Positions 1 to 64,000 of a DNA stretch of 64,000 nt are shown here, piece after piece. The DNA is from Patescibacteria group bacterium (GTDB lineage: Bacteria; Patescibacteriota; Patescibacteriia; 2-12-FULL-60-25), in contig JAVHLR010000001.1 in assembly GCA_031082005.1 (NCBI GenBank), positions 315,251-379,250 of the forward strand, read 5' to 3'. A program made the translations under genes and the position numbers. Under the pieces are notes generated by a model. The model saw only the letters and a program-made list of their open reading frames with translations. It was not told the origin of the DNA and made no database searches. Numbering within the stretch: position 1 is the first letter of the stretch; every line of letters begins with the position of its first letter.

Positions 1-104
1 TTTGTGCGCCTAGATTACCTGATGCTTACGGACTTGGCAAGGCTTTAAATCAGCTCCCGAGACTTGCAGAAAATCGACAAAAAAGTTATTATTCCGCCGT
101 CCTT

Positions 105-581
105 ATGGAGCTCTCTATACAAGATATCCTTACGCGTCTGATTCTGGCTACTGTTTTGGCCGGTCTTATCGGTATCGAGCGCGAAGTCAGAGGCAAACCG
201 GCAGGCGTGCGGACAAACGCCCTTATCGGTCTAGGTTCAGCCTCTATGACCATGTGCGGCTTGTTCATCGCTGCGATGTCGCCGATTTCAGACCCTGCGC
301 GCGTCGCCTCGGTCATCGTGCAAGGTATCGGTTTCCTCGGCGCTGGTGCGATCATCCAGTCATCCGGAACGATACGCGGTCTGACGACTGCTGCCACCAT
401 GTGGGTCGTAGCCGGCATCGGCATGGCCTGCGGCATGGGCTTCTATGACATTGCACTAGCCGTCTCTCTGATTGCACTCGTCCTCTTGGTCATCTTTGGC
501 CCCTTGGACGCCAAGCTCATGGGAGATGAGAACCAGAACGGGGGATTAGTGAATAGGTTGTTCAAAAAGGATAGAAAATAA
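105..581 (+). CDS. MgtC/SapB family membrane protein
   Basis: ORF with MgtC N-terminal signature (LxGxxGxEREVRGKPAGVRTNALIGLGSA) and several hydrophobic helices. Confidence 0.85.
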   Translation: MELSIQDILTRLILATVLAGLIGIEREVRGKPAGVRTNALIGLGSASMTMCGLFIAAMSPISDPARVASVIVQGIGFLGAGAIIQSSGTIRGLTTAATMWVVAGIGMACGMGFYDIALAVSLIALVLLVIFGPLDAKLMGDENQNGGLVNRLFKKDRK

Positions 582-590
582 AAATATTAC

Positions 591-665
591 GCCGAGGTAG
601 CTCAGTGGTAGAGCGAAGGACTGAAAATCCTTGCGTCGCCAGTTCAATCCTGGCCCTCGGCACCA
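591..665 (+). tRNA. tRNA-Phe (GAA), CCA encoded
   Basis: Acceptor gccgagg/cctcggc, anticodon loop ctGAAaa, T-loop gttcaatc, 3' ACCA. Confidence 0.95.
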
Positions 666-668
666 CGC

Positions 669-697
669 AAAACCGCGCTCCAAAGGTGCGGTTTTTG
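669..697 (+). terminator. Rho-independent terminator after tRNA-Phe
   Basis: aaaaccgc...gcggttttt hairpin plus T tract. Confidence 0.6.
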
Positions 698-820
698 CTT
701 TGGCATAAACCACCCGTGCACGGCTGAAAAGAAAAAATCTAATACCAAAAAACATCGCCTTGCCCCTACCCCTTAAAAATGCTAAATACCTGTCAGCTCT
801 TTTCGGAGGTGAAATCCAGC

Positions 821-1321
821 ATGGATACCATCAACGTAGACAGCAGGTCAGCGGACATCCGCGAACGCGAGTTGAGCAACCTCATGAAGCGCCCCTTTGT
901 TCTCGACGGCGTCCGACTGGCGTCGGTCGAGGGATTGATCCAGGGCATCAAATACCCGGAAGGCCATCCGGTACGCGAGAAGGCCTTCGCGTCTGCGGGC
1001 GTCACCGCCAAGCGACTCGGGTACGAGCTCACTCGCGGAGGAGCAGGTACCTGGGTTTGGTGGCAAGGCGAGAAGATCCCATACGGATCGGCCCACCATC
1101 ATCGGGTCATCGCCCGCGCTATCGAGGCAAGCTTTCGTCAGAACCCCTGGGCGAACGTCCTGTTGCGCTCGACGCGCGGTCTCAAGCTCACGCACAATGT
1201 CGGCGAGCCGTCAGAAGATTCCTCGCTCCCGGCTGATATCTTCTGCGGCATCCTGGAGGATCTGCGAGACATGGATGATCCCGATGTCGACATCTGCCTG
1301 CGCCAGCTCCTGCATGGCTGA
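821..1321 (+). CDS. NADAR-superfamily-like protein (YbiA-like)
   Basis: SD GGAGGTGA at 805-812. Protein aligns by eye with YbiA/NADAR blocks: SNxxxxPFVLDGVRLASVEGLIQGIKY, REKAFASAGVTAKRLGY, VIARAIEASFRQNPWANVLLRSTRGLKL. Confidence 0.7.
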   Translation: MDTINVDSRSADIRERELSNLMKRPFVLDGVRLASVEGLIQGIKYPEGHPVREKAFASAGVTAKRLGYELTRGGAGTWVWWQGEKIPYGSAHHHRVIARAIEASFRQNPWANVLLRSTRGLKLTHNVGEPSEDSSLPADIFCGILEDLRDMDDPDVDICLRQLLHG

Positions 1322-1362
1322 GACGACCGGTAATGCCGTGGCAGCGAGAGCCCTTCAACCCC

Positions 1363-1394
1363 AGCACCCATTCTCCAAGGCGGGTGCTTTCGTT
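1363..1394 (+). terminator. Rho-independent terminator
   Basis: agcaccc...gggtgct followed by T-rich tract. Confidence 0.6.
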
Positions 1395-1462
1395 TTATGT
1401 ATAAAAACAGAAAACCGACGTCTAACGTCGGCTTCTGCTTCTGGTAATCGCGTACAACGCGA

Positions 1463-1537
1463 TGGAGCGGGTAGCGGGAATCGAACCCGCCTCTCAACCT
1501 TGGAAGGGTCGCATAATAGCCACTATACGATACCCGC
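1463..1537 (-). tRNA. tRNA-Gly (TCC), CCA encoded
   Basis: Reverse strand gcgggta...tacccgc, anticodon loop ctTCCaa, U73 discriminator, CCA. Confidence 0.95.
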
Positions 1538-1633
1538 TTGATTCATTTGTAGCGCTATATTAGTGGAATAATACGAGGAAGGCAAGGGTTCGCACCATTA
1601 CAAAATAATCCGCTGTTATGCGGATTATTTTGT

Positions 1634-1710
1634 TGGTCGGGCCAGTGGGACTTGAACCCACGACCTCCTGCTCCCAAAGCAGGCGCGCTAGCCAACTGCG
1701 CTATGGCCCG
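1634..1710 (-). tRNA. tRNA-Pro (TGG), CCA encoded
   Basis: Reverse strand cgggcca...tggcccg, anticodon loop ttTGGga, CCA. Confidence 0.95.
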
Positions 1711-1841
1711 TCACTCACTATCTTCAGCGGTCTGATATTAATGGATGATGAGTTATTTGTCGAGATGCTGCGTGCAAAACCATTGACATTTGCAATATTT
1801 CCCGCTTCAGTATCCGGGTACATCCCAAAAGGAGCCGACCC

Positions 1842-2567
1842 ATGCCCGATCCTAGGATTGAATTCTGGACCGCGGCCTGGAGAAAGGTCGTGGATGAGTA
1901 CATCGCAACCCCAGCGTGGAAGTATGATCTTGCCTTGCTCGGCCTGAACGAAGACGAACTGAGCTTCGTCATCGACCTCATGCGTGTCCTGGTGCGCTTG
2001 CCTCAAGATGCTGGGGGAGACGACAAACTGCTCATTGAAGCCTGGCAAAAAGGTGAACTGCCGGTCATCCGCAGTCTCTATCACGAGAAGGTGAGGACGC
2101 CTCGCTCGACGCAACTCGAGGCCTTGGCACGCGGTGAGGTCAAGACAATCAGTTTTACCGTCAGACGGCCGGCAGAGGACTCTGCGGATTCGGATGATGA
2201 TGTCCTCGATCGTCCAACGCCGTTATACGAACTCGCACCCGTCATGGGCGAGGTCATGGACTCACACCGTGTCATCGGGTCAGACGTTCCGGAAGTGCGA
2301 GGTCTGCTTCCTACCATCCCTGTCCCAGCGCCTGAACCGGAGTTGTTGCGGCAGAGCATGCCCTCGACGCATGATGCCGAAGACGGTTTCGGGAATGAAG
2401 AAACTCCGACAGCCAAACGCCCCGTGCGCATCCTGTCCGGCCTTTCCCAGCTGTTCCTTCCGAAGGATCTCTCCGTCGCCTCGCGGGACGATGAACCTGT
2501 CGACGAATTCGACCTGGCTTCGCCCGACCAGGACGAACCGGACGATTTCGATAATGGTTCATCATGA
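1842..2567 (+). CDS. hypothetical protein, acidic C-terminal half
   Basis: 241-aa ORF, SD aaaggagc upstream, terminator directly downstream. Confidence 0.7.
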   Translation: MPDPRIEFWTAAWRKVVDEYIATPAWKYDLALLGLNEDELSFVIDLMRVLVRLPQDAGGDDKLLIEAWQKGELPVIRSLYHEKVRTPRSTQLEALARGEVKTISFTVRRPAEDSADSDDDVLDRPTPLYELAPVMGEVMDSHRVIGSDVPEVRGLLPTIPVPAPEPELLRQSMPSTHDAEDGFGNEETPTAKRPVRILSGLSQLFLPKDLSVASRDDEPVDEFDLASPDQDEPDDFDNGSS

Positions 2568-2583
2568 CCGTATGCCTCAACCT

Positions 2584-2616
2584 CGACCGCCTCTCAACCA
2601 GGCGGTCGTACTTTTT
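2584..2616 (+). terminator. Rho-independent terminator
   Basis: cgaccgcc tctcaacca ggcggtcg plus T tract. Confidence 0.7.
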
Positions 2617-2637
2617 TATTTCTTCCTTTTATTTTTC

Positions 2638-2699
2638 GTCATTCCAGCGCAGGCTGGAATCCAGAGCTCTAAGATCCCGGCTCGTAGGCCGGGATGACA
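2638..2699. repeat. Palindromic repeat, family A
   Basis: Two adjacent hairpins (gtcattcc-agcgcaggct-ggaat ... gatcccggctcgtaggccgggatgac); homologous copies at 6110-6175 and 30760-30821. Confidence 0.8.
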
Positions 2700-2756
2700 A
2701 GCTGAATAAAAATCAATAGACACCGCCTACTTTAATTGCTAATGTTCCTGCGATAT

Positions 2757-3692
2757 ATGTTCATCAAGCCGTTTGCGGAATTATCCAAATCCGACGTCGC
2801 ACTGGCCGGCGGCAAAGGCGCCTCTCTTGGTGAGATGACACACACCGGCATTCCTGTCCCGCCCGGCTTTGTAGTTCTTGCTCCAGCCTTCGACTGCTTT
2901 TTAACCGAGACGGATTTAACGCAAGAAGTCGCAGCGCAACTGGCGAAGGTGAATTACGAAGACGTCTCTTCCGTCGATCGCGCCTCGCGCGTCATCCACG
3001 ATCTGATCCACGACGCCAAGATGCCGGTCGATCTCGAGCAAGAGATTGTCTCATCCTTCAAGTCTCTCGGCGCAGAGCTCGTTGCGGTCCGCTCATCCGC
3101 TACCGCCGAAGACTCGTCCGTCGCGAGCTGGGCAGGCGAGCTCGAGAGTTATCTCAATACTACAGAAGCGACGTTGCTCGATAACGTAAAAAAATGTTGG
3201 GCCTCGCTCTTCACACCGCGCGCCATCGTGTATCGCAACGAAAAAGGCATGTGCGACACGCACGTTTCGGTCGCTGTCGTGGTCCAGAAGATGGTTCAGT
3301 CCGAAGTCGCCGGTATAACTTTCACCGTCCACCCGGTCACCAAAGATACGAATCAGATGATAATCGAAGCCTGCTGGGGCTTGGGCGAATTCATCGTCGG
3401 CGGCCGCGTCACTCCTGACTCTTACGTGATCGATAAGCGCGCCGGTTCGCTCATCGATGTGAATGTATCGGAGCAGGAGACGATGCTCATCAGAGGAGAG
3501 CAGGGGAACGATGAAGTCCCGGTTCCGGCCGAGAAAAAATCCGCACAAAAAATCTCCGGCCAACAAATCTCCGAACTCGGCAAGATCTGTACCGGCATCG
3601 AAAAGCATTACGGCTTTCCCTGTGACATCGAGTGGGGGATGGAAGGTGGTAAATTCCACATCGTACAAAGCAGACCGATAACTACGTTATGA
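2757..3692 (+). CDS. PEP synthase/PPDK N-terminal ATP-grasp domain protein (stand-alone)
   Basis: Motifs ALAGGKGASLGEM, VAVRSSATAEDSSVASWAGELES, IIEACWGLGEFIVGGRVTPDSYVID, CDIEWGMEGGKFHIVQSRPIT; ends at the ATP-grasp domain. Confidence 0.88.
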   Translation: MFIKPFAELSKSDVALAGGKGASLGEMTHTGIPVPPGFVVLAPAFDCFLTETDLTQEVAAQLAKVNYEDVSSVDRASRVIHDLIHDAKMPVDLEQEIVSSFKSLGAELVAVRSSATAEDSSVASWAGELESYLNTTEATLLDNVKKCWASLFTPRAIVYRNEKGMCDTHVSVAVVVQKMVQSEVAGITFTVHPVTKDTNQMIIEACWGLGEFIVGGRVTPDSYVIDKRAGSLIDVNVSEQETMLIRGEQGNDEVPVPAEKKSAQKISGQQISELGKICTGIEKHYGFPCDIEWGMEGGKFHIVQSRPITTL

Positions 3693-4837
3693 CCCCCTCC
3701 GAACTCCTCTCCTACCTCAAATCCCAAAAATGGTTTTTCGGCGTGCGAGCTGATGCTTCGTTGCTTTTTTATTCCAGTAAACAAGAGGGCGTGCGTCGTC
3801 ACGTCAAAACCATACACGGTATCGACTTTGCCGAGACCTTGCTGGCTCCGCTGAACGGTCAGCCGGTCCGCGTCATCAACGTCGAACAAGCCAAGGCGTT
3901 CCACGAAGTCAGCCTGGCTAAAGTCAAAGAGGATCCTTCGATTCTCGTCGAGCACATCAAGGAAAACGATAAGCTCTGGGTGCGTATCGGGCGTGAATGC
4001 GAAGCTTTGGACAAAGCCGTGAAGTCAGAAGACGAGACGGCTTCCGTCGAAGCCTACAGACAAGTCTCTGCATCTTACGCCGAGACCGGTGCGCAATTCA
4101 TCATCATCTTCTCTCTCGGCCTCAAGCTCACCGAGCTGAACGCGGTACGAGGTACGCTGTACGGTGATGCGCTTGCCCTGCACGACCATTGGCGTAATCA
4201 TGTCGCATTGAAAGAGGAACTCATGGGCGAATGTTGGTACGACTTTTTCGTCTTCATCGCAGAACGCCGCAGACTCAAGACGTCTGCTCTCGACTTGATG
4301 CGTTATCTCTCGCTGCCCGAGGTCTATTCGTGGTTAGAAGGAGAAAACGTCGACGTCGATGAGGTCGTATCAAGACGCATCAGACAGAGTTTCGTCTATC
4401 TCGATCTTCGGCAAGAACGTCGCGTTATCGATGACCCAGGACTGATTGCGCAGGTCGAAGCTCAATTTGCTTCACCAGAACCCGAACCTACAGCGACCGA
4501 CAGCACGATCAAGGGACAACCTGCTTATGTCGGAAAAGGATTAATCAAAGGCGAAGTCGTTGTCGTGAAATCAAAAGAAGACCTCGCATCAAAAGCGGAT
4601 CTCATCCCGGGAAAAATCCTCGTCGCCATCCAGACTACGCCGCATTACATCCCGTATCTGAAAGATGTTAAAGCCATCATTACTGACGAAGGTGGTATCA
4701 CCTGCCACGCCGCAATCCTCTCGCGTGAGATGAAGATTCCGTGTATTGTCGGGACGAAGAGAGCGACCAGTGTCTTGAAGGATGGGGATGAAGTCGAGAC
4801 GGATGTGGAGAAGGGAATCATCAAAATCATCAAATGA
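3689..4837 (+). CDS. PEP-utilizing enzyme mobile (phosphohistidine swivel) domain protein
   Basis: C-terminal swivel with catalytic His motif TDEGGITCHAAILSREMKIPCIVGT; overlaps upstream stop by ATGA. Confidence 0.85.
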   Translation: MTPSELLSYLKSQKWFFGVRADASLLFYSSKQEGVRRHVKTIHGIDFAETLLAPLNGQPVRVINVEQAKAFHEVSLAKVKEDPSILVEHIKENDKLWVRIGRECEALDKAVKSEDETASVEAYRQVSASYAETGAQFIIIFSLGLKLTELNAVRGTLYGDALALHDHWRNHVALKEELMGECWYDFFVFIAERRRLKTSALDLMRYLSLPEVYSWLEGENVDVDEVVSRRIRQSFVYLDLRQERRVIDDPGLIAQVEAQFASPEPEPTATDSTIKGQPAYVGKGLIKGEVVVVKSKEDLASKADLIPGKILVAIQTTPHYIPYLKDVKAIITDEGGITCHAAILSREMKIPCIVGTKRATSVLKDGDEVETDVEKGIIKIIK

Positions 4838-4852
4838 TATATGTATTTTTTT

Positions 4853-4954
4853 GTCATTGCGAGGAGCATTAACGAAAAACCGTAGGGCGACGCGGCAATC
4901 TATCCTTAATGTAAGATTGCCACGTCAGTCGCTCCGCTCCTTCCTCGCAATGAC
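4853..4954. repeat. Palindromic repeat, family B
   Basis: gtcattgcgaggag ... tcctcgcaatgac inverted ends with internal gcggcaatct/agattgccacgt; half copy at 25884-25922. Confidence 0.75.
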
Positions 4955-4997
4955 AGTAATATTTTTCACTCTCTGACTACTCACTACCGTACAGAAT

Positions 4998-6095
4998 ATG
5001 TCCCAACCCGTCGTCACATCGCATCAGATCTCCATGACTGAATGGCTCGCTGCCATTGGCCAGACGGAGGAATCCAACGCCTTCCGTGAGGAAGATAACC
5101 GCAAAGCCAAACGTCTTGAGTTCCTGTTCCGGGCAATGGGAGTGCCTTACGAACGTCCTGAAAGCCTTCCGGCGCGCGAGCTCTCTGATCTTGGACCTCG
5201 TTTCAAGGAAATCCTTGAGACGCGCGGCGACGAGTTGTGCGCTATCCGTCTTGTTCCGAATAAACCCGAACTTCCCAAATTGCGCCAGCGCGGCCTTTCG
5301 ATCCGCGATTGTTATGAGAACTGGTTCCTGAAACAAGAGATTTCCGCAGACGACTATGAGGCTTTCCTCTGTCCGCATTCGGAGACGTTATTGTGGTCTG
5401 CGACGTTCGTCGTCAGCGACAGGGGAGTATATGGCGAAATCGTGCGTGGCTTGCATAGCCAACTCACGCACGGCTACACCGAGAATCAGCTTTTTCAATT
5501 CGCGTGGGATTTCGACAAGTGGCGCTGGTCGCCTGGATACGACGAAGAAGCTGCATCGCAGGTCTTGCGCATGCTGGCTTTGCTCAAGACGGACGACGAA
5601 GCCGCACGATCATCTGTCACGACAGAAATGAACGCCGAATTCTCGCATGGTTATCTTAAAGGCTATTTCGAATCCACTGTCTGGCCTGACAACAAGGTCT
5701 ATATCATCGATTACAATCGTCTCCTGCCAAAATATCTGCCAGACTTCATCGAACTGACTGGCTCGTCCGAAGCTGCGGAAGAAGCCCGCGGCGCAGTCGC
5801 CTCGAATGGTCGTGCCTGCGGACGGGTTCGGATCATGTTGGATCCCGAAGCCGCGGAATTCTCTGCCGGTGATATCCTCGTCTGCGACATGACTGATGTG
5901 CGCTATCTACCGTACATGAGGATCGCTGGCGCCATCATCACCGACCGTGGAAGCATCCTCTCGCACGCCGCCATCGTCAGCCGCGAACTCAACAAACCGT
6001 GCATCATCGGCACAAAGATTGCGACGAAAGTCCTGCATGATGGCGATGAGGTGGAGGTTGATGCGAATAGGGGAACCGTCAGAATCTTGAGCTAA
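4998..6095 (+). CDS. PEP-utilizing enzyme mobile domain protein (second swivel paralog)
   Basis: C-terminal ITDRGSILSHAAIVSRELNKPCIIGTKIATKVLHDGDEVEV. Confidence 0.82.
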   Translation: MSQPVVTSHQISMTEWLAAIGQTEESNAFREEDNRKAKRLEFLFRAMGVPYERPESLPARELSDLGPRFKEILETRGDELCAIRLVPNKPELPKLRQRGLSIRDCYENWFLKQEISADDYEAFLCPHSETLLWSATFVVSDRGVYGEIVRGLHSQLTHGYTENQLFQFAWDFDKWRWSPGYDEEAASQVLRMLALLKTDDEAARSSVTTEMNAEFSHGYLKGYFESTVWPDNKVYIIDYNRLLPKYLPDFIELTGSSEAAEEARGAVASNGRACGRVRIMLDPEAAEFSAGDILVCDMTDVRYLPYMRIAGAIITDRGSILSHAAIVSRELNKPCIIGTKIATKVLHDGDEVEVDANRGTVRILS

Positions 6096-6109
6096 TTAAT
6101 ACCATCTTT

Positions 6110-6175
6110 GTCATCCCGGCCTACGAGCCGGGATCCTGAAGCTCGAGCCTGGATTCCCGCCTGCGCGGGAATGAC
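6110..6175. repeat. Palindromic repeat, family A (inverted orientation)
   Basis: Reverse complement matches the 2638-2699 copy. Confidence 0.8.
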
Positions 6176-6196
6176 GATGGAAAATGATAAACGACG

Positions 6197-6227
6197 AAGC
6201 CCGTCAGCGGAGATAGCTGACGGGCTT
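6197..6227. terminator. Bidirectional Rho-independent terminator
   Basis: aagcccgtcag cggagatag ctgacgggctt. Confidence 0.7.
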
Positions 6228-6253
6228 TATGATGAGGTAAGGCTGGGAGGCTT

Positions 6254-6880
6254 CTAGAGGCGTTTCTCTTCGACGAGTGCGAAGACCCGGCCGTCGAAGT
6301 CAAGGATGACGCCCTCGCATTCTTTGAGTGGATCGACGACCTTGTCGGTCAGTCCGTACACGAGGCACTCGATGAACGGCGTGTGACCGATGCAGAGGAG
6401 GTGCGGATTGGCCGCGAAGAGGCCGAAGCAGATATCGTTGAACTGCACGGCCATGCGGCCGGACTCGGTGATGATGAGGTCGTCTTCCGTGACGAGCGTT
6501 ACGTCGTGCTTCTGGAAGTAGGCACGCCACTCGGCCATCCTCCTGCTATTCAGCGCCTCCAGTAAGAAAAGGGTGATACCGGAGAAATCGCCCGCACCTT
6601 CGGCGAACGCACAGGCCGTCTGGGCTGTGCGGAAGAGCGACGTCATGGCTATATGTGTGTAGCCTCTTCCGTGCATCTGCTCTTTACCGACACGACGTGC
6701 CAGTCCGATGCCTTCCGGAGAGAGTACGTCCTTTTGGTTGCCGATACCCTTCAGTGAATGTCGTCGCAGCTCGATGAGCATCTCAAGGCTCCTGATGAAA
6801 TGATCGACGTCTTCAGTTGGAAGCGGATCTCCCAACTTTGGACGCTCAAACATAGCAGAAACAGGCGTTAGGGTCAACAA
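6254..6880 (-). CDS. histidine phosphatase-like (phosphoglycerate mutase) family protein
   Basis: RHSLKG N-terminal motif, LSPEGIGLARRVG, TSLFRTAQTACAFAEG, IGHTPFIE; start codon uncertain (TTG 6880 or ATG 6853). Confidence 0.7.
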   Translation of the reverse strand: MLTLTPVSAMFERPKLGDPLPTEDVDHFIRSLEMLIELRRHSLKGIGNQKDVLSPEGIGLARRVGKEQMHGRGYTHIAMTSLFRTAQTACAFAEGAGDFSGITLFLLEALNSRRMAEWRAYFQKHDVTLVTEDDLIITESGRMAVQFNDICFGLFAANPHLLCIGHTPFIECLVYGLTDKVVDPLKECEGVILDFDGRVFALVEEKRL

Positions 6881-6887
6881 CGCTAGC

Positions 6888-7019
6888 TTCCTCCTCTTGA
6901 GGTAAGAGGAGGTTAGGAGGAGTTATGAGTCTGACAAAGCTGACGCCTTGATGGCGTCATATCCGTCTAATCGTAACTCCCTCCAGCTCCCTCTTACCCT
7001 AAGAGGGAGAGTTGGGGGC
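6888..7019. repeat. Long imperfect inverted repeat, family D
   Basis: Hairpins cctcctctt/aagaggagg, tgacgcc/ggcgtca and ctccctctta/taagagggag inside a longer imperfect inverted repeat. Confidence 0.6.
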
Positions 7020-7084
7020 GTCAGAGCATCCCTCCCGTAAAACCGTGGTACAATACCATCGGTTCAACCCGCTTATTTTTCCAT

Positions 7085-7750
7085 ATGCCAGTCAAACTGA
7101 CGTACCTCGGACATGCTGCCGTACTCCTGCAGGGGACAAAGACCGTCATCATCGATCCATTTTTGACCGGTAATCCGAAGGCCTCGATCGGCGCCGGGAA
7201 TCTGCCGAAGATAGATTATGTGCTTGTGACTCATGATCACTATGATCACTTGGGTGATGCTTTTGATATCGCCAAGAAGCACAAGGCCGCGTTGGTCGCG
7301 ATTTTTGAGATAGTACAGCTACCCGCAGCCAAAAAAATCCACCCTCAATCCATCGGCATGAATATCGGCGGTACTATTGAGGCAGAGGGTATCCGCATCT
7401 CCATGACCCCCGCACTCCACAGCGCAGGAGTCGGGGCGCCAGCGGGCTTCGTGGTCGAATTGGACGGTAAGCGCATCTACCACGGCGGCGACACGGCTTT
7501 CTTCTCTGACATGGCCTACATCCCGAAATTTTTCGGTAAACTTGATGTCACTCTCGTCCCCATGGGGGGCTACTTCGGCATGGACGCCAGACAGGCCGCG
7601 GAGGCAGTGAAGCTCTTGAAACCCAAGACTGCTATACCGATTCATTATGACACCTGGCCATTGATCCATACGGATCCAGCGGAGTTCCGTAACCAGTGCA
7701 GGCCTACGGACGTGAGGATCCTGTTGCCGGGCAATGACATCGTGATTTGA
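7085..7750 (+). CDS. UPF0173 family metallo-beta-lactamase-fold hydrolase
   Basis: MPVKLTYLGHAAVLL..IIDPFLTGNP...VLVTHDHYDHLGDA...YHGGDTAFFSDM. Confidence 0.9.
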   Translation: MPVKLTYLGHAAVLLQGTKTVIIDPFLTGNPKASIGAGNLPKIDYVLVTHDHYDHLGDAFDIAKKHKAALVAIFEIVQLPAAKKIHPQSIGMNIGGTIEAEGIRISMTPALHSAGVGAPAGFVVELDGKRIYHGGDTAFFSDMAYIPKFFGKLDVTLVPMGGYFGMDARQAAEAVKLLKPKTAIPIHYDTWPLIHTDPAEFRNQCRPTDVRILLPGNDIVI

Positions 7751-7751
7751 T

Positions 7752-10700
7752 ATGATGGGAATATTCGAGTGCATCAGGGGATCGCGTGCCACCTTACGCA
7801 AAGGCGGTCTGACGATCGTCGTGTCGGTCATCCTGTTGTTTGCTGTGTTCGCATACGCCTTCAACCGCTTTCTTGTTCTGAATACTTTACAGCAATTCAG
7901 CACTAGCGTATCGAGCGTGGCATCCATAAGTGCTGTTGAACACCTGTCGACGCACGGTGATCATTTTTTCACGCCAGAGGATATCTCAACGTCCGGTTGG
8001 ACCATATTTTTCGGCGACCTCGGTTCCGTTTGGGCGACGGATTTTGATTTCGTCAGCCCGGCAGGAACTTTGATTTACTCGACATATCGCGGTCCTGATG
8101 CCGGGCAGCACGTGAAAGATGTCGATACGGCCAATCTATTCGATGAACCGACGTCGATACGGAAGGCTTCAGTCGAGATGACGGAACAGTCAGGGTCTAG
8201 GTATCTCTATGTCGTCAGTTTTCCGCTGGTGGATAGCAACACTTTTTTGGGCATTCTTGAGATATATTGCGACATCTCTCCGCTTTTCGCGCAAATCAAC
8301 TATTTCCAGAATTTGATCTGGCTCATGGCTGGGTTGTTCGTGATCCTGATGACTTTTCTGCTCTTGTGCGTTCTGTGGAGGCAGGCCAAGGATTTGGGGA
8401 TAAGGGGAAAAAAGATGGAGGCCATCTTCGAGCATTCTCCGATGGGCATCTATACCATTAACGCGCGCGGAGAGATCGACTCGTTCAACCCAAAGATGCT
8501 CGAGCTTGCCGGGGCGGATAATGAAAAGCGGATCATGGGGCTGAACGTATTCGAGATGCAAAGCTATAAGGATATCGGCCTGGATAAATATTTCAGGCTG
8601 GGTCTTGCAGGCGAACCTTTCCACCTCGAGACGCCGTATGTATCGCAGACTTCGGGGAAACCCAGCTATCGCGAATATTTCGGTATTCCTCTCCAGGAAC
8701 AGGACAGCAAGAAGGTGGATAGCCTAATGCTTCTGGTCAACGACATAACGCAGCGGAAGTTCCTGGAGGAAAGGGTCGCACGACATGCGAAGTATCTCGA
8801 GGAAGAAGTGGACCGCAGGACGAAGTCGATCGAGATGCTGTCGCAGCAGTATAAGGCGATATTCGACAATTCTTTGGCAGGAATTTATGTCTTGCAGGAC
8901 GATAAGATGAAGCTCGTGAACCCTGCTTTCCTGCGCATCATGGGGTATGACTCCGTGGATGAGATCGTGGGCCAACCTTGGAAGAAGTTCATCCATCCTG
9001 ATGACCATAAACTGGTCATGGCTTCGGGTATGCCGCTTAGGCAGAAGGGAATCGGCCCGGCTCGGCGCTATACCCCGCGCGCTGTGCGTAAAGACGGCTC
9101 GGTAATCATCGTCGAGATGTTCTCTTCACCGGCAAACTTCGAGGGCCGACCGGCGATCATCGGTCACTTCATCGACATCACGGAGCAGACCCAAATCAGC
9201 AAAGCCATCGAGCGTGAACGCGATCGTGCGACGATGTACCTTGATACCGCTTCTTTCCTGATGGTGGCTCTGGATAAGGACGCGAACATCGAGCTGATCA
9301 ATAACCACGGCGCCGCCATGCTGGATTACCAGCCAGAGGAACTGATCGGCAAGAACTGGATAGACACCTGCATCCCGGAAAAAGACAGGGCCGAAATTTG
9401 GGACGTTTTCCGCAAGATCATGGGCGGCGACGCTGTCTCTAGGGAATATTTCGAGAACTACATTGTTACGCGTAACAATGAGCTGAAACTTTGTAAGTTC
9501 CATAACACCGTACTACGCGACGAAAAACTCGGCATCAGCGGAATCCTTAGTTCGGCTGAAGACGTCACCGAAGAACGGAGGGAGCATGATGAATTAGTAC
9601 GTCGCTTAGGATATGAAAACTTACTGGAGGACATCTCACGCAAGGCCATAAAGGTGGATGAGGATCATCTGTTGTCATTCCTTGATGACGCTCTCAAGCA
9701 CATCGGACCGGTAATGGACGTGAGCCGTGCGTACATCTTCAGATACGATCTGCAGAACGACACTTCCGACGACCTGGTGGAATGGGTCGCCGAAGGCATC
9801 AGGCCGCAGATACAGAGGTTACAGAATGTGTCGGCCTCCGCATTCCCTTGGTTCAATGAGACGCTGAAGTCTGGTCAGGTCGTGAATGTTCCGGATGTCG
9901 AAGCGATGGTACACAAGAAGGAGCAGCTCTTGCTGAAATCAATCCAGGTAAAGTCCATCCTCATGGTTCCGCTCATCACCTCCGGTGGTATCTGGGGTTT
10001 CATCGGATTCGATCATTGTCTTAAGGCACATGTCTGGTCAAGGAATGATGTTGACCTACTTTTCACCCTTGCCCGGACTTTGACGAGCGTCATAGAGCGG
10101 ATAGAAGCCGAAAAGCACATCAAACAATTGAGCGCCTTGAGGAACAAGTTCATCCAGATCATGTCGCATCAGTTGCGCACGCCGTTGAACGCGATGCGCT
10201 GGAACCTGGAATCGGTCCTCTCGGAAGAACTGGGCAAGCTGAAGCCCGAGCAGAAAGAGTTCATGCGCGTCGTGTATGCGGCCAATACCGAAATCATCGA
10301 CCGCCTCGAGACCATGCTCACCGCCATGGATATCGAAGAAGGCAAAGTCTATATCAACCTAGAGCCCACGTCTTTCGTCAGTCTGTGGGGATCCGTGATG
10401 AGCGAGTGGAAACGCAAATGTGAACTCAAGGACGTGACGTGTGACTATATCGGTCAGGCAGATGATTTGCCTGCCATGCGTATCGACCAGCAGAAAATCC
10501 GCACTGTCATGTCCAACCTGACGGATAACGCGGTCATATACACATCGCCTAAAGGCAAGATCGAGGTCAAGATCAGCCACACATCGGATTCCGTGCGTTT
10601 CGAGGTACGAGATACGGGAGTCGGCATACCGAAAGCGGAGCAGCATCAGATATTCGCGCGTTTTTACCGGGCGACGAACGCTTCCCAGATGAAGCCCGAT

Positions 10701-10835
10701 GCCACCGGTTTGGGTCTGTCGATCGCGAAATATTTCGTCGAACAACACGGAGGCAAAATCGGGTTCGAATCAAAAGAAGGGAAGGGCAGCACGTTCTGGT
10801 TCGAGATACCTCTTAAGCCGAAAGAGACAGAATGA
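7752..10835 (+). CDS. multi-PAS/GAF sensor histidine kinase
   Basis: Two N-terminal TM helices, several PAS domains, GAF region, HisKA SHQLRTPLNAMRWNLE, HATPase motifs DNAVIY, DTGVGIP, GLGLSIAKYFVEQHGG. Confidence 0.93.
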   Translation: MMGIFECIRGSRATLRKGGLTIVVSVILLFAVFAYAFNRFLVLNTLQQFSTSVSSVASISAVEHLSTHGDHFFTPEDISTSGWTIFFGDLGSVWATDFDFVSPAGTLIYSTYRGPDAGQHVKDVDTANLFDEPTSIRKASVEMTEQSGSRYLYVVSFPLVDSNTFLGILEIYCDISPLFAQINYFQNLIWLMAGLFVILMTFLLLCVLWRQAKDLGIRGKKMEAIFEHSPMGIYTINARGEIDSFNPKMLELAGADNEKRIMGLNVFEMQSYKDIGLDKYFRLGLAGEPFHLETPYVSQTSGKPSYREYFGIPLQEQDSKKVDSLMLLVNDITQRKFLEERVARHAKYLEEEVDRRTKSIEMLSQQYKAIFDNSLAGIYVLQDDKMKLVNPAFLRIMGYDSVDEIVGQPWKKFIHPDDHKLVMASGMPLRQKGIGPARRYTPRAVRKDGSVIIVEMFSSPANFEGRPAIIGHFIDITEQTQISKAIERERDRATMYLDTASFLMVALDKDANIELINNHGAAMLDYQPEELIGKNWIDTCIPEKDRAEIWDVFRKIMGGDAVSREYFENYIVTRNNELKLCKFHNTVLRDEKLGISGILSSAEDVTEERREHDELVRRLGYENLLEDISRKAIKVDEDHLLSFLDDALKHIGPVMDVSRAYIFRYDLQNDTSDDLVEWVAEGIRPQIQRLQNVSASAFPWFNETLKSGQVVNVPDVEAMVHKKEQLLLKSIQVKSILMVPLITSGGIWGFIGFDHCLKAHVWSRNDVDLLFTLARTLTSVIERIEAEKHIKQLSALRNKFIQIMSHQLRTPLNAMRWNLESVLSEELGKLKPEQKEFMRVVYAANTEIIDRLETMLTAMDIEEGKVYINLEPTSFVSLWGSVMSEWKRKCELKDVTCDYIGQADDLPAMRIDQQKIRTVMSNLTDNAVIYTSPKGKIEVKISHTSDSVRFEVRDTGVGIPKAEQHQIFARFYRATNASQMKPDATGLGLSIAKYFVEQHGGKIGFESKEGKGSTFWFEIPLKPKETE

Positions 10836-10851
10836 GGCTCATAGACGAGAG

Positions 10852-10879
10852 AACCCCACCTGGAGAAGGTGGGGTTTCG
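10852..10879 (+). terminator. Rho-independent terminator
   Basis: aaccccacct ggaga aggtggggttt. Confidence 0.7.
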
Positions 10880-10890
10880 TTAGTCGTCTT

Positions 10891-11337
10891 TCAGTGTGTC
10901 AGGTGGAAGATGCGCGAGTATCGGTCTTGCGCAAAAACCACCGTAAGCCTGATGAACGAGACTTGTTGGGATGACGCTTCGTCCCGGGCTTGGAGCGCCA
11001 AGGAAACGTCTAGCTTGTCGGGTCGCGGGATGAAGGTCAGCTCTTTGGCCTGTGGGACCATCGCGTTGATCTTGGCCAGCCATTGGGCGTCCGAGCCGAC
11101 GAGCCCGATTTGGGCGATGAGCCAATTGCTCCAATATATCTTGGGGCGCGCAGCTTTGCAGTAGCACAGGCTGACGTTCGCGTCTTTCGACTGCAACATG
11201 CAGGCAGACACGATTTCCATATGTGCCACGGCGTCGGCTACGACGCGGCATTGCTCTTCTTCCTCAGGCGTCGAAGGAGCAGTGAAGTTGGGTCTGACGA
11301 TGGTCGGGATTTGCCTTAGGTTCATCTTTCTCATCAC
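10891..11337 (-). CDS. hypothetical protein
   Basis: 148-aa ORF, purine-rich SD-like stretch upstream on minus strand. Confidence 0.6.
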   Translation of the reverse strand: MMRKMNLRQIPTIVRPNFTAPSTPEEEEQCRVVADAVAHMEIVSACMLQSKDANVSLCYCKAARPKIYWSNWLIAQIGLVGSDAQWLAKINAMVPQAKELTFIPRPDKLDVSLALQARDEASSQQVSFIRLTVVFAQDRYSRIFHLTH

Positions 11338-11427
11338 CCCTCTCCCCTCTGGCGCAAACTCAACTAGCCATTGATGCCACGAAAAGCCTCACTTGTCAAT
11401 CCGCAGCTTAGGCCTTAACTTGTTGGC

Positions 11428-12567
11428 ATGAAGATCGCCATCGACGCACGCATGATGGGAGCGGGTAACACCCGCGGAATCGGGCGATATATCGAGGAGT
11501 TGGTGCGCGCCATGTTGGACCTCGGAACAGATGATGAATTCGTCTTGCTCGTCAGACAATCGGACCACCCATTCGCGAGGCACCCCCGCGTCAGCACAGT
11601 GCTTGCGCCCGTCTCGTGGTACGGCTTTGCCGAACAGCTCAAGATGCCGGGAATACTGGAACGAACCGGCGCCGACGTCGTCCACGTTCCTCATTGGAAC
11701 GTGCCTTTGCTCTATCGTGGTCCTTTGGTCGTGACGGTACACGATCTGCTGCTTCGCCATTATCCTTCCAGCGCCAAAACGTCTACCCGAAGTTGGCCGA
11801 TACGACTCATGAAACGCATCTTATATCGCGCTGTAGTCGGGCACGCCGTCAGAGCAGCAAAAAAAATCCTTATTCCGACCGAGTTCACCCGCCACGACGT
11901 CGAAAGTTTTTATCCTGGAGCCAAGGGCAAGTCCGTCATGACAGGAGAGGGTATGCCAAAGCCCGTATCCGGTAGCTCGTATCCAGTATCTAGCACGGGC
12001 CGAGCTACCAGCTACCAGATACCAGATACTAGCTACCTGCTCTACGTCGGCTCTGCATATCCGCACAAAGGTTTAGATGATCTGCTGTCCGTATGGCCGG
12101 AGATCAGACGGCGCCATGCGATGTTGCGGCTCATTATAGCCGGGGAGATGGATATCTTCATGCAGCGCATGAAAGCATCGCATGCCGCACAGGGCGGAGT
12201 GGATTATTTGGGCAAAGTCAGCGATGACAGCTTAGAAAGGCTTTATGGTAATGCCATAGCGCTCGTCTTCCCCTCGCATTTTGAAGGTTTTGGACTGCCT
12301 CCTTTGGAGGCTTTGGCTCACGGTTGCCCCGTCATCAGCTCGGATGCAGCTTCGTTGCCCGAGGTGTTGGGAAAGCATGGCATTGAGTTCTTTCACGTCG
12401 GCGATGGAAATGGTATACTTTTGGCTGTAGAAAAGGTGTTAAGCGACAGGAAAAAAGCCCGAGAGGCAGCAGCGTCGGCAGCTCATGAACTGCAGCAACG
12501 CCACGATTGGCGCAAAGCCGCGAAATTGACTCTTGAGGCGTATCATTCAGTCAAAAATCGAGTGTGA
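11428..12567 (+). CDS. glycosyltransferase family 1/4 (GT-B)
   Basis: MKIAIDARMMGAGNTRGIGRYIEEL, YVGSAYPHKGLDDLL, ALVFPSHFEGFGLPPLEALAHGCPVISSDAASLPEVLG. Confidence 0.92.
   Translation: MKIAIDARMMGAGNTRGIGRYIEELVRAMLDLGTDDEFVLLVRQSDHPFARHPRVSTVLAPVSWYGFAEQLKMPGILERTGADVVHVPHWNVPLLYRGPLVVTVHDLLLRHYPSSAKTSTRSWPIRLMKRILYRAVVGHAVRAAKKILIPTEFTRHDVESFYPGAKGKSVMTGEGMPKPVSGSSYPVSSTGRATSYQIPDTSYLLYVGSAYPHKGLDDLLSVWPEIRRRHAMLRLIIAGEMDIFMQRMKASHAAQGGVDYLGKVSDDSLERLYGNAIALVFPSHFEGFGLPPLEALAHGCPVISSDAASLPEVLGKHGIEFFHVGDGNGILLAVEKVLSDRKKAREAAASAAHELQQRHDWRKAAKLTLEAYHSVKNRV
11961..12039. repeat. Palindromic repeat, family C, inside the glycosyltransferase ORF
   Basis: gtatccggtagctcgtatcc...agctaccagctaccagataccagatactagctac; shares exact 19-mer taccagataccagatacta with 59636-59716. 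Confidence 0.8.
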
Positions 12568-15224
12568 TTCTCAAACCTTACAAGGTACCAGCGAAACGCC
12601 GCCCCAAAGACGGCGGCGATAGTTTATTGGAGGAGCAGCTTTCTTCTGTTGTCGAACGGGAAGGCGCTGTTTTGCAGACGCCGCTCGGACCTCGCCGTGG
12701 TCGCAAGCTTACGCAGCAATGGAACCAGACTGTCGGACTCATGAGTCCGCAGCTGGATGTGGATGAAGTCGCTTCACTTGATAGAGCGATCCTTGAGCTG
12801 GCCGTCAGCATCAAGCCGATCGGAGGGGATAAGGTGAAAAGCGTGAACATCAAAGAAGGCAAGCACGCGCAGAGCCCTTATGTGATTTCTTTGCAGCATC
12901 TATCTCTGGCGCGCCAACAAGTTACTCGCAGCAAAGTCACGTCAGAATCCTTTGATTCATCGCCGCTGGAAGTGCCTTCCGTCGATGCTTTTTCCGCTTT
13001 GGGCAAAGACCTGACATCGTTAGGCCTAGATCCGCGTTGCGCTTCGGGGCAGTTCACTCCCAATGATTTCGATCAAGCCTATACGAAAGTATATGGAAGG
13101 TTCGAATGGCTGACGGGCGGTTTGCGCGAGGTCTCCGGCGTTTTCGGCGGATGGTTCAAGAGAGCCGAAAAAGAAGAACGAGAAATAGCGGAAGAGGCTG
13201 CAGAATCCATAGGCTTGGCTAAACTGCCGCGCCTTTCCTTTGCCCGCATGGCGATCGGTCTTGTCGCGATGGTTCTCGTCGTCACGTTGCCTGCGAACGC
13301 CGTGATGGTGTACCGCTCATTTTCTGATACGAAAGACGAAGTCCAATCCCAGGGAGAACAGGCGGTCTCCGAATTTATGGCAGCTGGTAACGCCTCGACC
13401 GCAGGTGAATCCGCCGAAGCGCTTAAGCGTGCATCCGCCATGTTCCGTGATACGGATGCCGCACTTGAGAATACGAGCGCTTTGGCTACCGCCGCGGCAT
13501 CGCTGTTTTCCGGCAAGTATCGCAGCGCTAAAGCCCTGCTGGAAGTAGGGGATAAGACGGCCGAAGCAGCTCGACTCTTAGCCGTCGGATTCGATAAGGT
13601 TTTCAGCGAACCTGATCGCCGTTTGGATGAAAGGCTGAACGTCATGGCCGCCTACGCCCGCACGGCGCAAAATTTACTGTCTGATTCGGCCAAAGCCGCC
13701 GCTTCAATCGATGCGGATTCGCTTCCTCCTGAACAACGCGATCAGGTCGCCAAGATCCTGCCGCAGCTTGACGAGTCCACGCAGGCGGTACGCGAATTCA
13801 CTCTTTTGGCTGATTTCTTGGCGCGGTTAGCGGGACGCGACTATAAACATAACTACTTGGTGATCTTCCAGAACCCGACAGAAATCCGTCCGACTGGAGG
13901 CTTCATGGGCTCATATGCCGAAGTCGCCGTCGATCGTGGCGCGATATCGAAAATCACAGTCCCTTCAGGCGGTACTTATGACATCAAAGGGCAATTGACT
14001 GCCCGCGTCCTGCCGCCGCAACCGCTTCAGCTCATCAACACCTTGTGGCAATTCCAGGACGCCAACTGGTTCCCGGATTTCCCGACTAGCGCCGAAAAAA
14101 TACGTTGGTTCTGGAGCAAGTCCGGCCAACCCACGATAGACGGGATCATCACGGTCAACTCGACGTTCATGGAAAAAGTCTTGGCCGTGACCGGTCCGAT
14201 CGAGATGCCTGAATACGGAAAGACAATAGATGCCTCGAATTTCCAGTTTGAGACGCAGAAGGCCGTAGAGATCGAGTACGACAAGGCGGCGAATACGCCC
14301 AAGAAGTTCGTCGGCGACCTGATGGGAAAGGTGATGGAGCGCAGCAAGTCTTTCGGCAAAGACGAATGGCTCAAGCTGGCCGCCCTGGCTGCGGAGTCCA
14401 TCTCGACCAAGGATATCCAGTTGTATTTCACCGACGAAGAGGATGAGGCTCTGGCGGAGAAGTTCGACTGGAACGGCCGCCTCAAACCCGTCGCCGGAGA
14501 CAGTCTCGCAGTCATCGAGACGAATATCGCCGGACAGAAAACCGACGGCGTGATCGATGAAGACATCGAGCACACGGTCCAGATCGACGAAGATGGTTCG
14601 ATCACTGACCACCTGACCCTGTATCGCAAACACAACGGCATCAAGAACGAACTTTTTAATGGTGTGCGCAACGTCGTTTATCTGCGCGTCTATGTCCCGA
14701 AGGGGAGCAAGCTTATTTCTGCCGCCGGTTTCAATACGCCGGATAAGGGATTTTTCAAACAGCCTTTAGCCGAAGACTTGCCGGACGAAGATATCGCAGA
14801 TATCGAAGCGACCTTGGATGATTTCGCGGACGGCGTCAAAGTCGGGCAGGAGGGCGACCGAACCGTCATCAGCGGCTGGTTGCAGCTTGATCCGGGACGC
14901 AGCCAGACTATCGCCTTGAGCTACAAGCTACCGTTCACCACACGGGATTTGTTGTCGAAACTTGAGACCGACCAAGCCACCGGAGCAGACAGCGCACGTG
15001 GGGCTTATCTGTTGCTTTTGACCAGTCAGTCAGGAAAAGGCAATCGCAAGCTCGTTTCTTCCGTGGAATATCCAGCAAGCTGGGGTTTGGCTTGGAGCCG
15101 TAAACCGAACGAAGCGACTACTGGCTTGGGATATTCAGGCCTATGGGACAAAGACAAAGTCGTAGCGGCCTTAATGACCACTAATAATGGGCAAGAAGAA
15201 AATAAAACCGCCAGTGCTCCTTGA
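12564..15224 (+). CDS. DUF4012 domain-containing membrane protein
   Basis: Single TM helix, then NYLVIFQNPTEIRPTGGFMGSYAEV and QFQDANWFPDFPTSAEKI typical of DUF4012; GTG start overlaps upstream stop. Confidence 0.88.
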   Translation: MILKPYKVPAKRRPKDGGDSLLEEQLSSVVEREGAVLQTPLGPRRGRKLTQQWNQTVGLMSPQLDVDEVASLDRAILELAVSIKPIGGDKVKSVNIKEGKHAQSPYVISLQHLSLARQQVTRSKVTSESFDSSPLEVPSVDAFSALGKDLTSLGLDPRCASGQFTPNDFDQAYTKVYGRFEWLTGGLREVSGVFGGWFKRAEKEEREIAEEAAESIGLAKLPRLSFARMAIGLVAMVLVVTLPANAVMVYRSFSDTKDEVQSQGEQAVSEFMAAGNASTAGESAEALKRASAMFRDTDAALENTSALATAAASLFSGKYRSAKALLEVGDKTAEAARLLAVGFDKVFSEPDRRLDERLNVMAAYARTAQNLLSDSAKAAASIDADSLPPEQRDQVAKILPQLDESTQAVREFTLLADFLARLAGRDYKHNYLVIFQNPTEIRPTGGFMGSYAEVAVDRGAISKITVPSGGTYDIKGQLTARVLPPQPLQLINTLWQFQDANWFPDFPTSAEKIRWFWSKSGQPTIDGIITVNSTFMEKVLAVTGPIEMPEYGKTIDASNFQFETQKAVEIEYDKAANTPKKFVGDLMGKVMERSKSFGKDEWLKLAALAAESISTKDIQLYFTDEEDEALAEKFDWNGRLKPVAGDSLAVIETNIAGQKTDGVIDEDIEHTVQIDEDGSITDHLTLYRKHNGIKNELFNGVRNVVYLRVYVPKGSKLISAAGFNTPDKGFFKQPLAEDLPDEDIADIEATLDDFADGVKVGQEGDRTVISGWLQLDPGRSQTIALSYKLPFTTRDLLSKLETDQATGADSARGAYLLLLTSQSGKGNRKLVSSVEYPASWGLAWSRKPNEATTGLGYSGLWDKDKVVAALMTTNNGQEENKTASAP

Positions 15225-17121
15225 AGACCCGGAAGGGGTCGCGATAGAAAAGCAAAAGGAGGATGAGATGGACAAAGGCTTGTCCACCATCTTTAAGGAT
15301 GATGACGGCGTGATGCCGGACATGAGCAAGCTCGAGATCCGCCGCCGTCCCTGGATCCTCTATATCGTCGGTGCGATGATCGTCTTCCTGACGCTGCTTT
15401 TGGTTTCAGTCTGGGTCGGCTTCATCTTTTTCAAACCGTTCAAAGGCTTCGGAGGCAAAGGACTGGAATTGATGATCGACGGTCCGGCTCGCGTCACATT
15501 GGGTCAAGAGAGTACCTACTTCATCAACTACAGTAACGTCTCCAACGAACCCTTGGCTGCTGCCGAAGTGCGGGTCAGCTTTCCCACGGATTTCAAGATA
15601 GTCAGCATGAACCCAGAACCTCAAGAGGCCGGTATGACTTGGCGTCTGGGCTCGATAGCATATGGCGGACGTGGCACGATCCAGATCAAAGGAGTTTTCC
15701 TCGGTGCCCTAGGGACTAAATCGGCTATCCAAGCTGTCGGCACGTATCGTCCAGCGTCATTCAACAGTGATTTTGAAGCTCTCTCTACACAGCAGCTGGA
15801 CTACACGGACAGTGTTTTGGCTGGCGCGCTTACGGTGCCTGAAAAAGTCGTACCCGGCGACAAGGTAACATTCGTGTACAGCGTAAAGAATACCGGCGTG
15901 ACCGACCTGGATGGCCTTGAAGCGCATTTGACCTTGCCGCAAGGCTTTGTCCGTGATGCCGGAACGACCAGTACGCTGGACGGGAATGTCGCAGTTTTCC
16001 CGGTTGGTGCTCTCTCTGCCGGCGTCTCCACCACAGTCAGCGTGACCGGAGCTTTCGCTTCCGGTGTCGGCGGTGAGCTGCACGTGCTGGGCGAGATGGG
16101 TAGGCTGGGTTTGGATGGTAGTTTCTTGGCGGCGCAGAAGACAGATGCCGCAATCTCATTATTGGCTGGAGATTTGGGTCTGAAGATGGTGGCTAACGGT
16201 TCTGACGCCGATCGATCCGTCAATTTGGGTGATGTCCTGCATTTCTCGCTGGGTTACGAGAATACCTCGGGCGAAGAGCTCAAAGGGGTTGCGCTTCGCG
16301 TCAAATTCGAACCTCTCGGCGCAACGGGAACAACGCCGGTTGTGCTTAAGAAATCTTCTGACTTTACGTTGCTGGAATGGTCTAAACTTTTCGACAACAG
16401 CTCTGGCACGCTGCGCGACAATCGTCTCGTTTGGGACAAGTCTTCGCTTGAAGCGCTCGAGCGTATGCCGACCGGTCAGGACGGCGTCATCGAATTCTCT
16501 ATCCCGCTTATCGCTTCTGCCGCTTCGGGAACGACTTTTGACGCTTTCCAAGCGACTGCAGAGGCGGATATCGAATATGTAGGGGGAGCGAAGCTGAATC
16601 GGACCGTACGGACGAAGCCGATGATATTCCGCTTGCGCTCTGATGCGAAGCTTTCCGCCGAAGCGCGCTACTTCACCGAGGAAGGCGCACCCATGGGCAG
16701 TGGTCCATTGCCGCCGGTAGTAGGGCAGACCACGTCGTATCGCATCCTCTGGGAAATCGACAAGAGCCTGCATGAACTGAAGGATCTAAAAGTCAGCGCT
16801 ACGTTACCGGAGAACGTGACATGGTCAGGCTCACCAGACGTCTCTGCCGGCGAACTGACATACGACGAAAAGACCCGGCTGCTGACGTGGTCGCTCAACA
16901 AGATGCCGGTCGATATCGCAAAGATAACCGCAGAATTCGACGTCCAGCTTACCCCGACGGAATTCGACGCTAATCGTTTCGCCGAACTGATCGGAGAGAT
17001 ACGTTTTGATGCCAAGGACGTCCAGAACGGTGACAGTCTGACGATGACCAAAGACCATCTGACCACTGATCTACAGAATGATGCGGGGGCGAAGAACAAA
17101 GGTGTAGTCAGGAAGCCGTAG
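15187..17121 (+). CDS. membrane-anchored protein with repeated extracellular (DUF11-like) beta domains
   Basis: One TM helix then repeats of type YSVKNTGVTDLDGLEAHLTLPQGF / YENTSGEELKGVALRVKF. A strong SD (aaggagg, 15257-15263) suggests the true start may be ATG 15268. Confidence 0.75.
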   Translation: MGKKKIKPPVLLEDPEGVAIEKQKEDEMDKGLSTIFKDDDGVMPDMSKLEIRRRPWILYIVGAMIVFLTLLLVSVWVGFIFFKPFKGFGGKGLELMIDGPARVTLGQESTYFINYSNVSNEPLAAAEVRVSFPTDFKIVSMNPEPQEAGMTWRLGSIAYGGRGTIQIKGVFLGALGTKSAIQAVGTYRPASFNSDFEALSTQQLDYTDSVLAGALTVPEKVVPGDKVTFVYSVKNTGVTDLDGLEAHLTLPQGFVRDAGTTSTLDGNVAVFPVGALSAGVSTTVSVTGAFASGVGGELHVLGEMGRLGLDGSFLAAQKTDAAISLLAGDLGLKMVANGSDADRSVNLGDVLHFSLGYENTSGEELKGVALRVKFEPLGATGTTPVVLKKSSDFTLLEWSKLFDNSSGTLRDNRLVWDKSSLEALERMPTGQDGVIEFSIPLIASAASGTTFDAFQATAEADIEYVGGAKLNRTVRTKPMIFRLRSDAKLSAEARYFTEEGAPMGSGPLPPVVGQTTSYRILWEIDKSLHELKDLKVSATLPENVTWSGSPDVSAGELTYDEKTRLLTWSLNKMPVDIAKITAEFDVQLTPTEFDANRFAELIGEIRFDAKDVQNGDSLTMTKDHLTTDLQNDAGAKNKGVVRKP

Positions 17122-17156
17122 CCTCAACTGCCCCGCACCTCCTATTACGCAAAAAC

Positions 17157-17187
17157 AAAACGCACGGCGTTTTGCCGAGCGTTTTAT
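17157..17187 (+). terminator. Rho-independent terminator of the glycosyltransferase/DUF4012 operon
   Basis: aaaacgcacggcg tttt gccgagcgtttt. Confidence 0.55.
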
Positions 17188-17188
17188 A

Positions 17189-17265
17189 TGGTGCGCCAGG
17201 AGGGATTTGAACCCCCGACCTTCAGCTTCGAAGGCTGTTGCTCTATCCAGCTGAGCTACTGGCGC
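17189..17265 (-). tRNA. tRNA-Arg (TCG), CCA encoded
   Basis: Reverse strand gcgccag...ctggcgc, anticodon loop ctTCGaa, CCA. Confidence 0.93.
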
Positions 17266-17331
17266 ATGCTTGTGGCAATATACTTGGCCACGTGGATTTG
17301 GTCAAAAAGCGGAGCTTTCGCTCCGCATTTC

Positions 17332-18045
17332 CTATTTTGAATTCCAGCCCTTGGCCTCCAGCCCTGCCTGCGCTGCTGCCACCTGTGCTTCTTGTTTGGA
17401 ACTGCCTTCGCCCACTGCAACCATGTCTTTTTCCAGGAACACGCCCACTGTGAATTCCTTGGCATGATCCGGCCCTTTCTCTTCCAGGACTTTGTAGACA
17501 GGTGTGACGCCTAAGAGTTCCTGCGCCGTTTCCTGAAACTTGCTCTTCGGATCGACGTAAAGTTCATTTTTCAGGATGAAATCCAGATGGGACAGGATGT
17601 GCTTGTGGATGAAGCCGGAAGCGCCCTCCGTCCCGCCATCCAGGTAGATCGCACCGATGATGGCCTCGATCGCGTTGGCCAGGATGTACATGCGTGCTTT
17701 GGAATTCTTGTCGCGCGCTTCGCCCTTGGAGAGCAAGAGGAACTCTTCAAACTCGAGCTGTGTCGCTATACCGGCCAGAGTCTTGGCATTCACCAGCGCG
17801 GCACGCCAATTGGTCAGTTCGCCTTCCGGGTTGGCATATTTCCTGAATAGATACTCGGTAACGATCAGCTCCAGTACGGCATCGCCCAAGAACTCCAGAC
17901 GCTCGTTGTGGGCGTAGGGGAAACTCGGATGCTCGTTCAGGTACGAACGGTGCGTCAAAGCTTCGTTTATGAAGCTTTTGTCTTTGAAGGCATAACCTAA
18001 ACGTTCCTCCAGCACCGTGAGATTCGGTATGTAATTGTCGCTCAT
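17332..18045 (-). CDS. rnc: ribonuclease III
   Basis: ERLEFLGDAVLEL signature, dsRBD C-terminus (GSSKQEAQVAAAQAGLEA). Confidence 0.96.
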   Translation of the reverse strand: MSDNYIPNLTVLEERLGYAFKDKSFINEALTHRSYLNEHPSFPYAHNERLEFLGDAVLELIVTEYLFRKYANPEGELTNWRAALVNAKTLAGIATQLEFEEFLLLSKGEARDKNSKARMYILANAIEAIIGAIYLDGGTEGASGFIHKHILSHLDFILKNELYVDPKSKFQETAQELLGVTPVYKVLEEKGPDHAKEFTVGVFLEKDMVAVGEGSSKQEAQVAAAQAGLEAKGWNSK

Positions 18046-18086
18046 AGGTCGTTCGCTAGGGGAACGACGTCAACGAAGTCAACGGA

Positions 18087-18623
18087 TCATTCCGTGTCCT
18101 TCATCGAAGTCGTTTCGTCCTTTTTTTCGTTAGAATTATCTTTGTCTTTTGTTTCTTCTTCTTCCTCCTTCTTTTTTTCTTTCTGCTTGTCCGCTTCTTT
18201 TACTATGTTCTGCGCCTGTTGGTCGCGATACACGGCTCCTAATACTCCGTTCACGAACTTTCCGGACGATTCACCGCCGAAAGTCTTCGCCAGTTCTATC
18301 GCCTCATTGATCGCGACCTTGGAGGGGATATCAGCATCGAATACCAACTCAAACGAACCGATGCGCAATACGTTGCGATCGACGGTCGTGATCTTCTGTA
18401 GCGGCCAATCCGGCGCGAATTTAGTGATGATTGCGTCTATCGCGGCCTGTTTTTCCAATACGCCGGCGAGCAGTTTCGCGGCAAAATCTTTTTCGTCCAA
18501 ATCAGAAGCGAACTCTTCGATGTTACGGGAGAGTATCTGCGGTGCGCCCTGTTTCGCTTGGTGGAAGTCCCACTCATACAGCGACTGCAGGACGATGGCG
18601 CGGGCTAAGTGTCGATTGGACAT
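18087..18623 (-). CDS. nusB: transcription antitermination factor NusB, charged C-terminal tail
   Basis: [20 protein letters not shown]..., [27 protein letters not shown]. Confidence 0.92.
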
Positions 18624-18652
18624 AAAAGGACGAAAGAACGAATGAGTTAAAT

Positions 18653-18895
18653 TTAGTGTTTGTGCTCTTCAGGCTTTTCGGTTTTCGATTTCTTGAGCAG
18701 CTTCTCTAGCTTGTGCTCCTGGCCTTTGACGTGGATAGCATGGCCACGGTATTCCTTGGCGCCTGGAGCGGCACGATGCGAAAGGTGAAGTGCGCCTGTC
18801 TCTTTATCTTTTGTTATGTCTGGAGCGGTCAACGCGAAATGAGCCGCGCGACGGCGCTTGTCTGAACTAGTACGACGATGTCCGGGTAAACCCAT
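18653..18895 (-). CDS. rpmF: 50S ribosomal protein L32 (no zinc cysteines)
   Basis: [21 protein letters not shown] resembles the L32 N-terminus; lies next to nusB/rnc. Confidence 0.8.
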
Positions 18896-19068
18896 AGTTG
18901 CATTTTTCAGGACTCCCTCGTTTGCGGCATTTCTTCAAGCGAACTGCATCAAACGTCGTAGTCCAACTCTATTATTATGCAAGTAAATATAGCATTAAAT
19001 GCAGGATTTGACAAGAGTGTAGGATTTTTGCATGTGAGACAGGGAGCGTCGGTCTCATCGGGATGGTC

Positions 19069-19097
19069 TTGTAAAGCCTGACTTTGCCTGTTATAGT
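19069..19097 (+). promoter_or_regulatory. sigma70-like promoter for ndk
   Basis: TTGTAA-N17-TATAGT just upstream of ndk. Confidence 0.55.
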
Positions 19098-19108
19098 GGG
19101 CGCTAACT

Positions 19109-19693
19109 ATGGAAAAAACATTGATTTTGATCAAACCGGACGCTGTCGAGCGCAGCCTTATCGGTACCGTTCTGCAGCGCTTGGAGCGCGTAGGCATCAA
19201 GGTTGTCGCACTCAAGATGGTCCAAGCGAACGCAGACCTGGCTGACCGTCATTACGCCCTGACCGAGGACTGGATGAAGGGCGTCTATGACAAGGCAAAA
19301 GCTAAACAAGAGGCGATCGGTGTCGCATTCCCGTATCCTGATTATAAGAGCTACGGCAAGATGATCAAGGACGGCTTGGTGGAATTTCTGCAGGCTGGGC
19401 CGATCGTGGCTGCAGTATTGGAAGGTGAGCAGGCTGTCGCCCAGACGCGTAAGGTCGTTGGCGCGACCGAGCCGGCTTCTTCCGCACCCGGTACGATCCG
19501 CGGAGATTTTTCCAGCGATACCTATTCTCTCTCCAACGCCCAGAACCGTCCGATCAGGAACTTGATCCATGCTTCCGGCAGCGTCGAAGAAGCCAACAAT
19601 GAAATCGGTATTTGGTTCACGTCGCAAGAGATCCACCAGGTGAACGCAGCAGCTGACTCTGTTTTGTACTCTGCAGACAGATTCCGTAAATAA
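19109..19693 (+). CDS. ndk: nucleoside diphosphate kinase (extended form)
   Basis: TLILIKPDAVERSLIGTVLQRLE; PGTIRGDFS; NLIHASGSVEEANNEIGIWF; longer than the canonical ~140 aa. Confidence 0.94.
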   Translation: MEKTLILIKPDAVERSLIGTVLQRLERVGIKVVALKMVQANADLADRHYALTEDWMKGVYDKAKAKQEAIGVAFPYPDYKSYGKMIKDGLVEFLQAGPIVAAVLEGEQAVAQTRKVVGATEPASSAPGTIRGDFSSDTYSLSNAQNRPIRNLIHASGSVEEANNEIGIWFTSQEIHQVNAAADSVLYSADRFRK

Positions 19694-19720
19694 TCCGAAT
19701 ATCCTGTATATCAGACATTG

Positions 19721-19743
19721 ACGGCCCACGGGCCGTTTTTGTC
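19721..19743 (+). terminator. Rho-independent terminator of ndk
   Basis: acggccc acg ggccgtttttg. Confidence 0.7.
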
Positions 19744-19817
19744 TCTTTATCTATTGACGTGGTCACGTTTTTTATATAGCTTGCTAATCGCGTCCTTTGC
19801 AGTAAAGAGAGGAAACA

Positions 19818-20099
19818 ATGCCGAACGACGACAGCGAGTACCCTTTCGAGGGTCTGTCCGTCAGCCTCCCCGGGCTTATGCCGGATGGAGGTGCTGAACG
19901 GATGGAAAAATGTGAGAATGGCTTCGTCGAAGACGAAGAGATTCCTACATCGCCCGAGAATCCGACCGCCAAACGGTTGGCGCTCGCCGAGCGCATCTGC
20001 TCGCATGGCCTCAAGATCCGCGACTGCAGCGAGTGCTTGCTGCTCCTCGAACACGGTGGCAGATATTCGGTCATCGAACCGAGAGGGGATGACGATTGA
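19818..20099 (+). CDS. small acidic hypothetical protein
   Basis: 93-aa ORF, SD gagagg upstream, stop overlaps next ATG (TGATG). Confidence 0.65.
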   Translation: MPNDDSEYPFEGLSVSLPGLMPDGGAERMEKCENGFVEDEEIPTSPENPTAKRLALAERICSHGLKIRDCSECLLLLEHGGRYSVIEPRGDDD

Positions 20100-21496
20100 T
20101 GGCAGCTCGACAACGGGCGGACGAGGTTCCTGCCGAGAGCGTACGACGAAAAAAGGTGGTGGATTGCCACCAACGCTCGTGCGAGTGTTGGAGGGACTTG
20201 CACGAAACCGGCGCCAAGCCATCGATTTTCCCGTCTAGTGGGCCAGCTGATTCGTCTAAGACGGGCGAATTCATCAACGCTTTTCCTCTGCTTGCCGAGG
20301 GCGTCAAGGAGCATTACGACATCCTGGTCGGAGAGAGCGTTCGCGGACGTCAGCTGCTGCTGAACATCGAGCGTGCGAAGCGTCATGCGGATATGCGGAA
20401 TGGCTACGGAGAGTCACGCGCTGCAGCGTTGCGTGAGGCCAGTCAACGGGCGCTGTATGATTTCTTGCGTCGCAAGACGGCCTACCGGAAGCTTGGTCAG
20501 TTCGAAGAGGCTTACCCTCAGCTTATTTCAGCCGTGAAAGACGCCAGGGCATCCATCAACGATTTGATCGGGACGTCTTTCCCGGAACCATTGAAGCTCG
20601 AGCTGGAGATGGTGGCGGACGTCGAGTCCGAGATCGATCCGGCCGCGCTCGTGCAGCAATGTTACATCCCAGGAAACGATCTGCTGTCCCGACGGACACG
20701 GCTCGAGGCGCGTCGTCAGCTGACCCTGGCCCATCTTTATTTCGATATGCGTCGTCAAGGCGACGCTCCCGAAGACTTGGACAGGGATATGGCGGAATTC
20801 GATTCGGCTCTCAAGGAGCGGTATTTTCTGCCGCACCGCAGCGAGTGTTATGAGATCATCGCACGATTGGATCCCGCGGATTGTCATCGAGTAGAATCCC
20901 TGACGGTCAACCCGCACACCTCTCCTTCCCGACGCCGTATCTCCACAAGCAAACGTGTCGCGTTGTATCCGGGAGTGCGCTTCCTGCCGGGCGACATCCC
21001 TGTCTACTTCGAGACACGCATCAAGAAAGACGCACCTTTCAAGCTCATCCGAAAAAATCAGCGAGACACGCGGCGTGTCGCTGATTTGTGTGGTGCTAAG
21101 TTCGTCTTTTTCAGCGCCGAGGACTTGTTCAAAGGCGTGGAGCGCATGCGCTGCACCCTGGCCAGCATGCCTGGCACCATTTTCGGCGAAGTCTCGAACA
21201 TCATGCACGCCGGCCGGGTCGATCCGACCAACGACAACTCCCACGAGGAGTTCCGTGCCTGGAAGTGGTTTGCCCGCTTCGCCGACCGCTACTTCGAACT
21301 GCAGTTCATGCTGGTCAGCGATTGGCTGAACGAGCGCTGTTCCCATGGCCGCGAGAATCACGCGCACTACAAGAGCGAGTGCAACATCCGCGACCTCTAT
21401 CCCAAGATCTTACCGTCCAGCCTGTATCTCGACTGGACTAACCCGGCTATCCTTAAGAGCCTGCATCGCCTGCAGCAGGCTCGGATCTGGTCCTGA
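20099..21496 (+). CDS. protein with C-terminal RelA/SpoT-like synthetase domain (putative)
   Basis: C-terminal blocks RIKKDAPFKLIRK, VADLCGAKFVFFSAEDLFKG, FELQFMLVSDWLNERCSHGRENHAHYK resemble RelA_SpoT R-K...K, DLxGxRI, ExQ and aHxxYK motifs. Confidence 0.6.
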   Translation: MAARQRADEVPAESVRRKKVVDCHQRSCECWRDLHETGAKPSIFPSSGPADSSKTGEFINAFPLLAEGVKEHYDILVGESVRGRQLLLNIERAKRHADMRNGYGESRAAALREASQRALYDFLRRKTAYRKLGQFEEAYPQLISAVKDARASINDLIGTSFPEPLKLELEMVADVESEIDPAALVQQCYIPGNDLLSRRTRLEARRQLTLAHLYFDMRRQGDAPEDLDRDMAEFDSALKERYFLPHRSECYEIIARLDPADCHRVESLTVNPHTSPSRRRISTSKRVALYPGVRFLPGDIPVYFETRIKKDAPFKLIRKNQRDTRRVADLCGAKFVFFSAEDLFKGVERMRCTLASMPGTIFGEVSNIMHAGRVDPTNDNSHEEFRAWKWFARFADRYFELQFMLVSDWLNERCSHGRENHAHYKSECNIRDLYPKILPSSLYLDWTNPAILKSLHRLQQARIWS

Positions 21497-21504
21497 ACCA
21501 ACCG

Positions 21505-21530
21505 GCCCCGCATCATTCTCGATGCGGGGT
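21505..21530 (+). terminator. Rho-independent terminator
   Basis: ccccgcat cattctcg atgcgggg. Confidence 0.65.
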
Positions 21531-21874
21531 CTGCTCATTTTTATGCGATAAATCAGGCAGCTTGACGCCTCATTTCCCCCGCGCCATCCTGTAAGAGTCT
21601 GGAGACAGACGCTGGTGAGATTTCGGGCTGAATTCAGTCTTAAGGCTACGATTTCGGTATCCGCCGTGGCGGAGCGATGACGGCCTTGCAGCGTTCAATC
21701 AAAGGGTCATGGCGAAGCGGAGCGATCTGCCACGTCCAAATCCTCTGACGTTGTGCTCACATCCAATAGAGCGGACCGAAAATCTCCCAGCCCTCCGGAC
21801 GCGAAAAAACCCGACCTCTGTCGGATTTTTTTGTTCTTCGTATCGTCATCCCGGGCTTAGACCCGGGAACTTTT

Positions 21875-22477
21875 TCAGCTGGACGTCGGACGCTCCTTCA
21901 AGAACGGATTTTCTTCCTCGAAAGTGATCGACGGCAACCAGTTATTGATGAGATCTAATGACCAACCGTATTTTTTGTTGTAGAGCAGATCGACAGAACC
22001 GAAGACTGCAGTCGCATAATCGAAGCCAAGTTTTTCGCTGACGGCCTTGACTGTGGTTTCATCCGGTCCTTCGACCTCGACGTACGGCTCAAGGAACGGC
22101 CACTCATCTATCGTCACCTCGCAGCCATCCAATTTCCATAGTTCACGTTTGCTTTCCTGGAAGGCTTTTATCTCACAACCTATTGTCTTCAGGAATTCGA
22201 CCGCATTCTTATAATCATCGATCTTCAGGCAGACTTCTTTCTGATTCTCGATCTTGTCGCCATCCACGATTTTGAGGCTCATCGTTATCTTGTCAGACTC
22301 GTCTCTGACGCGTAGCCACCCTCCTTTTATCTCATGACCTGTCGGCAGCTTGAAGACATGCCGTCGCTGCATGAATTCCGGCTTGATGAGCTCCGCTCCG
22401 GCCTCATTCAAACGTTTACGTACCTCGTCTTTTTCGACGTTAGGGAAAGTTGCTTCGTATTCGATATTGATGGACAT
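21875..22477 (-). CDS. CYTH domain protein (class IV adenylate cyclase/thiamine triphosphatase-like)
   Basis: IEYEATF..., WLRVRDESDKITMSLK, SKRELWKLDGCEVTIDEWPFLEPYVEVEG. Confidence 0.9.
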   Translation of the reverse strand: MSINIEYEATFPNVEKDEVRKRLNEAGAELIKPEFMQRRHVFKLPTGHEIKGGWLRVRDESDKITMSLKIVDGDKIENQKEVCLKIDDYKNAVEFLKTIGCEIKAFQESKRELWKLDGCEVTIDEWPFLEPYVEVEGPDETTVKAVSEKLGFDYATAVFGSVDLLYNKKYGWSLDLINNWLPSITFEEENPFLKERPTSS

Positions 22478-22537
22478 ATATCTGTCGGAAGATATCGTAT
22501 TTTCTGTGTTTTGTCAATCCTGGACGGATAAAAAGGA

Positions 22538-22564
22538 AGACGCTCTGCAGGAGTTGCAGAGCGT
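22538..22564 (-). terminator. Rho-independent terminator
   Basis: Minus strand gacgctctgcaactcctgcagagcgtc then T-rich tract. Confidence 0.65.
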
Positions 22565-22579
22565 CGAGCTCGGAAGGTG

Positions 22580-23479
22580 CTAGTGGATGTTCTCGCGGAG
22601 CCAGTTCATTAGTTCAGGGAAGCGTGAACTGTGGATGATGAGCTGCTCTGAATTGCAGGGGCGCGTGTTGTCGAAAATCTGCATGTCGCAACGGGCCCAG
22701 TGGTTGCCCTCGAGATTCGGCACGTACATCTCGAACCCCATGCGTTCGCAGATGCCGTAGATGGGCGCGCAGTCCCATGGTGTCTCGAACTGCGGCTTGA
22801 GCAGTACGGCGCCTACTTCGCCTTTCCAGAGCCTCGCGGTGCTCACGCCGATGCTGCCTGTCGCAATCTCGACTCCCCGGAACAGCCCCTTCGAATCCCG
22901 TGGCGCGACCATGCGCCCGATCAACTTCGAATGGCTTTCTGGCCGTTCACGCATGAGGACGCACTGATCCTGGAGCGGCGCTCGTTCGTCCACTGCAAGC
23001 GTCTCGCCGAAGCCGTACTCGCTGATGCGATGGACCTTGTCCGATTCCGGTCGGAAGCCGTAGATCTCGCGTGTCATCACGTCGCCGACGTAGGCAGCGA
23101 TCACGTCTGTGCCGCGTACGAGCGCGATCATCGTCCCGATGCCATGCGACTGTCGCCGTTTGAATGCCTTGGTGCCGTCGAGCGGATCGACCGTGAAGAA
23201 CATCCCGATGCTCGGGTCAGCCTCGACCCGTAGGTGGTCTTCCTCGGCCACGATGCCGTAGCCGGGGAAAGCTTCGCGAATCATCCTCACATAGATCTCC
23301 TGCGCGGCCCTGTCCGCGCTTGTGAAGATGTCGTCCATCTCGCCGTTGTTGCCCTCTTTGGCGTGTACTTCGAAGGCGAAGCGTTCTGCGCGGATCGCCT
23401 CGATGGCGCGCCGTACCATCTCTTTCATGATGAAACCGATGGCGTGCGGATTGATCCGACCGTAATTGACGTCTGTCAT
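22580..23479 (-). CDS. inositol monophosphatase family protein
   Basis: GIVAEEDH, TVDPLDGTKAFKRR, WDCAPIYGICERMG metal/substrate motifs. Confidence 0.88.
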   Translation of the reverse strand: MTDVNYGRINPHAIGFIMKEMVRRAIEAIRAERFAFEVHAKEGNNGEMDDIFTSADRAAQEIYVRMIREAFPGYGIVAEEDHLRVEADPSIGMFFTVDPLDGTKAFKRRQSHGIGTMIALVRGTDVIAAYVGDVMTREIYGFRPESDKVHRISEYGFGETLAVDERAPLQDQCVLMRERPESHSKLIGRMVAPRDSKGLFRGVEIATGSIGVSTARLWKGEVGAVLLKPQFETPWDCAPIYGICERMGFEMYVPNLEGNHWARCDMQIFDNTRPCNSEQLIIHSSRFPELMNWLRENIH

Positions 23480-23567
23480 AGCATCTCCCCTTCAGACTGG
23501 AATGTACGTGCACATCTAAGGTCGAAAAACCGGAAAAGTCAAGGATAGTCATCTGAAAAAGCAAGAC

Positions 23568-23594
23568 GCTCCGCGAGAGTTGCGGAGCGTCGTT
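23568..23594 (-). terminator. Rho-independent terminator
   Basis: gacgctccgc gagagtt gcggagcgtc; stem similar to 22538-22564. Confidence 0.6.
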
Positions 23595-23622
23595 TTTGAT
23601 GAGGTCTGTTCCGCCGTGCTTG

Positions 23623-24000
23623 TCAGCACCGGATACGTATCATGCCGTCGAAATGCACAGCGTCATCCTTGAACACTTCGACGACCAGGTAGCGCCCGCG
23701 TGTCCAGACTTCGTGGTTCTCCACGAAATGCGTCACCTCGGCCATACGGATGCTCGCCAGCGGCCTTGAGATATGTTCATTCCCGAACGTCTCGACGAGC
23801 GGGATCTCTTCGGTCATAAGGAACAGACGTTGGCCTTTTTTGCGGAAGTCGTATGACTGTCCGCTCAATAGCCTCTCGGGGATGCACTCGTCAGCGCCTC
23901 TCCGTCCGATCCTGCATTCATCGTGGTGGCGTAACGCCAAAACGAAATTCGTGATCGTCTCGATACCCATGTTCGCCCTCTTCGATCGGTTGATCGTCAT
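23623..24000 (-). CDS. hypothetical protein
   Basis: 125-aa ORF coupled to upstream ORF by ATGA overlap. Confidence 0.55.
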   Translation of the reverse strand: MTINRSKRANMGIETITNFVLALRHHDECRIGRRGADECIPERLLSGQSYDFRKKGQRLFLMTEEIPLVETFGNEHISRPLASIRMAEVTHFVENHEVWTRGRYLVVEVFKDDAVHFDGMIRIRC

Positions 24001-24257
24001 TTGTCGATGAGTCGTATTTTGCGTTGGCGCAACTCGTCGTCATCGACGAGCAGCTCCTTGAGCCGCTCGAAATCGGCATCAGACAGCGCAAGTCCGCCAA
24101 AACCCTGCGGTGGCTTCTCGCGGTACAGATAGACGCCGACCATGGCAGGCAGATAGCCGGATCGATTGGTTATTATCTGGTCGACCGACTTGTTTTCCCG
24201 CAGGACGCGCAATAGGTCCTGCAGATCTTTTATGGATACGGGTGAGTATTCCGACAT
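23997..24257 (-). CDS. hypothetical protein
   Basis: 86 aa from ATG 24257 with SD-like GGGGGTG upstream. Confidence 0.55.
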   Translation of the reverse strand: MSEYSPVSIKDLQDLLRVLRENKSVDQIITNRSGYLPAMVGVYLYREKPPQGFGGLALSDADFERLKELLVDDDELRQRKIRLIDK

Positions 24258-24347
24258 CTTACACCCCCGGGTAAATGTGCGATTTTGATTTAAACAAAAA
24301 AAATTAGATTGCACAACAGCCCTAAGCTAGTGCCGTATCGGCTGTGT

Positions 24348-24947
24348 TTATTTTCCGGCTGTCGGATCCGTCTTCCACTTGTTCGTCCCCATGTGCCAGC
24401 TTGCAGGATCTGACGAATGTATCTCGTCCCACAGCTTTTTCGCTTCTTCCGTATAAAGTTTTTCGTTACGTACTTTTTGGCGGTTGCTCGCTGTGACCCA
24501 CTTGGTCGGCAATTTGTGTCCTTGCTCGTCCAGTTCCATCAGTTCGATATCTATATCCAAGTTGTCGGCGTCTTTGACGATCTTCGCCTCTAACGAATCC
24601 CGTCTTTCCCATTCCGCGACCAAATCGGCGTAATCCTGGATTATCGTGCCGGCGAACAAGTCCTGCGTCGCGCGTTCTTCGTCGAGTTTCGCATAGACTT
24701 TTTGCACGTAAGATAGGTCGGACGTCCGCGTCTCGCACAAGTCATGCGTCAACGCCATCTTGATGACCTTATTCTCGTCGCAGCCGCCGATGCGCCGCGC
24801 CAGGATCAAAGCCAAAAAGACGACGCGCATCGTGTGCTCAAGGTCATTCGCGCAGTCCACGCCCAAATGCTGACGCCAACCGCGCTGCATGTTGCGCAAG
24901 CTGCCGATTTCGTAGAGGAACTCCAGGTCACGTGATGTTTCGGGCAT
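24348..24947 (-). CDS. HD domain phosphohydrolase (YfbR-like)
   Basis: DLEHTMRVVFLALILARRIG, ALTHDLCETRTSD, KDADNLDIDIELMELDEQGH. Confidence 0.88.
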   Translation of the reverse strand: MPETSRDLEFLYEIGSLRNMQRGWRQHLGVDCANDLEHTMRVVFLALILARRIGGCDENKVIKMALTHDLCETRTSDLSYVQKVYAKLDEERATQDLFAGTIIQDYADLVAEWERRDSLEAKIVKDADNLDIDIELMELDEQGHKLPTKWVTASNRQKVRNEKLYTEEAKKLWDEIHSSDPASWHMGTNKWKTDPTAGK

Positions 24948-24948
24948 A

Positions 24949-25872
24949 TCACTTGAGCTTCTTTGTATAGTATTTGAACGGGATTATCAACAAACTCCAA
25001 GGCAAGACGGAAAGCACGACCGGAACGACGATGTTGGGTTCGTTGAAGAATTTGCCGGCCAGATAGATCGCCAGCGTGAAATTATTGTAGGCCAAGCAGA
25101 TGGTGATGGTCACGCGATCGTTCGGTTTGCGCCACCATGCGACATAATATCCGACGACATGGAATAGCGCGTAAAGCAGGAAGAGCGCAGAGACCTGGAG
25201 GAGGAATTTCAGGTTCAACCCGCTCAAGATGGTGTCAGCCTGTTTCGCCACGATGCCCATGATGAGCAGACCCAAGAGTAGCGTCGAAATTGGCTTGAAG
25301 GTGAAATAGGTCGCTTTGATCTTATGGTGCCAGAAATACTTGACGATGTTCGCCAGCACGAACGGGATGAAGATGACTTTGACGAGCGAGAGGAACATGC
25401 CGAGAGTATCGACCTGCACATCTGCTCCTGCCAGGAGCTTGACCATCAGAGGGATCGTGAACGGCGTAAGCAACGAAGTCGTGATGGTGATGACGAGCGC
25501 CAGGCTTTGTTTACCGCCGCAGATTTCGGCCAGCAGGGGAGAGGTCATGCCGGCTGGCATGGCGGCAAGCAGCATGAAGGCGATCGCCAAATCAGGATAG
25601 ACCAGCCGTGTCGCGAAATAGACGACGATCGGCAAACCGATCAACATGACCGCATTCGCCATGACCACCATCTTCCGGTCGTTCAGGTAAGTCAGCACTT
25701 CCTTCAGGTCTATCTTGAGCGCTGAAAGGAAAAAGATGACGCCCAGGAAAATCGAAGTCCATCCCGCCAGGTGTATGGCGTACTGCGGTATGAGCAGCCC
25801 AAGCGTCAGGGAGAGGAGCAGAATGAAGACGTATGACTCGAGCAATTGGCGCAGATTACGGATAAGATTCAT
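24949..25872 (-). CDS. bile acid:sodium symporter-like (BASS/ACR3 superfamily) transporter
   Basis: ~10 TM helices; LGVIFFLSALKIDLKE, AAMPAGMTSPLLAEICGG. Confidence 0.8.
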   Translation of the reverse strand: MNLIRNLRQLLESYVFILLLSLTLGLLIPQYAIHLAGWTSIFLGVIFFLSALKIDLKEVLTYLNDRKMVVMANAVMLIGLPIVVYFATRLVYPDLAIAFMLLAAMPAGMTSPLLAEICGGKQSLALVITITTSLLTPFTIPLMVKLLAGADVQVDTLGMFLSLVKVIFIPFVLANIVKYFWHHKIKATYFTFKPISTLLLGLLIMGIVAKQADTILSGLNLKFLLQVSALFLLYALFHVVGYYVAWWRKPNDRVTITICLAYNNFTLAIYLAGKFFNEPNIVVPVVLSVLPWSLLIIPFKYYTKKLK

Positions 25873-25932
25873 ATCTCTTGATTGTCATTGCGAGGAGTGA
25901 GGTACGAACGACGCGGCAATCTTTAGGTTTAT

Positions 25933-26196
25933 TTATTTTTCTTTCTCCAAGTATTTATTCGTCGCATGTACCAGATACCAAGCCGCTATGACATCAAATC
26001 CGATATCTTCCAACCAGCCGAATAGCGGAATGAAATCCGGAATCAGGTCTATCGGCCACAAGAGATAAAGCAGGGCCGCTCCGGCAAGAGCTTTTGGTTT
26101 CCAATCGGAACTCTTATCCGTGAAGAATCGCCAAATATTTTTCCACTGTGGCCAGAGTTTTATTGTACGTGGCATATTCAAACGGGATGGTAGCAA
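25933..26196 (-). CDS. DUF1232/YkvA family membrane protein
   Basis: LYLLWPIDLIPDFIPLFGWLEDIG signature. Confidence 0.88.
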   Translation of the reverse strand: MLPSRLNMPRTIKLWPQWKNIWRFFTDKSSDWKPKALAGAALLYLLWPIDLIPDFIPLFGWLEDIGFDVIAAWYLVHATNKYLEKEK

Positions 26197-26283
26197 ATAA
26201 ATGGATAATACGCATATCCCTAAAATACGAACGCCCCAGTCTCAAGGATGAGCTGGGGCACGTGAGCGGGAAAGGGCGGGGGG

Positions 26284-26670
26284 TCAGATGAGAGGGATGG
26301 AGGCGGGGAGGGAGTCTTTTGAGACCTGCTCGATTTCGAGCAGGGCGACCTCGTTGCCGTTTTCGTCGACCGCGAAGAACACGCAGTCTTCATTGCCGTT
26401 CAGGACGGCGAAGCGACGACTGGTCATTAGGTCATCCCTGAGCATGGCCGGCCCTACCTGGGGTTTGTAACCCACTCTGTAAGGGGCGACCTGCTTCTCT
26501 TCCCGATTCAGACTCGCCACCTCGAACACCGTGACCTTGTCCCACTTGAACCATAGCAGGAACAAGTGGTTCCACCAACGCGTTGGAGGCATCGTCTTGT
26601 CGCCCTTTGCCAGGGTTCCGTGGATCGTGCTTCCATGGACCTTGCTGCCGTAGAACTTTGTCCAACCCAT
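26284..26670 (-). CDS. hypothetical protein
   Basis: 128-aa ORF with SD aaggagag upstream. Confidence 0.6.
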   Translation of the reverse strand: MGWTKFYGSKVHGSTIHGTLAKGDKTMPPTRWWNHLFLLWFKWDKVTVFEVASLNREEKQVAPYRVGYKPQVGPAMLRDDLMTSRRFAVLNGNEDCVFFAVDENGNEVALLEIEQVSKDSLPASIPLI

Positions 26671-26806
26671 GAGAACTCTCCTTGTGAAGGCACGTCAGGA
26701 AACCCAGACGTGGTCGTTATTGACCAAACAATATAGCACAAAACACCCCTTTTGTCAAGGCTAAAAGTGGCTATTTTTGCTTATTTTCTCTATACTTACC
26801 TCTGAT

Positions 26807-28405
26807 ATGGAACCTTCTTTGCATCCATTTGCGCCTGGCCAATCTGTCGGCCCCGATATCGCCAATGAACGCGTACAACGCGAGAGGCTTTTGGCGCAGG
26901 ATGAAAGGATCCTCTCGGCAGTCAGGAGCTTGTCCGAAAGCATCCAAGCCTGTGGGAATGATCCTGAATTTCCGGAGTCCAAGCCCCGGGCTTTAGTCAT
27001 CGGTGGTTTTGTGCGGGATGCTTTATTGGGCAAATACCCGACCGATGTCGATGTTGAGGTTTATGGCCTATCGGCCGCGCGTTTGGAAAAACTCTTGGAT
27101 GAGATGTTCCCCGGCAAAGTAAACAAAGTCGGTAAGACTTTCGGTATCTTCAATGTGTCTTTGGCTGATGGCATCGAGCTGGACATCTCTTTGCCGCGCC
27201 GCGAATCCAAAGTCGGGGAGGGGCATAAGGGCTTCGTTGTCGACGGCGACCCGACCATGAGCCTTGAAGAGGCTGCGCGTCGACGCGATTTCACGATCAA
27301 CAGCGTGGCGGCTGACTTGCTGACGGGTGAGATTTTTGATCCGTTCGACGGCATTGCTGACCTCAAAGCGAGGACGCTGCGTGTAACTGACCCAGAATGC
27401 TTCCAAGACGACGCTCTGCGTATCTACCGCGCTTTGCAGTTTGCTGCGCGTATGGATCTGACACCTGACTCTGAAACGATTCGCTTGATGCGTGAAATGG
27501 TCGAACGGGGAGAACTATCCATGCTCGTTGAGCCTAAGAGATTGGCGGAGCTGCGCGAAGTCGGTTCTCTTAATCAGTTGATCGATCGGGGCGATATTGT
27601 CGGGATCAAGAAAGGCGAAGCGCAGAAAGGACTGACTAGTCCGCGTATCACGGAAGAGTGGAGAAAACTATTATCTAAAGCCGAGAAGCCTTCTGTGGGT
27701 CTTGAATTGGCAAAGCGTCTCGGTATCCTCGAGAGGTTTTATCCTGAAATCTGTACCCAAGATGAGTCGGCTTGGCCACGGCTCACGCAGTCGATCGATG
27801 CCGCGGCGCGACTCATCAAGACATCAATGGGAACGAGTACTAAAGATCGTGACGATCAAACGCTCCAGGTCATGCTTGGGACTTTGTTCTCAAACTTCGG
27901 ACCAGCCGATGCGACTCCGGAGGAACGTCAAAGGTTTGCCGAAGCTTTTTATCTGCGTCATGATTTCAATCTGGAAAAAATCTCCAAGCCTGCAGCCTGC
28001 GCCGCGCGCGAACACGCAGAACCGCAGCGCATCTTGGATGAATTCATGTCCGGCGAATCGGATGAACGCTTGCGTGACAATGAAATCCGTAAATTATTCA
28101 AACGCTCCCATCCAGTGGAGCCGTGGGTTCTCGCCATCGTCGCTCGTGCCATGACGCAGGGCGCAGGAACATCTGACGATCCTGTTTTCCCGGCAGGGGA
28201 AATGATTTTGGATTGCGCCGCGCGCCATCTCGAGTGGCTGCTGTCTTTGAATCAGATGTACCTCGTGACAGGCGAAGAACTGCAGGCTAGGGGCATCGAG
28301 GGGCCGCGTATCGGCGAGTTGCAGAAGATAATCGAAGAAGCGCGTGATCGCGGCGAAATCGAGGCGCATGAGGAGGCGTTGGCGTATCTAGAGACCATCA
28401 AATGA
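26807..28405 (+). CDS. CCA tRNA nucleotidyltransferase / poly(A) polymerase family
   Basis: ALVIGGFVRDALLGKYPTDVDVEV, RRRDFTINSVAADLLTGEIFDPFDGIADLKARTLR, DDALRIYRALQFAARM. Confidence 0.93.
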   Translation: MEPSLHPFAPGQSVGPDIANERVQRERLLAQDERILSAVRSLSESIQACGNDPEFPESKPRALVIGGFVRDALLGKYPTDVDVEVYGLSAARLEKLLDEMFPGKVNKVGKTFGIFNVSLADGIELDISLPRRESKVGEGHKGFVVDGDPTMSLEEAARRRDFTINSVAADLLTGEIFDPFDGIADLKARTLRVTDPECFQDDALRIYRALQFAARMDLTPDSETIRLMREMVERGELSMLVEPKRLAELREVGSLNQLIDRGDIVGIKKGEAQKGLTSPRITEEWRKLLSKAEKPSVGLELAKRLGILERFYPEICTQDESAWPRLTQSIDAAARLIKTSMGTSTKDRDDQTLQVMLGTLFSNFGPADATPEERQRFAEAFYLRHDFNLEKISKPAACAAREHAEPQRILDEFMSGESDERLRDNEIRKLFKRSHPVEPWVLAIVARAMTQGAGTSDDPVFPAGEMILDCAARHLEWLLSLNQMYLVTGEELQARGIEGPRIGELQKIIEEARDRGEIEAHEEALAYLETIK

Positions 28406-28467
28406 CGGACTCTGGTTGCAGCCTTGTCCTCTCGTTTTGAACCTGTTAAGATTCGGCAACGATTGAA

Positions 28468-28544
28468 CGGGCTATAGCGCAGTTGGCTAGCGCGCTTGCA
28501 TGGGGTGCAAGAGGTCGTGGGTTCAAGTCCCACTAGCCCGACCA
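28468..28544 (+). tRNA. tRNA-Pro (GGG), CCA encoded
   Basis: cgggcta...tagcccg, anticodon loop atGGGgt, ACCA. Confidence 0.94.
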
Positions 28545-28605
28545 AAAAATAATCCGCAAAAAAGCGGGTTATTTTTTTGTGAGATTTAAACGGGAAGTGG
28601 CTAAA

Positions 28606-28854
28606 TTATTGCGCTGTATTCGGCGGGTCGATATTTATAAACCGACACTTATATGTCGTCAAATTGAATTCGGTGGCCTGAACCCAGTTCCCACCCTGAA
28701 GTTTGCAGGCCAGACTGTTCTTAGGATATTCAACGAAAAAGAAGATATACGCGGCATACAAGACTGCGCACACGGTTGCGACGGTCAGAAATAGTGCCAT
28801 TTGGTTGATTTTTTTCGACATAATCAGATGTTGAATCAGCGATAATTTACGCAT
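28606..28854 (-). CDS. small membrane protein, hypothetical
   Basis: One hydrophobic helix (MALFLTVATVCAVLYAAYIFFF). Confidence 0.4.
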   Translation of the reverse strand: MRKLSLIQHLIMSKKINQMALFLTVATVCAVLYAAYIFFFVEYPKNSLACKLQGGNWVQATEFNLTTYKCRFINIDPPNTAQ

Positions 28855-29040
28855 TATATAGCAAAAGCGCGGGCTTTGCCCTTGCGCTATCTCTTGACAT
28901 GTGGATGGAAATCCTTGTTTCCCCTTTGAAAATGGGCTATTCTTTGCAATGTCTTTAATAACTCATAGGATTCCGGCATTCGGACGAGCGGTGCTAGCCG
29001 CCCTGGATGCCTTATCCGAACGCTTAATTTAAGCAAATTT

Positions 29041-29322
29041 ATGGCAAAAATGACCAAAGCCCAAATAATTCGTGACCTGGCCGACAAGAGCGGTTTGGCG
29101 AAGAAGGATGTCGAGACCGTGCTCGATACCTTGGCCAACATGGCTTATAAGCAGGTCAAGACTGCTGGTGAATTCTTGGTCCCTGGCTTCGGCAAGATGG
29201 TCAAGAAGAACCGTCCAGCCCGTTCCGGCCGCAACCCGTTGACCGGTGAGACGATCCAAATCCCGGCCAAGACTGTGGTCAAGTTCCGCTTGGCCAAGGC
29301 CGCCAAGGAAGCAGCGATGTAA
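29041..29322 (+). CDS. HU family DNA-binding protein
   Basis: MTKAQIIRDLADKSGLAKKDVETVLD...VPGFGKMVKKNRPARSGRNPLTGETIQIPA. Confidence 0.96.
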   Translation: MAKMTKAQIIRDLADKSGLAKKDVETVLDTLANMAYKQVKTAGEFLVPGFGKMVKKNRPARSGRNPLTGETIQIPAKTVVKFRLAKAAKEAAM

Positions 29323-29338
29323 TTTTGTTGAGTTTTAA

Positions 29339-29369
29339 GAAGAGACTGGTTTTAGCCAGTCTCTTTTTT
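29339..29369 (+). terminator. Rho-independent terminator of HU gene
   Basis: aagagactgg ttttag ccagtctctttttt. Confidence 0.75.
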
Positions 29370-29429
29370 ATCTCGGGGATGAAACCGAAGGCGTGACTTA
29401 TTGATGCGCATTCATTACTATTCCCTCGT

Positions 29430-29945
29430 ATGGAAATCATGGGAGCGTTCGCTCCGCCTCGTCCTCCTCGTCAAAAAAAGGGGGAAATCTGCCTGCGTGA
29501 AGCGCGCGCCGAGCTAGTATCTCTTGGCGGCGCCGTCATGCTCGGCCTCTGCATCACATTGACCCTGGTCGTCGTGATGTCGGGTATGCTGCATGGCCTG
29601 ACGACTTCGCAGACCGCCATCATGCTGCTTTTATGCATCATGTCATGGGCATATTTCTTCGACAGCATCACTGAACAACTGTGTTTGGTGGACGACTCTA
29701 TCGAGTTCAAGTCACTCCTAGGCAGACGCCGTGTCTACGGCTTGGAAGATCTAGAAGCCGTGCTCATGGTTCACCAGGGTTTCAATCTCGAACGTGGTTT
29801 CGAGACTATCGAATTCCGTAGCCGAGGCCGCCGACCAGAAAGGGTATCGCTCGGTCCATGCTGGCAGAGGAACAAATTAGAGAGCCTGCTTCACAGTATC
29901 GAAGTAGCCATGCACGATCCGCATCTTATAGAAGAAGTCAGATAA
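29430..29945 (+). CDS. hypothetical membrane protein (two TM helices)
   Basis: 171-aa ORF; LVSLGGAVMLGLCITLTLVVVMSGML and TAIMLLLCIMSWAYFF helices. Confidence 0.6.
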   Translation: MEIMGAFAPPRPPRQKKGEICLREARAELVSLGGAVMLGLCITLTLVVVMSGMLHGLTTSQTAIMLLLCIMSWAYFFDSITEQLCLVDDSIEFKSLLGRRRVYGLEDLEAVLMVHQGFNLERGFETIEFRSRGRRPERVSLGPCWQRNKLESLLHSIEVAMHDPHLIEEVR

Positions 29946-29951
29946 TCAATT

Positions 29952-30734
29952 ATGCAGAAAAGCAAAAACAAAACAGCCAAGAAAAACAAACTGACACGCC
30001 GTACGACGGTCAGTACGAGCGAAACAGGCAGCAAACGTTATCTGCACTGGCTGTGCTCTCCCGGCAATAAGTGCGTCCCCGCCGACGGTCCGGCTTTCAC
30101 CGAGGAAGTGAATTGGAAGATCTTCCGCATCATGGCGGAGTTCATCGAAGGCTTCGAGTTCCTTTCCAAGCTAAAGAAAGAGGTCACCTTCTTCGGCAGT
30201 GCGCGCGCCATGCCGAGCAATCCGTACTATAAGATAGCGAGGAAGCTGGGTTATCTGTTAGGCAAGAAGGGCTATACGATCATCACCGGAGGTGGTCCAG
30301 GCATGATGGAGGCGGCCAACTTGGGAGCGAATGATGCCGGCGCGGAATCCATCGGATTGGACATAGAGTTGCCCACGGAACAGCGCCGCAACCAGTTCGT
30401 GACCAAGTCCATAGGTTTCCACTATTTCTTCACTCGCAAGGTCATGCTCTCCGCGTCTGCTCAAGCCTATGTCTTTTTCCCCGGCGGTTTCGGCACCATG
30501 GACGAGATGACCGAGATGGTCACGTTGATCCAGACCGGAAAGATCCCGCGCAACGTGCCGGTCGTGTTGGTGGGAAAGAAATATTGGGAGCCGTTCCTCA
30601 AGTGGGTCAATGAAGTGATGTGCGAAGAACAGCACTTCATCGGCAAGGAGGAGGTCAAGATTTTGCGTCTGGTGGACACGGCAGAAGAAGCAGTCAAGAT
30701 AATTTCCAAGACGCACGAACGTCCGTTCGGATAG
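29952..30734 (+). CDS. LOG family (TIGR00730) Rossmann-fold protein
   Basis: VTFFGSARAM, ITGGGPGMMEAANLGA, FFPGGFGTMDEMTEMVTLIQTGK. Confidence 0.93.
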   Translation: MQKSKNKTAKKNKLTRRTTVSTSETGSKRYLHWLCSPGNKCVPADGPAFTEEVNWKIFRIMAEFIEGFEFLSKLKKEVTFFGSARAMPSNPYYKIARKLGYLLGKKGYTIITGGGPGMMEAANLGANDAGAESIGLDIELPTEQRRNQFVTKSIGFHYFFTRKVMLSASAQAYVFFPGGFGTMDEMTEMVTLIQTGKIPRNVPVVLVGKKYWEPFLKWVNEVMCEEQHFIGKEEVKILRLVDTAEEAVKIISKTHERPFG

Positions 30735-30759
30735 CTCATAAAATCGACTAACGCACATG

Positions 30760-30821
30760 GTCATTCCCGCGCAGGTGGGAATCCAGGGTATATCTGGATC
30801 CCGGGTCAAGCCCGGGATGAC
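30760..30821. repeat. Palindromic repeat, family A
   Basis: gtcattcccgcgcaggtgggaatcc...gatcccgggtcaagcccgggatgac. Confidence 0.8.
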
Positions 30822-30833
30822 GAAATTATTGAT

Positions 30834-31976
30834 ATGAAAAAAAATTACGCAAAACTTTCTTTAGCCTTACACAAGAAACTCCACGGCAAGATTTCCATCT
30901 CCACGAAAACCAAGATAGACGATCGTGAGGACCTCGCCGTCGTATATACGCCTGGCGTCGGTGCAGTCTCGTCCGCAATCGCGAAAGACGAGAGGTTGGC
31001 CGACGTGATGACGTGGCGCAAGAACGCTGTCGCCATTGTGTCTGATGGCTCTGCGGTTTTGGGCTTAGGTAATATCGGCGCTGCAGCGGCCTTACCCGTC
31101 ATGGAGGGCAAGAGTGCGATCTTCAAACGCTTCACTAACATTGATGCCGTGCCGCTCGTACTGGCGACGCAGGACACGGACGAGATCGTCCGTATCGTCC
31201 AAGCTTTGGAACCGTCTTTCGGCGCCATCCAGCTCGAGGATATCTCCGCACCGCGCTGTTTCGAGATTGAGGAGCGTCTGTCCAAATCACTAAAGATTCC
31301 GGTGATGCACGATGACCAGCACGGCACGGCGATTGTGGTCCTCGGAGGTATCTTGAACGCCATGAAAGTGACGAAACGCAACATCAAAGCCTCGGTGAAG
31401 ATTGTCGTGAACGGCGCTGGAGCGGCCGGAGTCGCTATCGCTAAACTGTTGCTTGCCGCTGGATTCAAACATGTTGTCGTCTGTGACCGTAAAGGTGCGA
31501 TTTATGCCGGCCGTCCGGGCATGAACCCGTCGAAAGTCGCATTAGCTTCAATCACCAACCCCGAAAAGAAATCTGGCTCGTTAGATTCAGTCATCCAGGG
31601 AGCGGATATTTTTGTCGGCGTTTCAGGCCCCGGTCTGCTCACCGCGGACATGGTAAAAAGCATGGCGCCAAAATCCATCGTCTTCGGTTTGGCCAACCCG
31701 ATCCCCGAAATCATGCCCGATGCCGCAAAAGCAGCCGGTGCGGCGATCGTCGCCTCGGGTCGCAGTGACATGCCGAACCAGCTCAATAACGCGTTGGTCT
31801 ATCCCGGATTGTTCCGCGGCATGTTGGATAAAGGAATCAAGCGGGTCGATGACCGCATCAAACTTCGCGCCGCTTTGGCCTTATCCGGTTTCGTCAAAAA
31901 ACCGACAGCAGAAAAAATCATCCCATCGATTTTCGATAAAGGATTGCATCAGGCAATCGCCAGAAGCGTGAAGTAA
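30834..31976 (+). CDS. NAD(P)-dependent malic enzyme
   Basis: DLAVVYTPGVGAVS, GNIGAAAALPVMEGKSAIFKRFTNIDAVPL, HDDQHGTAIVVLGGILNA, VNGAGAAGVAIAKLL. Confidence 0.95.
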   Translation: MKKNYAKLSLALHKKLHGKISISTKTKIDDREDLAVVYTPGVGAVSSAIAKDERLADVMTWRKNAVAIVSDGSAVLGLGNIGAAAALPVMEGKSAIFKRFTNIDAVPLVLATQDTDEIVRIVQALEPSFGAIQLEDISAPRCFEIEERLSKSLKIPVMHDDQHGTAIVVLGGILNAMKVTKRNIKASVKIVVNGAGAAGVAIAKLLLAAGFKHVVVCDRKGAIYAGRPGMNPSKVALASITNPEKKSGSLDSVIQGADIFVGVSGPGLLTADMVKSMAPKSIVFGLANPIPEIMPDAAKAAGAAIVASGRSDMPNQLNNALVYPGLFRGMLDKGIKRVDDRIKLRAALALSGFVKKPTAEKIIPSIFDKGLHQAIARSVK

Positions 31977-31980
31977 AAAA

Positions 31981-32013
31981 ACAGGGACTCGGCATATTCC
32001 GGTCCCTGTTTTT
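31981..32013. terminator. Terminator between malic enzyme and rpmB
   Basis: acagggac...gtccctgttttt. Confidence 0.65.
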
Positions 32014-32023
32014 GGTATCAAAT

Positions 32024-32287
32024 TTATTTTGCTTTCTTAGCGGCCTGTTCTGCCCTTTTGACGCGTCTTACCGCTTTCTTCTGCTTCAGTGTCGGTAGTT
32101 CTCCAGACATCTCTTTAGCGATTTTCTTGAGCGTTTTGAGCGTTCTTGCGCTGACGCGGATACGCATGCCGTCGATGCGGACGGTCTGCAAATTCACATT
32201 CTGGCGATGCTTCGTGGCGATGTTGGAATGGCTGCGGGACTGCCCGAAATTGGCGCCACGGCCAGTTAATTGGTCGATTCTGGACAT
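32024..32287 (-). CDS. rpmB: 50S ribosomal protein L28
   Basis: [47 protein letters not shown]. Confidence 0.93.
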
Positions 32288-32368
32288 ACGTATTTAGTTA
32301 GGTGTGGCGTAATACTACACAAACCCTGAAGATTTGGCAAGGGAGTGGGCAGTTGATACGATAACGCA

Positions 32369-33019
32369 ATGCTGATTTATCTCTTCCAACAACCTTTTGT
32401 TCTAGTCACTTGGGTTTTTGCCTTCTTGATGGCTTTAGCCTTACACGAATTTTCCCATGCCTTGGTCAGCAACTGGTTGGGCGACTCGACCGCCAAGCGC
32501 CTGGGTCGTCTCACCCTAAATCCGGCGGCTCACGTCGATATGGTCGGTTTTTTGGCTGTGCTTATCGTCGGATTCGGTTGGGGCAAACCAGTCCCGTATA
32601 ACCCATACAATCTGCGGATGCCTAAGTGGGGCCCTGTCCTTATCGCGGGCGCCGGACCGATCAGCAATCTCATCATGGCGGTGCTTTCGTTATTTTTGTT
32701 GGCGTTATTTTTGCCGCGTCTAGGTACCGAGAATCTGCTCGTCATATTCCTGCTCGTTTCAGCCCAACTGAACGTCGCGCTGATGGCCTTTAATCTGATA
32801 CCTCTTCCGCCGTTGGATGGATCGAAATTCTTGTTGGCTCTGCTGGACGGCCCGCAATATTCCCAAACACGCGATTTCATCGAAACGCGCGGACCGATGC
32901 TGCTCTTGATGCTGATTTTCGCTGATGCTTTCTTGGGCCTGCATATATTCGCCGGAATTATCGGTTTTTTCTGGAACTTATTGACCAGTCTGATCGCCCT
33001 GCCGGGATTCCTCCTATGA
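32369..33019 (+). CDS. site-2 protease family (M50) membrane metalloprotease
   Basis: ALHEFSHALVSNWLGD (HExxH) and NLIPLPPLDGSKFLLALL. Confidence 0.93.
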   Translation: MLIYLFQQPFVLVTWVFAFLMALALHEFSHALVSNWLGDSTAKRLGRLTLNPAAHVDMVGFLAVLIVGFGWGKPVPYNPYNLRMPKWGPVLIAGAGPISNLIMAVLSLFLLALFLPRLGTENLLVIFLLVSAQLNVALMAFNLIPLPPLDGSKFLLALLDGPQYSQTRDFIETRGPMLLLMLIFADAFLGLHIFAGIIGFFWNLLTSLIALPGFLL

Positions 33020-34584
33020 TCCTTTCGTCATCCGGCCGCTCGCGACGTCAGATTGATCCGCGCGACATAATCGGCGCATGGCTTACGATTTCTATCGCCG
33101 TTCCGGCGATCGCCTCGCTGATCAAAGACCAGAAGCTGCCGTCCCTACCCGAGATATTTTTCGGTTTCGCCTCCTTCCTTTTCTTCTCCCTTCTTTTGGC
33201 GATCTTCTTCTCTCTTTTTGTCGGCCGGATGTCGTGGGAGAAGACTTCCGTCATTGTCACGCGGATTGCCTGGTTTTCCGGCGCGCTGTCACTGGCGGCT
33301 TATGTCGCTGGATTCTGGAATGATGGTTCATCACATTTCTTCTTGCTCACGAAAGATGTCTGGCTCTCGATCATGTCTTTTGGTTTTTACCCTTTGCATG
33401 TCGGTCCTGAAGCATTCATCAGATTCTTGCCTTTAGCTCTGGCTCTTGGCTTGGCTTGGTCTTTATGGCGGGAAAAAGCGGGTTGGAGCAGAGCCTTGAT
33501 TTCAGGCCTTGCCGCCTACATCGTATCGGCTCTCATGCTGCATGCCATCACATGGATCGGGGTATCAGTTTCCCTCACAAGAGGCTCTTCCACCAGCAGC
33601 CTCGAGGATCTATACCGTCTTCTGGTCTCAAGACAGAGCGGGGGATATTGGCTGAACAACCAAGGAGAAAGGTTTTTCGCTTCCATGGGGATGCAGGCAG
33701 AGACTGCGCTAGCTGCAGCACGAGCATCCGTCTATTTCATCTCTTCCTGTGCGGTCGCTTTGGCTATTGCACTTGCCGGTCAGCGTTCCAGATCGCTCAT
33801 GCGACGCATTTTGACCCGGGAGTATTTGTTGGGTGCGGTGGTTCTCGTCGGATCAGCTGCCGCCGGCGTAAATGCACGGATTGTCGATTCTTCCTTCGCA
33901 AACCCGTTATCTATTCTGGCTGCAGCCGGTGTGGCTTTTGGTGTGCTTGGTCTTTGGCGGCTTGATCTTGATCTGGAGAACCTTCAGGACGACGAAAAAA
34001 ACAACCCTGATTTTCCTTTGCCCTCCGGCCTCATCAGCCTCCAAGAGGCGCAAGCGCTCAAGTTTTTTCTCTCATGGTTCGTGGTTCTTGGCGCATTGAT
34101 TCTCGGCTGGCCTGTGATCCTGTTGTTAGCCGCTGCGTTTGCATCTAGATGGTTCATCGCAGCTTATGGCTCCGCGTTAGGCAGGCGGATTTACTTCAAA
34201 CTCGCGGGTGATGCGATGTTTTTGCTTTTTGCAGGCTCCGCGGCCATGTTATTCGGAATACGTACAGTGCCTTACGTCGCGCATCTCAAATTGCACGTAT
34301 TGGCTTTAGTCTACTTTGCTGTACTCGCCATAAACTTCAGCGTAGTACGTCGGTTGAGCCACGGAAAATCAGTCGTCCTCGCATCCGCTCTGATTTTCGC
34401 AGGATCATTGATAGCGGGTCAGGCGGTTTGGTGGGGAGTTGGGTTTATTGCGGTTTTCGCCGAGTTGGCTTGCTTAAAAAGTCCGTCTTGGGCCGAAAAA
34501 TATGGTGTTTTGCCCATAATTGCTGCCCCTGTCGTAGTCTCCTTCATCCTGCTGTCGTGGCGTGGCGCCCTAGTCGCTTTTTGA
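33016..34584 (+). CDS. multi-pass membrane protein, hypothetical
   Basis: 522 aa with many TM helices; start overlaps M50 gene stop. Confidence 0.7.
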   Translation: MILSSSGRSRRQIDPRDIIGAWLTISIAVPAIASLIKDQKLPSLPEIFFGFASFLFFSLLLAIFFSLFVGRMSWEKTSVIVTRIAWFSGALSLAAYVAGFWNDGSSHFFLLTKDVWLSIMSFGFYPLHVGPEAFIRFLPLALALGLAWSLWREKAGWSRALISGLAAYIVSALMLHAITWIGVSVSLTRGSSTSSLEDLYRLLVSRQSGGYWLNNQGERFFASMGMQAETALAAARASVYFISSCAVALAIALAGQRSRSLMRRILTREYLLGAVVLVGSAAAGVNARIVDSSFANPLSILAAAGVAFGVLGLWRLDLDLENLQDDEKNNPDFPLPSGLISLQEAQALKFFLSWFVVLGALILGWPVILLLAAAFASRWFIAAYGSALGRRIYFKLAGDAMFLLFAGSAAMLFGIRTVPYVAHLKLHVLALVYFAVLAINFSVVRRLSHGKSVVLASALIFAGSLIAGQAVWWGVGFIAVFAELACLKSPSWAEKYGVLPIIAAPVVVSFILLSWRGALVAF

Positions 34585-34600
34585 CCTTCCGGTTTTGCTC

Positions 34601-34630
34601 TTGACGCAGAGGGCAGAATATTGCTATATT
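34601..34630 (+). promoter_or_regulatory. sigma70-like promoter of rpsL-rpsG-fusA
   Basis: TTGACG-N18-TATATT just upstream of rpsL. Confidence 0.7.
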
Positions 34631-34650
34631 TTGCCCACGTTTTTAAACAC

Positions 34651-35079
34651 ATGCCTAGCATCAACCAACTTGTCCGCAGACCGCGGCGCATCAATAAGAC
34701 GAAGTCGAAAAGTCCTGCCATGCAGTTCACTTTCGATTCGCTTCATCGTAAGAGGACCGAATTGAGCCGTGGCGCGCCGTACAAGCGCGGCGTCTGCACC
34801 AAGGTCACGACCATGACGCCCAAGAAGCCGAACTCGGCTTTGCGCAAGATCTGTCGCGTCCGCTTGTCGAACGGCGTCGAAGTCTCGGCATACATTCCGG
34901 GCGAAGGTCACAACCTCCAGGAGCACTCGATCGTGCTGTTGCGCGGTGGCCGCGTGAAAGACTTGCCTGGCGTGCGTTATCATGTGGTCCGCGGCGTTTA
35001 CGATACCCAGGGTGTCCAGAACCGTCGTCGCAGCCGCTCCGTGTATGGTGCTAAGAGACCGAAAGAGGCTAAGAAATAA
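34651..35079 (+). CDS. rpsL: 30S ribosomal protein S12
   Basis: [43 protein letters not shown]. Confidence 0.98.
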
Positions 35080-35088
35080 ATTTGAATT

Positions 35089-35556
35089 ATGCGTGGAAAG
35101 CAAGCCCCAAAACGAAAGATCCAGTCGGACTCGAAATACACCTCGCCATTGATTGGTAAGTTGATCAACTACATCATGTACGACGGAAAGAAGTCCATCG
35201 CCCAAAGGGTCGTGTACGATGCTTTGGAGATCGTCGAGAAGAAAGCCCAGAAGCCGGCCATGGACGTCTTCAACGAAGCTTTGAAGAACATCTCTCCTTT
35301 GTTGGAAGTTCGTTCCCGTCGCGTCGGTGGCGCCAACTATCAGATCCCAATCCAAGTGCGCGCCGAACGCCGCCTGCAGCTGGCTTATCGCTGGTTGTTG
35401 ATCGCTGCCCGCTCCAAGAAAGGCAAGCCGATGGCCGAGAAATTATCCGCAGAAATTTTGGCCGCCGCCGAGAACCAAGGTGACGCCGTGAAAAAGAAGC
35501 AGGATGTGCAGCGCATGGCCGAGGCCAACCGCGCCTTCGCGCATTTCGCCCGCTAA
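35089..35556 (+). CDS. rpsG: 30S ribosomal protein S7
   Basis: MRGKQAPKRKIQSDSKY; SRRVGGANYQIPIQVRAERR. Confidence 0.97.
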   Translation: MRGKQAPKRKIQSDSKYTSPLIGKLINYIMYDGKKSIAQRVVYDALEIVEKKAQKPAMDVFNEALKNISPLLEVRSRRVGGANYQIPIQVRAERRLQLAYRWLLIAARSKKGKPMAEKLSAEILAAAENQGDAVKKKQDVQRMAEANRAFAHFAR

Positions 35557-35607
35557 CCGTCGCCCTGACCGTATGGACGACGGCTCGGATCGCGTAAAGA
35601 ACCAATT

Positions 35608-35670
35608 GTCGTCTCGAGGGACTCGAGAGACCTTCCGTTTGGAAGATCCCTCGGCATCGCTCGGGATGAC
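35608..35670. repeat. Diverged palindromic repeat of family A type
   Basis: gtcgtctcgagggactcgagagacc...gatccctcggcatcgctcgggatgac. Confidence 0.55.
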
Positions 35671-35720
35671 ATTTTGTTTTTAGAAGAATTAAGCCGCTCA
35701 TCACACCAACTTACAATCAT

Positions 35721-37811
35721 ATGCCCAGAGAATATACGCTAGACAGCACCCGAAATTTCGGGATTATCGCCCACATCGACGCCGGTAAGACGACCGTCTC
35801 CGAGCGCGTGCTTTTTTACACCGGCCGTAAACATAAGATCGGCGAGGTGCATGAAGGTGAAGCCACCATGGACTGGATGGCGCAGGAACAGGAACGCGGC
35901 ATCACCATCACTTCCGCCGCAACGACGTGTTTCTGGAAGGGGACGCGCATGAACCTCATCGACACTCCGGGACACATCGACTTCACCATCGAGGTGCAGC
36001 GCTCGTTGCGCGTGCTCGACGGCGCAGTCGTCGTATTCGACGGCGTGGCTGGCGTGGAGCCGCAATCCGAGACCGTGTGGCGCCAGGCTGACAAATACAA
36101 CGTGCCGCGCATCTGCTTCGTCAACAAGTTGGATCGCATGGGCGCTGATTTCGACAAAGACGTCGAATCCATCCGTACCCGTTTGAATAAACGTTCATAC
36201 CCCATCCAGCTGCCCATTGGCACAGAAGCTAACTTCACCGGCATCATCGACCTCATCACCATGAAAGCCGAGGTCTACAAGGACGACATGGGCCAGCAGA
36301 TCGAGGAGTCGGAAGTGCCGGCGGAATATCTCGATAAAGCCAAGAAGATCCGCGCCGAATTTTTGGAAGCTCTCTCCGAGACGGATGAGGCTTTGATGAA
36401 CAAATACTTGGCCGGCGAAGAATTGACGGTCGATGAGATCCGTACGGCTTTGCGCAAAGCGGTCATCGCTCAAGATCTTTTTCCGATCCTCTGCGGTTCG
36501 GCCCTCAAGAACAAGGGCGTGCAGTTCATGCTTGACGCAGTTGTCTATTATCTGCCTTCACCGCTCGAGATTCCGGCCATCAAAGGCTATGTACCGGGCA
36601 ACGAAGATTTGATCGAGGAACGTCCGGCGGACGACAGCAAACCGTTCGCGGCTTTGGCCTTCAAAGTCGTCTCCGACCCCTTCGTGGGTCGTCTCGTCTA
36701 CTTCCGCGTCTATTCCGGCAACTTGGCCGCCGGTTCTTATGTCCTGAACACCAAGACCGGAGAACGCGAACGCATCTCGCGCATCGTGCGTATGCATGCC
36801 AACTCGCGCGAAGACGTGGACCATGTCTACGCCGGAGAGATCGCTGCGGCCGTCGGCTTGAAGGCCACTTTCACCGGTCACACGCTGTGCGATGAGGATC
36901 ATCCGATAGTGCTCGAATCTATCACTGTGCCTGAACCTGTCATCGAAATCGCCATCGAACCTAAAACCAAAGCTGACCAGGAGAAGATGGGTGTCGCTCT
37001 GCAGAAATTGGCCGAAGAAGATCCTTCGTTCCGTGTCCGCACCGACGAAGAGACTCTGCAGACTTTGATCGCCGGCATGGGCGAGCTGCATCTCGACATC
37101 ATCGTCGATCGCATGAAACGTGAATTCAAAGTCGAAGCAAACGTAGGTAAGCCGCAGGTTTCCTACAAGGAATCGCTCAAGAAGATGGCTGAAGCCGAAG
37201 GCAAATTCGTCCGCCAGTCAGGTGGTCGCGGTCAGTATGGCCACTGCTGGTTGCGTGTCGAACCGGTCGAGCGCGGTAAGGGCTATGAATTCGTGGATGA
37301 GGTCAAGGGCGGCGTAATCCCGCGTGAATACATCCAGCCGATCAACAAAGGTATCCAAGAATCCATGACTCGTGGCGTCATCGCCGGCTATCCTCTAATC
37401 GACGTCAAAGTCGCGGTCTACGACGGTTCATACCACGAAGTCGACTCCTCCGAAGCCGCTTTCAAGATTGCTGCCTCGATGGCCTTCCAGGACGCCTGTA
37501 AGAAAGGTGGCGTCGCCATCCTCGAGCCGATCATGAACGTCGAGGTCGTCACGCCGGAACAATACATGGGCGATGTGATCGGCGACCTCAACTCAAAGCG
37601 CGGACAGATCAACGAAATGACGGATCGCGCCGGAGCCAAGGTCATCGAAGCCTTCGTGCCGCTCGCCGAGATGTTCGGCTACGCCACGTCGTTGCGCTCC
37701 ATGACCCAGGGTCGTTCTTCCTACTCGATGGAATTCGATCACTACGCCGAAACTCCGCAGAACGTGCAGGCCGCGATCGTCGAAGGACGTGCCAAGAAGC
37801 CGACGAAATAA
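35721..37811 (+). CDS. fusA: elongation factor G
   Basis: [42 protein letters not shown]. Confidence 0.98.
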
Positions 37812-37834
37812 AAAATTACACACGCATGACATGG

Positions 37835-37866
37835 AAAAGGCGGACCATCTGATGGTTCGCCTTTTT
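37835..37866 (+). terminator. Rho-independent terminator of fusA
   Basis: aaaaggcggacc atctgat ggttcgccttttt. Confidence 0.7.
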
Positions 37867-37931
37867 GGTATTGACAGTATGCGTGTATTCCGATTGACTG
37901 AACCTTAGATCTTTCGCATCGGAGGCATCGG

Positions 37932-38531
37932 ATGTCATACCGCAGGACGTTTGTCATCTTCTGCACGGTCGCGCTCGTGGCTCTCTCGGGTTGCGCCAAG
38001 AACTACACCGCACAGGCCTACACTTCGCCCGACGAGCCAGCAACCGTCTCCATATTCCCAGGACCGATCAAGTCGGACGACCTCAAATACACGGCGTCAT
38101 TGCGCCTGCCGCTCGGGATGCAGCCTACTGGCGCCAGTGTGTCGTGTACAGACGGCTATGGTCACTTGGTCAGGTTCCGCGTCATCGATTCGAGTCACGT
38201 GATGTTGAGCGTGAGCGGGGAGAGTGACCGTCTCATCTCGGTGGATACGGGGTACATGCTGAAATGGCGCGGCGAATATCCGCTCCGACATTGCGGAGTG
38301 GACAAGGATTCTCCTCCCGGCACGTTGGCCTTCTTCACCTTCGGCGAATATGCGTTGGTCGTGAACAAGTGGGGCAGGGAATGTGAAGAGGTTTCGTACG
38401 AGCGCGGCTGCCGCAAGTATCCACGGCTCGCCCGTGACCTGTGCTACTATCCCGATCGCAGTTCCATCAGCGAACTCGTCGCGACCTATGACATGCCGCA
38501 CGAGATCGCCTCGCTGATCGCAACGAAGTAA
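37932..38531 (+). CDS. predicted lipoprotein, hypothetical
   Basis: Signal peptide with lipobox-like VALSGC; SD ggagg upstream. Confidence 0.65.
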   Translation: MSYRRTFVIFCTVALVALSGCAKNYTAQAYTSPDEPATVSIFPGPIKSDDLKYTASLRLPLGMQPTGASVSCTDGYGHLVRFRVIDSSHVMLSVSGESDRLISVDTGYMLKWRGEYPLRHCGVDKDSPPGTLAFFTFGEYALVVNKWGRECEEVSYERGCRKYPRLARDLCYYPDRSSISELVATYDMPHEIASLIATK

Positions 38532-38650
38532 GACTCGTCACTTTTCTCATAAGGACCGCCCGTCAAGCGGTCCTTTCAGTTTGGCCGTCATGAGATTCAT
38601 TTTGATACGTTACAAATTCAAACGGGAAATATATAATTGCATCAAATGAT

Positions 38651-39547
38651 ATGAATTCCATACATCGCTTCGCATGGCTCTCTGTCGCGCTCTTGATGAG
38701 CATAGGTATTTTGTCGGTTTACGTTTTCGTCACTTCGGTCCAGGAGAAGATTGCGGCAAAACCGCTTGTCGTGACTCTGGATCTGGGTGAGCCACAGCCG
38801 TCCGTAAATTCAGGCCAAAGCAAGGCTTTGACGCCAGACCCGGCCTGGAGCGCATCTCTTAAAGAATCGTTCGCCGCTGTCCATGACCTGTCCTCTGCAG
38901 CATCGACCACCGGGTATGAACTGGCCGATGGCCGTGCCGTCTTTTTCCAGACCTGGCAATCCTATGACGAAATGCAGAACACTTTCATCGCTTGGCTAGT
39001 CGACAACGGAAGCGCCCAGATACTCAAGGCCGGATCCGCAGATGTGTGTTCGGGGTACGCATACGGTACAACGACGGACGGTTTTTATATCGAGCGCATG
39101 GATTCGCCATGCGAAGCCGGCGCTTCATTCAGGACGGACTACTACAACGACGATGGAAATATCGTCGGCACTTTGTCCTACGCCTACCCCTCGACCTCCT
39201 TTGGTTTTGACGAAGCCGGGGGTAGCAGTCTAACCGTCTCTCTAGTCTATCGTGACGAACGATGCAGCGCTTTCAACCGCGAGACTGAATACGGTTTCCT
39301 CACGGAAATCCCGGCAGGAGAAAAGTTGCCCACCGCTAAACTCACCGGCCTGCTCGTTAACGGCAAGACAATCAATTTACCTCGTGTCAGGACTGTAGAT
39401 TGCGGAGAGGTCTACGGCGGAGGCGCTGACGTTCCGTCGATTGGTGACGTCGAGTATCTTGGTGATGGTGTTTCTGTCGGGCTCCCGGGCGGCGGCAAAG
39501 CCTTCATTAGTTTGCAGAAAGGCAACGCCGTGTCCTTCGAAGAATAA
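38651..39547 (+). CDS. predicted exported/membrane-anchored protein, hypothetical
   Basis: N-terminal hydrophobic segment FAWLSVALLMSIGILSVYVFVTSV. Confidence 0.6.
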   Translation: MNSIHRFAWLSVALLMSIGILSVYVFVTSVQEKIAAKPLVVTLDLGEPQPSVNSGQSKALTPDPAWSASLKESFAAVHDLSSAASTTGYELADGRAVFFQTWQSYDEMQNTFIAWLVDNGSAQILKAGSADVCSGYAYGTTTDGFYIERMDSPCEAGASFRTDYYNDDGNIVGTLSYAYPSTSFGFDEAGGSSLTVSLVYRDERCSAFNRETEYGFLTEIPAGEKLPTAKLTGLLVNGKTINLPRVRTVDCGEVYGGGADVPSIGDVEYLGDGVSVGLPGGGKAFISLQKGNAVSFEE

Positions 39548-39560
39548 AAAAAAGCGCCCC

Positions 39561-39585
39561 GTACCAAGTTCTGGTACGGGGTTTC
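39561..39585 (+). terminator. Rho-independent terminator
   Basis: ccccgtacc aagttct ggtacggggttt. Confidence 0.6.
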
Positions 39586-39613
39586 GGATTGGGATCATGA
39601 GCACGTCTCGCCT

Positions 39614-40531
39614 TCAAGCGTAGGCGCGCATGAGACGTGATCCTAAGTCCCTCAAATAGAACGTACCAGTGCGAGGATTCCCGCCCTCGAGCTCTCGGAA
39701 CAAGAAATCCGGCAGTTCTTCTTCTCGATGCAACGTGGAAGCGATGCCCCAAGTGATTGCGGCGACTGAATCCGTGTCGCCTCCGAACTGGATTATGTCT
39801 TCCAGCATGTGGATGAGCTCGCTGTTCGTCCGGATGACGAAATAGGCGGCGTGCACGGTAGAGACGGCCAGCGGTCGTCCGTTGTTCTTGTGTACGCGGC
39901 CGACCCAGGGCGTGCGCAGCTCGTCGAGATAGATTGCATCTTCCGGCGGAAGATTAATGCGCAAGAAGCGCTGCAACCCTTCAAAAGTATCCGATACGTG
40001 GAGTGCGTAGTGCGTCATGAGCGCGACTGCGCGCGCCGAGAAAAGAGCTGGCGGTGTATCGTGGGTGATTTTCGCCTGTAACGTCGCGACGCTGATGACA
40101 TCCTCAATCTTCGGCAGGACTCCGATCGGCACGGCGCGCATGCATGCACCATTGCTGTCTGATGCGCTGTTTATCTTCGCCAGGAACTCCTCGCCGTCCG
40201 CAACAGACTCCAGGAAAGACTGGAATTTTTTTGCATATCCCTTGCGTCTTCCTCCGCGGTTGAATTCATCCAGCCAGGCCCGTGCGAACTCGATCGGTTC
40301 GTACGGTGGGGGATGGGCGATGAGTACGCGCGCATTGGCGCACGACATCTCCGTATCATCCGTGTACTGCCCAGCGAACTGCTGGTACTTCGGATGTTTC
40401 ACATAACGCCGGAATGCGAGTGCCTCACGGATCAAGTCGCAGTCCCGTGACGCATCCACGAATTCAGTCGCCATCGCATAAGCGTCAGCGATTGCGATCA
40501 TGAGGAGTAGAGTGGTGTTGACGTTCCTCAT
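39614..40531 (-). CDS. ADP-ribosylglycohydrolase (DraG/ARH) family protein
   Basis: IADAYAMATEF, YTDDTEMSCANARVL, FGGDTDSVAAITWGIAS metal-binding motifs. Confidence 0.85.
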   Translation of the reverse strand: MRNVNTTLLLMIAIADAYAMATEFVDASRDCDLIREALAFRRYVKHPKYQQFAGQYTDDTEMSCANARVLIAHPPPYEPIEFARAWLDEFNRGGRRKGYAKKFQSFLESVADGEEFLAKINSASDSNGACMRAVPIGVLPKIEDVISVATLQAKITHDTPPALFSARAVALMTHYALHVSDTFEGLQRFLRINLPPEDAIYLDELRTPWVGRVHKNNGRPLAVSTVHAAYFVIRTNSELIHMLEDIIQFGGDTDSVAAITWGIASTLHREEELPDFLFRELEGGNPRTGTFYLRDLGSRLMRAYA

Positions 40532-40658
40532 CTGTTTCCTCCAAGGTGCTGCAACAACTAACCAGATATCGCAGCTTCACGTCAAGGAAAAGAAAGAGAC
40601 CCCAGTCGTGAGCGACGTGGGGCCCCGGAGAATGGTCTGAGGAAAAATACAATGCGCC

Positions 40659-41363
40659 TCACTTCCCGAACGGCTTGAAGATGGATGCTGTCCCCGATAG
40701 TTTGTGCTCACCACAGAGCACGGTTATTTCGGGGCAGTTGACGATCGAGTCTCCAAGACGCACCCCGACAGAAGTCACCTGAACTCGAACCGGCGGGGCA
40801 TCTTCAAGATGTATCGTCAACACGCCCGCCTCCATTTCAAGATCCTTAACCTGTCTCCCCTTCAGCACTTCGAGCAGAGGAATCACAGCGCGTTGTCTGA
40901 AGCTCTCGTAGTGCCTTTTTTGGGCAGCATGAAATGCTTCGGTCTCGCGTGTGTTCTTCTCTTCGGCTCGGCGCTTCGCTTGGGCGATCGGATGCTCGTT
41001 GCGTTCTTTAGCGCCTTGATTGACGATTGTGACGGCCAATTTTGGCTCTTTACAGCCGCCAAACTCTGGGTAATCGTTCACGCCCCCGTCGAAGATTTTA
41101 ATCACCTCGACCTCTGTACTAGGCACGTCCGGTTTGCTGATCAGGATTACGACGAAGGACCCGTTGCTGTCATGGTCTGTGCTAGCTTGAAACGAGAAAC
41201 GACGCTCGTCCTCACACACAACCTCGAAATGAACGTAGCCATCATGGCTCGCCAGGTTTTCGATATTTGTGACCCTGTGCTCACTGCCCGAAATTGCGTC
41301 TATCGCGACAGCTGCTCCCTTGAATGCACGAAAAGCAGCTAACATCTCATTTACGTACTTCAT
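40659..41363 (-). CDS. hypothetical protein
   Basis: ORF; ATG 41363 preceded by SD aggtgga. Confidence 0.6.
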   Translation of the reverse strand: MKYVNEMLAAFRAFKGAAVAIDAISGSEHRVTNIENLASHDGYVHFEVVCEDERRFSFQASTDHDSNGSFVVILISKPDVPSTEVEVIKIFDGGVNDYPEFGGCKEPKLAVTIVNQGAKERNEHPIAQAKRRAEEKNTRETEAFHAAQKRHYESFRQRAVIPLLEVLKGRQVKDLEMEAGVLTIHLEDAPPVRVQVTSVGVRLGDSIVNCPEITVLCGEHKLSGTASIFKPFGK

Positions 41364-41551
41364 TGCTCCACCTACTTTTGAAAAGAACCAACCTGACATC
41401 CTGTATGTAAGGATGGCCTAAAGCCATTACGGCTTTTTGACTTATCAAAATACATTGATTCAACCTTCTTGTCAAGAATAACATTGACAGAACAACTGCG
41501 ATTATTGTTCCCCTTGCATCTGTGCTGTCTTTACTGTTAAATACCTCCAAT

Positions 41552-41887
41552 ATGTCTTTGCAGCGCATTATCGAATCAGCCAGAAAACTCGGTGTTCCCA
41601 TAATCATGACCGATCCAGCTGGACGTGAACCGTTAGTTATTGTTTCTTTGGAACAGTTTGAGGCTATGGCAGGAAGCCCGCAGGACACTATGCCCAGTCG
41701 TTCAAATTCCTCGAAGCTCGAGTCCGATACTCGCTTCTCCGAATCGGAAATCGTGACTAAAACCATTGAGCAGGAGGACTTGCCCCAGGATATTTACATG
41801 GAAGACGTCCCTCCGCCCCCGAACGCCAAGGTATTGACTGACGAGGAGCGGTTTTATCTCGAGCCGCTCGACGACCAGAACAGCTGA
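41552..41887 (+). CDS. hypothetical protein
   Basis: 111-aa ORF from ATG 41552, followed by terminator-like aaatccctgaagaggggattttt. Confidence 0.55.
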   Translation: MSLQRIIESARKLGVPIIMTDPAGREPLVIVSLEQFEAMAGSPQDTMPSRSNSSKLESDTRFSESEIVTKTIEQEDLPQDIYMEDVPPPPNAKVLTDEERFYLEPLDDQNS

Positions 41888-42019
41888 CACAAAGTGCTCA
41901 AAACGCAAATCCCTGAAGAGGGGATTTTTGCTAATTTTAGCTAAATATTAAAAATTCGATTGGTTTGTGCCTGGAGGCAGGTAAAAGCTAACGAATTATT
42001 GGCAAAAGCTATCGGGTCT

Positions 42020-42103
42020 AGGTCTTGCGTGTTTTTTTAAGACCTGATATAGTCTTCCTGCTAAAAATAACTTATTTTAAGACTATAGCCCGAGCTAACG
42101 GGC
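42020..42103 (+). promoter_or_regulatory. structured 5' leader of tuf (three consecutive hairpins)
   Basis: aggtctt/aagacct, tatagtctt/aagactata, gcccg/cgggc. Confidence 0.45.
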
Positions 42104-42125
42104 AGCTTAAACTCTTTAACCCGTT

Positions 42126-43316
<1,191 letters not shown>

Positions 43317-43378
43317 ATTAACTCAGTCCGTTCCTCCCCGAAGCTTTATGCGGAGGGGAGGAAGGGACAGGAACGACC

Positions 43379-43723
43379 ATGACAGACTCGACATCCAAAA
43401 AAGCCCCAGCAAAAGAAGCCGTTTCCCGCGTCCGCATAAAGGTTCGCGCGTTTGACCATAAGGTCATCGACCAGTCGACGCGCACCATCATCGACACGGC
43501 GGAACGTACGGGCGCACACGTGGTTGGTCCCGTCCCTTTACCGACGGAAAAGAAGAAGTACACCGTTAACCGCTCGACGTTCGTCCACAAGAACGCCCGT
43601 GAGCAATTCGAGATGCGCGTGCACAAGCGTATAGTGGACATCCTCGATCCGAACGCCAAGACCATCGAAGCTCTGACTTCGTTGAACTTGCCGGCCGGTG
43701 TGGACGTAGAGATAAAAATGTAA
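43379..43723 (+). CDS. rpsJ: 30S ribosomal protein S10
   Basis: [38 protein letters not shown]. Confidence 0.97.
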
Positions 43724-44059
43724 TCGTACCCGTAGGATACGATCCCCAAGGAGTAAGTTGCCTGCCCCCCAAAGCTTAAGCTAAGGGGGACGAACCCTCG
43801 CTCGCGAAGTGAGACTGGCATAACCTCCCTGAAGTGCGATCGGAATCTTACGGAAAAATTAATAAGGCACACAGCCTTTCATTCGCGGAAGGGCCAGCAC
43901 AAGCTTTGTTCTATCGGTTATCCCGAGGAAAAAGGTTGGTGCTGGCTTTTGCGTTCCACTGCCGCCAGGCATGAACGGCGCCACCTATTAATAATTAAGG
44001 CGCTGATGCTTTAAACGCATCACGGTCCCGCCAGGGATAAAAGACAGTCAAACGAGTTT

Positions 44060-44665
44060 ATGAAATTCATTCTCGCCAAAAAACTCGAGATGTCGCAGGT
44101 TTTCGAGCCGAACGGAGCAGTCGTCCCAGTGACGCTGGTCCAGGCCGGTCCCTGCTTCATCACGCAGGTCAAGACTAAAGAGAAAGACGGTTATTCAGCT
44201 GTCCAGTTGGGTTTTCTGCCCTCCAAAAAGTTAAATCAGCCAGAAGCAGGTCATCTCAAGGATTTGCCGCAACTTTCCGTCCTGCGCGAAATGCGTTTGG
44301 AGGAAGACGCTGCAGCCCTGGAACGTGGCGCCACCGTTGAAGCCGGACAGTTCGCTATCGGCGATGTGGTGGAGGTCAGCGGTACTTCCAAGGGCAAGGG
44401 CTTCCAAGGTGTGGTCAGACGTCACCATTTCCACGGCCATCCCTCTTCTCACGGTCACAAGGACCAGCAGCGTATGCCTGGTTCGATCGGTCCGGGTGGC
44501 ATACAGCGCGTGCTGAAAGGACGCCGTATGGCTGGACGCATGGGAGGCGAAACCGTTACGGTCAAGAATCTGAAGATTGTCGAAATCCGCGATGGAGGCA
44601 TCTTGGCGATCAAGGGCGCGGTTCCAGGTGCGCGTAATTCAATCCTTGAAATCAGGGCACAATAA
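44060..44665 (+). CDS. rplC: 50S ribosomal protein L3
   Basis: GKGFQGVVRRHHFHGHPSSHGHKDQQRMPGSIG. Confidence 0.97.
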   Translation: MKFILAKKLEMSQVFEPNGAVVPVTLVQAGPCFITQVKTKEKDGYSAVQLGFLPSKKLNQPEAGHLKDLPQLSVLREMRLEEDAAALERGATVEAGQFAIGDVVEVSGTSKGKGFQGVVRRHHFHGHPSSHGHKDQQRMPGSIGPGGIQRVLKGRRMAGRMGGETVTVKNLKIVEIRDGGILAIKGAVPGARNSILEIRAQ

Positions 44666-44666
44666 T

Positions 44667-45299
44667 ATGGCAAGCGTAAAAGTCTACAACCAAGAAGGCA
44701 AACAGACCGGTGAATTGGAACTCAACTCCAAGTTTTTTGGCGTTAAACCTGATACCACGTTCATCCATGAGATTGTCGTCGCGCAAGCGGCTAACCGTCG
44801 TCGTCCCATCGCCAGCACCAAGACGCGCGGTGAGGTGGCTGGTGGCGGCAAGAAGCCGTGGAAGCAGAAGGGTACCGGCCGCGCTCGCCAAGGTTCCATC
44901 CGTTCCCCGCAGTGGGTTGGCGGTGGCATAACATTCGGCCCGAGCAGCGAACGCAATTTCTCTGTCAAAGTAAACCGCAAGGCCAAGCAGAAGGCTCTCT
45001 TCATGGCGCTCACCGATCGCGTGAACGACCAGCGCATGATGGTGCTCGAATCTTTCACCCCGGCTGAACCGAAGACGAAATTAGCTGTCGAGCTGATGAA
45101 GAAGTTGCCGATTTTCCGCAAGGTGCTCATGGTCATCCCGAAATCGGATCCGTCGCTCATGCGTATGGTCCGCAACTTGCCGAACGTCAAACTTGTCACG
45201 GCGAATACCCTCAACTTAGAGGACGTGTTGGGATACCAGACCACTCTTTTCATGAAAGAGGCTGTACCGGCATTCGAAAAGATCTATAACCAGGCATAA
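44667..45299 (+). CDS. rplD: 50S ribosomal protein L4
   Basis: STKTRGEVAGGGKKPWKQKGTGRARQGSIRSPQWVGGG. Confidence 0.97.
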   Translation: MASVKVYNQEGKQTGELELNSKFFGVKPDTTFIHEIVVAQAANRRRPIASTKTRGEVAGGGKKPWKQKGTGRARQGSIRSPQWVGGGITFGPSSERNFSVKVNRKAKQKALFMALTDRVNDQRMMVLESFTPAEPKTKLAVELMKKLPIFRKVLMVIPKSDPSLMRMVRNLPNVKLVTANTLNLEDVLGYQTTLFMKEAVPAFEKIYNQA

Positions 45300-45300
45300 T

Positions 45301-45717
45301 ATGGGAATTTTCAGCAGATTAAAAGGTAACAAAGACAAGGTCAAAGAGGCGGATAAGGCACAGAACGAGGCCGCCGTGGAAACGGTGAACGAAGCCGAGG
45401 GTTTGGTGTTGCAGCCTCAGAAGACCGCTCACAAACGTCTCGATGTCATTCCTGTCCTGCCGCGCATCAGCGAAAAGGCGGCCGTCCTGTCTTCTTCCGG
45501 CAAATACGTCTTTAACGTTCCTATGGATGCCAACAAAGCGGAGGTCAAGAAATCCGTAGAATCCCTTTATGGCGTCAAAGTCACGGATGTGAACATGCTG
45601 CGCGGTATCGGCAAAATCGTGCGTCGCGGTCGTGTAGAGGGGCGTCGCAACCGCTGGAAGAAGGCTGTCGTCACGCTGAAGGTCGGCGATAAAATCGACC
45701 TTTTCGTAGGAGTATAA
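45301..45717 (+). CDS. rplW: 50S ribosomal protein L23 with N-terminal extension
   Basis: ISEKAAVLSSSGKYVFNVPMDANKAEVKKSVESLYGVKV. Confidence 0.93.
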   Translation: MGIFSRLKGNKDKVKEADKAQNEAAVETVNEAEGLVLQPQKTAHKRLDVIPVLPRISEKAAVLSSSGKYVFNVPMDANKAEVKKSVESLYGVKVTDVNMLRGIGKIVRRGRVEGRRNRWKKAVVTLKVGDKIDLFVGV

Positions 45718-45723
45718 AATTTT

Positions 45724-46566
45724 ATGCCTATCAAGCAGTATAAACCAGTAACCAAGGGCCGCCGGATTTCCTCCGTCCAGGATTTTTCAGATATCACCAG
45801 TCAGGAGCCGGAGAAGTCGCTCATCAAGATCCGCAAGAATTTCGCCGGTCGTTCCAACGGCAAGATCACCGTACGCCACAAAGGCGGTGGTGCTAAGCGC
45901 TATGTCCGTCTCGTGGATTATATCCGTGACAAATTCGATATCCCGGCTCGCGTGGATTCCATCGAATATGATCCGAGCCGCGGCGCGCGCCTCTCGCTCT
46001 TGGTCTACAAGGATGGTGAGAAACGTTATATGATCGCACCTAACGGCCTTAACGTCGGTGACACTGTGGTGTCATCCAAAGAGACCGCAGAAATCAAACC
46101 GGGCAACCGTTTGCCGTTGGAAAAGATCCCGGTTGGCGTCACTGTGCATGCCGTTGAGCTCGAACCAGGCAAAGGAGCGCAGATTGGTCGCGGTGCAGGT
46201 GCACTTATCCAATACATGGCTCTTGAGGGGAATGTCGCTACTTTGCGCCTGCCTTCCGGTGAAGTCCGCAATGTACCGAAGAGCTGTGCCGCAACCATCG
46301 GCAGCGTCTCTAACCCTGATTACCATCTGGTCCGCTACGGAAAAGCCGGTCGCATGCGCCATCGTGGCATCAAGCCGACCGTCCGCGGTAAAGTCATGAA
46401 CCCGGTTGACCATCCGCATGGTGGTGGTGAAGGAAAGCACCCGATCGGTATGAAATTCGCCAAGACCAAATGGGGCAAGCACGCCTTGGGCGTCAAGACG
46501 CGCCGCAAGAACCGCCCTTCGGACAGACTTATTATTACGCGCCGCAAGAGCAAGAAGAAGAAATAA
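45724..46566 (+). CDS. rplB: 50S ribosomal protein L2
   Basis: GRSNGKITVRHKGGGAKRYVRLVDYIRDK; GKAGRMRHRGIKPTVRGKVMNPVDHPHGGGEG. Confidence 0.98.
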   Translation: MPIKQYKPVTKGRRISSVQDFSDITSQEPEKSLIKIRKNFAGRSNGKITVRHKGGGAKRYVRLVDYIRDKFDIPARVDSIEYDPSRGARLSLLVYKDGEKRYMIAPNGLNVGDTVVSSKETAEIKPGNRLPLEKIPVGVTVHAVELEPGKGAQIGRGAGALIQYMALEGNVATLRLPSGEVRNVPKSCAATIGSVSNPDYHLVRYGKAGRMRHRGIKPTVRGKVMNPVDHPHGGGEGKHPIGMKFAKTKWGKHALGVKTRRKNRPSDRLIITRRKSKKKK

Positions 46567-46572
46567 ACCACT

Positions 46573-46893
46573 ATGTCACGAAGTCTAAAAAAAGGCGCTT
46601 TCACTGACGCCAAACTCATGGCTAAGGTCGCCAAACTCAAAGCCGGCGACAAGACCCCGATCAAGACCTGGTCGCGGGCTTCAACCATCACCCCAGCAAT
46701 GGTGGGTTTCGTGTTCGCCGTGCATAACGGTAAGACGCACATCCCTGTCGTGGTAGTGGAGAACATGGTCGGCCATAAGTTGGGCGAGTTTTCGCCGACA
46801 CGCAAATTCACGCGCCACGGAGGCAAGACGCAGAAGGCGCTCGAAACAGCCGCCCCAGCAGCAGCTCCAGCCCCGGCCGCTAACAAGAAATAA
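46573..46893 (+). CDS. rpsS: 30S ribosomal protein S19 with Ala/Pro tail
   Basis: [34 protein letters not shown]. Confidence 0.96.
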
Positions 46894-46895
46894 AT

Positions 46896-47348
46896 ATGGA
46901 CGTAAAAGCATCACTTCGTTATCTGCGCATGGCACCCCGTAAAGTACGGCTGGTGTTAGGTTTGATCCGAGGATTGCCGGCAGGTGAGGCGGAAGTCCGC
47001 CTGCGTTTCGTCCGTAAAGACGCGGCGCTGCCCGTGCTCAAATTGCTCAAGTCGGCCATGGCCAACGCCGAGCATAATTTCAAGCTAGAGGCGGATAAAC
47101 TTTACGTCAAGACAGCGACGGCTGACGGTGGGCCGGTATTGAAGCGCAGCCGCCCGCGAGCCATGGGTCGTGGCGTCATCATCCGCAAGCGCACCACCCA
47201 CATTAACCTCATATTGTCTGACGAGGCGCCGAAAGCGAAGGTCAGCAAGAAAAAAGTCGCCCCGAAGGCTGTCGGCCAGAAATCGGCTAAGGCAAAGACC
47301 GTGAAAGCAGCTAAATCGCAGACAACGGAACAGGGCGCTAACGCATAA
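46896..47348 (+). CDS. rplV: 50S ribosomal protein L22 with Lys/Ala-rich tail
   Basis: RYLRMAPRKVRLVLGLIRG; PRAMGRGVIIRKRTTHINLILSD. Confidence 0.96.
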   Translation: MDVKASLRYLRMAPRKVRLVLGLIRGLPAGEAEVRLRFVRKDAALPVLKLLKSAMANAEHNFKLEADKLYVKTATADGGPVLKRSRPRAMGRGVIIRKRTTHINLILSDEAPKAKVSKKKVAPKAVGQKSAKAKTVKAAKSQTTEQGANA

Positions 47349-47353
47349 CCACT

Positions 47354-48151
47354 ATGGGTCACAAAGTCCATCCAAAATCATTCCGTTTAGGCACGACCAC
47401 GACTTGGCCGTCGCGTTGGTTTGCACGCAACCAGGCCTACCGCAACCAGTTCAAGGAAGATCTGGCTATACGCGATTTCTTCAAGCGTGAATTGAAGGAC
47501 GCTGCAGTGAGCGAAGTCCGCATCGAACGTTCACGCGGCGCGTTAAGCGTCACCTTGGCTACAGCGAAGCCCGGTATGGTCATCGGACGTTCCGGTGTCG
47601 GGATCGAAGACCTGAAGAAGAAGTTCGTCAAACACTTCTTCCCCATGAAGAAAGTCCAGTTCATGTTGAATGTCGTCGAAGTGGCCAAGCCTTCCTTGGA
47701 ATCGTCACTTGTCTGCCAACAGGTCATCCAGGACTTGGAACGCCGCATGCCGTTCCGCCGCATTTTGAAGCAGTCGATTGAGCGGGTGAAGAAAGCTGGC
47801 GCCCTGGGCGTTAAGATTTCCGTCTCTGGTCGTTTGAACGGTGCTGAAATCGCCCGTCGCGAATGGTTGGGTTGGGGCAAGATTCCACTCACCAATCTGC
47901 GTGCGGACATCGACTACACGTATGATGTCGCCCGCACGATCGCTGGCGCAGTCGGTGTGAAAGTATGGATTTACCGCGGTGACGTTTTCGAACAAGATCG
48001 CTTATCCCAGTACCAACCGACCACCCCAACGCGCGATATGCGCGGACGCGGCGGTGACAGGCGTGGGGCTCCGGGAGCAGGTCGTGGACCGCGTCCGATG
48101 CCTTCCGCTGCCGGCATGAACGAATCACAGGGTGCGACCGCTGGCGCCTAA
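47354..48151 (+). CDS. rpsC: 30S ribosomal protein S3
   Basis: MGHKVHPKSFRLGTTTTWPSRWFA; VKVWIYRGDVFE. Confidence 0.97.
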   Translation: MGHKVHPKSFRLGTTTTWPSRWFARNQAYRNQFKEDLAIRDFFKRELKDAAVSEVRIERSRGALSVTLATAKPGMVIGRSGVGIEDLKKKFVKHFFPMKKVQFMLNVVEVAKPSLESSLVCQQVIQDLERRMPFRRILKQSIERVKKAGALGVKISVSGRLNGAEIARREWLGWGKIPLTNLRADIDYTYDVARTIAGAVGVKVWIYRGDVFEQDRLSQYQPTTPTRDMRGRGGDRRGAPGAGRGPRPMPSAAGMNESQGATAGA

Positions 48152-48166
48152 TATACTGGCAAGAAT

Positions 48167-48577
48167 ATGTTGATACCCAAAAAAGTAAAACATCGCAAAT
48201 GGCACAAGGGGCGCGGCCGCATGATCCGCACTGCTTCGGATAAGATCGAACTGTCGTTCGGCGCCTTCGGACTCAAAGCCACGACAGCCGCCTGGGTCAG
48301 CTCCCGTCAGATAGAGGCTTGTCGTCGCGTACTGACGCGTTACACGCGCCGCGGCGGTAAGATCTGGATCCGCATCTTCCCGGACAAGCCGATCACCAAG
48401 AAGGGAAACGAGGTGCCTATGGGTGCCGGTAAAGGTGCAGTCGATCACTTCGTCGCCCCTGTCCGCCCCGGTACGGTCGTGTTCGAGATGGATGGTATCC
48501 CGGCTGACATCGCTAAGAAAGCCTTGGAAGCGGCTGGCTACAAGCTACCGTGCAAGAGTAAATACATCGCTAAATAA
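48167..48577 (+). CDS. rplP: 50S ribosomal protein L16
   Basis: [41 protein letters not shown]. Confidence 0.97.
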
Positions 48578-48578
48578 T

Positions 48579-48779
48579 ATGGGAGTCAAAGACATCAGAT
48601 TGAAGACGCGCCCCGAACTGTTGACGCTCGCCGCCGAACTTAGCGGTCAGATTCGCGATTTGAATTCCCTCGTGGTCACGCGCCAGCACAAGAACGTACG
48701 CGAACTCCGTCACAAGAAGCGTGAGTTGGCGCGCGTCCTGACCGTGCTTAGCCAGACCGCCGAACCTAGTAAACAATAA
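48579..48779 (+). CDS. rpmC: 50S ribosomal protein L29
   Basis: MGVKDIRLKTRPELLTLAAELSGQIRDL, position between L16 and S17. Confidence 0.92.
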   Translation: MGVKDIRLKTRPELLTLAAELSGQIRDLNSLVVTRQHKNVRELRHKKRELARVLTVLSQTAEPSKQ

Positions 48780-48781
48780 TT

Positions 48782-49051
48782 ATGGACAAGCAGACTGACA
48801 AGAAACCGCAGAGCCGCCGTTTGAGCGGAATCGTGACCTCGGACAAGATGGACAAGACCATCGTGGTTAGGCTTGACCGCCGCGTGGCGCACCCGAAGTA
48901 CGGCAAGTACTTCACGAAATCCACCAAGATCAAGGCTCATGACGCCAAGGGTTTGGCAAAAATCGGGGACACCGTGGTGATCGAAGAGACGCGTCCCTTG
49001 TCGAAAGACAAATGCTGGAGACTCATTAGCGTCTCGAGCCAAGCCAAATAA
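48782..49051 (+). CDS. rpsQ: 30S ribosomal protein S17
   Basis: [46 protein letters not shown]. Confidence 0.97.
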
Positions 49052-49056
49052 ACGAT

Positions 49057-49428
49057 ATGGTACAGCACAGAACAATGCTCAAAGTCGCGGACAACAGTGG
49101 AGCCAAGAAACTCCAGTGCATCCGTCTTCATGGTGGATACCAGCGCCGCACCTCGGGTTTGGGAGATGTCGTGACCTGCGTGGTCAAGTCTGCCGATCCG
49201 CGCGGTGCAGTGAAGAAATCCGATGTGGTGCACGCCGTGTTGGTGCGCATCCATAAAGAGACGCGCCGTCCTGACGGCACCTATATCCGTTTCGATGACA
49301 ACGCCGCCGTCATCATCGACCAGAAGAGCAAGGAACCGAAAGGAACCCGTATCTTCGGCCCAGTGGCTCGTGAGTTGCGCGCCAAGGGTTTTATGAAAAT
49401 CGTCTCCTTAGCCCCGGAGGTACTGTAA
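49057..49428 (+). CDS. rplN: 50S ribosomal protein L14
   Basis: [53 protein letters not shown]. Confidence 0.98.
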
Positions 49429-49432
49429 ATAT

Positions 49433-49705
49433 ATGTCTAAATTACGCATCAAATCCGGCGATACGGTCAAGATCATCGCGGGCAAGAACAAGGGAAAGAC
49501 GGGCAAAGTCCTGCAAGTCTTCTCTGATGTCAACCGCGTCGTGGTCGAAGGCGTCAATATGACCAAGCGTCATCTGCGCTCGCGCCACGCGGAACAGAAG
49601 GGCCAGGTAGTCGAATTCGCCATGCCGATACATGCTTCAAATGTCATGCCGATGGACGAAAGCGGAACGACTATGCGGCATGATGACAAGCCTAAATCCA
49701 AATGA
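49433..49705 (+). CDS. rplX: 50S ribosomal protein L24
   Basis: [39 protein letters not shown]. Confidence 0.96.
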
Positions 49706-50244
49706 GTATGAATTTGCGAGAGCGTTACACCAAAGAGATAGCCAAGCAGCTTCAGTCTGACCTCAAGATCAAGAGCGTCATGGCTTTGCCTAAGGTCACC
49801 GCCATCACGGTAGCCGTAGGTTTGTCGCAAGGCGTCAAGGATCCGAAGTTCAACGAGAACGCGGAGAACGTATTGTTGCGCATCACGGGCCAGCGTCCGG
49901 TCAAGACGAAGGCGCGCCAGTCTATCTCCAACTTCAAGATCCGCAAAGGCATGGTCGTCGGCATGCGCGTCACGTTGCGTGGGCATCGCATGTGGGATTT
50001 CCTCGACAAGCTCGTCAACGTCACCTTCCCGCGTGTCCGCGACTTCCGCGGCATCTCGAGCAAGCATATTGACGCCAACGGTAACCTTTCCATCGGTTTT
50101 AAGGAGTTCTTGTCTTTCCCTGAAATCGAACCGGATGATGTCGAGAGGATGCACGGTCTGCAAGTGAACATCTCTTCTACAGCCGGAAAACGCGACGTCG
50201 GCTTGGCACTCTTCAAACATCTTGGCTTCCCTTTTAAGGACTAA
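49702..50244 (+). CDS. rplE: 50S ribosomal protein L5
   Basis: LRITGQRPVKTKARQSISNFKIRKGMVVGMRVTLRG. Confidence 0.97.
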   Translation: MSMNLRERYTKEIAKQLQSDLKIKSVMALPKVTAITVAVGLSQGVKDPKFNENAENVLLRITGQRPVKTKARQSISNFKIRKGMVVGMRVTLRGHRMWDFLDKLVNVTFPRVRDFRGISSKHIDANGNLSIGFKEFLSFPEIEPDDVERMHGLQVNISSTAGKRDVGLALFKHLGFPFKD

Positions 50245-50247
50245 TCT

Positions 50248-50433
50248 ATGGCAACCAAAGCACAAATCGCTAAATCAAACGGCAACCCCAAGTGGAGCAC
50301 CCGCAAAGTGAATCGTTGTTGGCGCTGCGGACGTCGTCATGGCTTCATGCGGGCCTTCGGCATCTGCCGCATCTGTTTCCGCGAACTAGCTAACCGCGGC
50401 GAACTACCGGGCGTAACCAAATCTAGCTGGTAA
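50248..50433 (+). CDS. rpsN: 30S ribosomal protein S14 (zinc type Z)
   Basis: [40 protein letters not shown]. Confidence 0.97.
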
Positions 50434-50437
50434 TATT

Positions 50438-50830
50438 ATGAATACCGATACCATCAGTGATTTCTTGACCCGTTTGCGCAACGCCATGTCTGCGCATCTC
50501 GAGGTCTGCGAGGTGCCATCCTCACGCCTGAAGTTCGATATCGCCAAGATACTCGAGCGCGAAGGCTATGTGGGTAAGGTCACCCTGCGCACCGAAGGCA
50601 CCAAGAAGATTTTGAGCGTAGTCTTGAAATTTGAGGACAGGGAACCCGCGATCCGATCCATCAAGCGCATCTCTAAACCCGGTCTGCGCGTCTACAGGGG
50701 AGCTACCGAATTGCCGCGCGTATTGTCGGATATCGGGATCGCTATCGTTTCGACTTCCGCCGGCGTCATGACTAACAAGGAGGCCCGTCGACGCAAGTTG
50801 GGAGGCGAGGTAATTTGTGAAATCTACTAG
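50438..50830 (+). CDS. rpsH: 30S ribosomal protein S8
   Basis: TISDFLTRLRNAMSAH; GIAIVSTSAGVMTNKEARRRKLGGEVICEIY. Confidence 0.97.
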   Translation: MNTDTISDFLTRLRNAMSAHLEVCEVPSSRLKFDIAKILEREGYVGKVTLRTEGTKKILSVVLKFEDREPAIRSIKRISKPGLRVYRGATELPRVLSDIGIAIVSTSAGVMTNKEARRRKLGGEVICEIY

Positions 50831-50831
50831 T

Positions 50832-51383
50832 ATGTCTCGAATTGGAAAAAAACCCATCATCCTGCCTGCCGGCGTCGAAGCGACGTTGCAGGACGGGGAA
50901 GTCGTCATCAAGGGCCCTAAGGGTACCCTGACTGTCGCGATCCATCCCGCCATCAAGGTCGTCCAGCAGGCAGAGCCTCGCTCCTTGGAGGTGCAGATCG
51001 CGAACGAGGAAGTCAAAAAAGCCGGTGCGTTGTGGGGCTTGATGCGACAGCTTTTGGCGAACTCGGTCGATGGCGTACAGAAACCTTTCGAGAAATCCTT
51101 GGAATTCGTCGGAGTCGGTTTCAAGGTCGCCATCTCGGGCAATAAACTGAACATCGAAGTTGGGTTTTCCCACCCTGTCGAGTTCATCTTACCGCCAGGC
51201 ATCGAAGGTAAGGTAGATAAGCAGATCTTGACGATCGCCGGAATAGACAAACAACTGGTCGGCGAAACCGCAGCCCGCATCCGCCGCATCCGACCGCCTG
51301 AACCGTACAAGGGCAAAGGTATCAAGTACGTGGATGAAGTAATCCGCCGTAAAGCCGGAAAGGCCGCGGCTAAGTCAGCATAA
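50832..51383 (+). CDS. rplF: 50S ribosomal protein L6
   Basis: [53 protein letters not shown]. Confidence 0.97.
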
Positions 51384-51384
51384 T

Positions 51385-51741
51385 ATGAACGACTCTAAGC
51401 GAAAGAACCAATTGCAGAAGCGCCGTATAATCCGCGTCCGCGCAAAAATCTCCGGCACCGCCGAGCGCCCGCGGTTATCCGTCAGACGCACGCTGTCCCA
51501 CGTCTACGCGCAGATCATCGATGATGCTACGGGTTTGACTTTGGCTGCTGCTTCGGATGCTGATCTGAAAGGCGCGAAGATGAACAAGACCCAGGCGGCT
51601 GAAGCGGTGGGTAAACTCGTCGCAGAGAAGGCGCTGGCTAAGAAGATAGAAAGCGTCGTCTTTGATCGTCGCGACAAGCAGTACCATGGCCGTATCAAGG
51701 CCTTAGCCGAAGCGGCTCGTGCAGCCGGCTTAAAATTTTAA
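51385..51741 (+). CDS. rplR: 50S ribosomal protein L18
   Basis: [34 protein letters not shown]. Confidence 0.96.
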
Positions 51742-51753
51742 AACCCACCATTT

Positions 51754-52410
51754 ATGAGCGAAGAACAAGTCAACAAACAGCCTGTGGCACCAGCAGCGCA
51801 GCCAGCAGCACGCGACAACCGTCCGCAACGCGGGGGTAGGGGAGCCGGCGGACAAAATCGCGGCGGTGGACAGAACCGTGGAGGCGGCAATCGCCGTCCG
51901 GGTGGTCGTCCCAGACAGGGTTCAGAGGTTCCGTTGGAATCTGATTACGAGGAGAAGAACTTGGATATCGCACGCGTCACGCGTGTGACTAAGGGCGGCA
52001 AGCGTATGCGTTTCCGTGCTTTGACCGTAATCGGCAACCGCAAGGGCCGTGTGGGTTATGGCGTAGCCAAGGGTTTGGATTTCTCGTTGTCCGTCACTAA
52101 GGCAGGGACACAGGCTCGCAAAGCCCTTATCACCGTGCCGCTCGTCAACGACACGATCCCGCATCCGGTCGAGGCAAAATTCGCGGCTTCGCGTATCCTG
52201 CTCAAGCCAGCCCCTAAAGGTACCGGTATCAAAGCCGGTGGCGCCGTGCGCGTAGTCCTCGAGTTGGCCGGCGTACCTAATGTCGTTTCGAAAATTTTGG
52301 GCTCGGCAAGCAAGATCAACAACGTAAAAGCCACCTTCGCTGCACTCAAAAAACTCAAGATTCCGCAAAAAGCAGTCGAGGATAAGCCCAAGACGGAAGA
52401 AACGAAATAA
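51754..52410 (+). CDS. rpsE: 30S ribosomal protein S5 with RGG-rich N-terminal extension
   Basis: RVTRVTKGGKRMRFRALTVIGNRKGRVGYGVAKG; N-terminal RGGRGAGGQNRGGGQNRGGG. Confidence 0.97.
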   Translation: MSEEQVNKQPVAPAAQPAARDNRPQRGGRGAGGQNRGGGQNRGGGNRRPGGRPRQGSEVPLESDYEEKNLDIARVTRVTKGGKRMRFRALTVIGNRKGRVGYGVAKGLDFSLSVTKAGTQARKALITVPLVNDTIPHPVEAKFAASRILLKPAPKGTGIKAGGAVRVVLELAGVPNVVSKILGSASKINNVKATFAALKKLKIPQKAVEDKPKTEETK

Positions 52411-52415
52411 ATTTT

Positions 52416-52889
52416 ATGGCAATCTCACTTAATACATTGGCTTCAGCCAAAGGTGCTCGCACCAAAAAGTTCCGCGTCGGTCGCGGAGAGGGTTCAGGTA
52501 GCGGAAAGACCGCGGGCCGCGGCACCAAAGGACAACGCTCACGCTCCGGTGGCCGCAACAAGCTTAAGCTGAAGGGTATCCGCAGCATGGTTTTGGCCTT
52601 CCCTAAATTGCGCGGTTTCAAGAGCCGTTACATGAAGGACCATAGCGTGTCTCTCGAGAAGTTAGCTGCGAAGATCGGGAGCGAAACAGCGATCACTTTG
52701 AAGACACTGAAAGCTGTCGGACTGGTGCCGAAGAGCGCGGTCGGCGCAAAGATCATCGGTGAAGCCAAGTTGGATAAGGCTCTCCACTTCGTGAACATCA
52801 AGGCGTCCGCCACGGCTAAAGACGTGGTGGAAAAAGCGGGCGGTTCGTTCGTCGTCCCTCCGGTCAAGAAAAACAAAAAACGCGTGTAG
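52416..52889 (+). CDS. rplO: 50S ribosomal protein L15
   Basis: GRGEGSGSGKTAGRGTKGQRSRSGG. Confidence 0.96.
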   Translation: MAISLNTLASAKGARTKKFRVGRGEGSGSGKTAGRGTKGQRSRSGGRNKLKLKGIRSMVLAFPKLRGFKSRYMKDHSVSLEKLAAKIGSETAITLKTLKAVGLVPKSAVGAKIIGEAKLDKALHFVNIKASATAKDVVEKAGGSFVVPPVKKNKKRV

Positions 52890-53004
52890 CTCACAGCTGG
52901 TGGTTCGGGTATACTCGAGCTGCTGATCATGCCGATACTACGGTCGGCATCCCGACAGCCATGAAATAATCGGCTCGTCAGGACTGACAAACAAAATCTA
53001 TATT

Positions 53005-54279
53005 ATGTGGGAAAAAATTCAAGCTATCTGGCGTGTTAAAGAAGTCAGGAACGGATTGTTGTTCGTGCTGGCCATGATGGTCATCTTCAGACTGGCTGCG
53101 CACATCCCGCTTCCGGGCATAGACATGGATGCCCTGCATCGGTATTTCCAATCGAACCAGATTTTGGGCATGCTGAACCTCTTTTCCGGAGGCACGGTCA
53201 GCAACTTCGCCATCGTGGCTTTGGGTGTGGCTCCGTACATCACGGCTTCCATCATCTTCCAGTTGTTGGCCATGATCGTACCGCGCATCGAAGAAATCCA
53301 AAAAGAAGGGGAGCAAGGCCAAAAGCGCATCAACCAATGGACGCGTCTGTTGACGGTCCCTTTGGCCGTCCTCCAGTCTTTCGCTTTGATCCAGCTGTTG
53401 CGCCAGTCGCAGTTCAATATCATGACCCAGTCGGACCTGCTGCACACCACGACATTGATCGTGACCGTGACCGCAGGCACGGTCTTCCTCATGTGGTTGG
53501 GTGAGCTGATGTCGGAAAAGAAAGTCGGCAACGGCATTTCACTCTTGATCTTCGCCGGCATCTTGGCTGGCTTGCCGCAGTCCTTGGGCCAACTCCTGGT
53601 GTCCTACGACCAATCACAGTTCATCAGCTATATCGTCTACGGACTCATCGCGATTTTGACCATCGTCGGTGTCGTCTTCATCACTGAAGGTCAGCGCAAC
53701 ATCCCCATCCAATATGCCCGTCAGGTAAGAGGACAGGGCGGAGCCGGCGGTGTCGCCACCAGCCTTCCGTTGCGCGTCAATATGGCTGGCGTGATTCCGA
53801 TCATCTTCGCCATTTCGATCCTGTTGTTCCCGTCCGTCATCGCCCAATTCTTCGTCCATGCACGGACGCCCTGGATTGCGCAGGCTGCGCAGTGGTTCAT
53901 CAACGTCCTGCAGAACCAGTTCGTTTACGGTGGAGCATACTTCCTGTTGGTCGCTTTGTTCACCTTCTTCTACACATCGGTAGTCTTCAATCCTGACCGT
54001 ATCGCAGAGAATCTCCAGAAGCAGGGTGGTTTCATCCCAGGCATCCGTCCCGGTCGTCCGACTTCGGAGTATCTGCAGTCCGTCATCAATCGTATCAATC
54101 TGGTGGGCGCCACTTTCCTTGGTCTGATAGCTGTCTTGCCTCTCCTTGCGCAGGGCGCCGGAGGCAATCGTCTGCTGGCCATCGGCGGTACATCGCTCTT
54201 GATTGTCGTCTCGGTCGTCATAGAATCCGTCAAACAGGTTGAAGCGCAATTGACGATGCGCAAGTACGACGTCTATTAG
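53005..54279 (+). CDS. secY: preprotein translocase subunit SecY
   Basis: LFSGGTVSNFAIVALGVAPYITASIIFQLL; ENLQKQGGFIPGIRPGRPTSEYLQ. Confidence 0.98.
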   Translation: MWEKIQAIWRVKEVRNGLLFVLAMMVIFRLAAHIPLPGIDMDALHRYFQSNQILGMLNLFSGGTVSNFAIVALGVAPYITASIIFQLLAMIVPRIEEIQKEGEQGQKRINQWTRLLTVPLAVLQSFALIQLLRQSQFNIMTQSDLLHTTTLIVTVTAGTVFLMWLGELMSEKKVGNGISLLIFAGILAGLPQSLGQLLVSYDQSQFISYIVYGLIAILTIVGVVFITEGQRNIPIQYARQVRGQGGAGGVATSLPLRVNMAGVIPIIFAISILLFPSVIAQFFVHARTPWIAQAAQWFINVLQNQFVYGGAYFLLVALFTFFYTSVVFNPDRIAENLQKQGGFIPGIRPGRPTSEYLQSVINRINLVGATFLGLIAVLPLLAQGAGGNRLLAIGGTSLLIVVSVVIESVKQVEAQLTMRKYDVY

Positions 54280-54298
54280 ACAGAATTTTCAACAATCC

Positions 54299-54323
54299 AA
54301 AAACGGCCTTCGGGCCGTTTTTT
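54299..54323 (+). terminator. Rho-independent terminator after secY
   Basis: aaaacggcc ttcg ggccgtttttt. Confidence 0.8.
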
Positions 54324-54440
54324 GGTCTGACCAGAAGGATTTCGTACAGGGCGGTTTCGGTTTGAATAAATTTGTTCTGGTCTTGCCTAAAAAGGCGGGT
54401 TTAGGTACGGTTTATCGGATGTTCTTTCCATGGAGTCCAT

Positions 54441-55340
54441 ATGACAGACCGAAAATCTTCGGGTCGTCTTGGCGGCAAAAAGCCCGTTCGGGGCAACACA
54501 GCTTTTCAGGGACGTCAGTGCGAAAACGGAAAGCGGTTGCGCGCCAAGGCGCTGCCTTTGGGTCGGCTGAATACGGGGGCGCGTTTGATGGCTGAAAAAA
54601 ACGACACGCCCACATCCGCTGCGACGGAAAAAATGATCAACGACCTGTTGCTGGAATTGCGCGATATCGATTTCGTGGAGTCCCTGTTGCAGGACGCAGA
54701 ACGGCGACACTGGCTTCTGCAGGCCCTTGCCGCTGAAACGATTTTTGCCCTGGGATTCTGTCCCTATGCGCAACAGGCGCGACGTGAGCGCTTGGCCTGT
54801 GCCTTAAGTCTGATCAAAGGCTGGTCTTTCGCCTTGAGCCTCGACTTGTTGCAGGAACTGCGTTTCCAGAAGCCGTCAGAGCTCTTGGCGATTTCAGCTA
54901 TGTCGCGCCTGCTTTACGCCGGATACCGTCATGGAGCTCTCGCTACACCGTCGCTTTGCGATCAAGTAGATGAACGCACCATCTATGGTTTTGACCTGAT
55001 TGTGCCCAAGATTCGGCGAGCGGCAAAGATGGGACATCCGGTCTATGTCTGCGGCTTCGGTCTTGATTCCCGGCTAAAATTGCGTCTGAAGTTCAGCTTA
55101 GCGCATGTCGTCTGTTGGCCCGCGCAACAAGAGCCGGCCGCGGCGCAGATCGGTCTCATGGTGCGGAATTTGGCGGAGAATAAGGCGAGCTGCGTCATCC
55201 TGGATCACAGTCTACATCCGATTGCCTTGGAGCGTCTCAAGATGGCATGCGAGCTGTCGCGCACGCCCTGGGTGGCCCTGACCGAAGCCTCTTCCGGGAG
55301 CTTCTGTGGAGCGTTGCTTGAGCTCGAAGAGCGCATATGA
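54441..55340 (+). CDS. hypothetical protein
   Basis: 299-aa ORF in secY-adk interval; no family recognised; internal start possible. Confidence 0.55.
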   Translation: MTDRKSSGRLGGKKPVRGNTAFQGRQCENGKRLRAKALPLGRLNTGARLMAEKNDTPTSAATEKMINDLLLELRDIDFVESLLQDAERRHWLLQALAAETIFALGFCPYAQQARRERLACALSLIKGWSFALSLDLLQELRFQKPSELLAISAMSRLLYAGYRHGALATPSLCDQVDERTIYGFDLIVPKIRRAAKMGHPVYVCGFGLDSRLKLRLKFSLAHVVCWPAQQEPAAAQIGLMVRNLAENKASCVILDHSLHPIALERLKMACELSRTPWVALTEASSGSFCGALLELEERI

Positions 55341-55426
55341 ACCTCGGACAGAGTCGGCACACCCGGCTCTGTCATTATTTTCCATGAATGACCCATTCGT
55401 GTGCATACGTTATACTTGCCTGGCTT

Positions 55427-56254
55427 ATGCGACCTGACGATATTGAGTTGCTCACCGCATCATTCCAACGATATTTCATCTTAGGTCTCTTTGCATGTTC
55501 AGCGGCGTCCGTCGTCGCAGTGGCGCGTGCCCCCCTGCAGTTTTTGACTGGCTCTGCGTCGAATACGACCTGGAGTGCCGTCCCCTGGCTGATTCTGGGC
55601 TTGGGGTTAGCGGTCTTCGCTTTTTGGCGCATACGGTTCAGGATATTTTGGGAAGCTGTATTTACCCTGGCCTTGTTCCTCGGTGTCTGGTATCTCGGCT
55701 TAGTGGTCTTGTCGGTATCATTCGGCTTGCTCGCAGCTTCGATCGTCGTACTTTTGCCGTTCGTTTTTCACCGGGTCTGGGCGCATGACGTTTTTTTCTT
55801 TTTCGGTGCAGTCGGTGTCGCGCTGAACCTCTCCGCACAGTTTCCGGCAGAGCTGCTGATCGTAGTTTTGGCCGTAACGGCGCTTTATGATATTGTGGCC
55901 GCGCCTCCCGGAGGCGTCGTCGCCGAGTTGGCTGGCCACCTCGTGACCAAGGGCTTCGTGCCCGGTTTCATCATCCCTCCTAGTCTCGCGTTTCTTTCGA
56001 GCCCTTTGAAGGAAGTGCGGAAAAGCGACGCTTCTTTGCTCGGTGCCGGCGACCTTATCTTGCCGCTGATTCTGGTGGCACAGTCTGCGGCTAATAGCCT
56101 TCAAGCCGCCCTCCTGGTGTCCCTGGGGATGCTCTGTGGGTCGTTCTACCTGACGCGACGGCCTGCGCAGGCTCCGCAGCCCGCTCTGCCGCCTCTGGCT
56201 CTTGGCGCTGGCATCCCGTTCATCGTTTTCTACGTCTTTTCACGGTTATGGTGA
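55427..56254 (+). CDS. presenilin-like (A22/PSH) intramembrane aspartyl protease
   Basis: Multi-TM protein with ALYDIVAAP (YD), LGAGDLILPLIL (GxGD) and QPALPPLALGAG (PAL) in the correct order. Confidence 0.83.
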   Translation: MRPDDIELLTASFQRYFILGLFACSAASVVAVARAPLQFLTGSASNTTWSAVPWLILGLGLAVFAFWRIRFRIFWEAVFTLALFLGVWYLGLVVLSVSFGLLAASIVVLLPFVFHRVWAHDVFFFFGAVGVALNLSAQFPAELLIVVLAVTALYDIVAAPPGGVVAELAGHLVTKGFVPGFIIPPSLAFLSSPLKEVRKSDASLLGAGDLILPLILVAQSAANSLQAALLVSLGMLCGSFYLTRRPAQAPQPALPPLALGAGIPFIVFYVFSRLW

Positions 56255-56907
56255 GAAAAAAAGTCAAAGCAGTATTGTTCGGCCCTCAAGGCTGCGGCAA
56301 AGGCACGCAGGGGAATTTGTTATCTGACAGGTTGAGCGTCCCGTTGATCGGAGCCGGTGAACTGTTTCGTTCAGAGATCAGTGCAGAGACGCAATTGGGG
56401 AAGCTCGTACAAGACTATGTGTCGAGCGGCACTCTGGCGCCGGATGAACTGGTCAACGCAGTCGTCGCCAATCAACTCAAGCGTCTCGATCTGACGCGCG
56501 GATTCGTCCTTGATGGTTACCCGCGGAACATCGAACAAGCGGCGTATCTGGACAGGCTGACTAAAGTTAATCTCGTCATCTATCTAAAGATATCCGATAA
56601 GGAAGCTGTGCGACGTCTGTCGGGACGTCTGCAATGCAGCGCCTGTAAATTCGTTTTCCATGAGACGGAATCGCCGCCGGCCAAGCCCGGTATCTGTTCG
56701 ATCTGCGGCGGCAAACTATACAAACGCGATGATGATACCGAAGATGTCATCCGTCGCAGGCTGGCTGCGTTCCATTTCATGACAGAACCGATGGCGACCT
56801 ATTATCGCCAGCGCGGCGTGCTGTTGCAGGTGAACGCCGAACAATCGATAACCTACGTTTTCCAGGACATCATGAAGAAAATAATTAAGCTTGGATTCTT
56901 TGCCTGA
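56248..56907 (+). CDS. adk: adenylate kinase (zinc-lid)
   Basis: FGPQGCGKGTQGNLL; FVLDGYPRNIEQA; CSAC..CSICGG lid. Confidence 0.95.
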   Translation: MVRKKVKAVLFGPQGCGKGTQGNLLSDRLSVPLIGAGELFRSEISAETQLGKLVQDYVSSGTLAPDELVNAVVANQLKRLDLTRGFVLDGYPRNIEQAAYLDRLTKVNLVIYLKISDKEAVRRLSGRLQCSACKFVFHETESPPAKPGICSICGGKLYKRDDDTEDVIRRRLAAFHFMTEPMATYYRQRGVLLQVNAEQSITYVFQDIMKKIIKLGFFA

Positions 56908-56910
56908 TTT

Positions 56911-57693
56911 ATGTCACTCATCAAGACACCTCAAGAGATCGAGAGTCTGAAACGCGGCGGGGAAATCCTTTCTGCTGCGTTGTCTGCCGCCATGCGCGCT
57001 TGTGTCGTCGGAGCCAGTACCGAGGACATCGACCGCATCGCGCGGGAGAGCATGGAGCGGGCTGGCGCCAAGCCGTCATTTTTGGGTTATCGCATCGATC
57101 CGCACGACCCTGCTTATCCCTCGACGCTCTGCATCTCCATCAACGACGAAGTGGTGCATGCCCCGGCGACTCCGGCGCGCATCGTGCAGGATGGTGACGT
57201 TGTGGGTTTGGACATTGGCGCCTGGTACGAGGGTCTGACTACTGATATGGCTGCCACCGTTGCTGTCGGCAAAGTCAAAGAAGAGGAACGCGAACTCATC
57301 ATCGAGACGCGTCGCGCCTTGGAACAAGCTTTGAAAGTCGTCCGTTCTGGTGCATGGATTTCCGAAATAGGCGCCGCCATCGAAGACTACCTCAAACCCC
57401 ACGGTTACGGCATCATCCGCGACTTGGTCGGCCATGGAGTGGGGCATGCGGTGCACGAAGACCCTCAAATCCCGAATTTCAGGGATCCGCGAGCATCTAA
57501 GGTCCAGATGCGTACCGGCATGGTTTTAGCGATCGAGCCCATGGTTGCCCTGGGTAGTTGGAAAATCTACCAGAAAACCAACGGTTGGTCGCTGGCCACG
57601 CGCGACGGCTCAATGGCTGCACATTGGGAGGTCACGGTCGCCGTCACAGACGATGGCTATGATCTAATCACTCCTTGGCCAAATCAGTTATGA
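56911..57693 (+). CDS. map: type I methionine aminopeptidase
   Basis: STLCISINDEVVHAPA; DGDVVGLDIGAWYEGLTTDMAAT; VGHGVGHAVHEDPQIPNF. Confidence 0.96.
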   Translation: MSLIKTPQEIESLKRGGEILSAALSAAMRACVVGASTEDIDRIARESMERAGAKPSFLGYRIDPHDPAYPSTLCISINDEVVHAPATPARIVQDGDVVGLDIGAWYEGLTTDMAATVAVGKVKEEERELIIETRRALEQALKVVRSGAWISEIGAAIEDYLKPHGYGIIRDLVGHGVGHAVHEDPQIPNFRDPRASKVQMRTGMVLAIEPMVALGSWKIYQKTNGWSLATRDGSMAAHWEVTVAVTDDGYDLITPWPNQL

Positions 57694-58697
57694 AGGTCAT
57701 TCGATCGATTTGTCTGCATACAAAAGACGCTGTCGGAAAAGAGACGAAACTTTTGGGACTCGCCAAGCGGCTTGAAGATCATGGTTTCATCGTCCAAACC
57801 AAGCGTCTTTGCTCACCAACAAAGGATATCAGGCTCTTTGAAGCGAGCGTTACCGATCCGAATATATTATTGAGTGTTGGCAAGATTTCTCATGACGAAT
57901 ACTCTGCCATTGCCCCCGACTTTCTTGAAACGCAGCGTACAAGTCTTTGCGTGGATCTGACTCAAGAGGAAATCAATGAGGCGGTCGTGCAGACCCTGTT
58001 CGATATCATCAAAACTAACCCACAAAAAACTTTTAACTTCGCCTACGTTTTCAATGATCTAGCGAGCAGCCCATTTTTTCCGTCTGCATTTTACGAACAA
58101 GAAGGCTTCTCCATAGGCTTGCAATCGACTGACCTCAGCGAAAACTTGCCTGGATTGCAGGACTGGCTGGATGCACAGAAAACAGTTTGGTCAGAAATTA
58201 TCGAAATATTTAAGGACGAGCAGGATTTTCTCGGCATCGATTCATCGATAGCGCCTTTATTCCATGGAGTAAGTAGTCTAGCTGACTTGACTAAGCGCAT
58301 CTGCGGAGGTTTTAGCGAATCTGTTATGTCGGACTTTTACGTAAATCTCACTCGCTTCATCAAGACGCAAAATCCCAAACCCATCGGACTCTGTGGTCTG
58401 ATGCTGCCCTGTCTCGAAGATTTCGAGCTAGCTGAAGAATATTCTCAGGGCGAATTTTCATTGGAGCGCAATCTATTTCTTTCGCTTCATTCTGGTCTTG
58501 GGATCGACACGTACCCTATGGGTATAGATGAGGATATGGCTAAGCTTGCTTCCATCCTTAAACTGGTCCAGGGGCTTTCTAATAAATACAAAAAACCTCT
58601 TTCAGTCCGTTTCGTGTCGGACGGAAAGGCGAAAATCGGAGAGATGACTGATTTTAAGAATCAGTATCTGAAGGATGTCATCGTCAGAAGCCTATGA
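57690..58697 (+). CDS. DUF711-like family protein (putative)
   Basis: GIDSSIAPL and LPCLEDFELAEEYSQGEFS...GLGIDTYPMGID resemble DUF711/UPF0210 motifs; start overlaps map stop. Confidence 0.6.
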   Translation: MKVIRSICLHTKDAVGKETKLLGLAKRLEDHGFIVQTKRLCSPTKDIRLFEASVTDPNILLSVGKISHDEYSAIAPDFLETQRTSLCVDLTQEEINEAVVQTLFDIIKTNPQKTFNFAYVFNDLASSPFFPSAFYEQEGFSIGLQSTDLSENLPGLQDWLDAQKTVWSEIIEIFKDEQDFLGIDSSIAPLFHGVSSLADLTKRICGGFSESVMSDFYVNLTRFIKTQNPKPIGLCGLMLPCLEDFELAEEYSQGEFSLERNLFLSLHSGLGIDTYPMGIDEDMAKLASILKLVQGLSNKYKKPLSVRFVSDGKAKIGEMTDFKNQYLKDVIVRSL

Positions 58698-59233
58698 ACA
58701 ACCCTTCAGACACAGAAACCCAAATCATCCCCATATCTCGCATTGCGGATAAGATCTACATTATTCGTGGAGTCAAAGTCATGTTCGACCGAGACCTCGC
58801 GGTACTTTACGGTGTCCCGACCAAGGCCCTGAACCAAGCGGTCAGACGCAATGTCAAGCGTTTTCCAAAGGATTTCATGTTCACTCTGACAGCCGAAGAA
58901 TTGGAGGATTGGAGGTCACAAATTGTCACCTCCAATCCGTGGGCTAAGATGGGTTTGCGCCGTCCACCGTCTGTATTTACTGAACAGGGTGTCGCCATGC
59001 TTTCAAGTGTCTTGAACAGCGAGCGTGCCATTCTGGTCAATATCCAGATCATCAGGACCTTTACGCGATTGCGTGAGCTTTTGGCTACACATGAGGAACT
59101 TCGTCTTAAACTAGAATCCCTGGAAAAGAAATACGATGAGCAGTTCAAGATCGTCTTCGATGCTTTTCGCCGTCTGCTGGATGCAGAAAATGAAGAAAAG
59201 CCGCAAATCGGATTTGATATAAAAACAATATGA
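58694..59233 (+). CDS. ORF6N domain protein (phage-type DNA-binding)
   Basis: KIYIIRGVKVMFDRDLAVLYGVPTKALNQAVRRNVKRFPKDFMFTLTAEE; PSVFTEQGVAMLSSVLNSERAILVNIQIIRTF. Confidence 0.92.
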   Translation: MNNPSDTETQIIPISRIADKIYIIRGVKVMFDRDLAVLYGVPTKALNQAVRRNVKRFPKDFMFTLTAEELEDWRSQIVTSNPWAKMGLRRPPSVFTEQGVAMLSSVLNSERAILVNIQIIRTFTRLRELLATHEELRLKLESLEKKYDEQFKIVFDAFRRLLDAENEEKPQIGFDIKTI

Positions 59234-59628
59234 GAATCCTAGGCATCGACTATGGTTCTAAACGCGTCGGCATCGCACTCGGTGATACCGAGTCCAAGAT
59301 CGCTACACCGTGGTCGGTTTTGCCGAACGAAGGCGCATTGCCTTTGCTGGCCAAGATTCATGACATCGCTGAACGTGATCAAGTCGAGGAAATCGTCGTC
59401 GGCGTCCCACGTCCGCTGAAGGACTCGCATCTCGAGAACGAACAAGTTCGTGAAATAAACAAATTCATCCTCGGCCTCAAAGGACTCAACCTTCCGATCC
59501 ACGAAATCGACGAAGCTATGTCGTCCAAACTGGCGGCGCGACAAGTCTCGGCAGCAGGGGAGAAGGGGAAAAGGGATGATCTGGCGGCTGCCGCCATTCT
59601 GCAGACGTGGCTGGACAGGAGAGGGTGA
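59230..59628 (+). CDS. ruvX: Holliday junction resolvase RuvX/YqgF
   Basis: MRILGIDYGSKRVGIALGD; EIDEAMSSKLAARQ; DDLAAAAILQTWLD. Confidence 0.95.
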   Translation: MRILGIDYGSKRVGIALGDTESKIATPWSVLPNEGALPLLAKIHDIAERDQVEEIVVGVPRPLKDSHLENEQVREINKFILGLKGLNLPIHEIDEAMSSKLAARQVSAAGEKGKRDDLAAAAILQTWLDRRG

Positions 59629-59635
59629 GGAAGGT

Positions 59636-59716
59636 GTCTAGTAGCTAGTATCTGGTAGCTGGTATACATTCCAAATACTAGCTACAAGCTACCAAATACC
59701 AGATACCAGATACTAA
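59636..59716. repeat. Palindromic repeat, family C, intergenic copy
   Basis: gtagctagtatctggtagctggtat...atactagctacaagctaccaaataccagataccagatactaac. Confidence 0.8.
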
Positions 59717-59727
59717 CTGCTTCCCCC

Positions 59728-60405
59728 ATGTCCTACCTTCGCGACACTGTCATCGTCCTCAAGAAAGAACCGTTCCGCGAGCAGGATCGGCGCTATTATC
59801 TTTACGGCCGTGAACATGGTTTGCTCATCGCCGTGGCGCGAGGATCGAGCTCGCCTAAATCCAAACAAGCCGGACATCTTGAGCCGTTCTCATATGCCGA
59901 AGTCATGATCGCCAAAGGCACGGCGTTCGATAAGCTGGCGGTGGCAAAAGGGGCTGGATCGTACCTCGTACCTCGTACCTCGTACCTCGCAAGTTATGCT
60001 ATCCGCGGGTCCATCTCTGATTTAGTGCTAAAGTTGATGCGGCCCGGGGTCGCAGATGAACGGATTTATGACCTATTAGCTGAAACGCTGGATGTGACTG
60101 CGTCTTTCCCTGTAGAACCCTCGCCCGATAGGGCACGTCTCATCCTCTCCGCCGCGACGCTGAAACTTTTGGACGCGTTAGGTTTCGCGCCGATCATCAA
60201 CCCGTCCGGTGAAGCGACGACTCCTGTTCAGAGTCTGGCGCTCGCATCTTTCCTCCGCCGCGCTCCGCTTTCCGAAGTCCTCCGGATAACCGGCTCGGTC
60301 GATATCTTTCGCGCCACGTCCGGTTTCGTCGAGGAAGCCTTGAAAGCGACCCATCTGACGGATGCACCGACTGGCCCTAGAGTCATCGCAGCATTAAGCG
60401 CGTGA
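59728..60405 (+). CDS. recO: DNA repair protein RecO
   Basis: RDTVIVLKKEPFREQDRRYYLYGREHGLLIAVARGSSSPKSKQAGHLEPFSYAEV. Confidence 0.9.
   Translation: MSYLRDTVIVLKKEPFREQDRRYYLYGREHGLLIAVARGSSSPKSKQAGHLEPFSYAEVMIAKGTAFDKLAVAKGAGSYLVPRTSYLASYAIRGSISDLVLKLMRPGVADERIYDLLAETLDVTASFPVEPSPDRARLILSAATLKLLDALGFAPIINPSGEATTPVQSLALASFLRRAPLSEVLRITGSVDIFRATSGFVEEALKATHLTDAPTGPRVIAALSA
59961..59988. repeat. 7-bp tandem repeat (GTACCTC x4) within recO
   Basis: Direct reading: gtacctcgtacctcgtacctcgtacctc. Confidence 0.95.
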
Positions 60406-60411
60406 TATCGC

Positions 60412-61098
60412 ATGAAACCGATTTGGATCATCGGTGGCCTGTCTCTGGCCGCCATCGGAATCTGTACGGCCTCTGTCGTGGAGATTTTTTTGTTGCATTC
60501 GACCACGTCAACGCCTTCACGTAGCCTCCAGATCAGTCAAGAATACAGTTCTCATGATGAGGACGCTGATGGTATAAACGACACTCAAGACGTGTTAGAC
60601 GGTGCGCGCGCCGAAGTGCGGCGGCATCCGATTTATCATAGTGGCTATTACAGCGGAGGATATCCGCCGGAAGACGAGGGTGTCTGTACGGACGTCATTT
60701 GGAGAGCCTTGCGACAGGCGGGTTATGATCTGAAGAAATCGATCGACGAAGATATCCGTCAAAGGACTTCCTCCTATCCACGAGTGCAGGGCGAGCCTGA
60801 CCCGAACATCGACTTCCGCCGCGTGCCAAATGTATTCGAGTACCTCCGCCGCTACGGGACTTCGCTCACGACCGAGATCAAGCCGTGGGACGAAGAGAAC
60901 CTCAAAGAGTGGCAGGGCGGCGATATCGTCGTGTTTGGTAAACCCAAGGAGCACATCGCTATTGTCTCCGACAAGCGTCGCGCTGACGGAGTGCCGCTCA
61001 TCATCCATAACAGCGCCCCATATCCAGAAGAACAGGATGCTTTGCTTTATTGGCACGAGAACGTATCAAAAATTGTCGGCCACTTCCGTCTGCCCTAA
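60412..61098 (+). CDS. DUF1287 domain-containing exported protein
   Basis: GVCTDVIWRALRQAGYDLKKSIDEDI; GDIVVFGKPKEHIAIVSDKR; IIHNSAPYPEEQDALLYW. Confidence 0.87.
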   Translation: MKPIWIIGGLSLAAIGICTASVVEIFLLHSTTSTPSRSLQISQEYSSHDEDADGINDTQDVLDGARAEVRRHPIYHSGYYSGGYPPEDEGVCTDVIWRALRQAGYDLKKSIDEDIRQRTSSYPRVQGEPDPNIDFRRVPNVFEYLRRYGTSLTTEIKPWDEENLKEWQGGDIVVFGKPKEHIAIVSDKRRADGVPLIIHNSAPYPEEQDALLYWHENVSKIVGHFRLP

Positions 61099-61196
61099 GG
61101 ACTGGTGACAGAGTCGTACCCTTGACTTTGTAAAGCTTTTTTGTTACACAATTCAATTCGTTGTTCTTTTCTCTAGTCGTTTGGAAAGGGAAGGGC

Positions 61197-61985
61197 ATGC
61201 CATCACCACAGCGTGTGATTCTTGGTTCAAGCCACGATCGAAGCCCGAAGTTCATCAAGCGGCGGTTCAATCAAAGCGAACTGCAGCCCCAAGTCGTCAT
61301 TAAGCCGATCGTCATTCCCCGGATCCGGATCCCCAAGACATCCGTCATCCGCGAAGTGGCAGAGGCTTACTCGCGCGGCGGGAACTTCCGCGAAAGGCGG
61401 AAGCGGCGGGTGGAGCTCTACGGCGAGAATCGCCTGACGAACTTCTTCAAGTTCTACGGCATCATCGCCCGCATCCTCCGCCGCTACAACGGACGCGACG
61501 CGATCAAGGTGGACATCGAGCTGCACCTCAAGGAGTATGTCCAGAGCAAGGCCGACCTCTTCCGCAAGATCACGCGCAAGTGTCTGGAAGACGAAGCGAA
61601 GCGCTTCATCAACAGTCGCGAGGACATGCTTCTGGAGATGGTTAAGGAGTACGAGCCCGCGATCGTCGCACGTCCACTGTCGCCCAAGGATTCACGTGAG
61701 CGCGGCGGTGAAGCATATACCGAAGCAGCCGCCAAACGCCGCCAGACGGCGCGCCGCATCGACCGCATCACCATCCGGGCGCGTCTGCCGGGTAGTACCG
61801 TGGACCTGTTCGTCACGCTCGGACCTGCGACCAAGCGTATCGATGGCCGTCGCGTGCCCTGCGAACGACGCGTCTTCTCTATCCAGACCGCCTCCGAGTG
61901 GGAGGCCTGGAAGCGGACGCGTGTGAAGGACAAGCAGCCCTACCGCAACAACCGTCCCAAGGGACGTCGTCACGACCTCAACTGA
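61197..61985 (+). CDS. basic hypothetical protein
   Basis: 263-aa ORF from ATG 61197, SD-like ggaaagggaaggg upstream, terminator downstream. Confidence 0.65.
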   Translation: MPSPQRVILGSSHDRSPKFIKRRFNQSELQPQVVIKPIVIPRIRIPKTSVIREVAEAYSRGGNFRERRKRRVELYGENRLTNFFKFYGIIARILRRYNGRDAIKVDIELHLKEYVQSKADLFRKITRKCLEDEAKRFINSREDMLLEMVKEYEPAIVARPLSPKDSRERGGEAYTEAAAKRRQTARRIDRITIRARLPGSTVDLFVTLGPATKRIDGRRVPCERRVFSIQTASEWEAWKRTRVKDKQPYRNNRPKGRRHDLN

Positions 61986-62006
61986 CGGAATCCCTCACTC
62001 CGTCAG

Positions 62007-62044
62007 CCCCTGCCTGGGTATTGCCTAGGCAGGGGAATTCTTTT
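62007..62044 (+). terminator. Rho-independent terminator
   Basis: cccctgcct gggtattgcct aggcagggg then T-rich tract. Confidence 0.7.
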
Positions 62045-62063
62045 AATGTACATACGAATTCAT

Positions 62064-63356
62064 ATGCAAAACCTCATCTCCAAATTCCCCGAACTCGTCG
62101 GGCAAGAAACGACGATCAAAGGCTGGGCCTACAACGTCCGTTCTTCCGGCAGCATCGCCTTCCTTCAGATCCGCGACGGGTCGGGTTTTACGCAAGCAGT
62201 CGTGGTCAAGAATAATGTCGATGAAGCTTCGTGGCAGGCGGCGGTAGATACGACTCTTGAATCTGCGGTCGCTGTCACGGGTTCTGTCTCTAAACACCCA
62301 AAACAAGAAGGCGTGTACGAACTGCAGGCGACTAAAGTCGAATTGATCCAAAAGTCAGATGAATATCCCATCGGCAAGAAAGAACATGGCCCGGACTTTT
62401 TGCTCGACAATCGGCACCTGTGGTTACGCGCGCCATCGCAATGGGCTGTCATGCGCATCCGCAACGAAATCATCTACGCAACTTATGATTGGTTTCGCCA
62501 GAATGATTTCATCAAGATCGATGCGCCGATCCTCACGCCGAATGCCTGCGAGGGCACGACTGAACTTTTTGAGATCGACTACTTCGGCGAGCGCAAAGCC
62601 TACCTTTCGCAATCCGGCCAGCTCTACATCGAAGCCGCCATCGCCTCGGTCGGACGTTGTTTCGACTTCGGTCCTGTCTTCCGTGCCGAAAAATCCAAGA
62701 CGCGCCGCCACCTCATCGAGTTCTGGATGATGGATGCCGAAGCGGCTTTCGTCGATCACGAGGGTAACCTAAAGATCCAGGAAGAGTTGGTCTCGTTCAT
62801 CGTCAAACGCGTGCTCGAGAACTGCGCCGCCGAACTCAAGATACTCGAACGCGACGTCGAACCGCTCAAGAAAGTCGTCGCTCCTTTCTATCGCCTGACG
62901 CACGCCGAAGCCATCAAGATCTTACGCGAGAAGGGGAGTGATATCGGTGACATGGATGATCTTGGCGCGGATGACGAGACTATCCTAACCCAAATGTACG
63001 ACAAGCCGATTTTCATCGAAAAATATCCGACTGCAGTCAAAGCGTTCTACATGAAACGCGATCCGTCGGATCCGACGCACGTCTTGAATGCCGACCTGCT
63101 CGCCCCCGAAGGCTATGGCGAAATCATCGGCGGCAGCCAGCGCGAAGATAATTACGAAGAGCTGATCAAACGCGTCCGCGAACACAACCTGCCGGAAAAA
63201 GAATTCCAGTGGTATCTCGACCTGCGCAAATACGGTTCAGTCCCGCATTCCGGCTTCGGTTACGGTTTGGAACGTCTTGTGGCCTGGATTTGTGGTTTGC
63301 ACCATGTGCGCGAAACTATCCCGTTCCCCAGGCTTTTGAATCGGTTGGAGCCATAG
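62064..63356 (+). CDS. asnS: asparaginyl-tRNA synthetase
   Basis: Class II motifs: FDFGPVFRAEKSKTRRHLIEFWMMDAEAAF, GFGYGLERLVAWICGLHHVRETIPFPR. Confidence 0.94.
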   Translation: MQNLISKFPELVGQETTIKGWAYNVRSSGSIAFLQIRDGSGFTQAVVVKNNVDEASWQAAVDTTLESAVAVTGSVSKHPKQEGVYELQATKVELIQKSDEYPIGKKEHGPDFLLDNRHLWLRAPSQWAVMRIRNEIIYATYDWFRQNDFIKIDAPILTPNACEGTTELFEIDYFGERKAYLSQSGQLYIEAAIASVGRCFDFGPVFRAEKSKTRRHLIEFWMMDAEAAFVDHEGNLKIQEELVSFIVKRVLENCAAELKILERDVEPLKKVVAPFYRLTHAEAIKILREKGSDIGDMDDLGADDETILTQMYDKPIFIEKYPTAVKAFYMKRDPSDPTHVLNADLLAPEGYGEIIGGSQREDNYEELIKRVREHNLPEKEFQWYLDLRKYGSVPHSGFGYGLERLVAWICGLHHVRETIPFPRLLNRLEP

Positions 63357-63433
63357 TAGGGTTACATTACTTAGTTCGAAAGTAAATTGTTTTACCCTAC
63401 AACAGATACGCCTTCACGTGCTATTCTGTCTCC

Positions 63434-64000
63434 ATGCCCAAAAAACAGAGCTTTTCGCCCAAAACCAACGCTCCCTTGGCAATTTTTGCGACCATACTAG
63501 TTGTCGCCGGCATTGTCGCCTCCGCTTGGTTCTCGTCGCATAAACCGTCGACGCCACCGTCAGTGTTAGAGAAAAAGGGACAAGCACCAGCGCCAATTAA
63601 CAAGGATGACGCGTCATTCGACTTGTTCCTCGAGAACGAATCCTCAATCACGATCCTCTGGCTTGATGGGAAAAGCGAACGCTTAAGTAAGGATGATTTT
63701 CGGAAGCGGTATCCTCAAGTTGACACACCTCTCGTAGGTGTATCTGCCGCAAACGGCGCGCCTACAACCTTCGTTTCCAAGGCCGACGCGGTAACATCAG
63801 GCGAGATGGATCCGTCTGGTGCTTATGTCGCTCACTTGGGTCAATCTAAATCTGATGGCGCAGGCACTATCGAGATATCCGAGAACAACACCGTCTCCGA
63901 GTCCATCGTACTGCGCGATAAGACGAGTAGGCCGCTTAAGGATCCGACGATAATCGGATGGACAAGTCCGCGGGAAATGGTTGTTTCCGTCGTCGCCACG
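63434..64000 (+). CDS. membrane-anchored protein, truncated by window end, hypothetical
   Basis: Open frame from ATG 63434 to window end (MPKKQSFSPKTNAPLAIFATILVVAGIVASAWFSSHKPS...), TM helix near N-terminus; absent from ORF track because no stop. Confidence 0.65.
   Translation, partial: MPKKQSFSPKTNAPLAIFATILVVAGIVASAWFSSHKPSTPPSVLEKKGQAPAPINKDDASFDLFLENESSITILWLDGKSERLSKDDFRKRYPQVDTPLVGVSAANGAPTTFVSKADAVTSGEMDPSGAYVAHLGQSKSDGAGTIEISENNTVSESIVLRDKTSRPLKDPTIIGWTSPREMVVSVVAT

Follow-up and report, generated by a model that had tools for sequence, protein, structure and literature searches.

Repeats with a unit of 7 nt have been described in several bacterial groups, among them the STRR of cyanobacteria, TAACTGA of Beggiatoaceae and Cyanobacteria (PMC4679880), GGGAATC of Xanthomonas and GGGGA(T/C)T of Nostoc (PMC4692102). 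According to the same two papers, heptanucleotides outnumber all other long simple repeats in the majority of bacterial genomes studied, and the length of DNA contacted by the polymerase is suggested as the reason for a 7-nt unit (PMC4679880, PMC4692102). The preference of bacterial tandem repeats for this unit is an old open question. In the tRNA-Leu intron of Nostoc, P6b is a heptad hairpin in which one class of heptads has repeatedly replaced another (PMC4476775). For palindromes that lie in frame within genes, a precedent is given by the Rickettsia palindromic elements (RPEs; Ogata et al. 2000, 2002), as recounted in two further papers (PMC10969869, PMC6649704).

Here, a palindromic repeat within a glycosyltransferase gene of Candidatus Uhrbacteria, an ultra-small bacterium, was followed from the window (the whole 64,000-nt stretch of DNA that was analysed) to the genome and to related Patescibacteria. 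No earlier report of such heptad arrays in Patescibacteria was found in the open-access literature, subscription papers being outside the scope of the search.

The glycosyltransferase and its heptad hairpin

The host ORF (11428–12567, plus strand) encodes a GT4-type glycosyltransferase of 379 aa with the Pfam domains Glycos_transf_1 and Glyco_transf_4. Its AlphaFold model has the GT-B fold (mean pLDDT 86.9) and the two Rossmann-like domains that, together with both Pfam domains, are features of GT4 membership, and Foldseek searches with this model returned solved GT4 enzymes as close matches. A first-pass annotation had described at 11961–12039 a palindromic repeat in the inter-domain linker of a GT-B enzyme, in frame, encoding an odd peptide ahead of the conserved YVGSAYPHKG and sharing an exact 19-mer with an intergenic copy. 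The sequence is as described there, with the repeat proper at 11965–12036; the segment is in frame and encodes the peptide given, LL separates that peptide from YVGSAYPHKG, and Pfam, AlphaFold and Foldseek agree on the location.

The repeat is an imperfect hairpin of 72 nt (24 codons, residues 180–203, VSGSSYPVSSTGRATSYQIPDTSY) with both ends at codon boundaries of the ORF, and its arms consist of inverted heptads GTAKCYN. The left arm (11965–11994, plus strand) reads GTATCCG GTAGCTC GTATCCA GTATCTA GC and the centre is ACGGGCCGAGC, while the right arm (12006–12036), which includes the shared 19-mer, reads GTAGCTA GTATCTG GTATCTG GTAGCTG GTA on the minus strand and TACCAGC TACCAGA TACCAGA TACTAGC TAC on the plus strand. 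Residues 180–195 have pLDDT values below 50 in the AlphaFold model and form coil between a strand that ends at 171 and one that starts at 203; the heptad peptide is predicted to lie in a disordered inter-domain linker.

The intergenic copy (59641–59716) is a hairpin of the same GTAKCYN family, placed between an ORF ending at 59628 and recO. The 19-mer TACCAGATACCAGATACTA occurs exactly at 12013–12031 and 59697–59715; with up to two mismatches allowed, four further matches appear, all inside these two elements, and 100 dinucleotide shuffles gave none. Two inverted matches, of 33 nt (88%) and 24 nt (96%), further link the two elements, whose RNA fold z-scores are −3.5 for the glycosyltransferase hairpin and −4.9 for the intergenic one. 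The exact 19-mer was rejected as proof of direct copying between the two loci, since such identity largely follows from the small heptad alphabet, GTA[GT]CT[AG]. Over 59659–59727, the right arm of the intergenic hairpin has no stop in the recO frame as far as the ATG at 59728, so that this element could become an N-terminal extension without a change of frame.

Searches with Rfam over the window matched tRNAs and nothing else. Its longest inverted repeat (83 nt, 90%; 1629–1711 and 28467–28549) is a tRNA-Pro pair with TGG and GGG anticodons, each gene adjoining a terminator-like hairpin that is similar between the two. Two more intergenic palindromic repeat families, CATCCCGGCCTACGAGCCGGGAT and TGGATTCCCGCCTGCGCGGGAATGAC, are present at 2664–2700, 6108–6179 and 30756–30787.

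Heptad families across the genome

Pattern searches over the whole genome (1.31 Mb), with the reversed pattern as control, found six elements of the GTAKCTN family. Three of these lie in frame within coding sequence, two in the gene for an EpmA-like lysyl-tRNA synthetase homologue and one in the glycosyltransferase gene; the other three are intergenic hairpins. A second family, GTACGNN, occupies about 20 loci, and neither control pattern matched anywhere in the genome. Within the window this second family is represented by an array at 59961–59992, GTACCTC on the plus strand and GTACGNN when read on the minus strand, which keeps the frame of recO (59728–60405, RecO by Pfam) and encodes SYLVPRTSYLA, and by an array at 4145–4163 (plus strand), in frame in an ORF (3689–4837) with a PEP-utilising mobile domain (Pfam). 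Dozens of heptad arrays have entered even essential genes of these bacteria. At least 13 genes of this genome, mostly conserved ones, carry in-frame copies, among them those for TsaD, PheT, RecO, a UvrD-like helicase, MurC, DnaE, DusB, the N-terminal subunit of transketolase, the EpmA-like protein, glycosyltransferases and a nucleotidyltransferase, where names other than RecO, the glycosyltransferase and those matched in the PDB were assigned from recognisable conserved motifs. The heptads in EpmA and TsaD lie at or beside alignment gaps relative to solved homologues.

The same families emerged when no pattern was supplied. Among tandem periods of 2–31 in 464 kb, a sampled third of the genome, period 7 was the sole clear peak (13 stretches vs. 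0–4 at other periods), all 13 stretches belonged to GTAKCTN or GTACGNN, and eight of the 11 independent elements in this sample were inside ORFs. Other copies of the repeat thus exist, some of them in frame in other ORFs. The picture in the first-pass annotation of one discrete palindromic element copied about is not supported: what recurs is a degenerate 7-mer array whose arm length, unit order and sequence family vary by site, and the proper comparison class is every heptad array of the genome, the GTACGNN family included.

These observations bear on the proposal that the repeat is a non-autonomous palindromic element (RPE-, MITE- or REP-like), mobilised whole by an enzyme and tolerated in linkers. 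In-frame insertions in loops of many genes, the hairpin form, the dispersal of two families in one genome and the restriction of families to certain lineages would all fit such an element. Against the proposal, no conserved full-length element was seen, single arms are common, orientation differs among elements as do arm length and unit order, and the many unrelated heptads have their period alone in common. The Y1 transposase of the REP type (PF01797), the one transposase family covered, had no match in the genome, although control genomes did match. Of the features of MITEs, fixed ends in the form of terminal inverted repeats were not seen, and the orthologues are too diverged for target-site duplications to be judged. 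We regard a mobile element as rather unlikely. Among 2.9 million viral contigs, long arrays turned up in just 30 for one family and 10 for the other, and a phage vector accordingly looks unlikely.

Orthologous sites and related genomes

In the sister species G003 (73% identical), the glycosyltransferase linker holds no heptads and is 8 aa shorter. The same place is taken by an inverted GTAGCTA/GTAGCTG array in G002 and by a GTACG array (peptide EVRGTRYEVRGT) in G001, and linkers of other relatives carry GAGTTTC plus GGACCRA, CTACTTC, TCCCAAR or CAACTGT heptads. Orthologues devoid of the repeat therefore exist, and none was found to encode the same peptide without it. The insertion claimed by the first-pass annotation stands in so far as the array is in frame and in the linker; since it adds no more than 8 aa net relative to the closest orthologue without the repeat, the ancestral linker was replaced or overwritten and not simply interrupted.

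The comparison was extended to eleven further genes with in-ORF heptads and their orthologues in G001–G003. Relative to some of the orthologues, the heptads are in-frame insertions in UvrD, EpmA (sites 1 and 3) and MurC. At most of the sites they are common to G003, several sites are empty in species of the same genus, and in other species the sites hold unrelated repeats (e.g., the perfect palindrome GTAGGGGCGAGGTTACCTCGCCCCTAC). The occurrence of heptads and unrelated repeats at the same sites marks tolerant loops as recurrent landing places for several kinds of repeat.

One palindrome family, GTAGGGGCGA...TCGCCCCTAC with close variants, is in frame in UvrD, nucleotidyltransferase, DusB and PheT of same-genus species, at sites (L263, the UvrD of G001, and L251, L259, L258 and L243) that are heptad sites in the genome studied here; exact copies occur in six of 41 family genomes. 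At the second site of the EpmA-like gene of G001 (L240), where this genome has GTAGC heptads, GATCCTTCGACAAGCTCAGGA is in frame and resembles one half of a dispersed palindrome.

Heptads of other genomes in the family keep the period of seven but change in sequence. Among those of G016 are GAATTAA, GACTAAA and CCGAATC; CCCTACT and AAGGGCA occur in G014, and 100 kb of G005 contained no heptad stretches. Long GTACG arrays are found only in two of the 21 genera of the family. In a sample of 380 genomes of the phylum, long GTAKCT arrays are limited to 13. The genome G133, of a more distant Patescibacterium, contains 16 heptad stretches in 40 kb, built on more than 10 unit sequences; four arrays (AAAGTCA, AATTTAA, GGAAAAT and CTACAAA) are in frame in its leucyl-tRNA synthetase ORF (L281 3290–5177, 936 aa), at or beside alignment gaps relative to solved LeuS. 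The ORFs adjoining this gene, one of them ObgE-like, hold more heptad arrays.

Chance or an assembly artefact might be suspected, as the genomes are drafts or metagenome bins. With no matches in shuffled sequence, ORFs that stay open and the same families at homologous sites in separately assembled genomes, a recurrence that refutes it, this explanation has a negligible probability.

Change within the arrays and reading frames

Divergence was measured in ten aligned genes between this genome (G000) and G003. Within the GTACG core, 20% of third codon positions differ, as against 48% in the flanks, and the NN doublet differs at 48% even where it falls on codon positions 1 and 2, at which the flanks differ at 12%; the labelling of the core favours the consensus somewhat, even though a match to the core was required in just one of the two sequences. 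The heptad register, and not the codon, governs change in these arrays. Since the core is kept and NN is free irrespective of codon position, the array evolves as DNA and not as peptide, and for the GTACG family selection on the peptide is thereby excluded as the main cause. Selection at the protein level, with a linker peptide rich in Tyr, Ser and Pro as its target and the DNA repeat as a by-product, could draw on the location in a linker, whose length and flexibility may be important; yet the linkers of orthologues are unrelated and of other lengths, the same family is also intergenic, and divergence in the GTACG arrays follows the register. This leaves protein-level selection highly improbable.

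Selection for a DNA motif, homogenisation and recurrent insertion of one family would each fit the retention of the core. A signature of slippage was sought in the doublets and not found: neighbouring NN doublets of an array resemble each other no more than doublets do on average over the genome, a result that speaks against recent slippage by single units. Each genome has its own doublet spectrum (CG in G001 and G003, AT in G428, TG and TT in G016), suggestive of genome-wide spread or homogenisation.

A functional DNA or RNA motif, in which GTACG or GTAKC arrays spaced at 7 nt would be putative binding sites or structural signals under selection also inside genes, would account for a core kept between sister species and for doublets free of local homogenisation. 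It sits poorly with families that are wholly different between genera, with the coexistence of several in one genome, with the empty sites in same-genus species and with placement, since elements occur inside ORFs, between convergent genes and between co-directional genes. The core pattern is explained equally well by homogenisation or by recurrent insertion of one family. We consider a functional motif improbable, somewhat more so than a mobile element.

As 7 mod 3 = 1, an array of more than three units encodes the same cyclic heptapeptide whichever frame of a strand is used, and a heptad without stops can thus be read at any landing site; a remark akin to this frame logic was made for the TAACTGA repeats (PMC4679880). 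GTACGNN is free of stops in all frames of both strands except when NN is TA, and GTAGCTN arrays are so mainly in the TACCAGC orientation, the one found in the long arm of the glycosyltransferase element and at both EpmA sites. As a filter, stop-freeness was weak over the 63 arrays (p = 0.07), and half of the possible heptads have no stop on either strand.

Proposed origin and significance

Degenerate arrays with a 7-nt period, often as inverted, hairpin-forming arms, would arise and spread as DNA. Of 63 arrays, 16 have an inverted partner at a distance of up to 120 nt, compared with six of 189 control placements. Replication or repair may stall at a hairpin or short repeat, whereupon the nascent strand could re-anneal one or more 7-nt registers off or switch template across the hairpin, and repeat DNA might be pasted into new sites. 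Within genes, arrays would be retained only where the loop or linker is tolerant, the net change in length is a multiple of three and the heptads contain no stops. In the glycosyltransferase, the array would have overwritten or replaced the linker between the two Rossmann-like domains and may now act as a flexible, near-neutral spacer. Slippage or template switching in the 7-nt register is inferred as the most likely generating mechanism; the presence of the same degenerate family at about 20 dispersed loci calls for a route to new loci beyond slippage alone.

Taken as a whole, the reading of 11965–12036 as a member of genome-wide degenerate heptad arrays, spread as DNA by slippage or template switching and kept in tolerant loops, is one that we hold at roughly even confidence. 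More tentatively, and short of even confidence, the arrays may represent an undescribed selfish or mechanically generated DNA of Patescibacteria, with the 7-nt step as its sole invariant, in which lineage-specific degenerate heptads with a fixed core and a free doublet are copied to new loci and held as DNA even in essential genes, the same loops being overwritten time and again and several families sharing one gene, as in the leucyl-tRNA synthetase of G133.

In these very small genomes, heptads are the dominant repeat, are common to orthologous sites of related species and lie in essential proteins, so that the mutational step, the spread and the cost to the protein can be traced by ordinary comparative genomics. 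The arrays would account for odd low-complexity peptides in the proteins of these bacteria (e.g., TSYQIPDTSY, the G001 linker peptide given above and VPRTSYLVPRT), and they form a natural series of loop insertions in essential enzymes.

Comparison with known repeat systems

Our best reading is that the heptad arrays are a new Patescibacteria variant of heptanucleotide (STRR-type) repeats, RPE-like in genes without being RPEs. The parallel with RPEs drawn in the first-pass annotation applies to behaviour in genes: according to the same accounts, RPEs are palindromes that keep the frame of essential genes unrelated to one another, where they add translated segments, and they have intergenic copies too. 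They also differ, since those accounts describe discrete families of about 100–150 nt with conserved sequence and peptide; the element in the glycosyltransferase measures 72 nt and has variable arms, and heptad arrays in general are built of 7-nt units in varying length and order, have only heptad motifs in common, can belong to several families at one site and occur in an unrelated phylum. REP elements with their RAYT differ in requiring the Y1 transposase that this genome lacks.

The coding palindromes of Nematomorpha mitochondria (PMC6649704) and the tandem repeats of Borgs (PMC9879509) resemble the heptad arrays in being repeat DNA within ORFs, in tolerated or disordered segments, with dynamic gain and loss. 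Neither has a fixed, degenerate 7-nt unit: the former are perfect and long, and the latter are perfect repeats that give perfect amino-acid repeats. P6b of the cyanobacterial tRNA-Leu(UAA) intron likewise has two complementary arms of 7-nt motifs and replacement of heptad classes at the same site (PMC4476775), but it is a single site in a self-splicing intron and is not protein-coding. STRR-type repeats come closest, with 7-nt tandem units at many dispersed loci, lineage-specific sequence and some inverted pairs. Their units are mostly near-perfect and mainly intergenic, whereas those of Patescibacteria are degenerate, with a fixed core and a free doublet, and their arrays are often in frame in essential genes.
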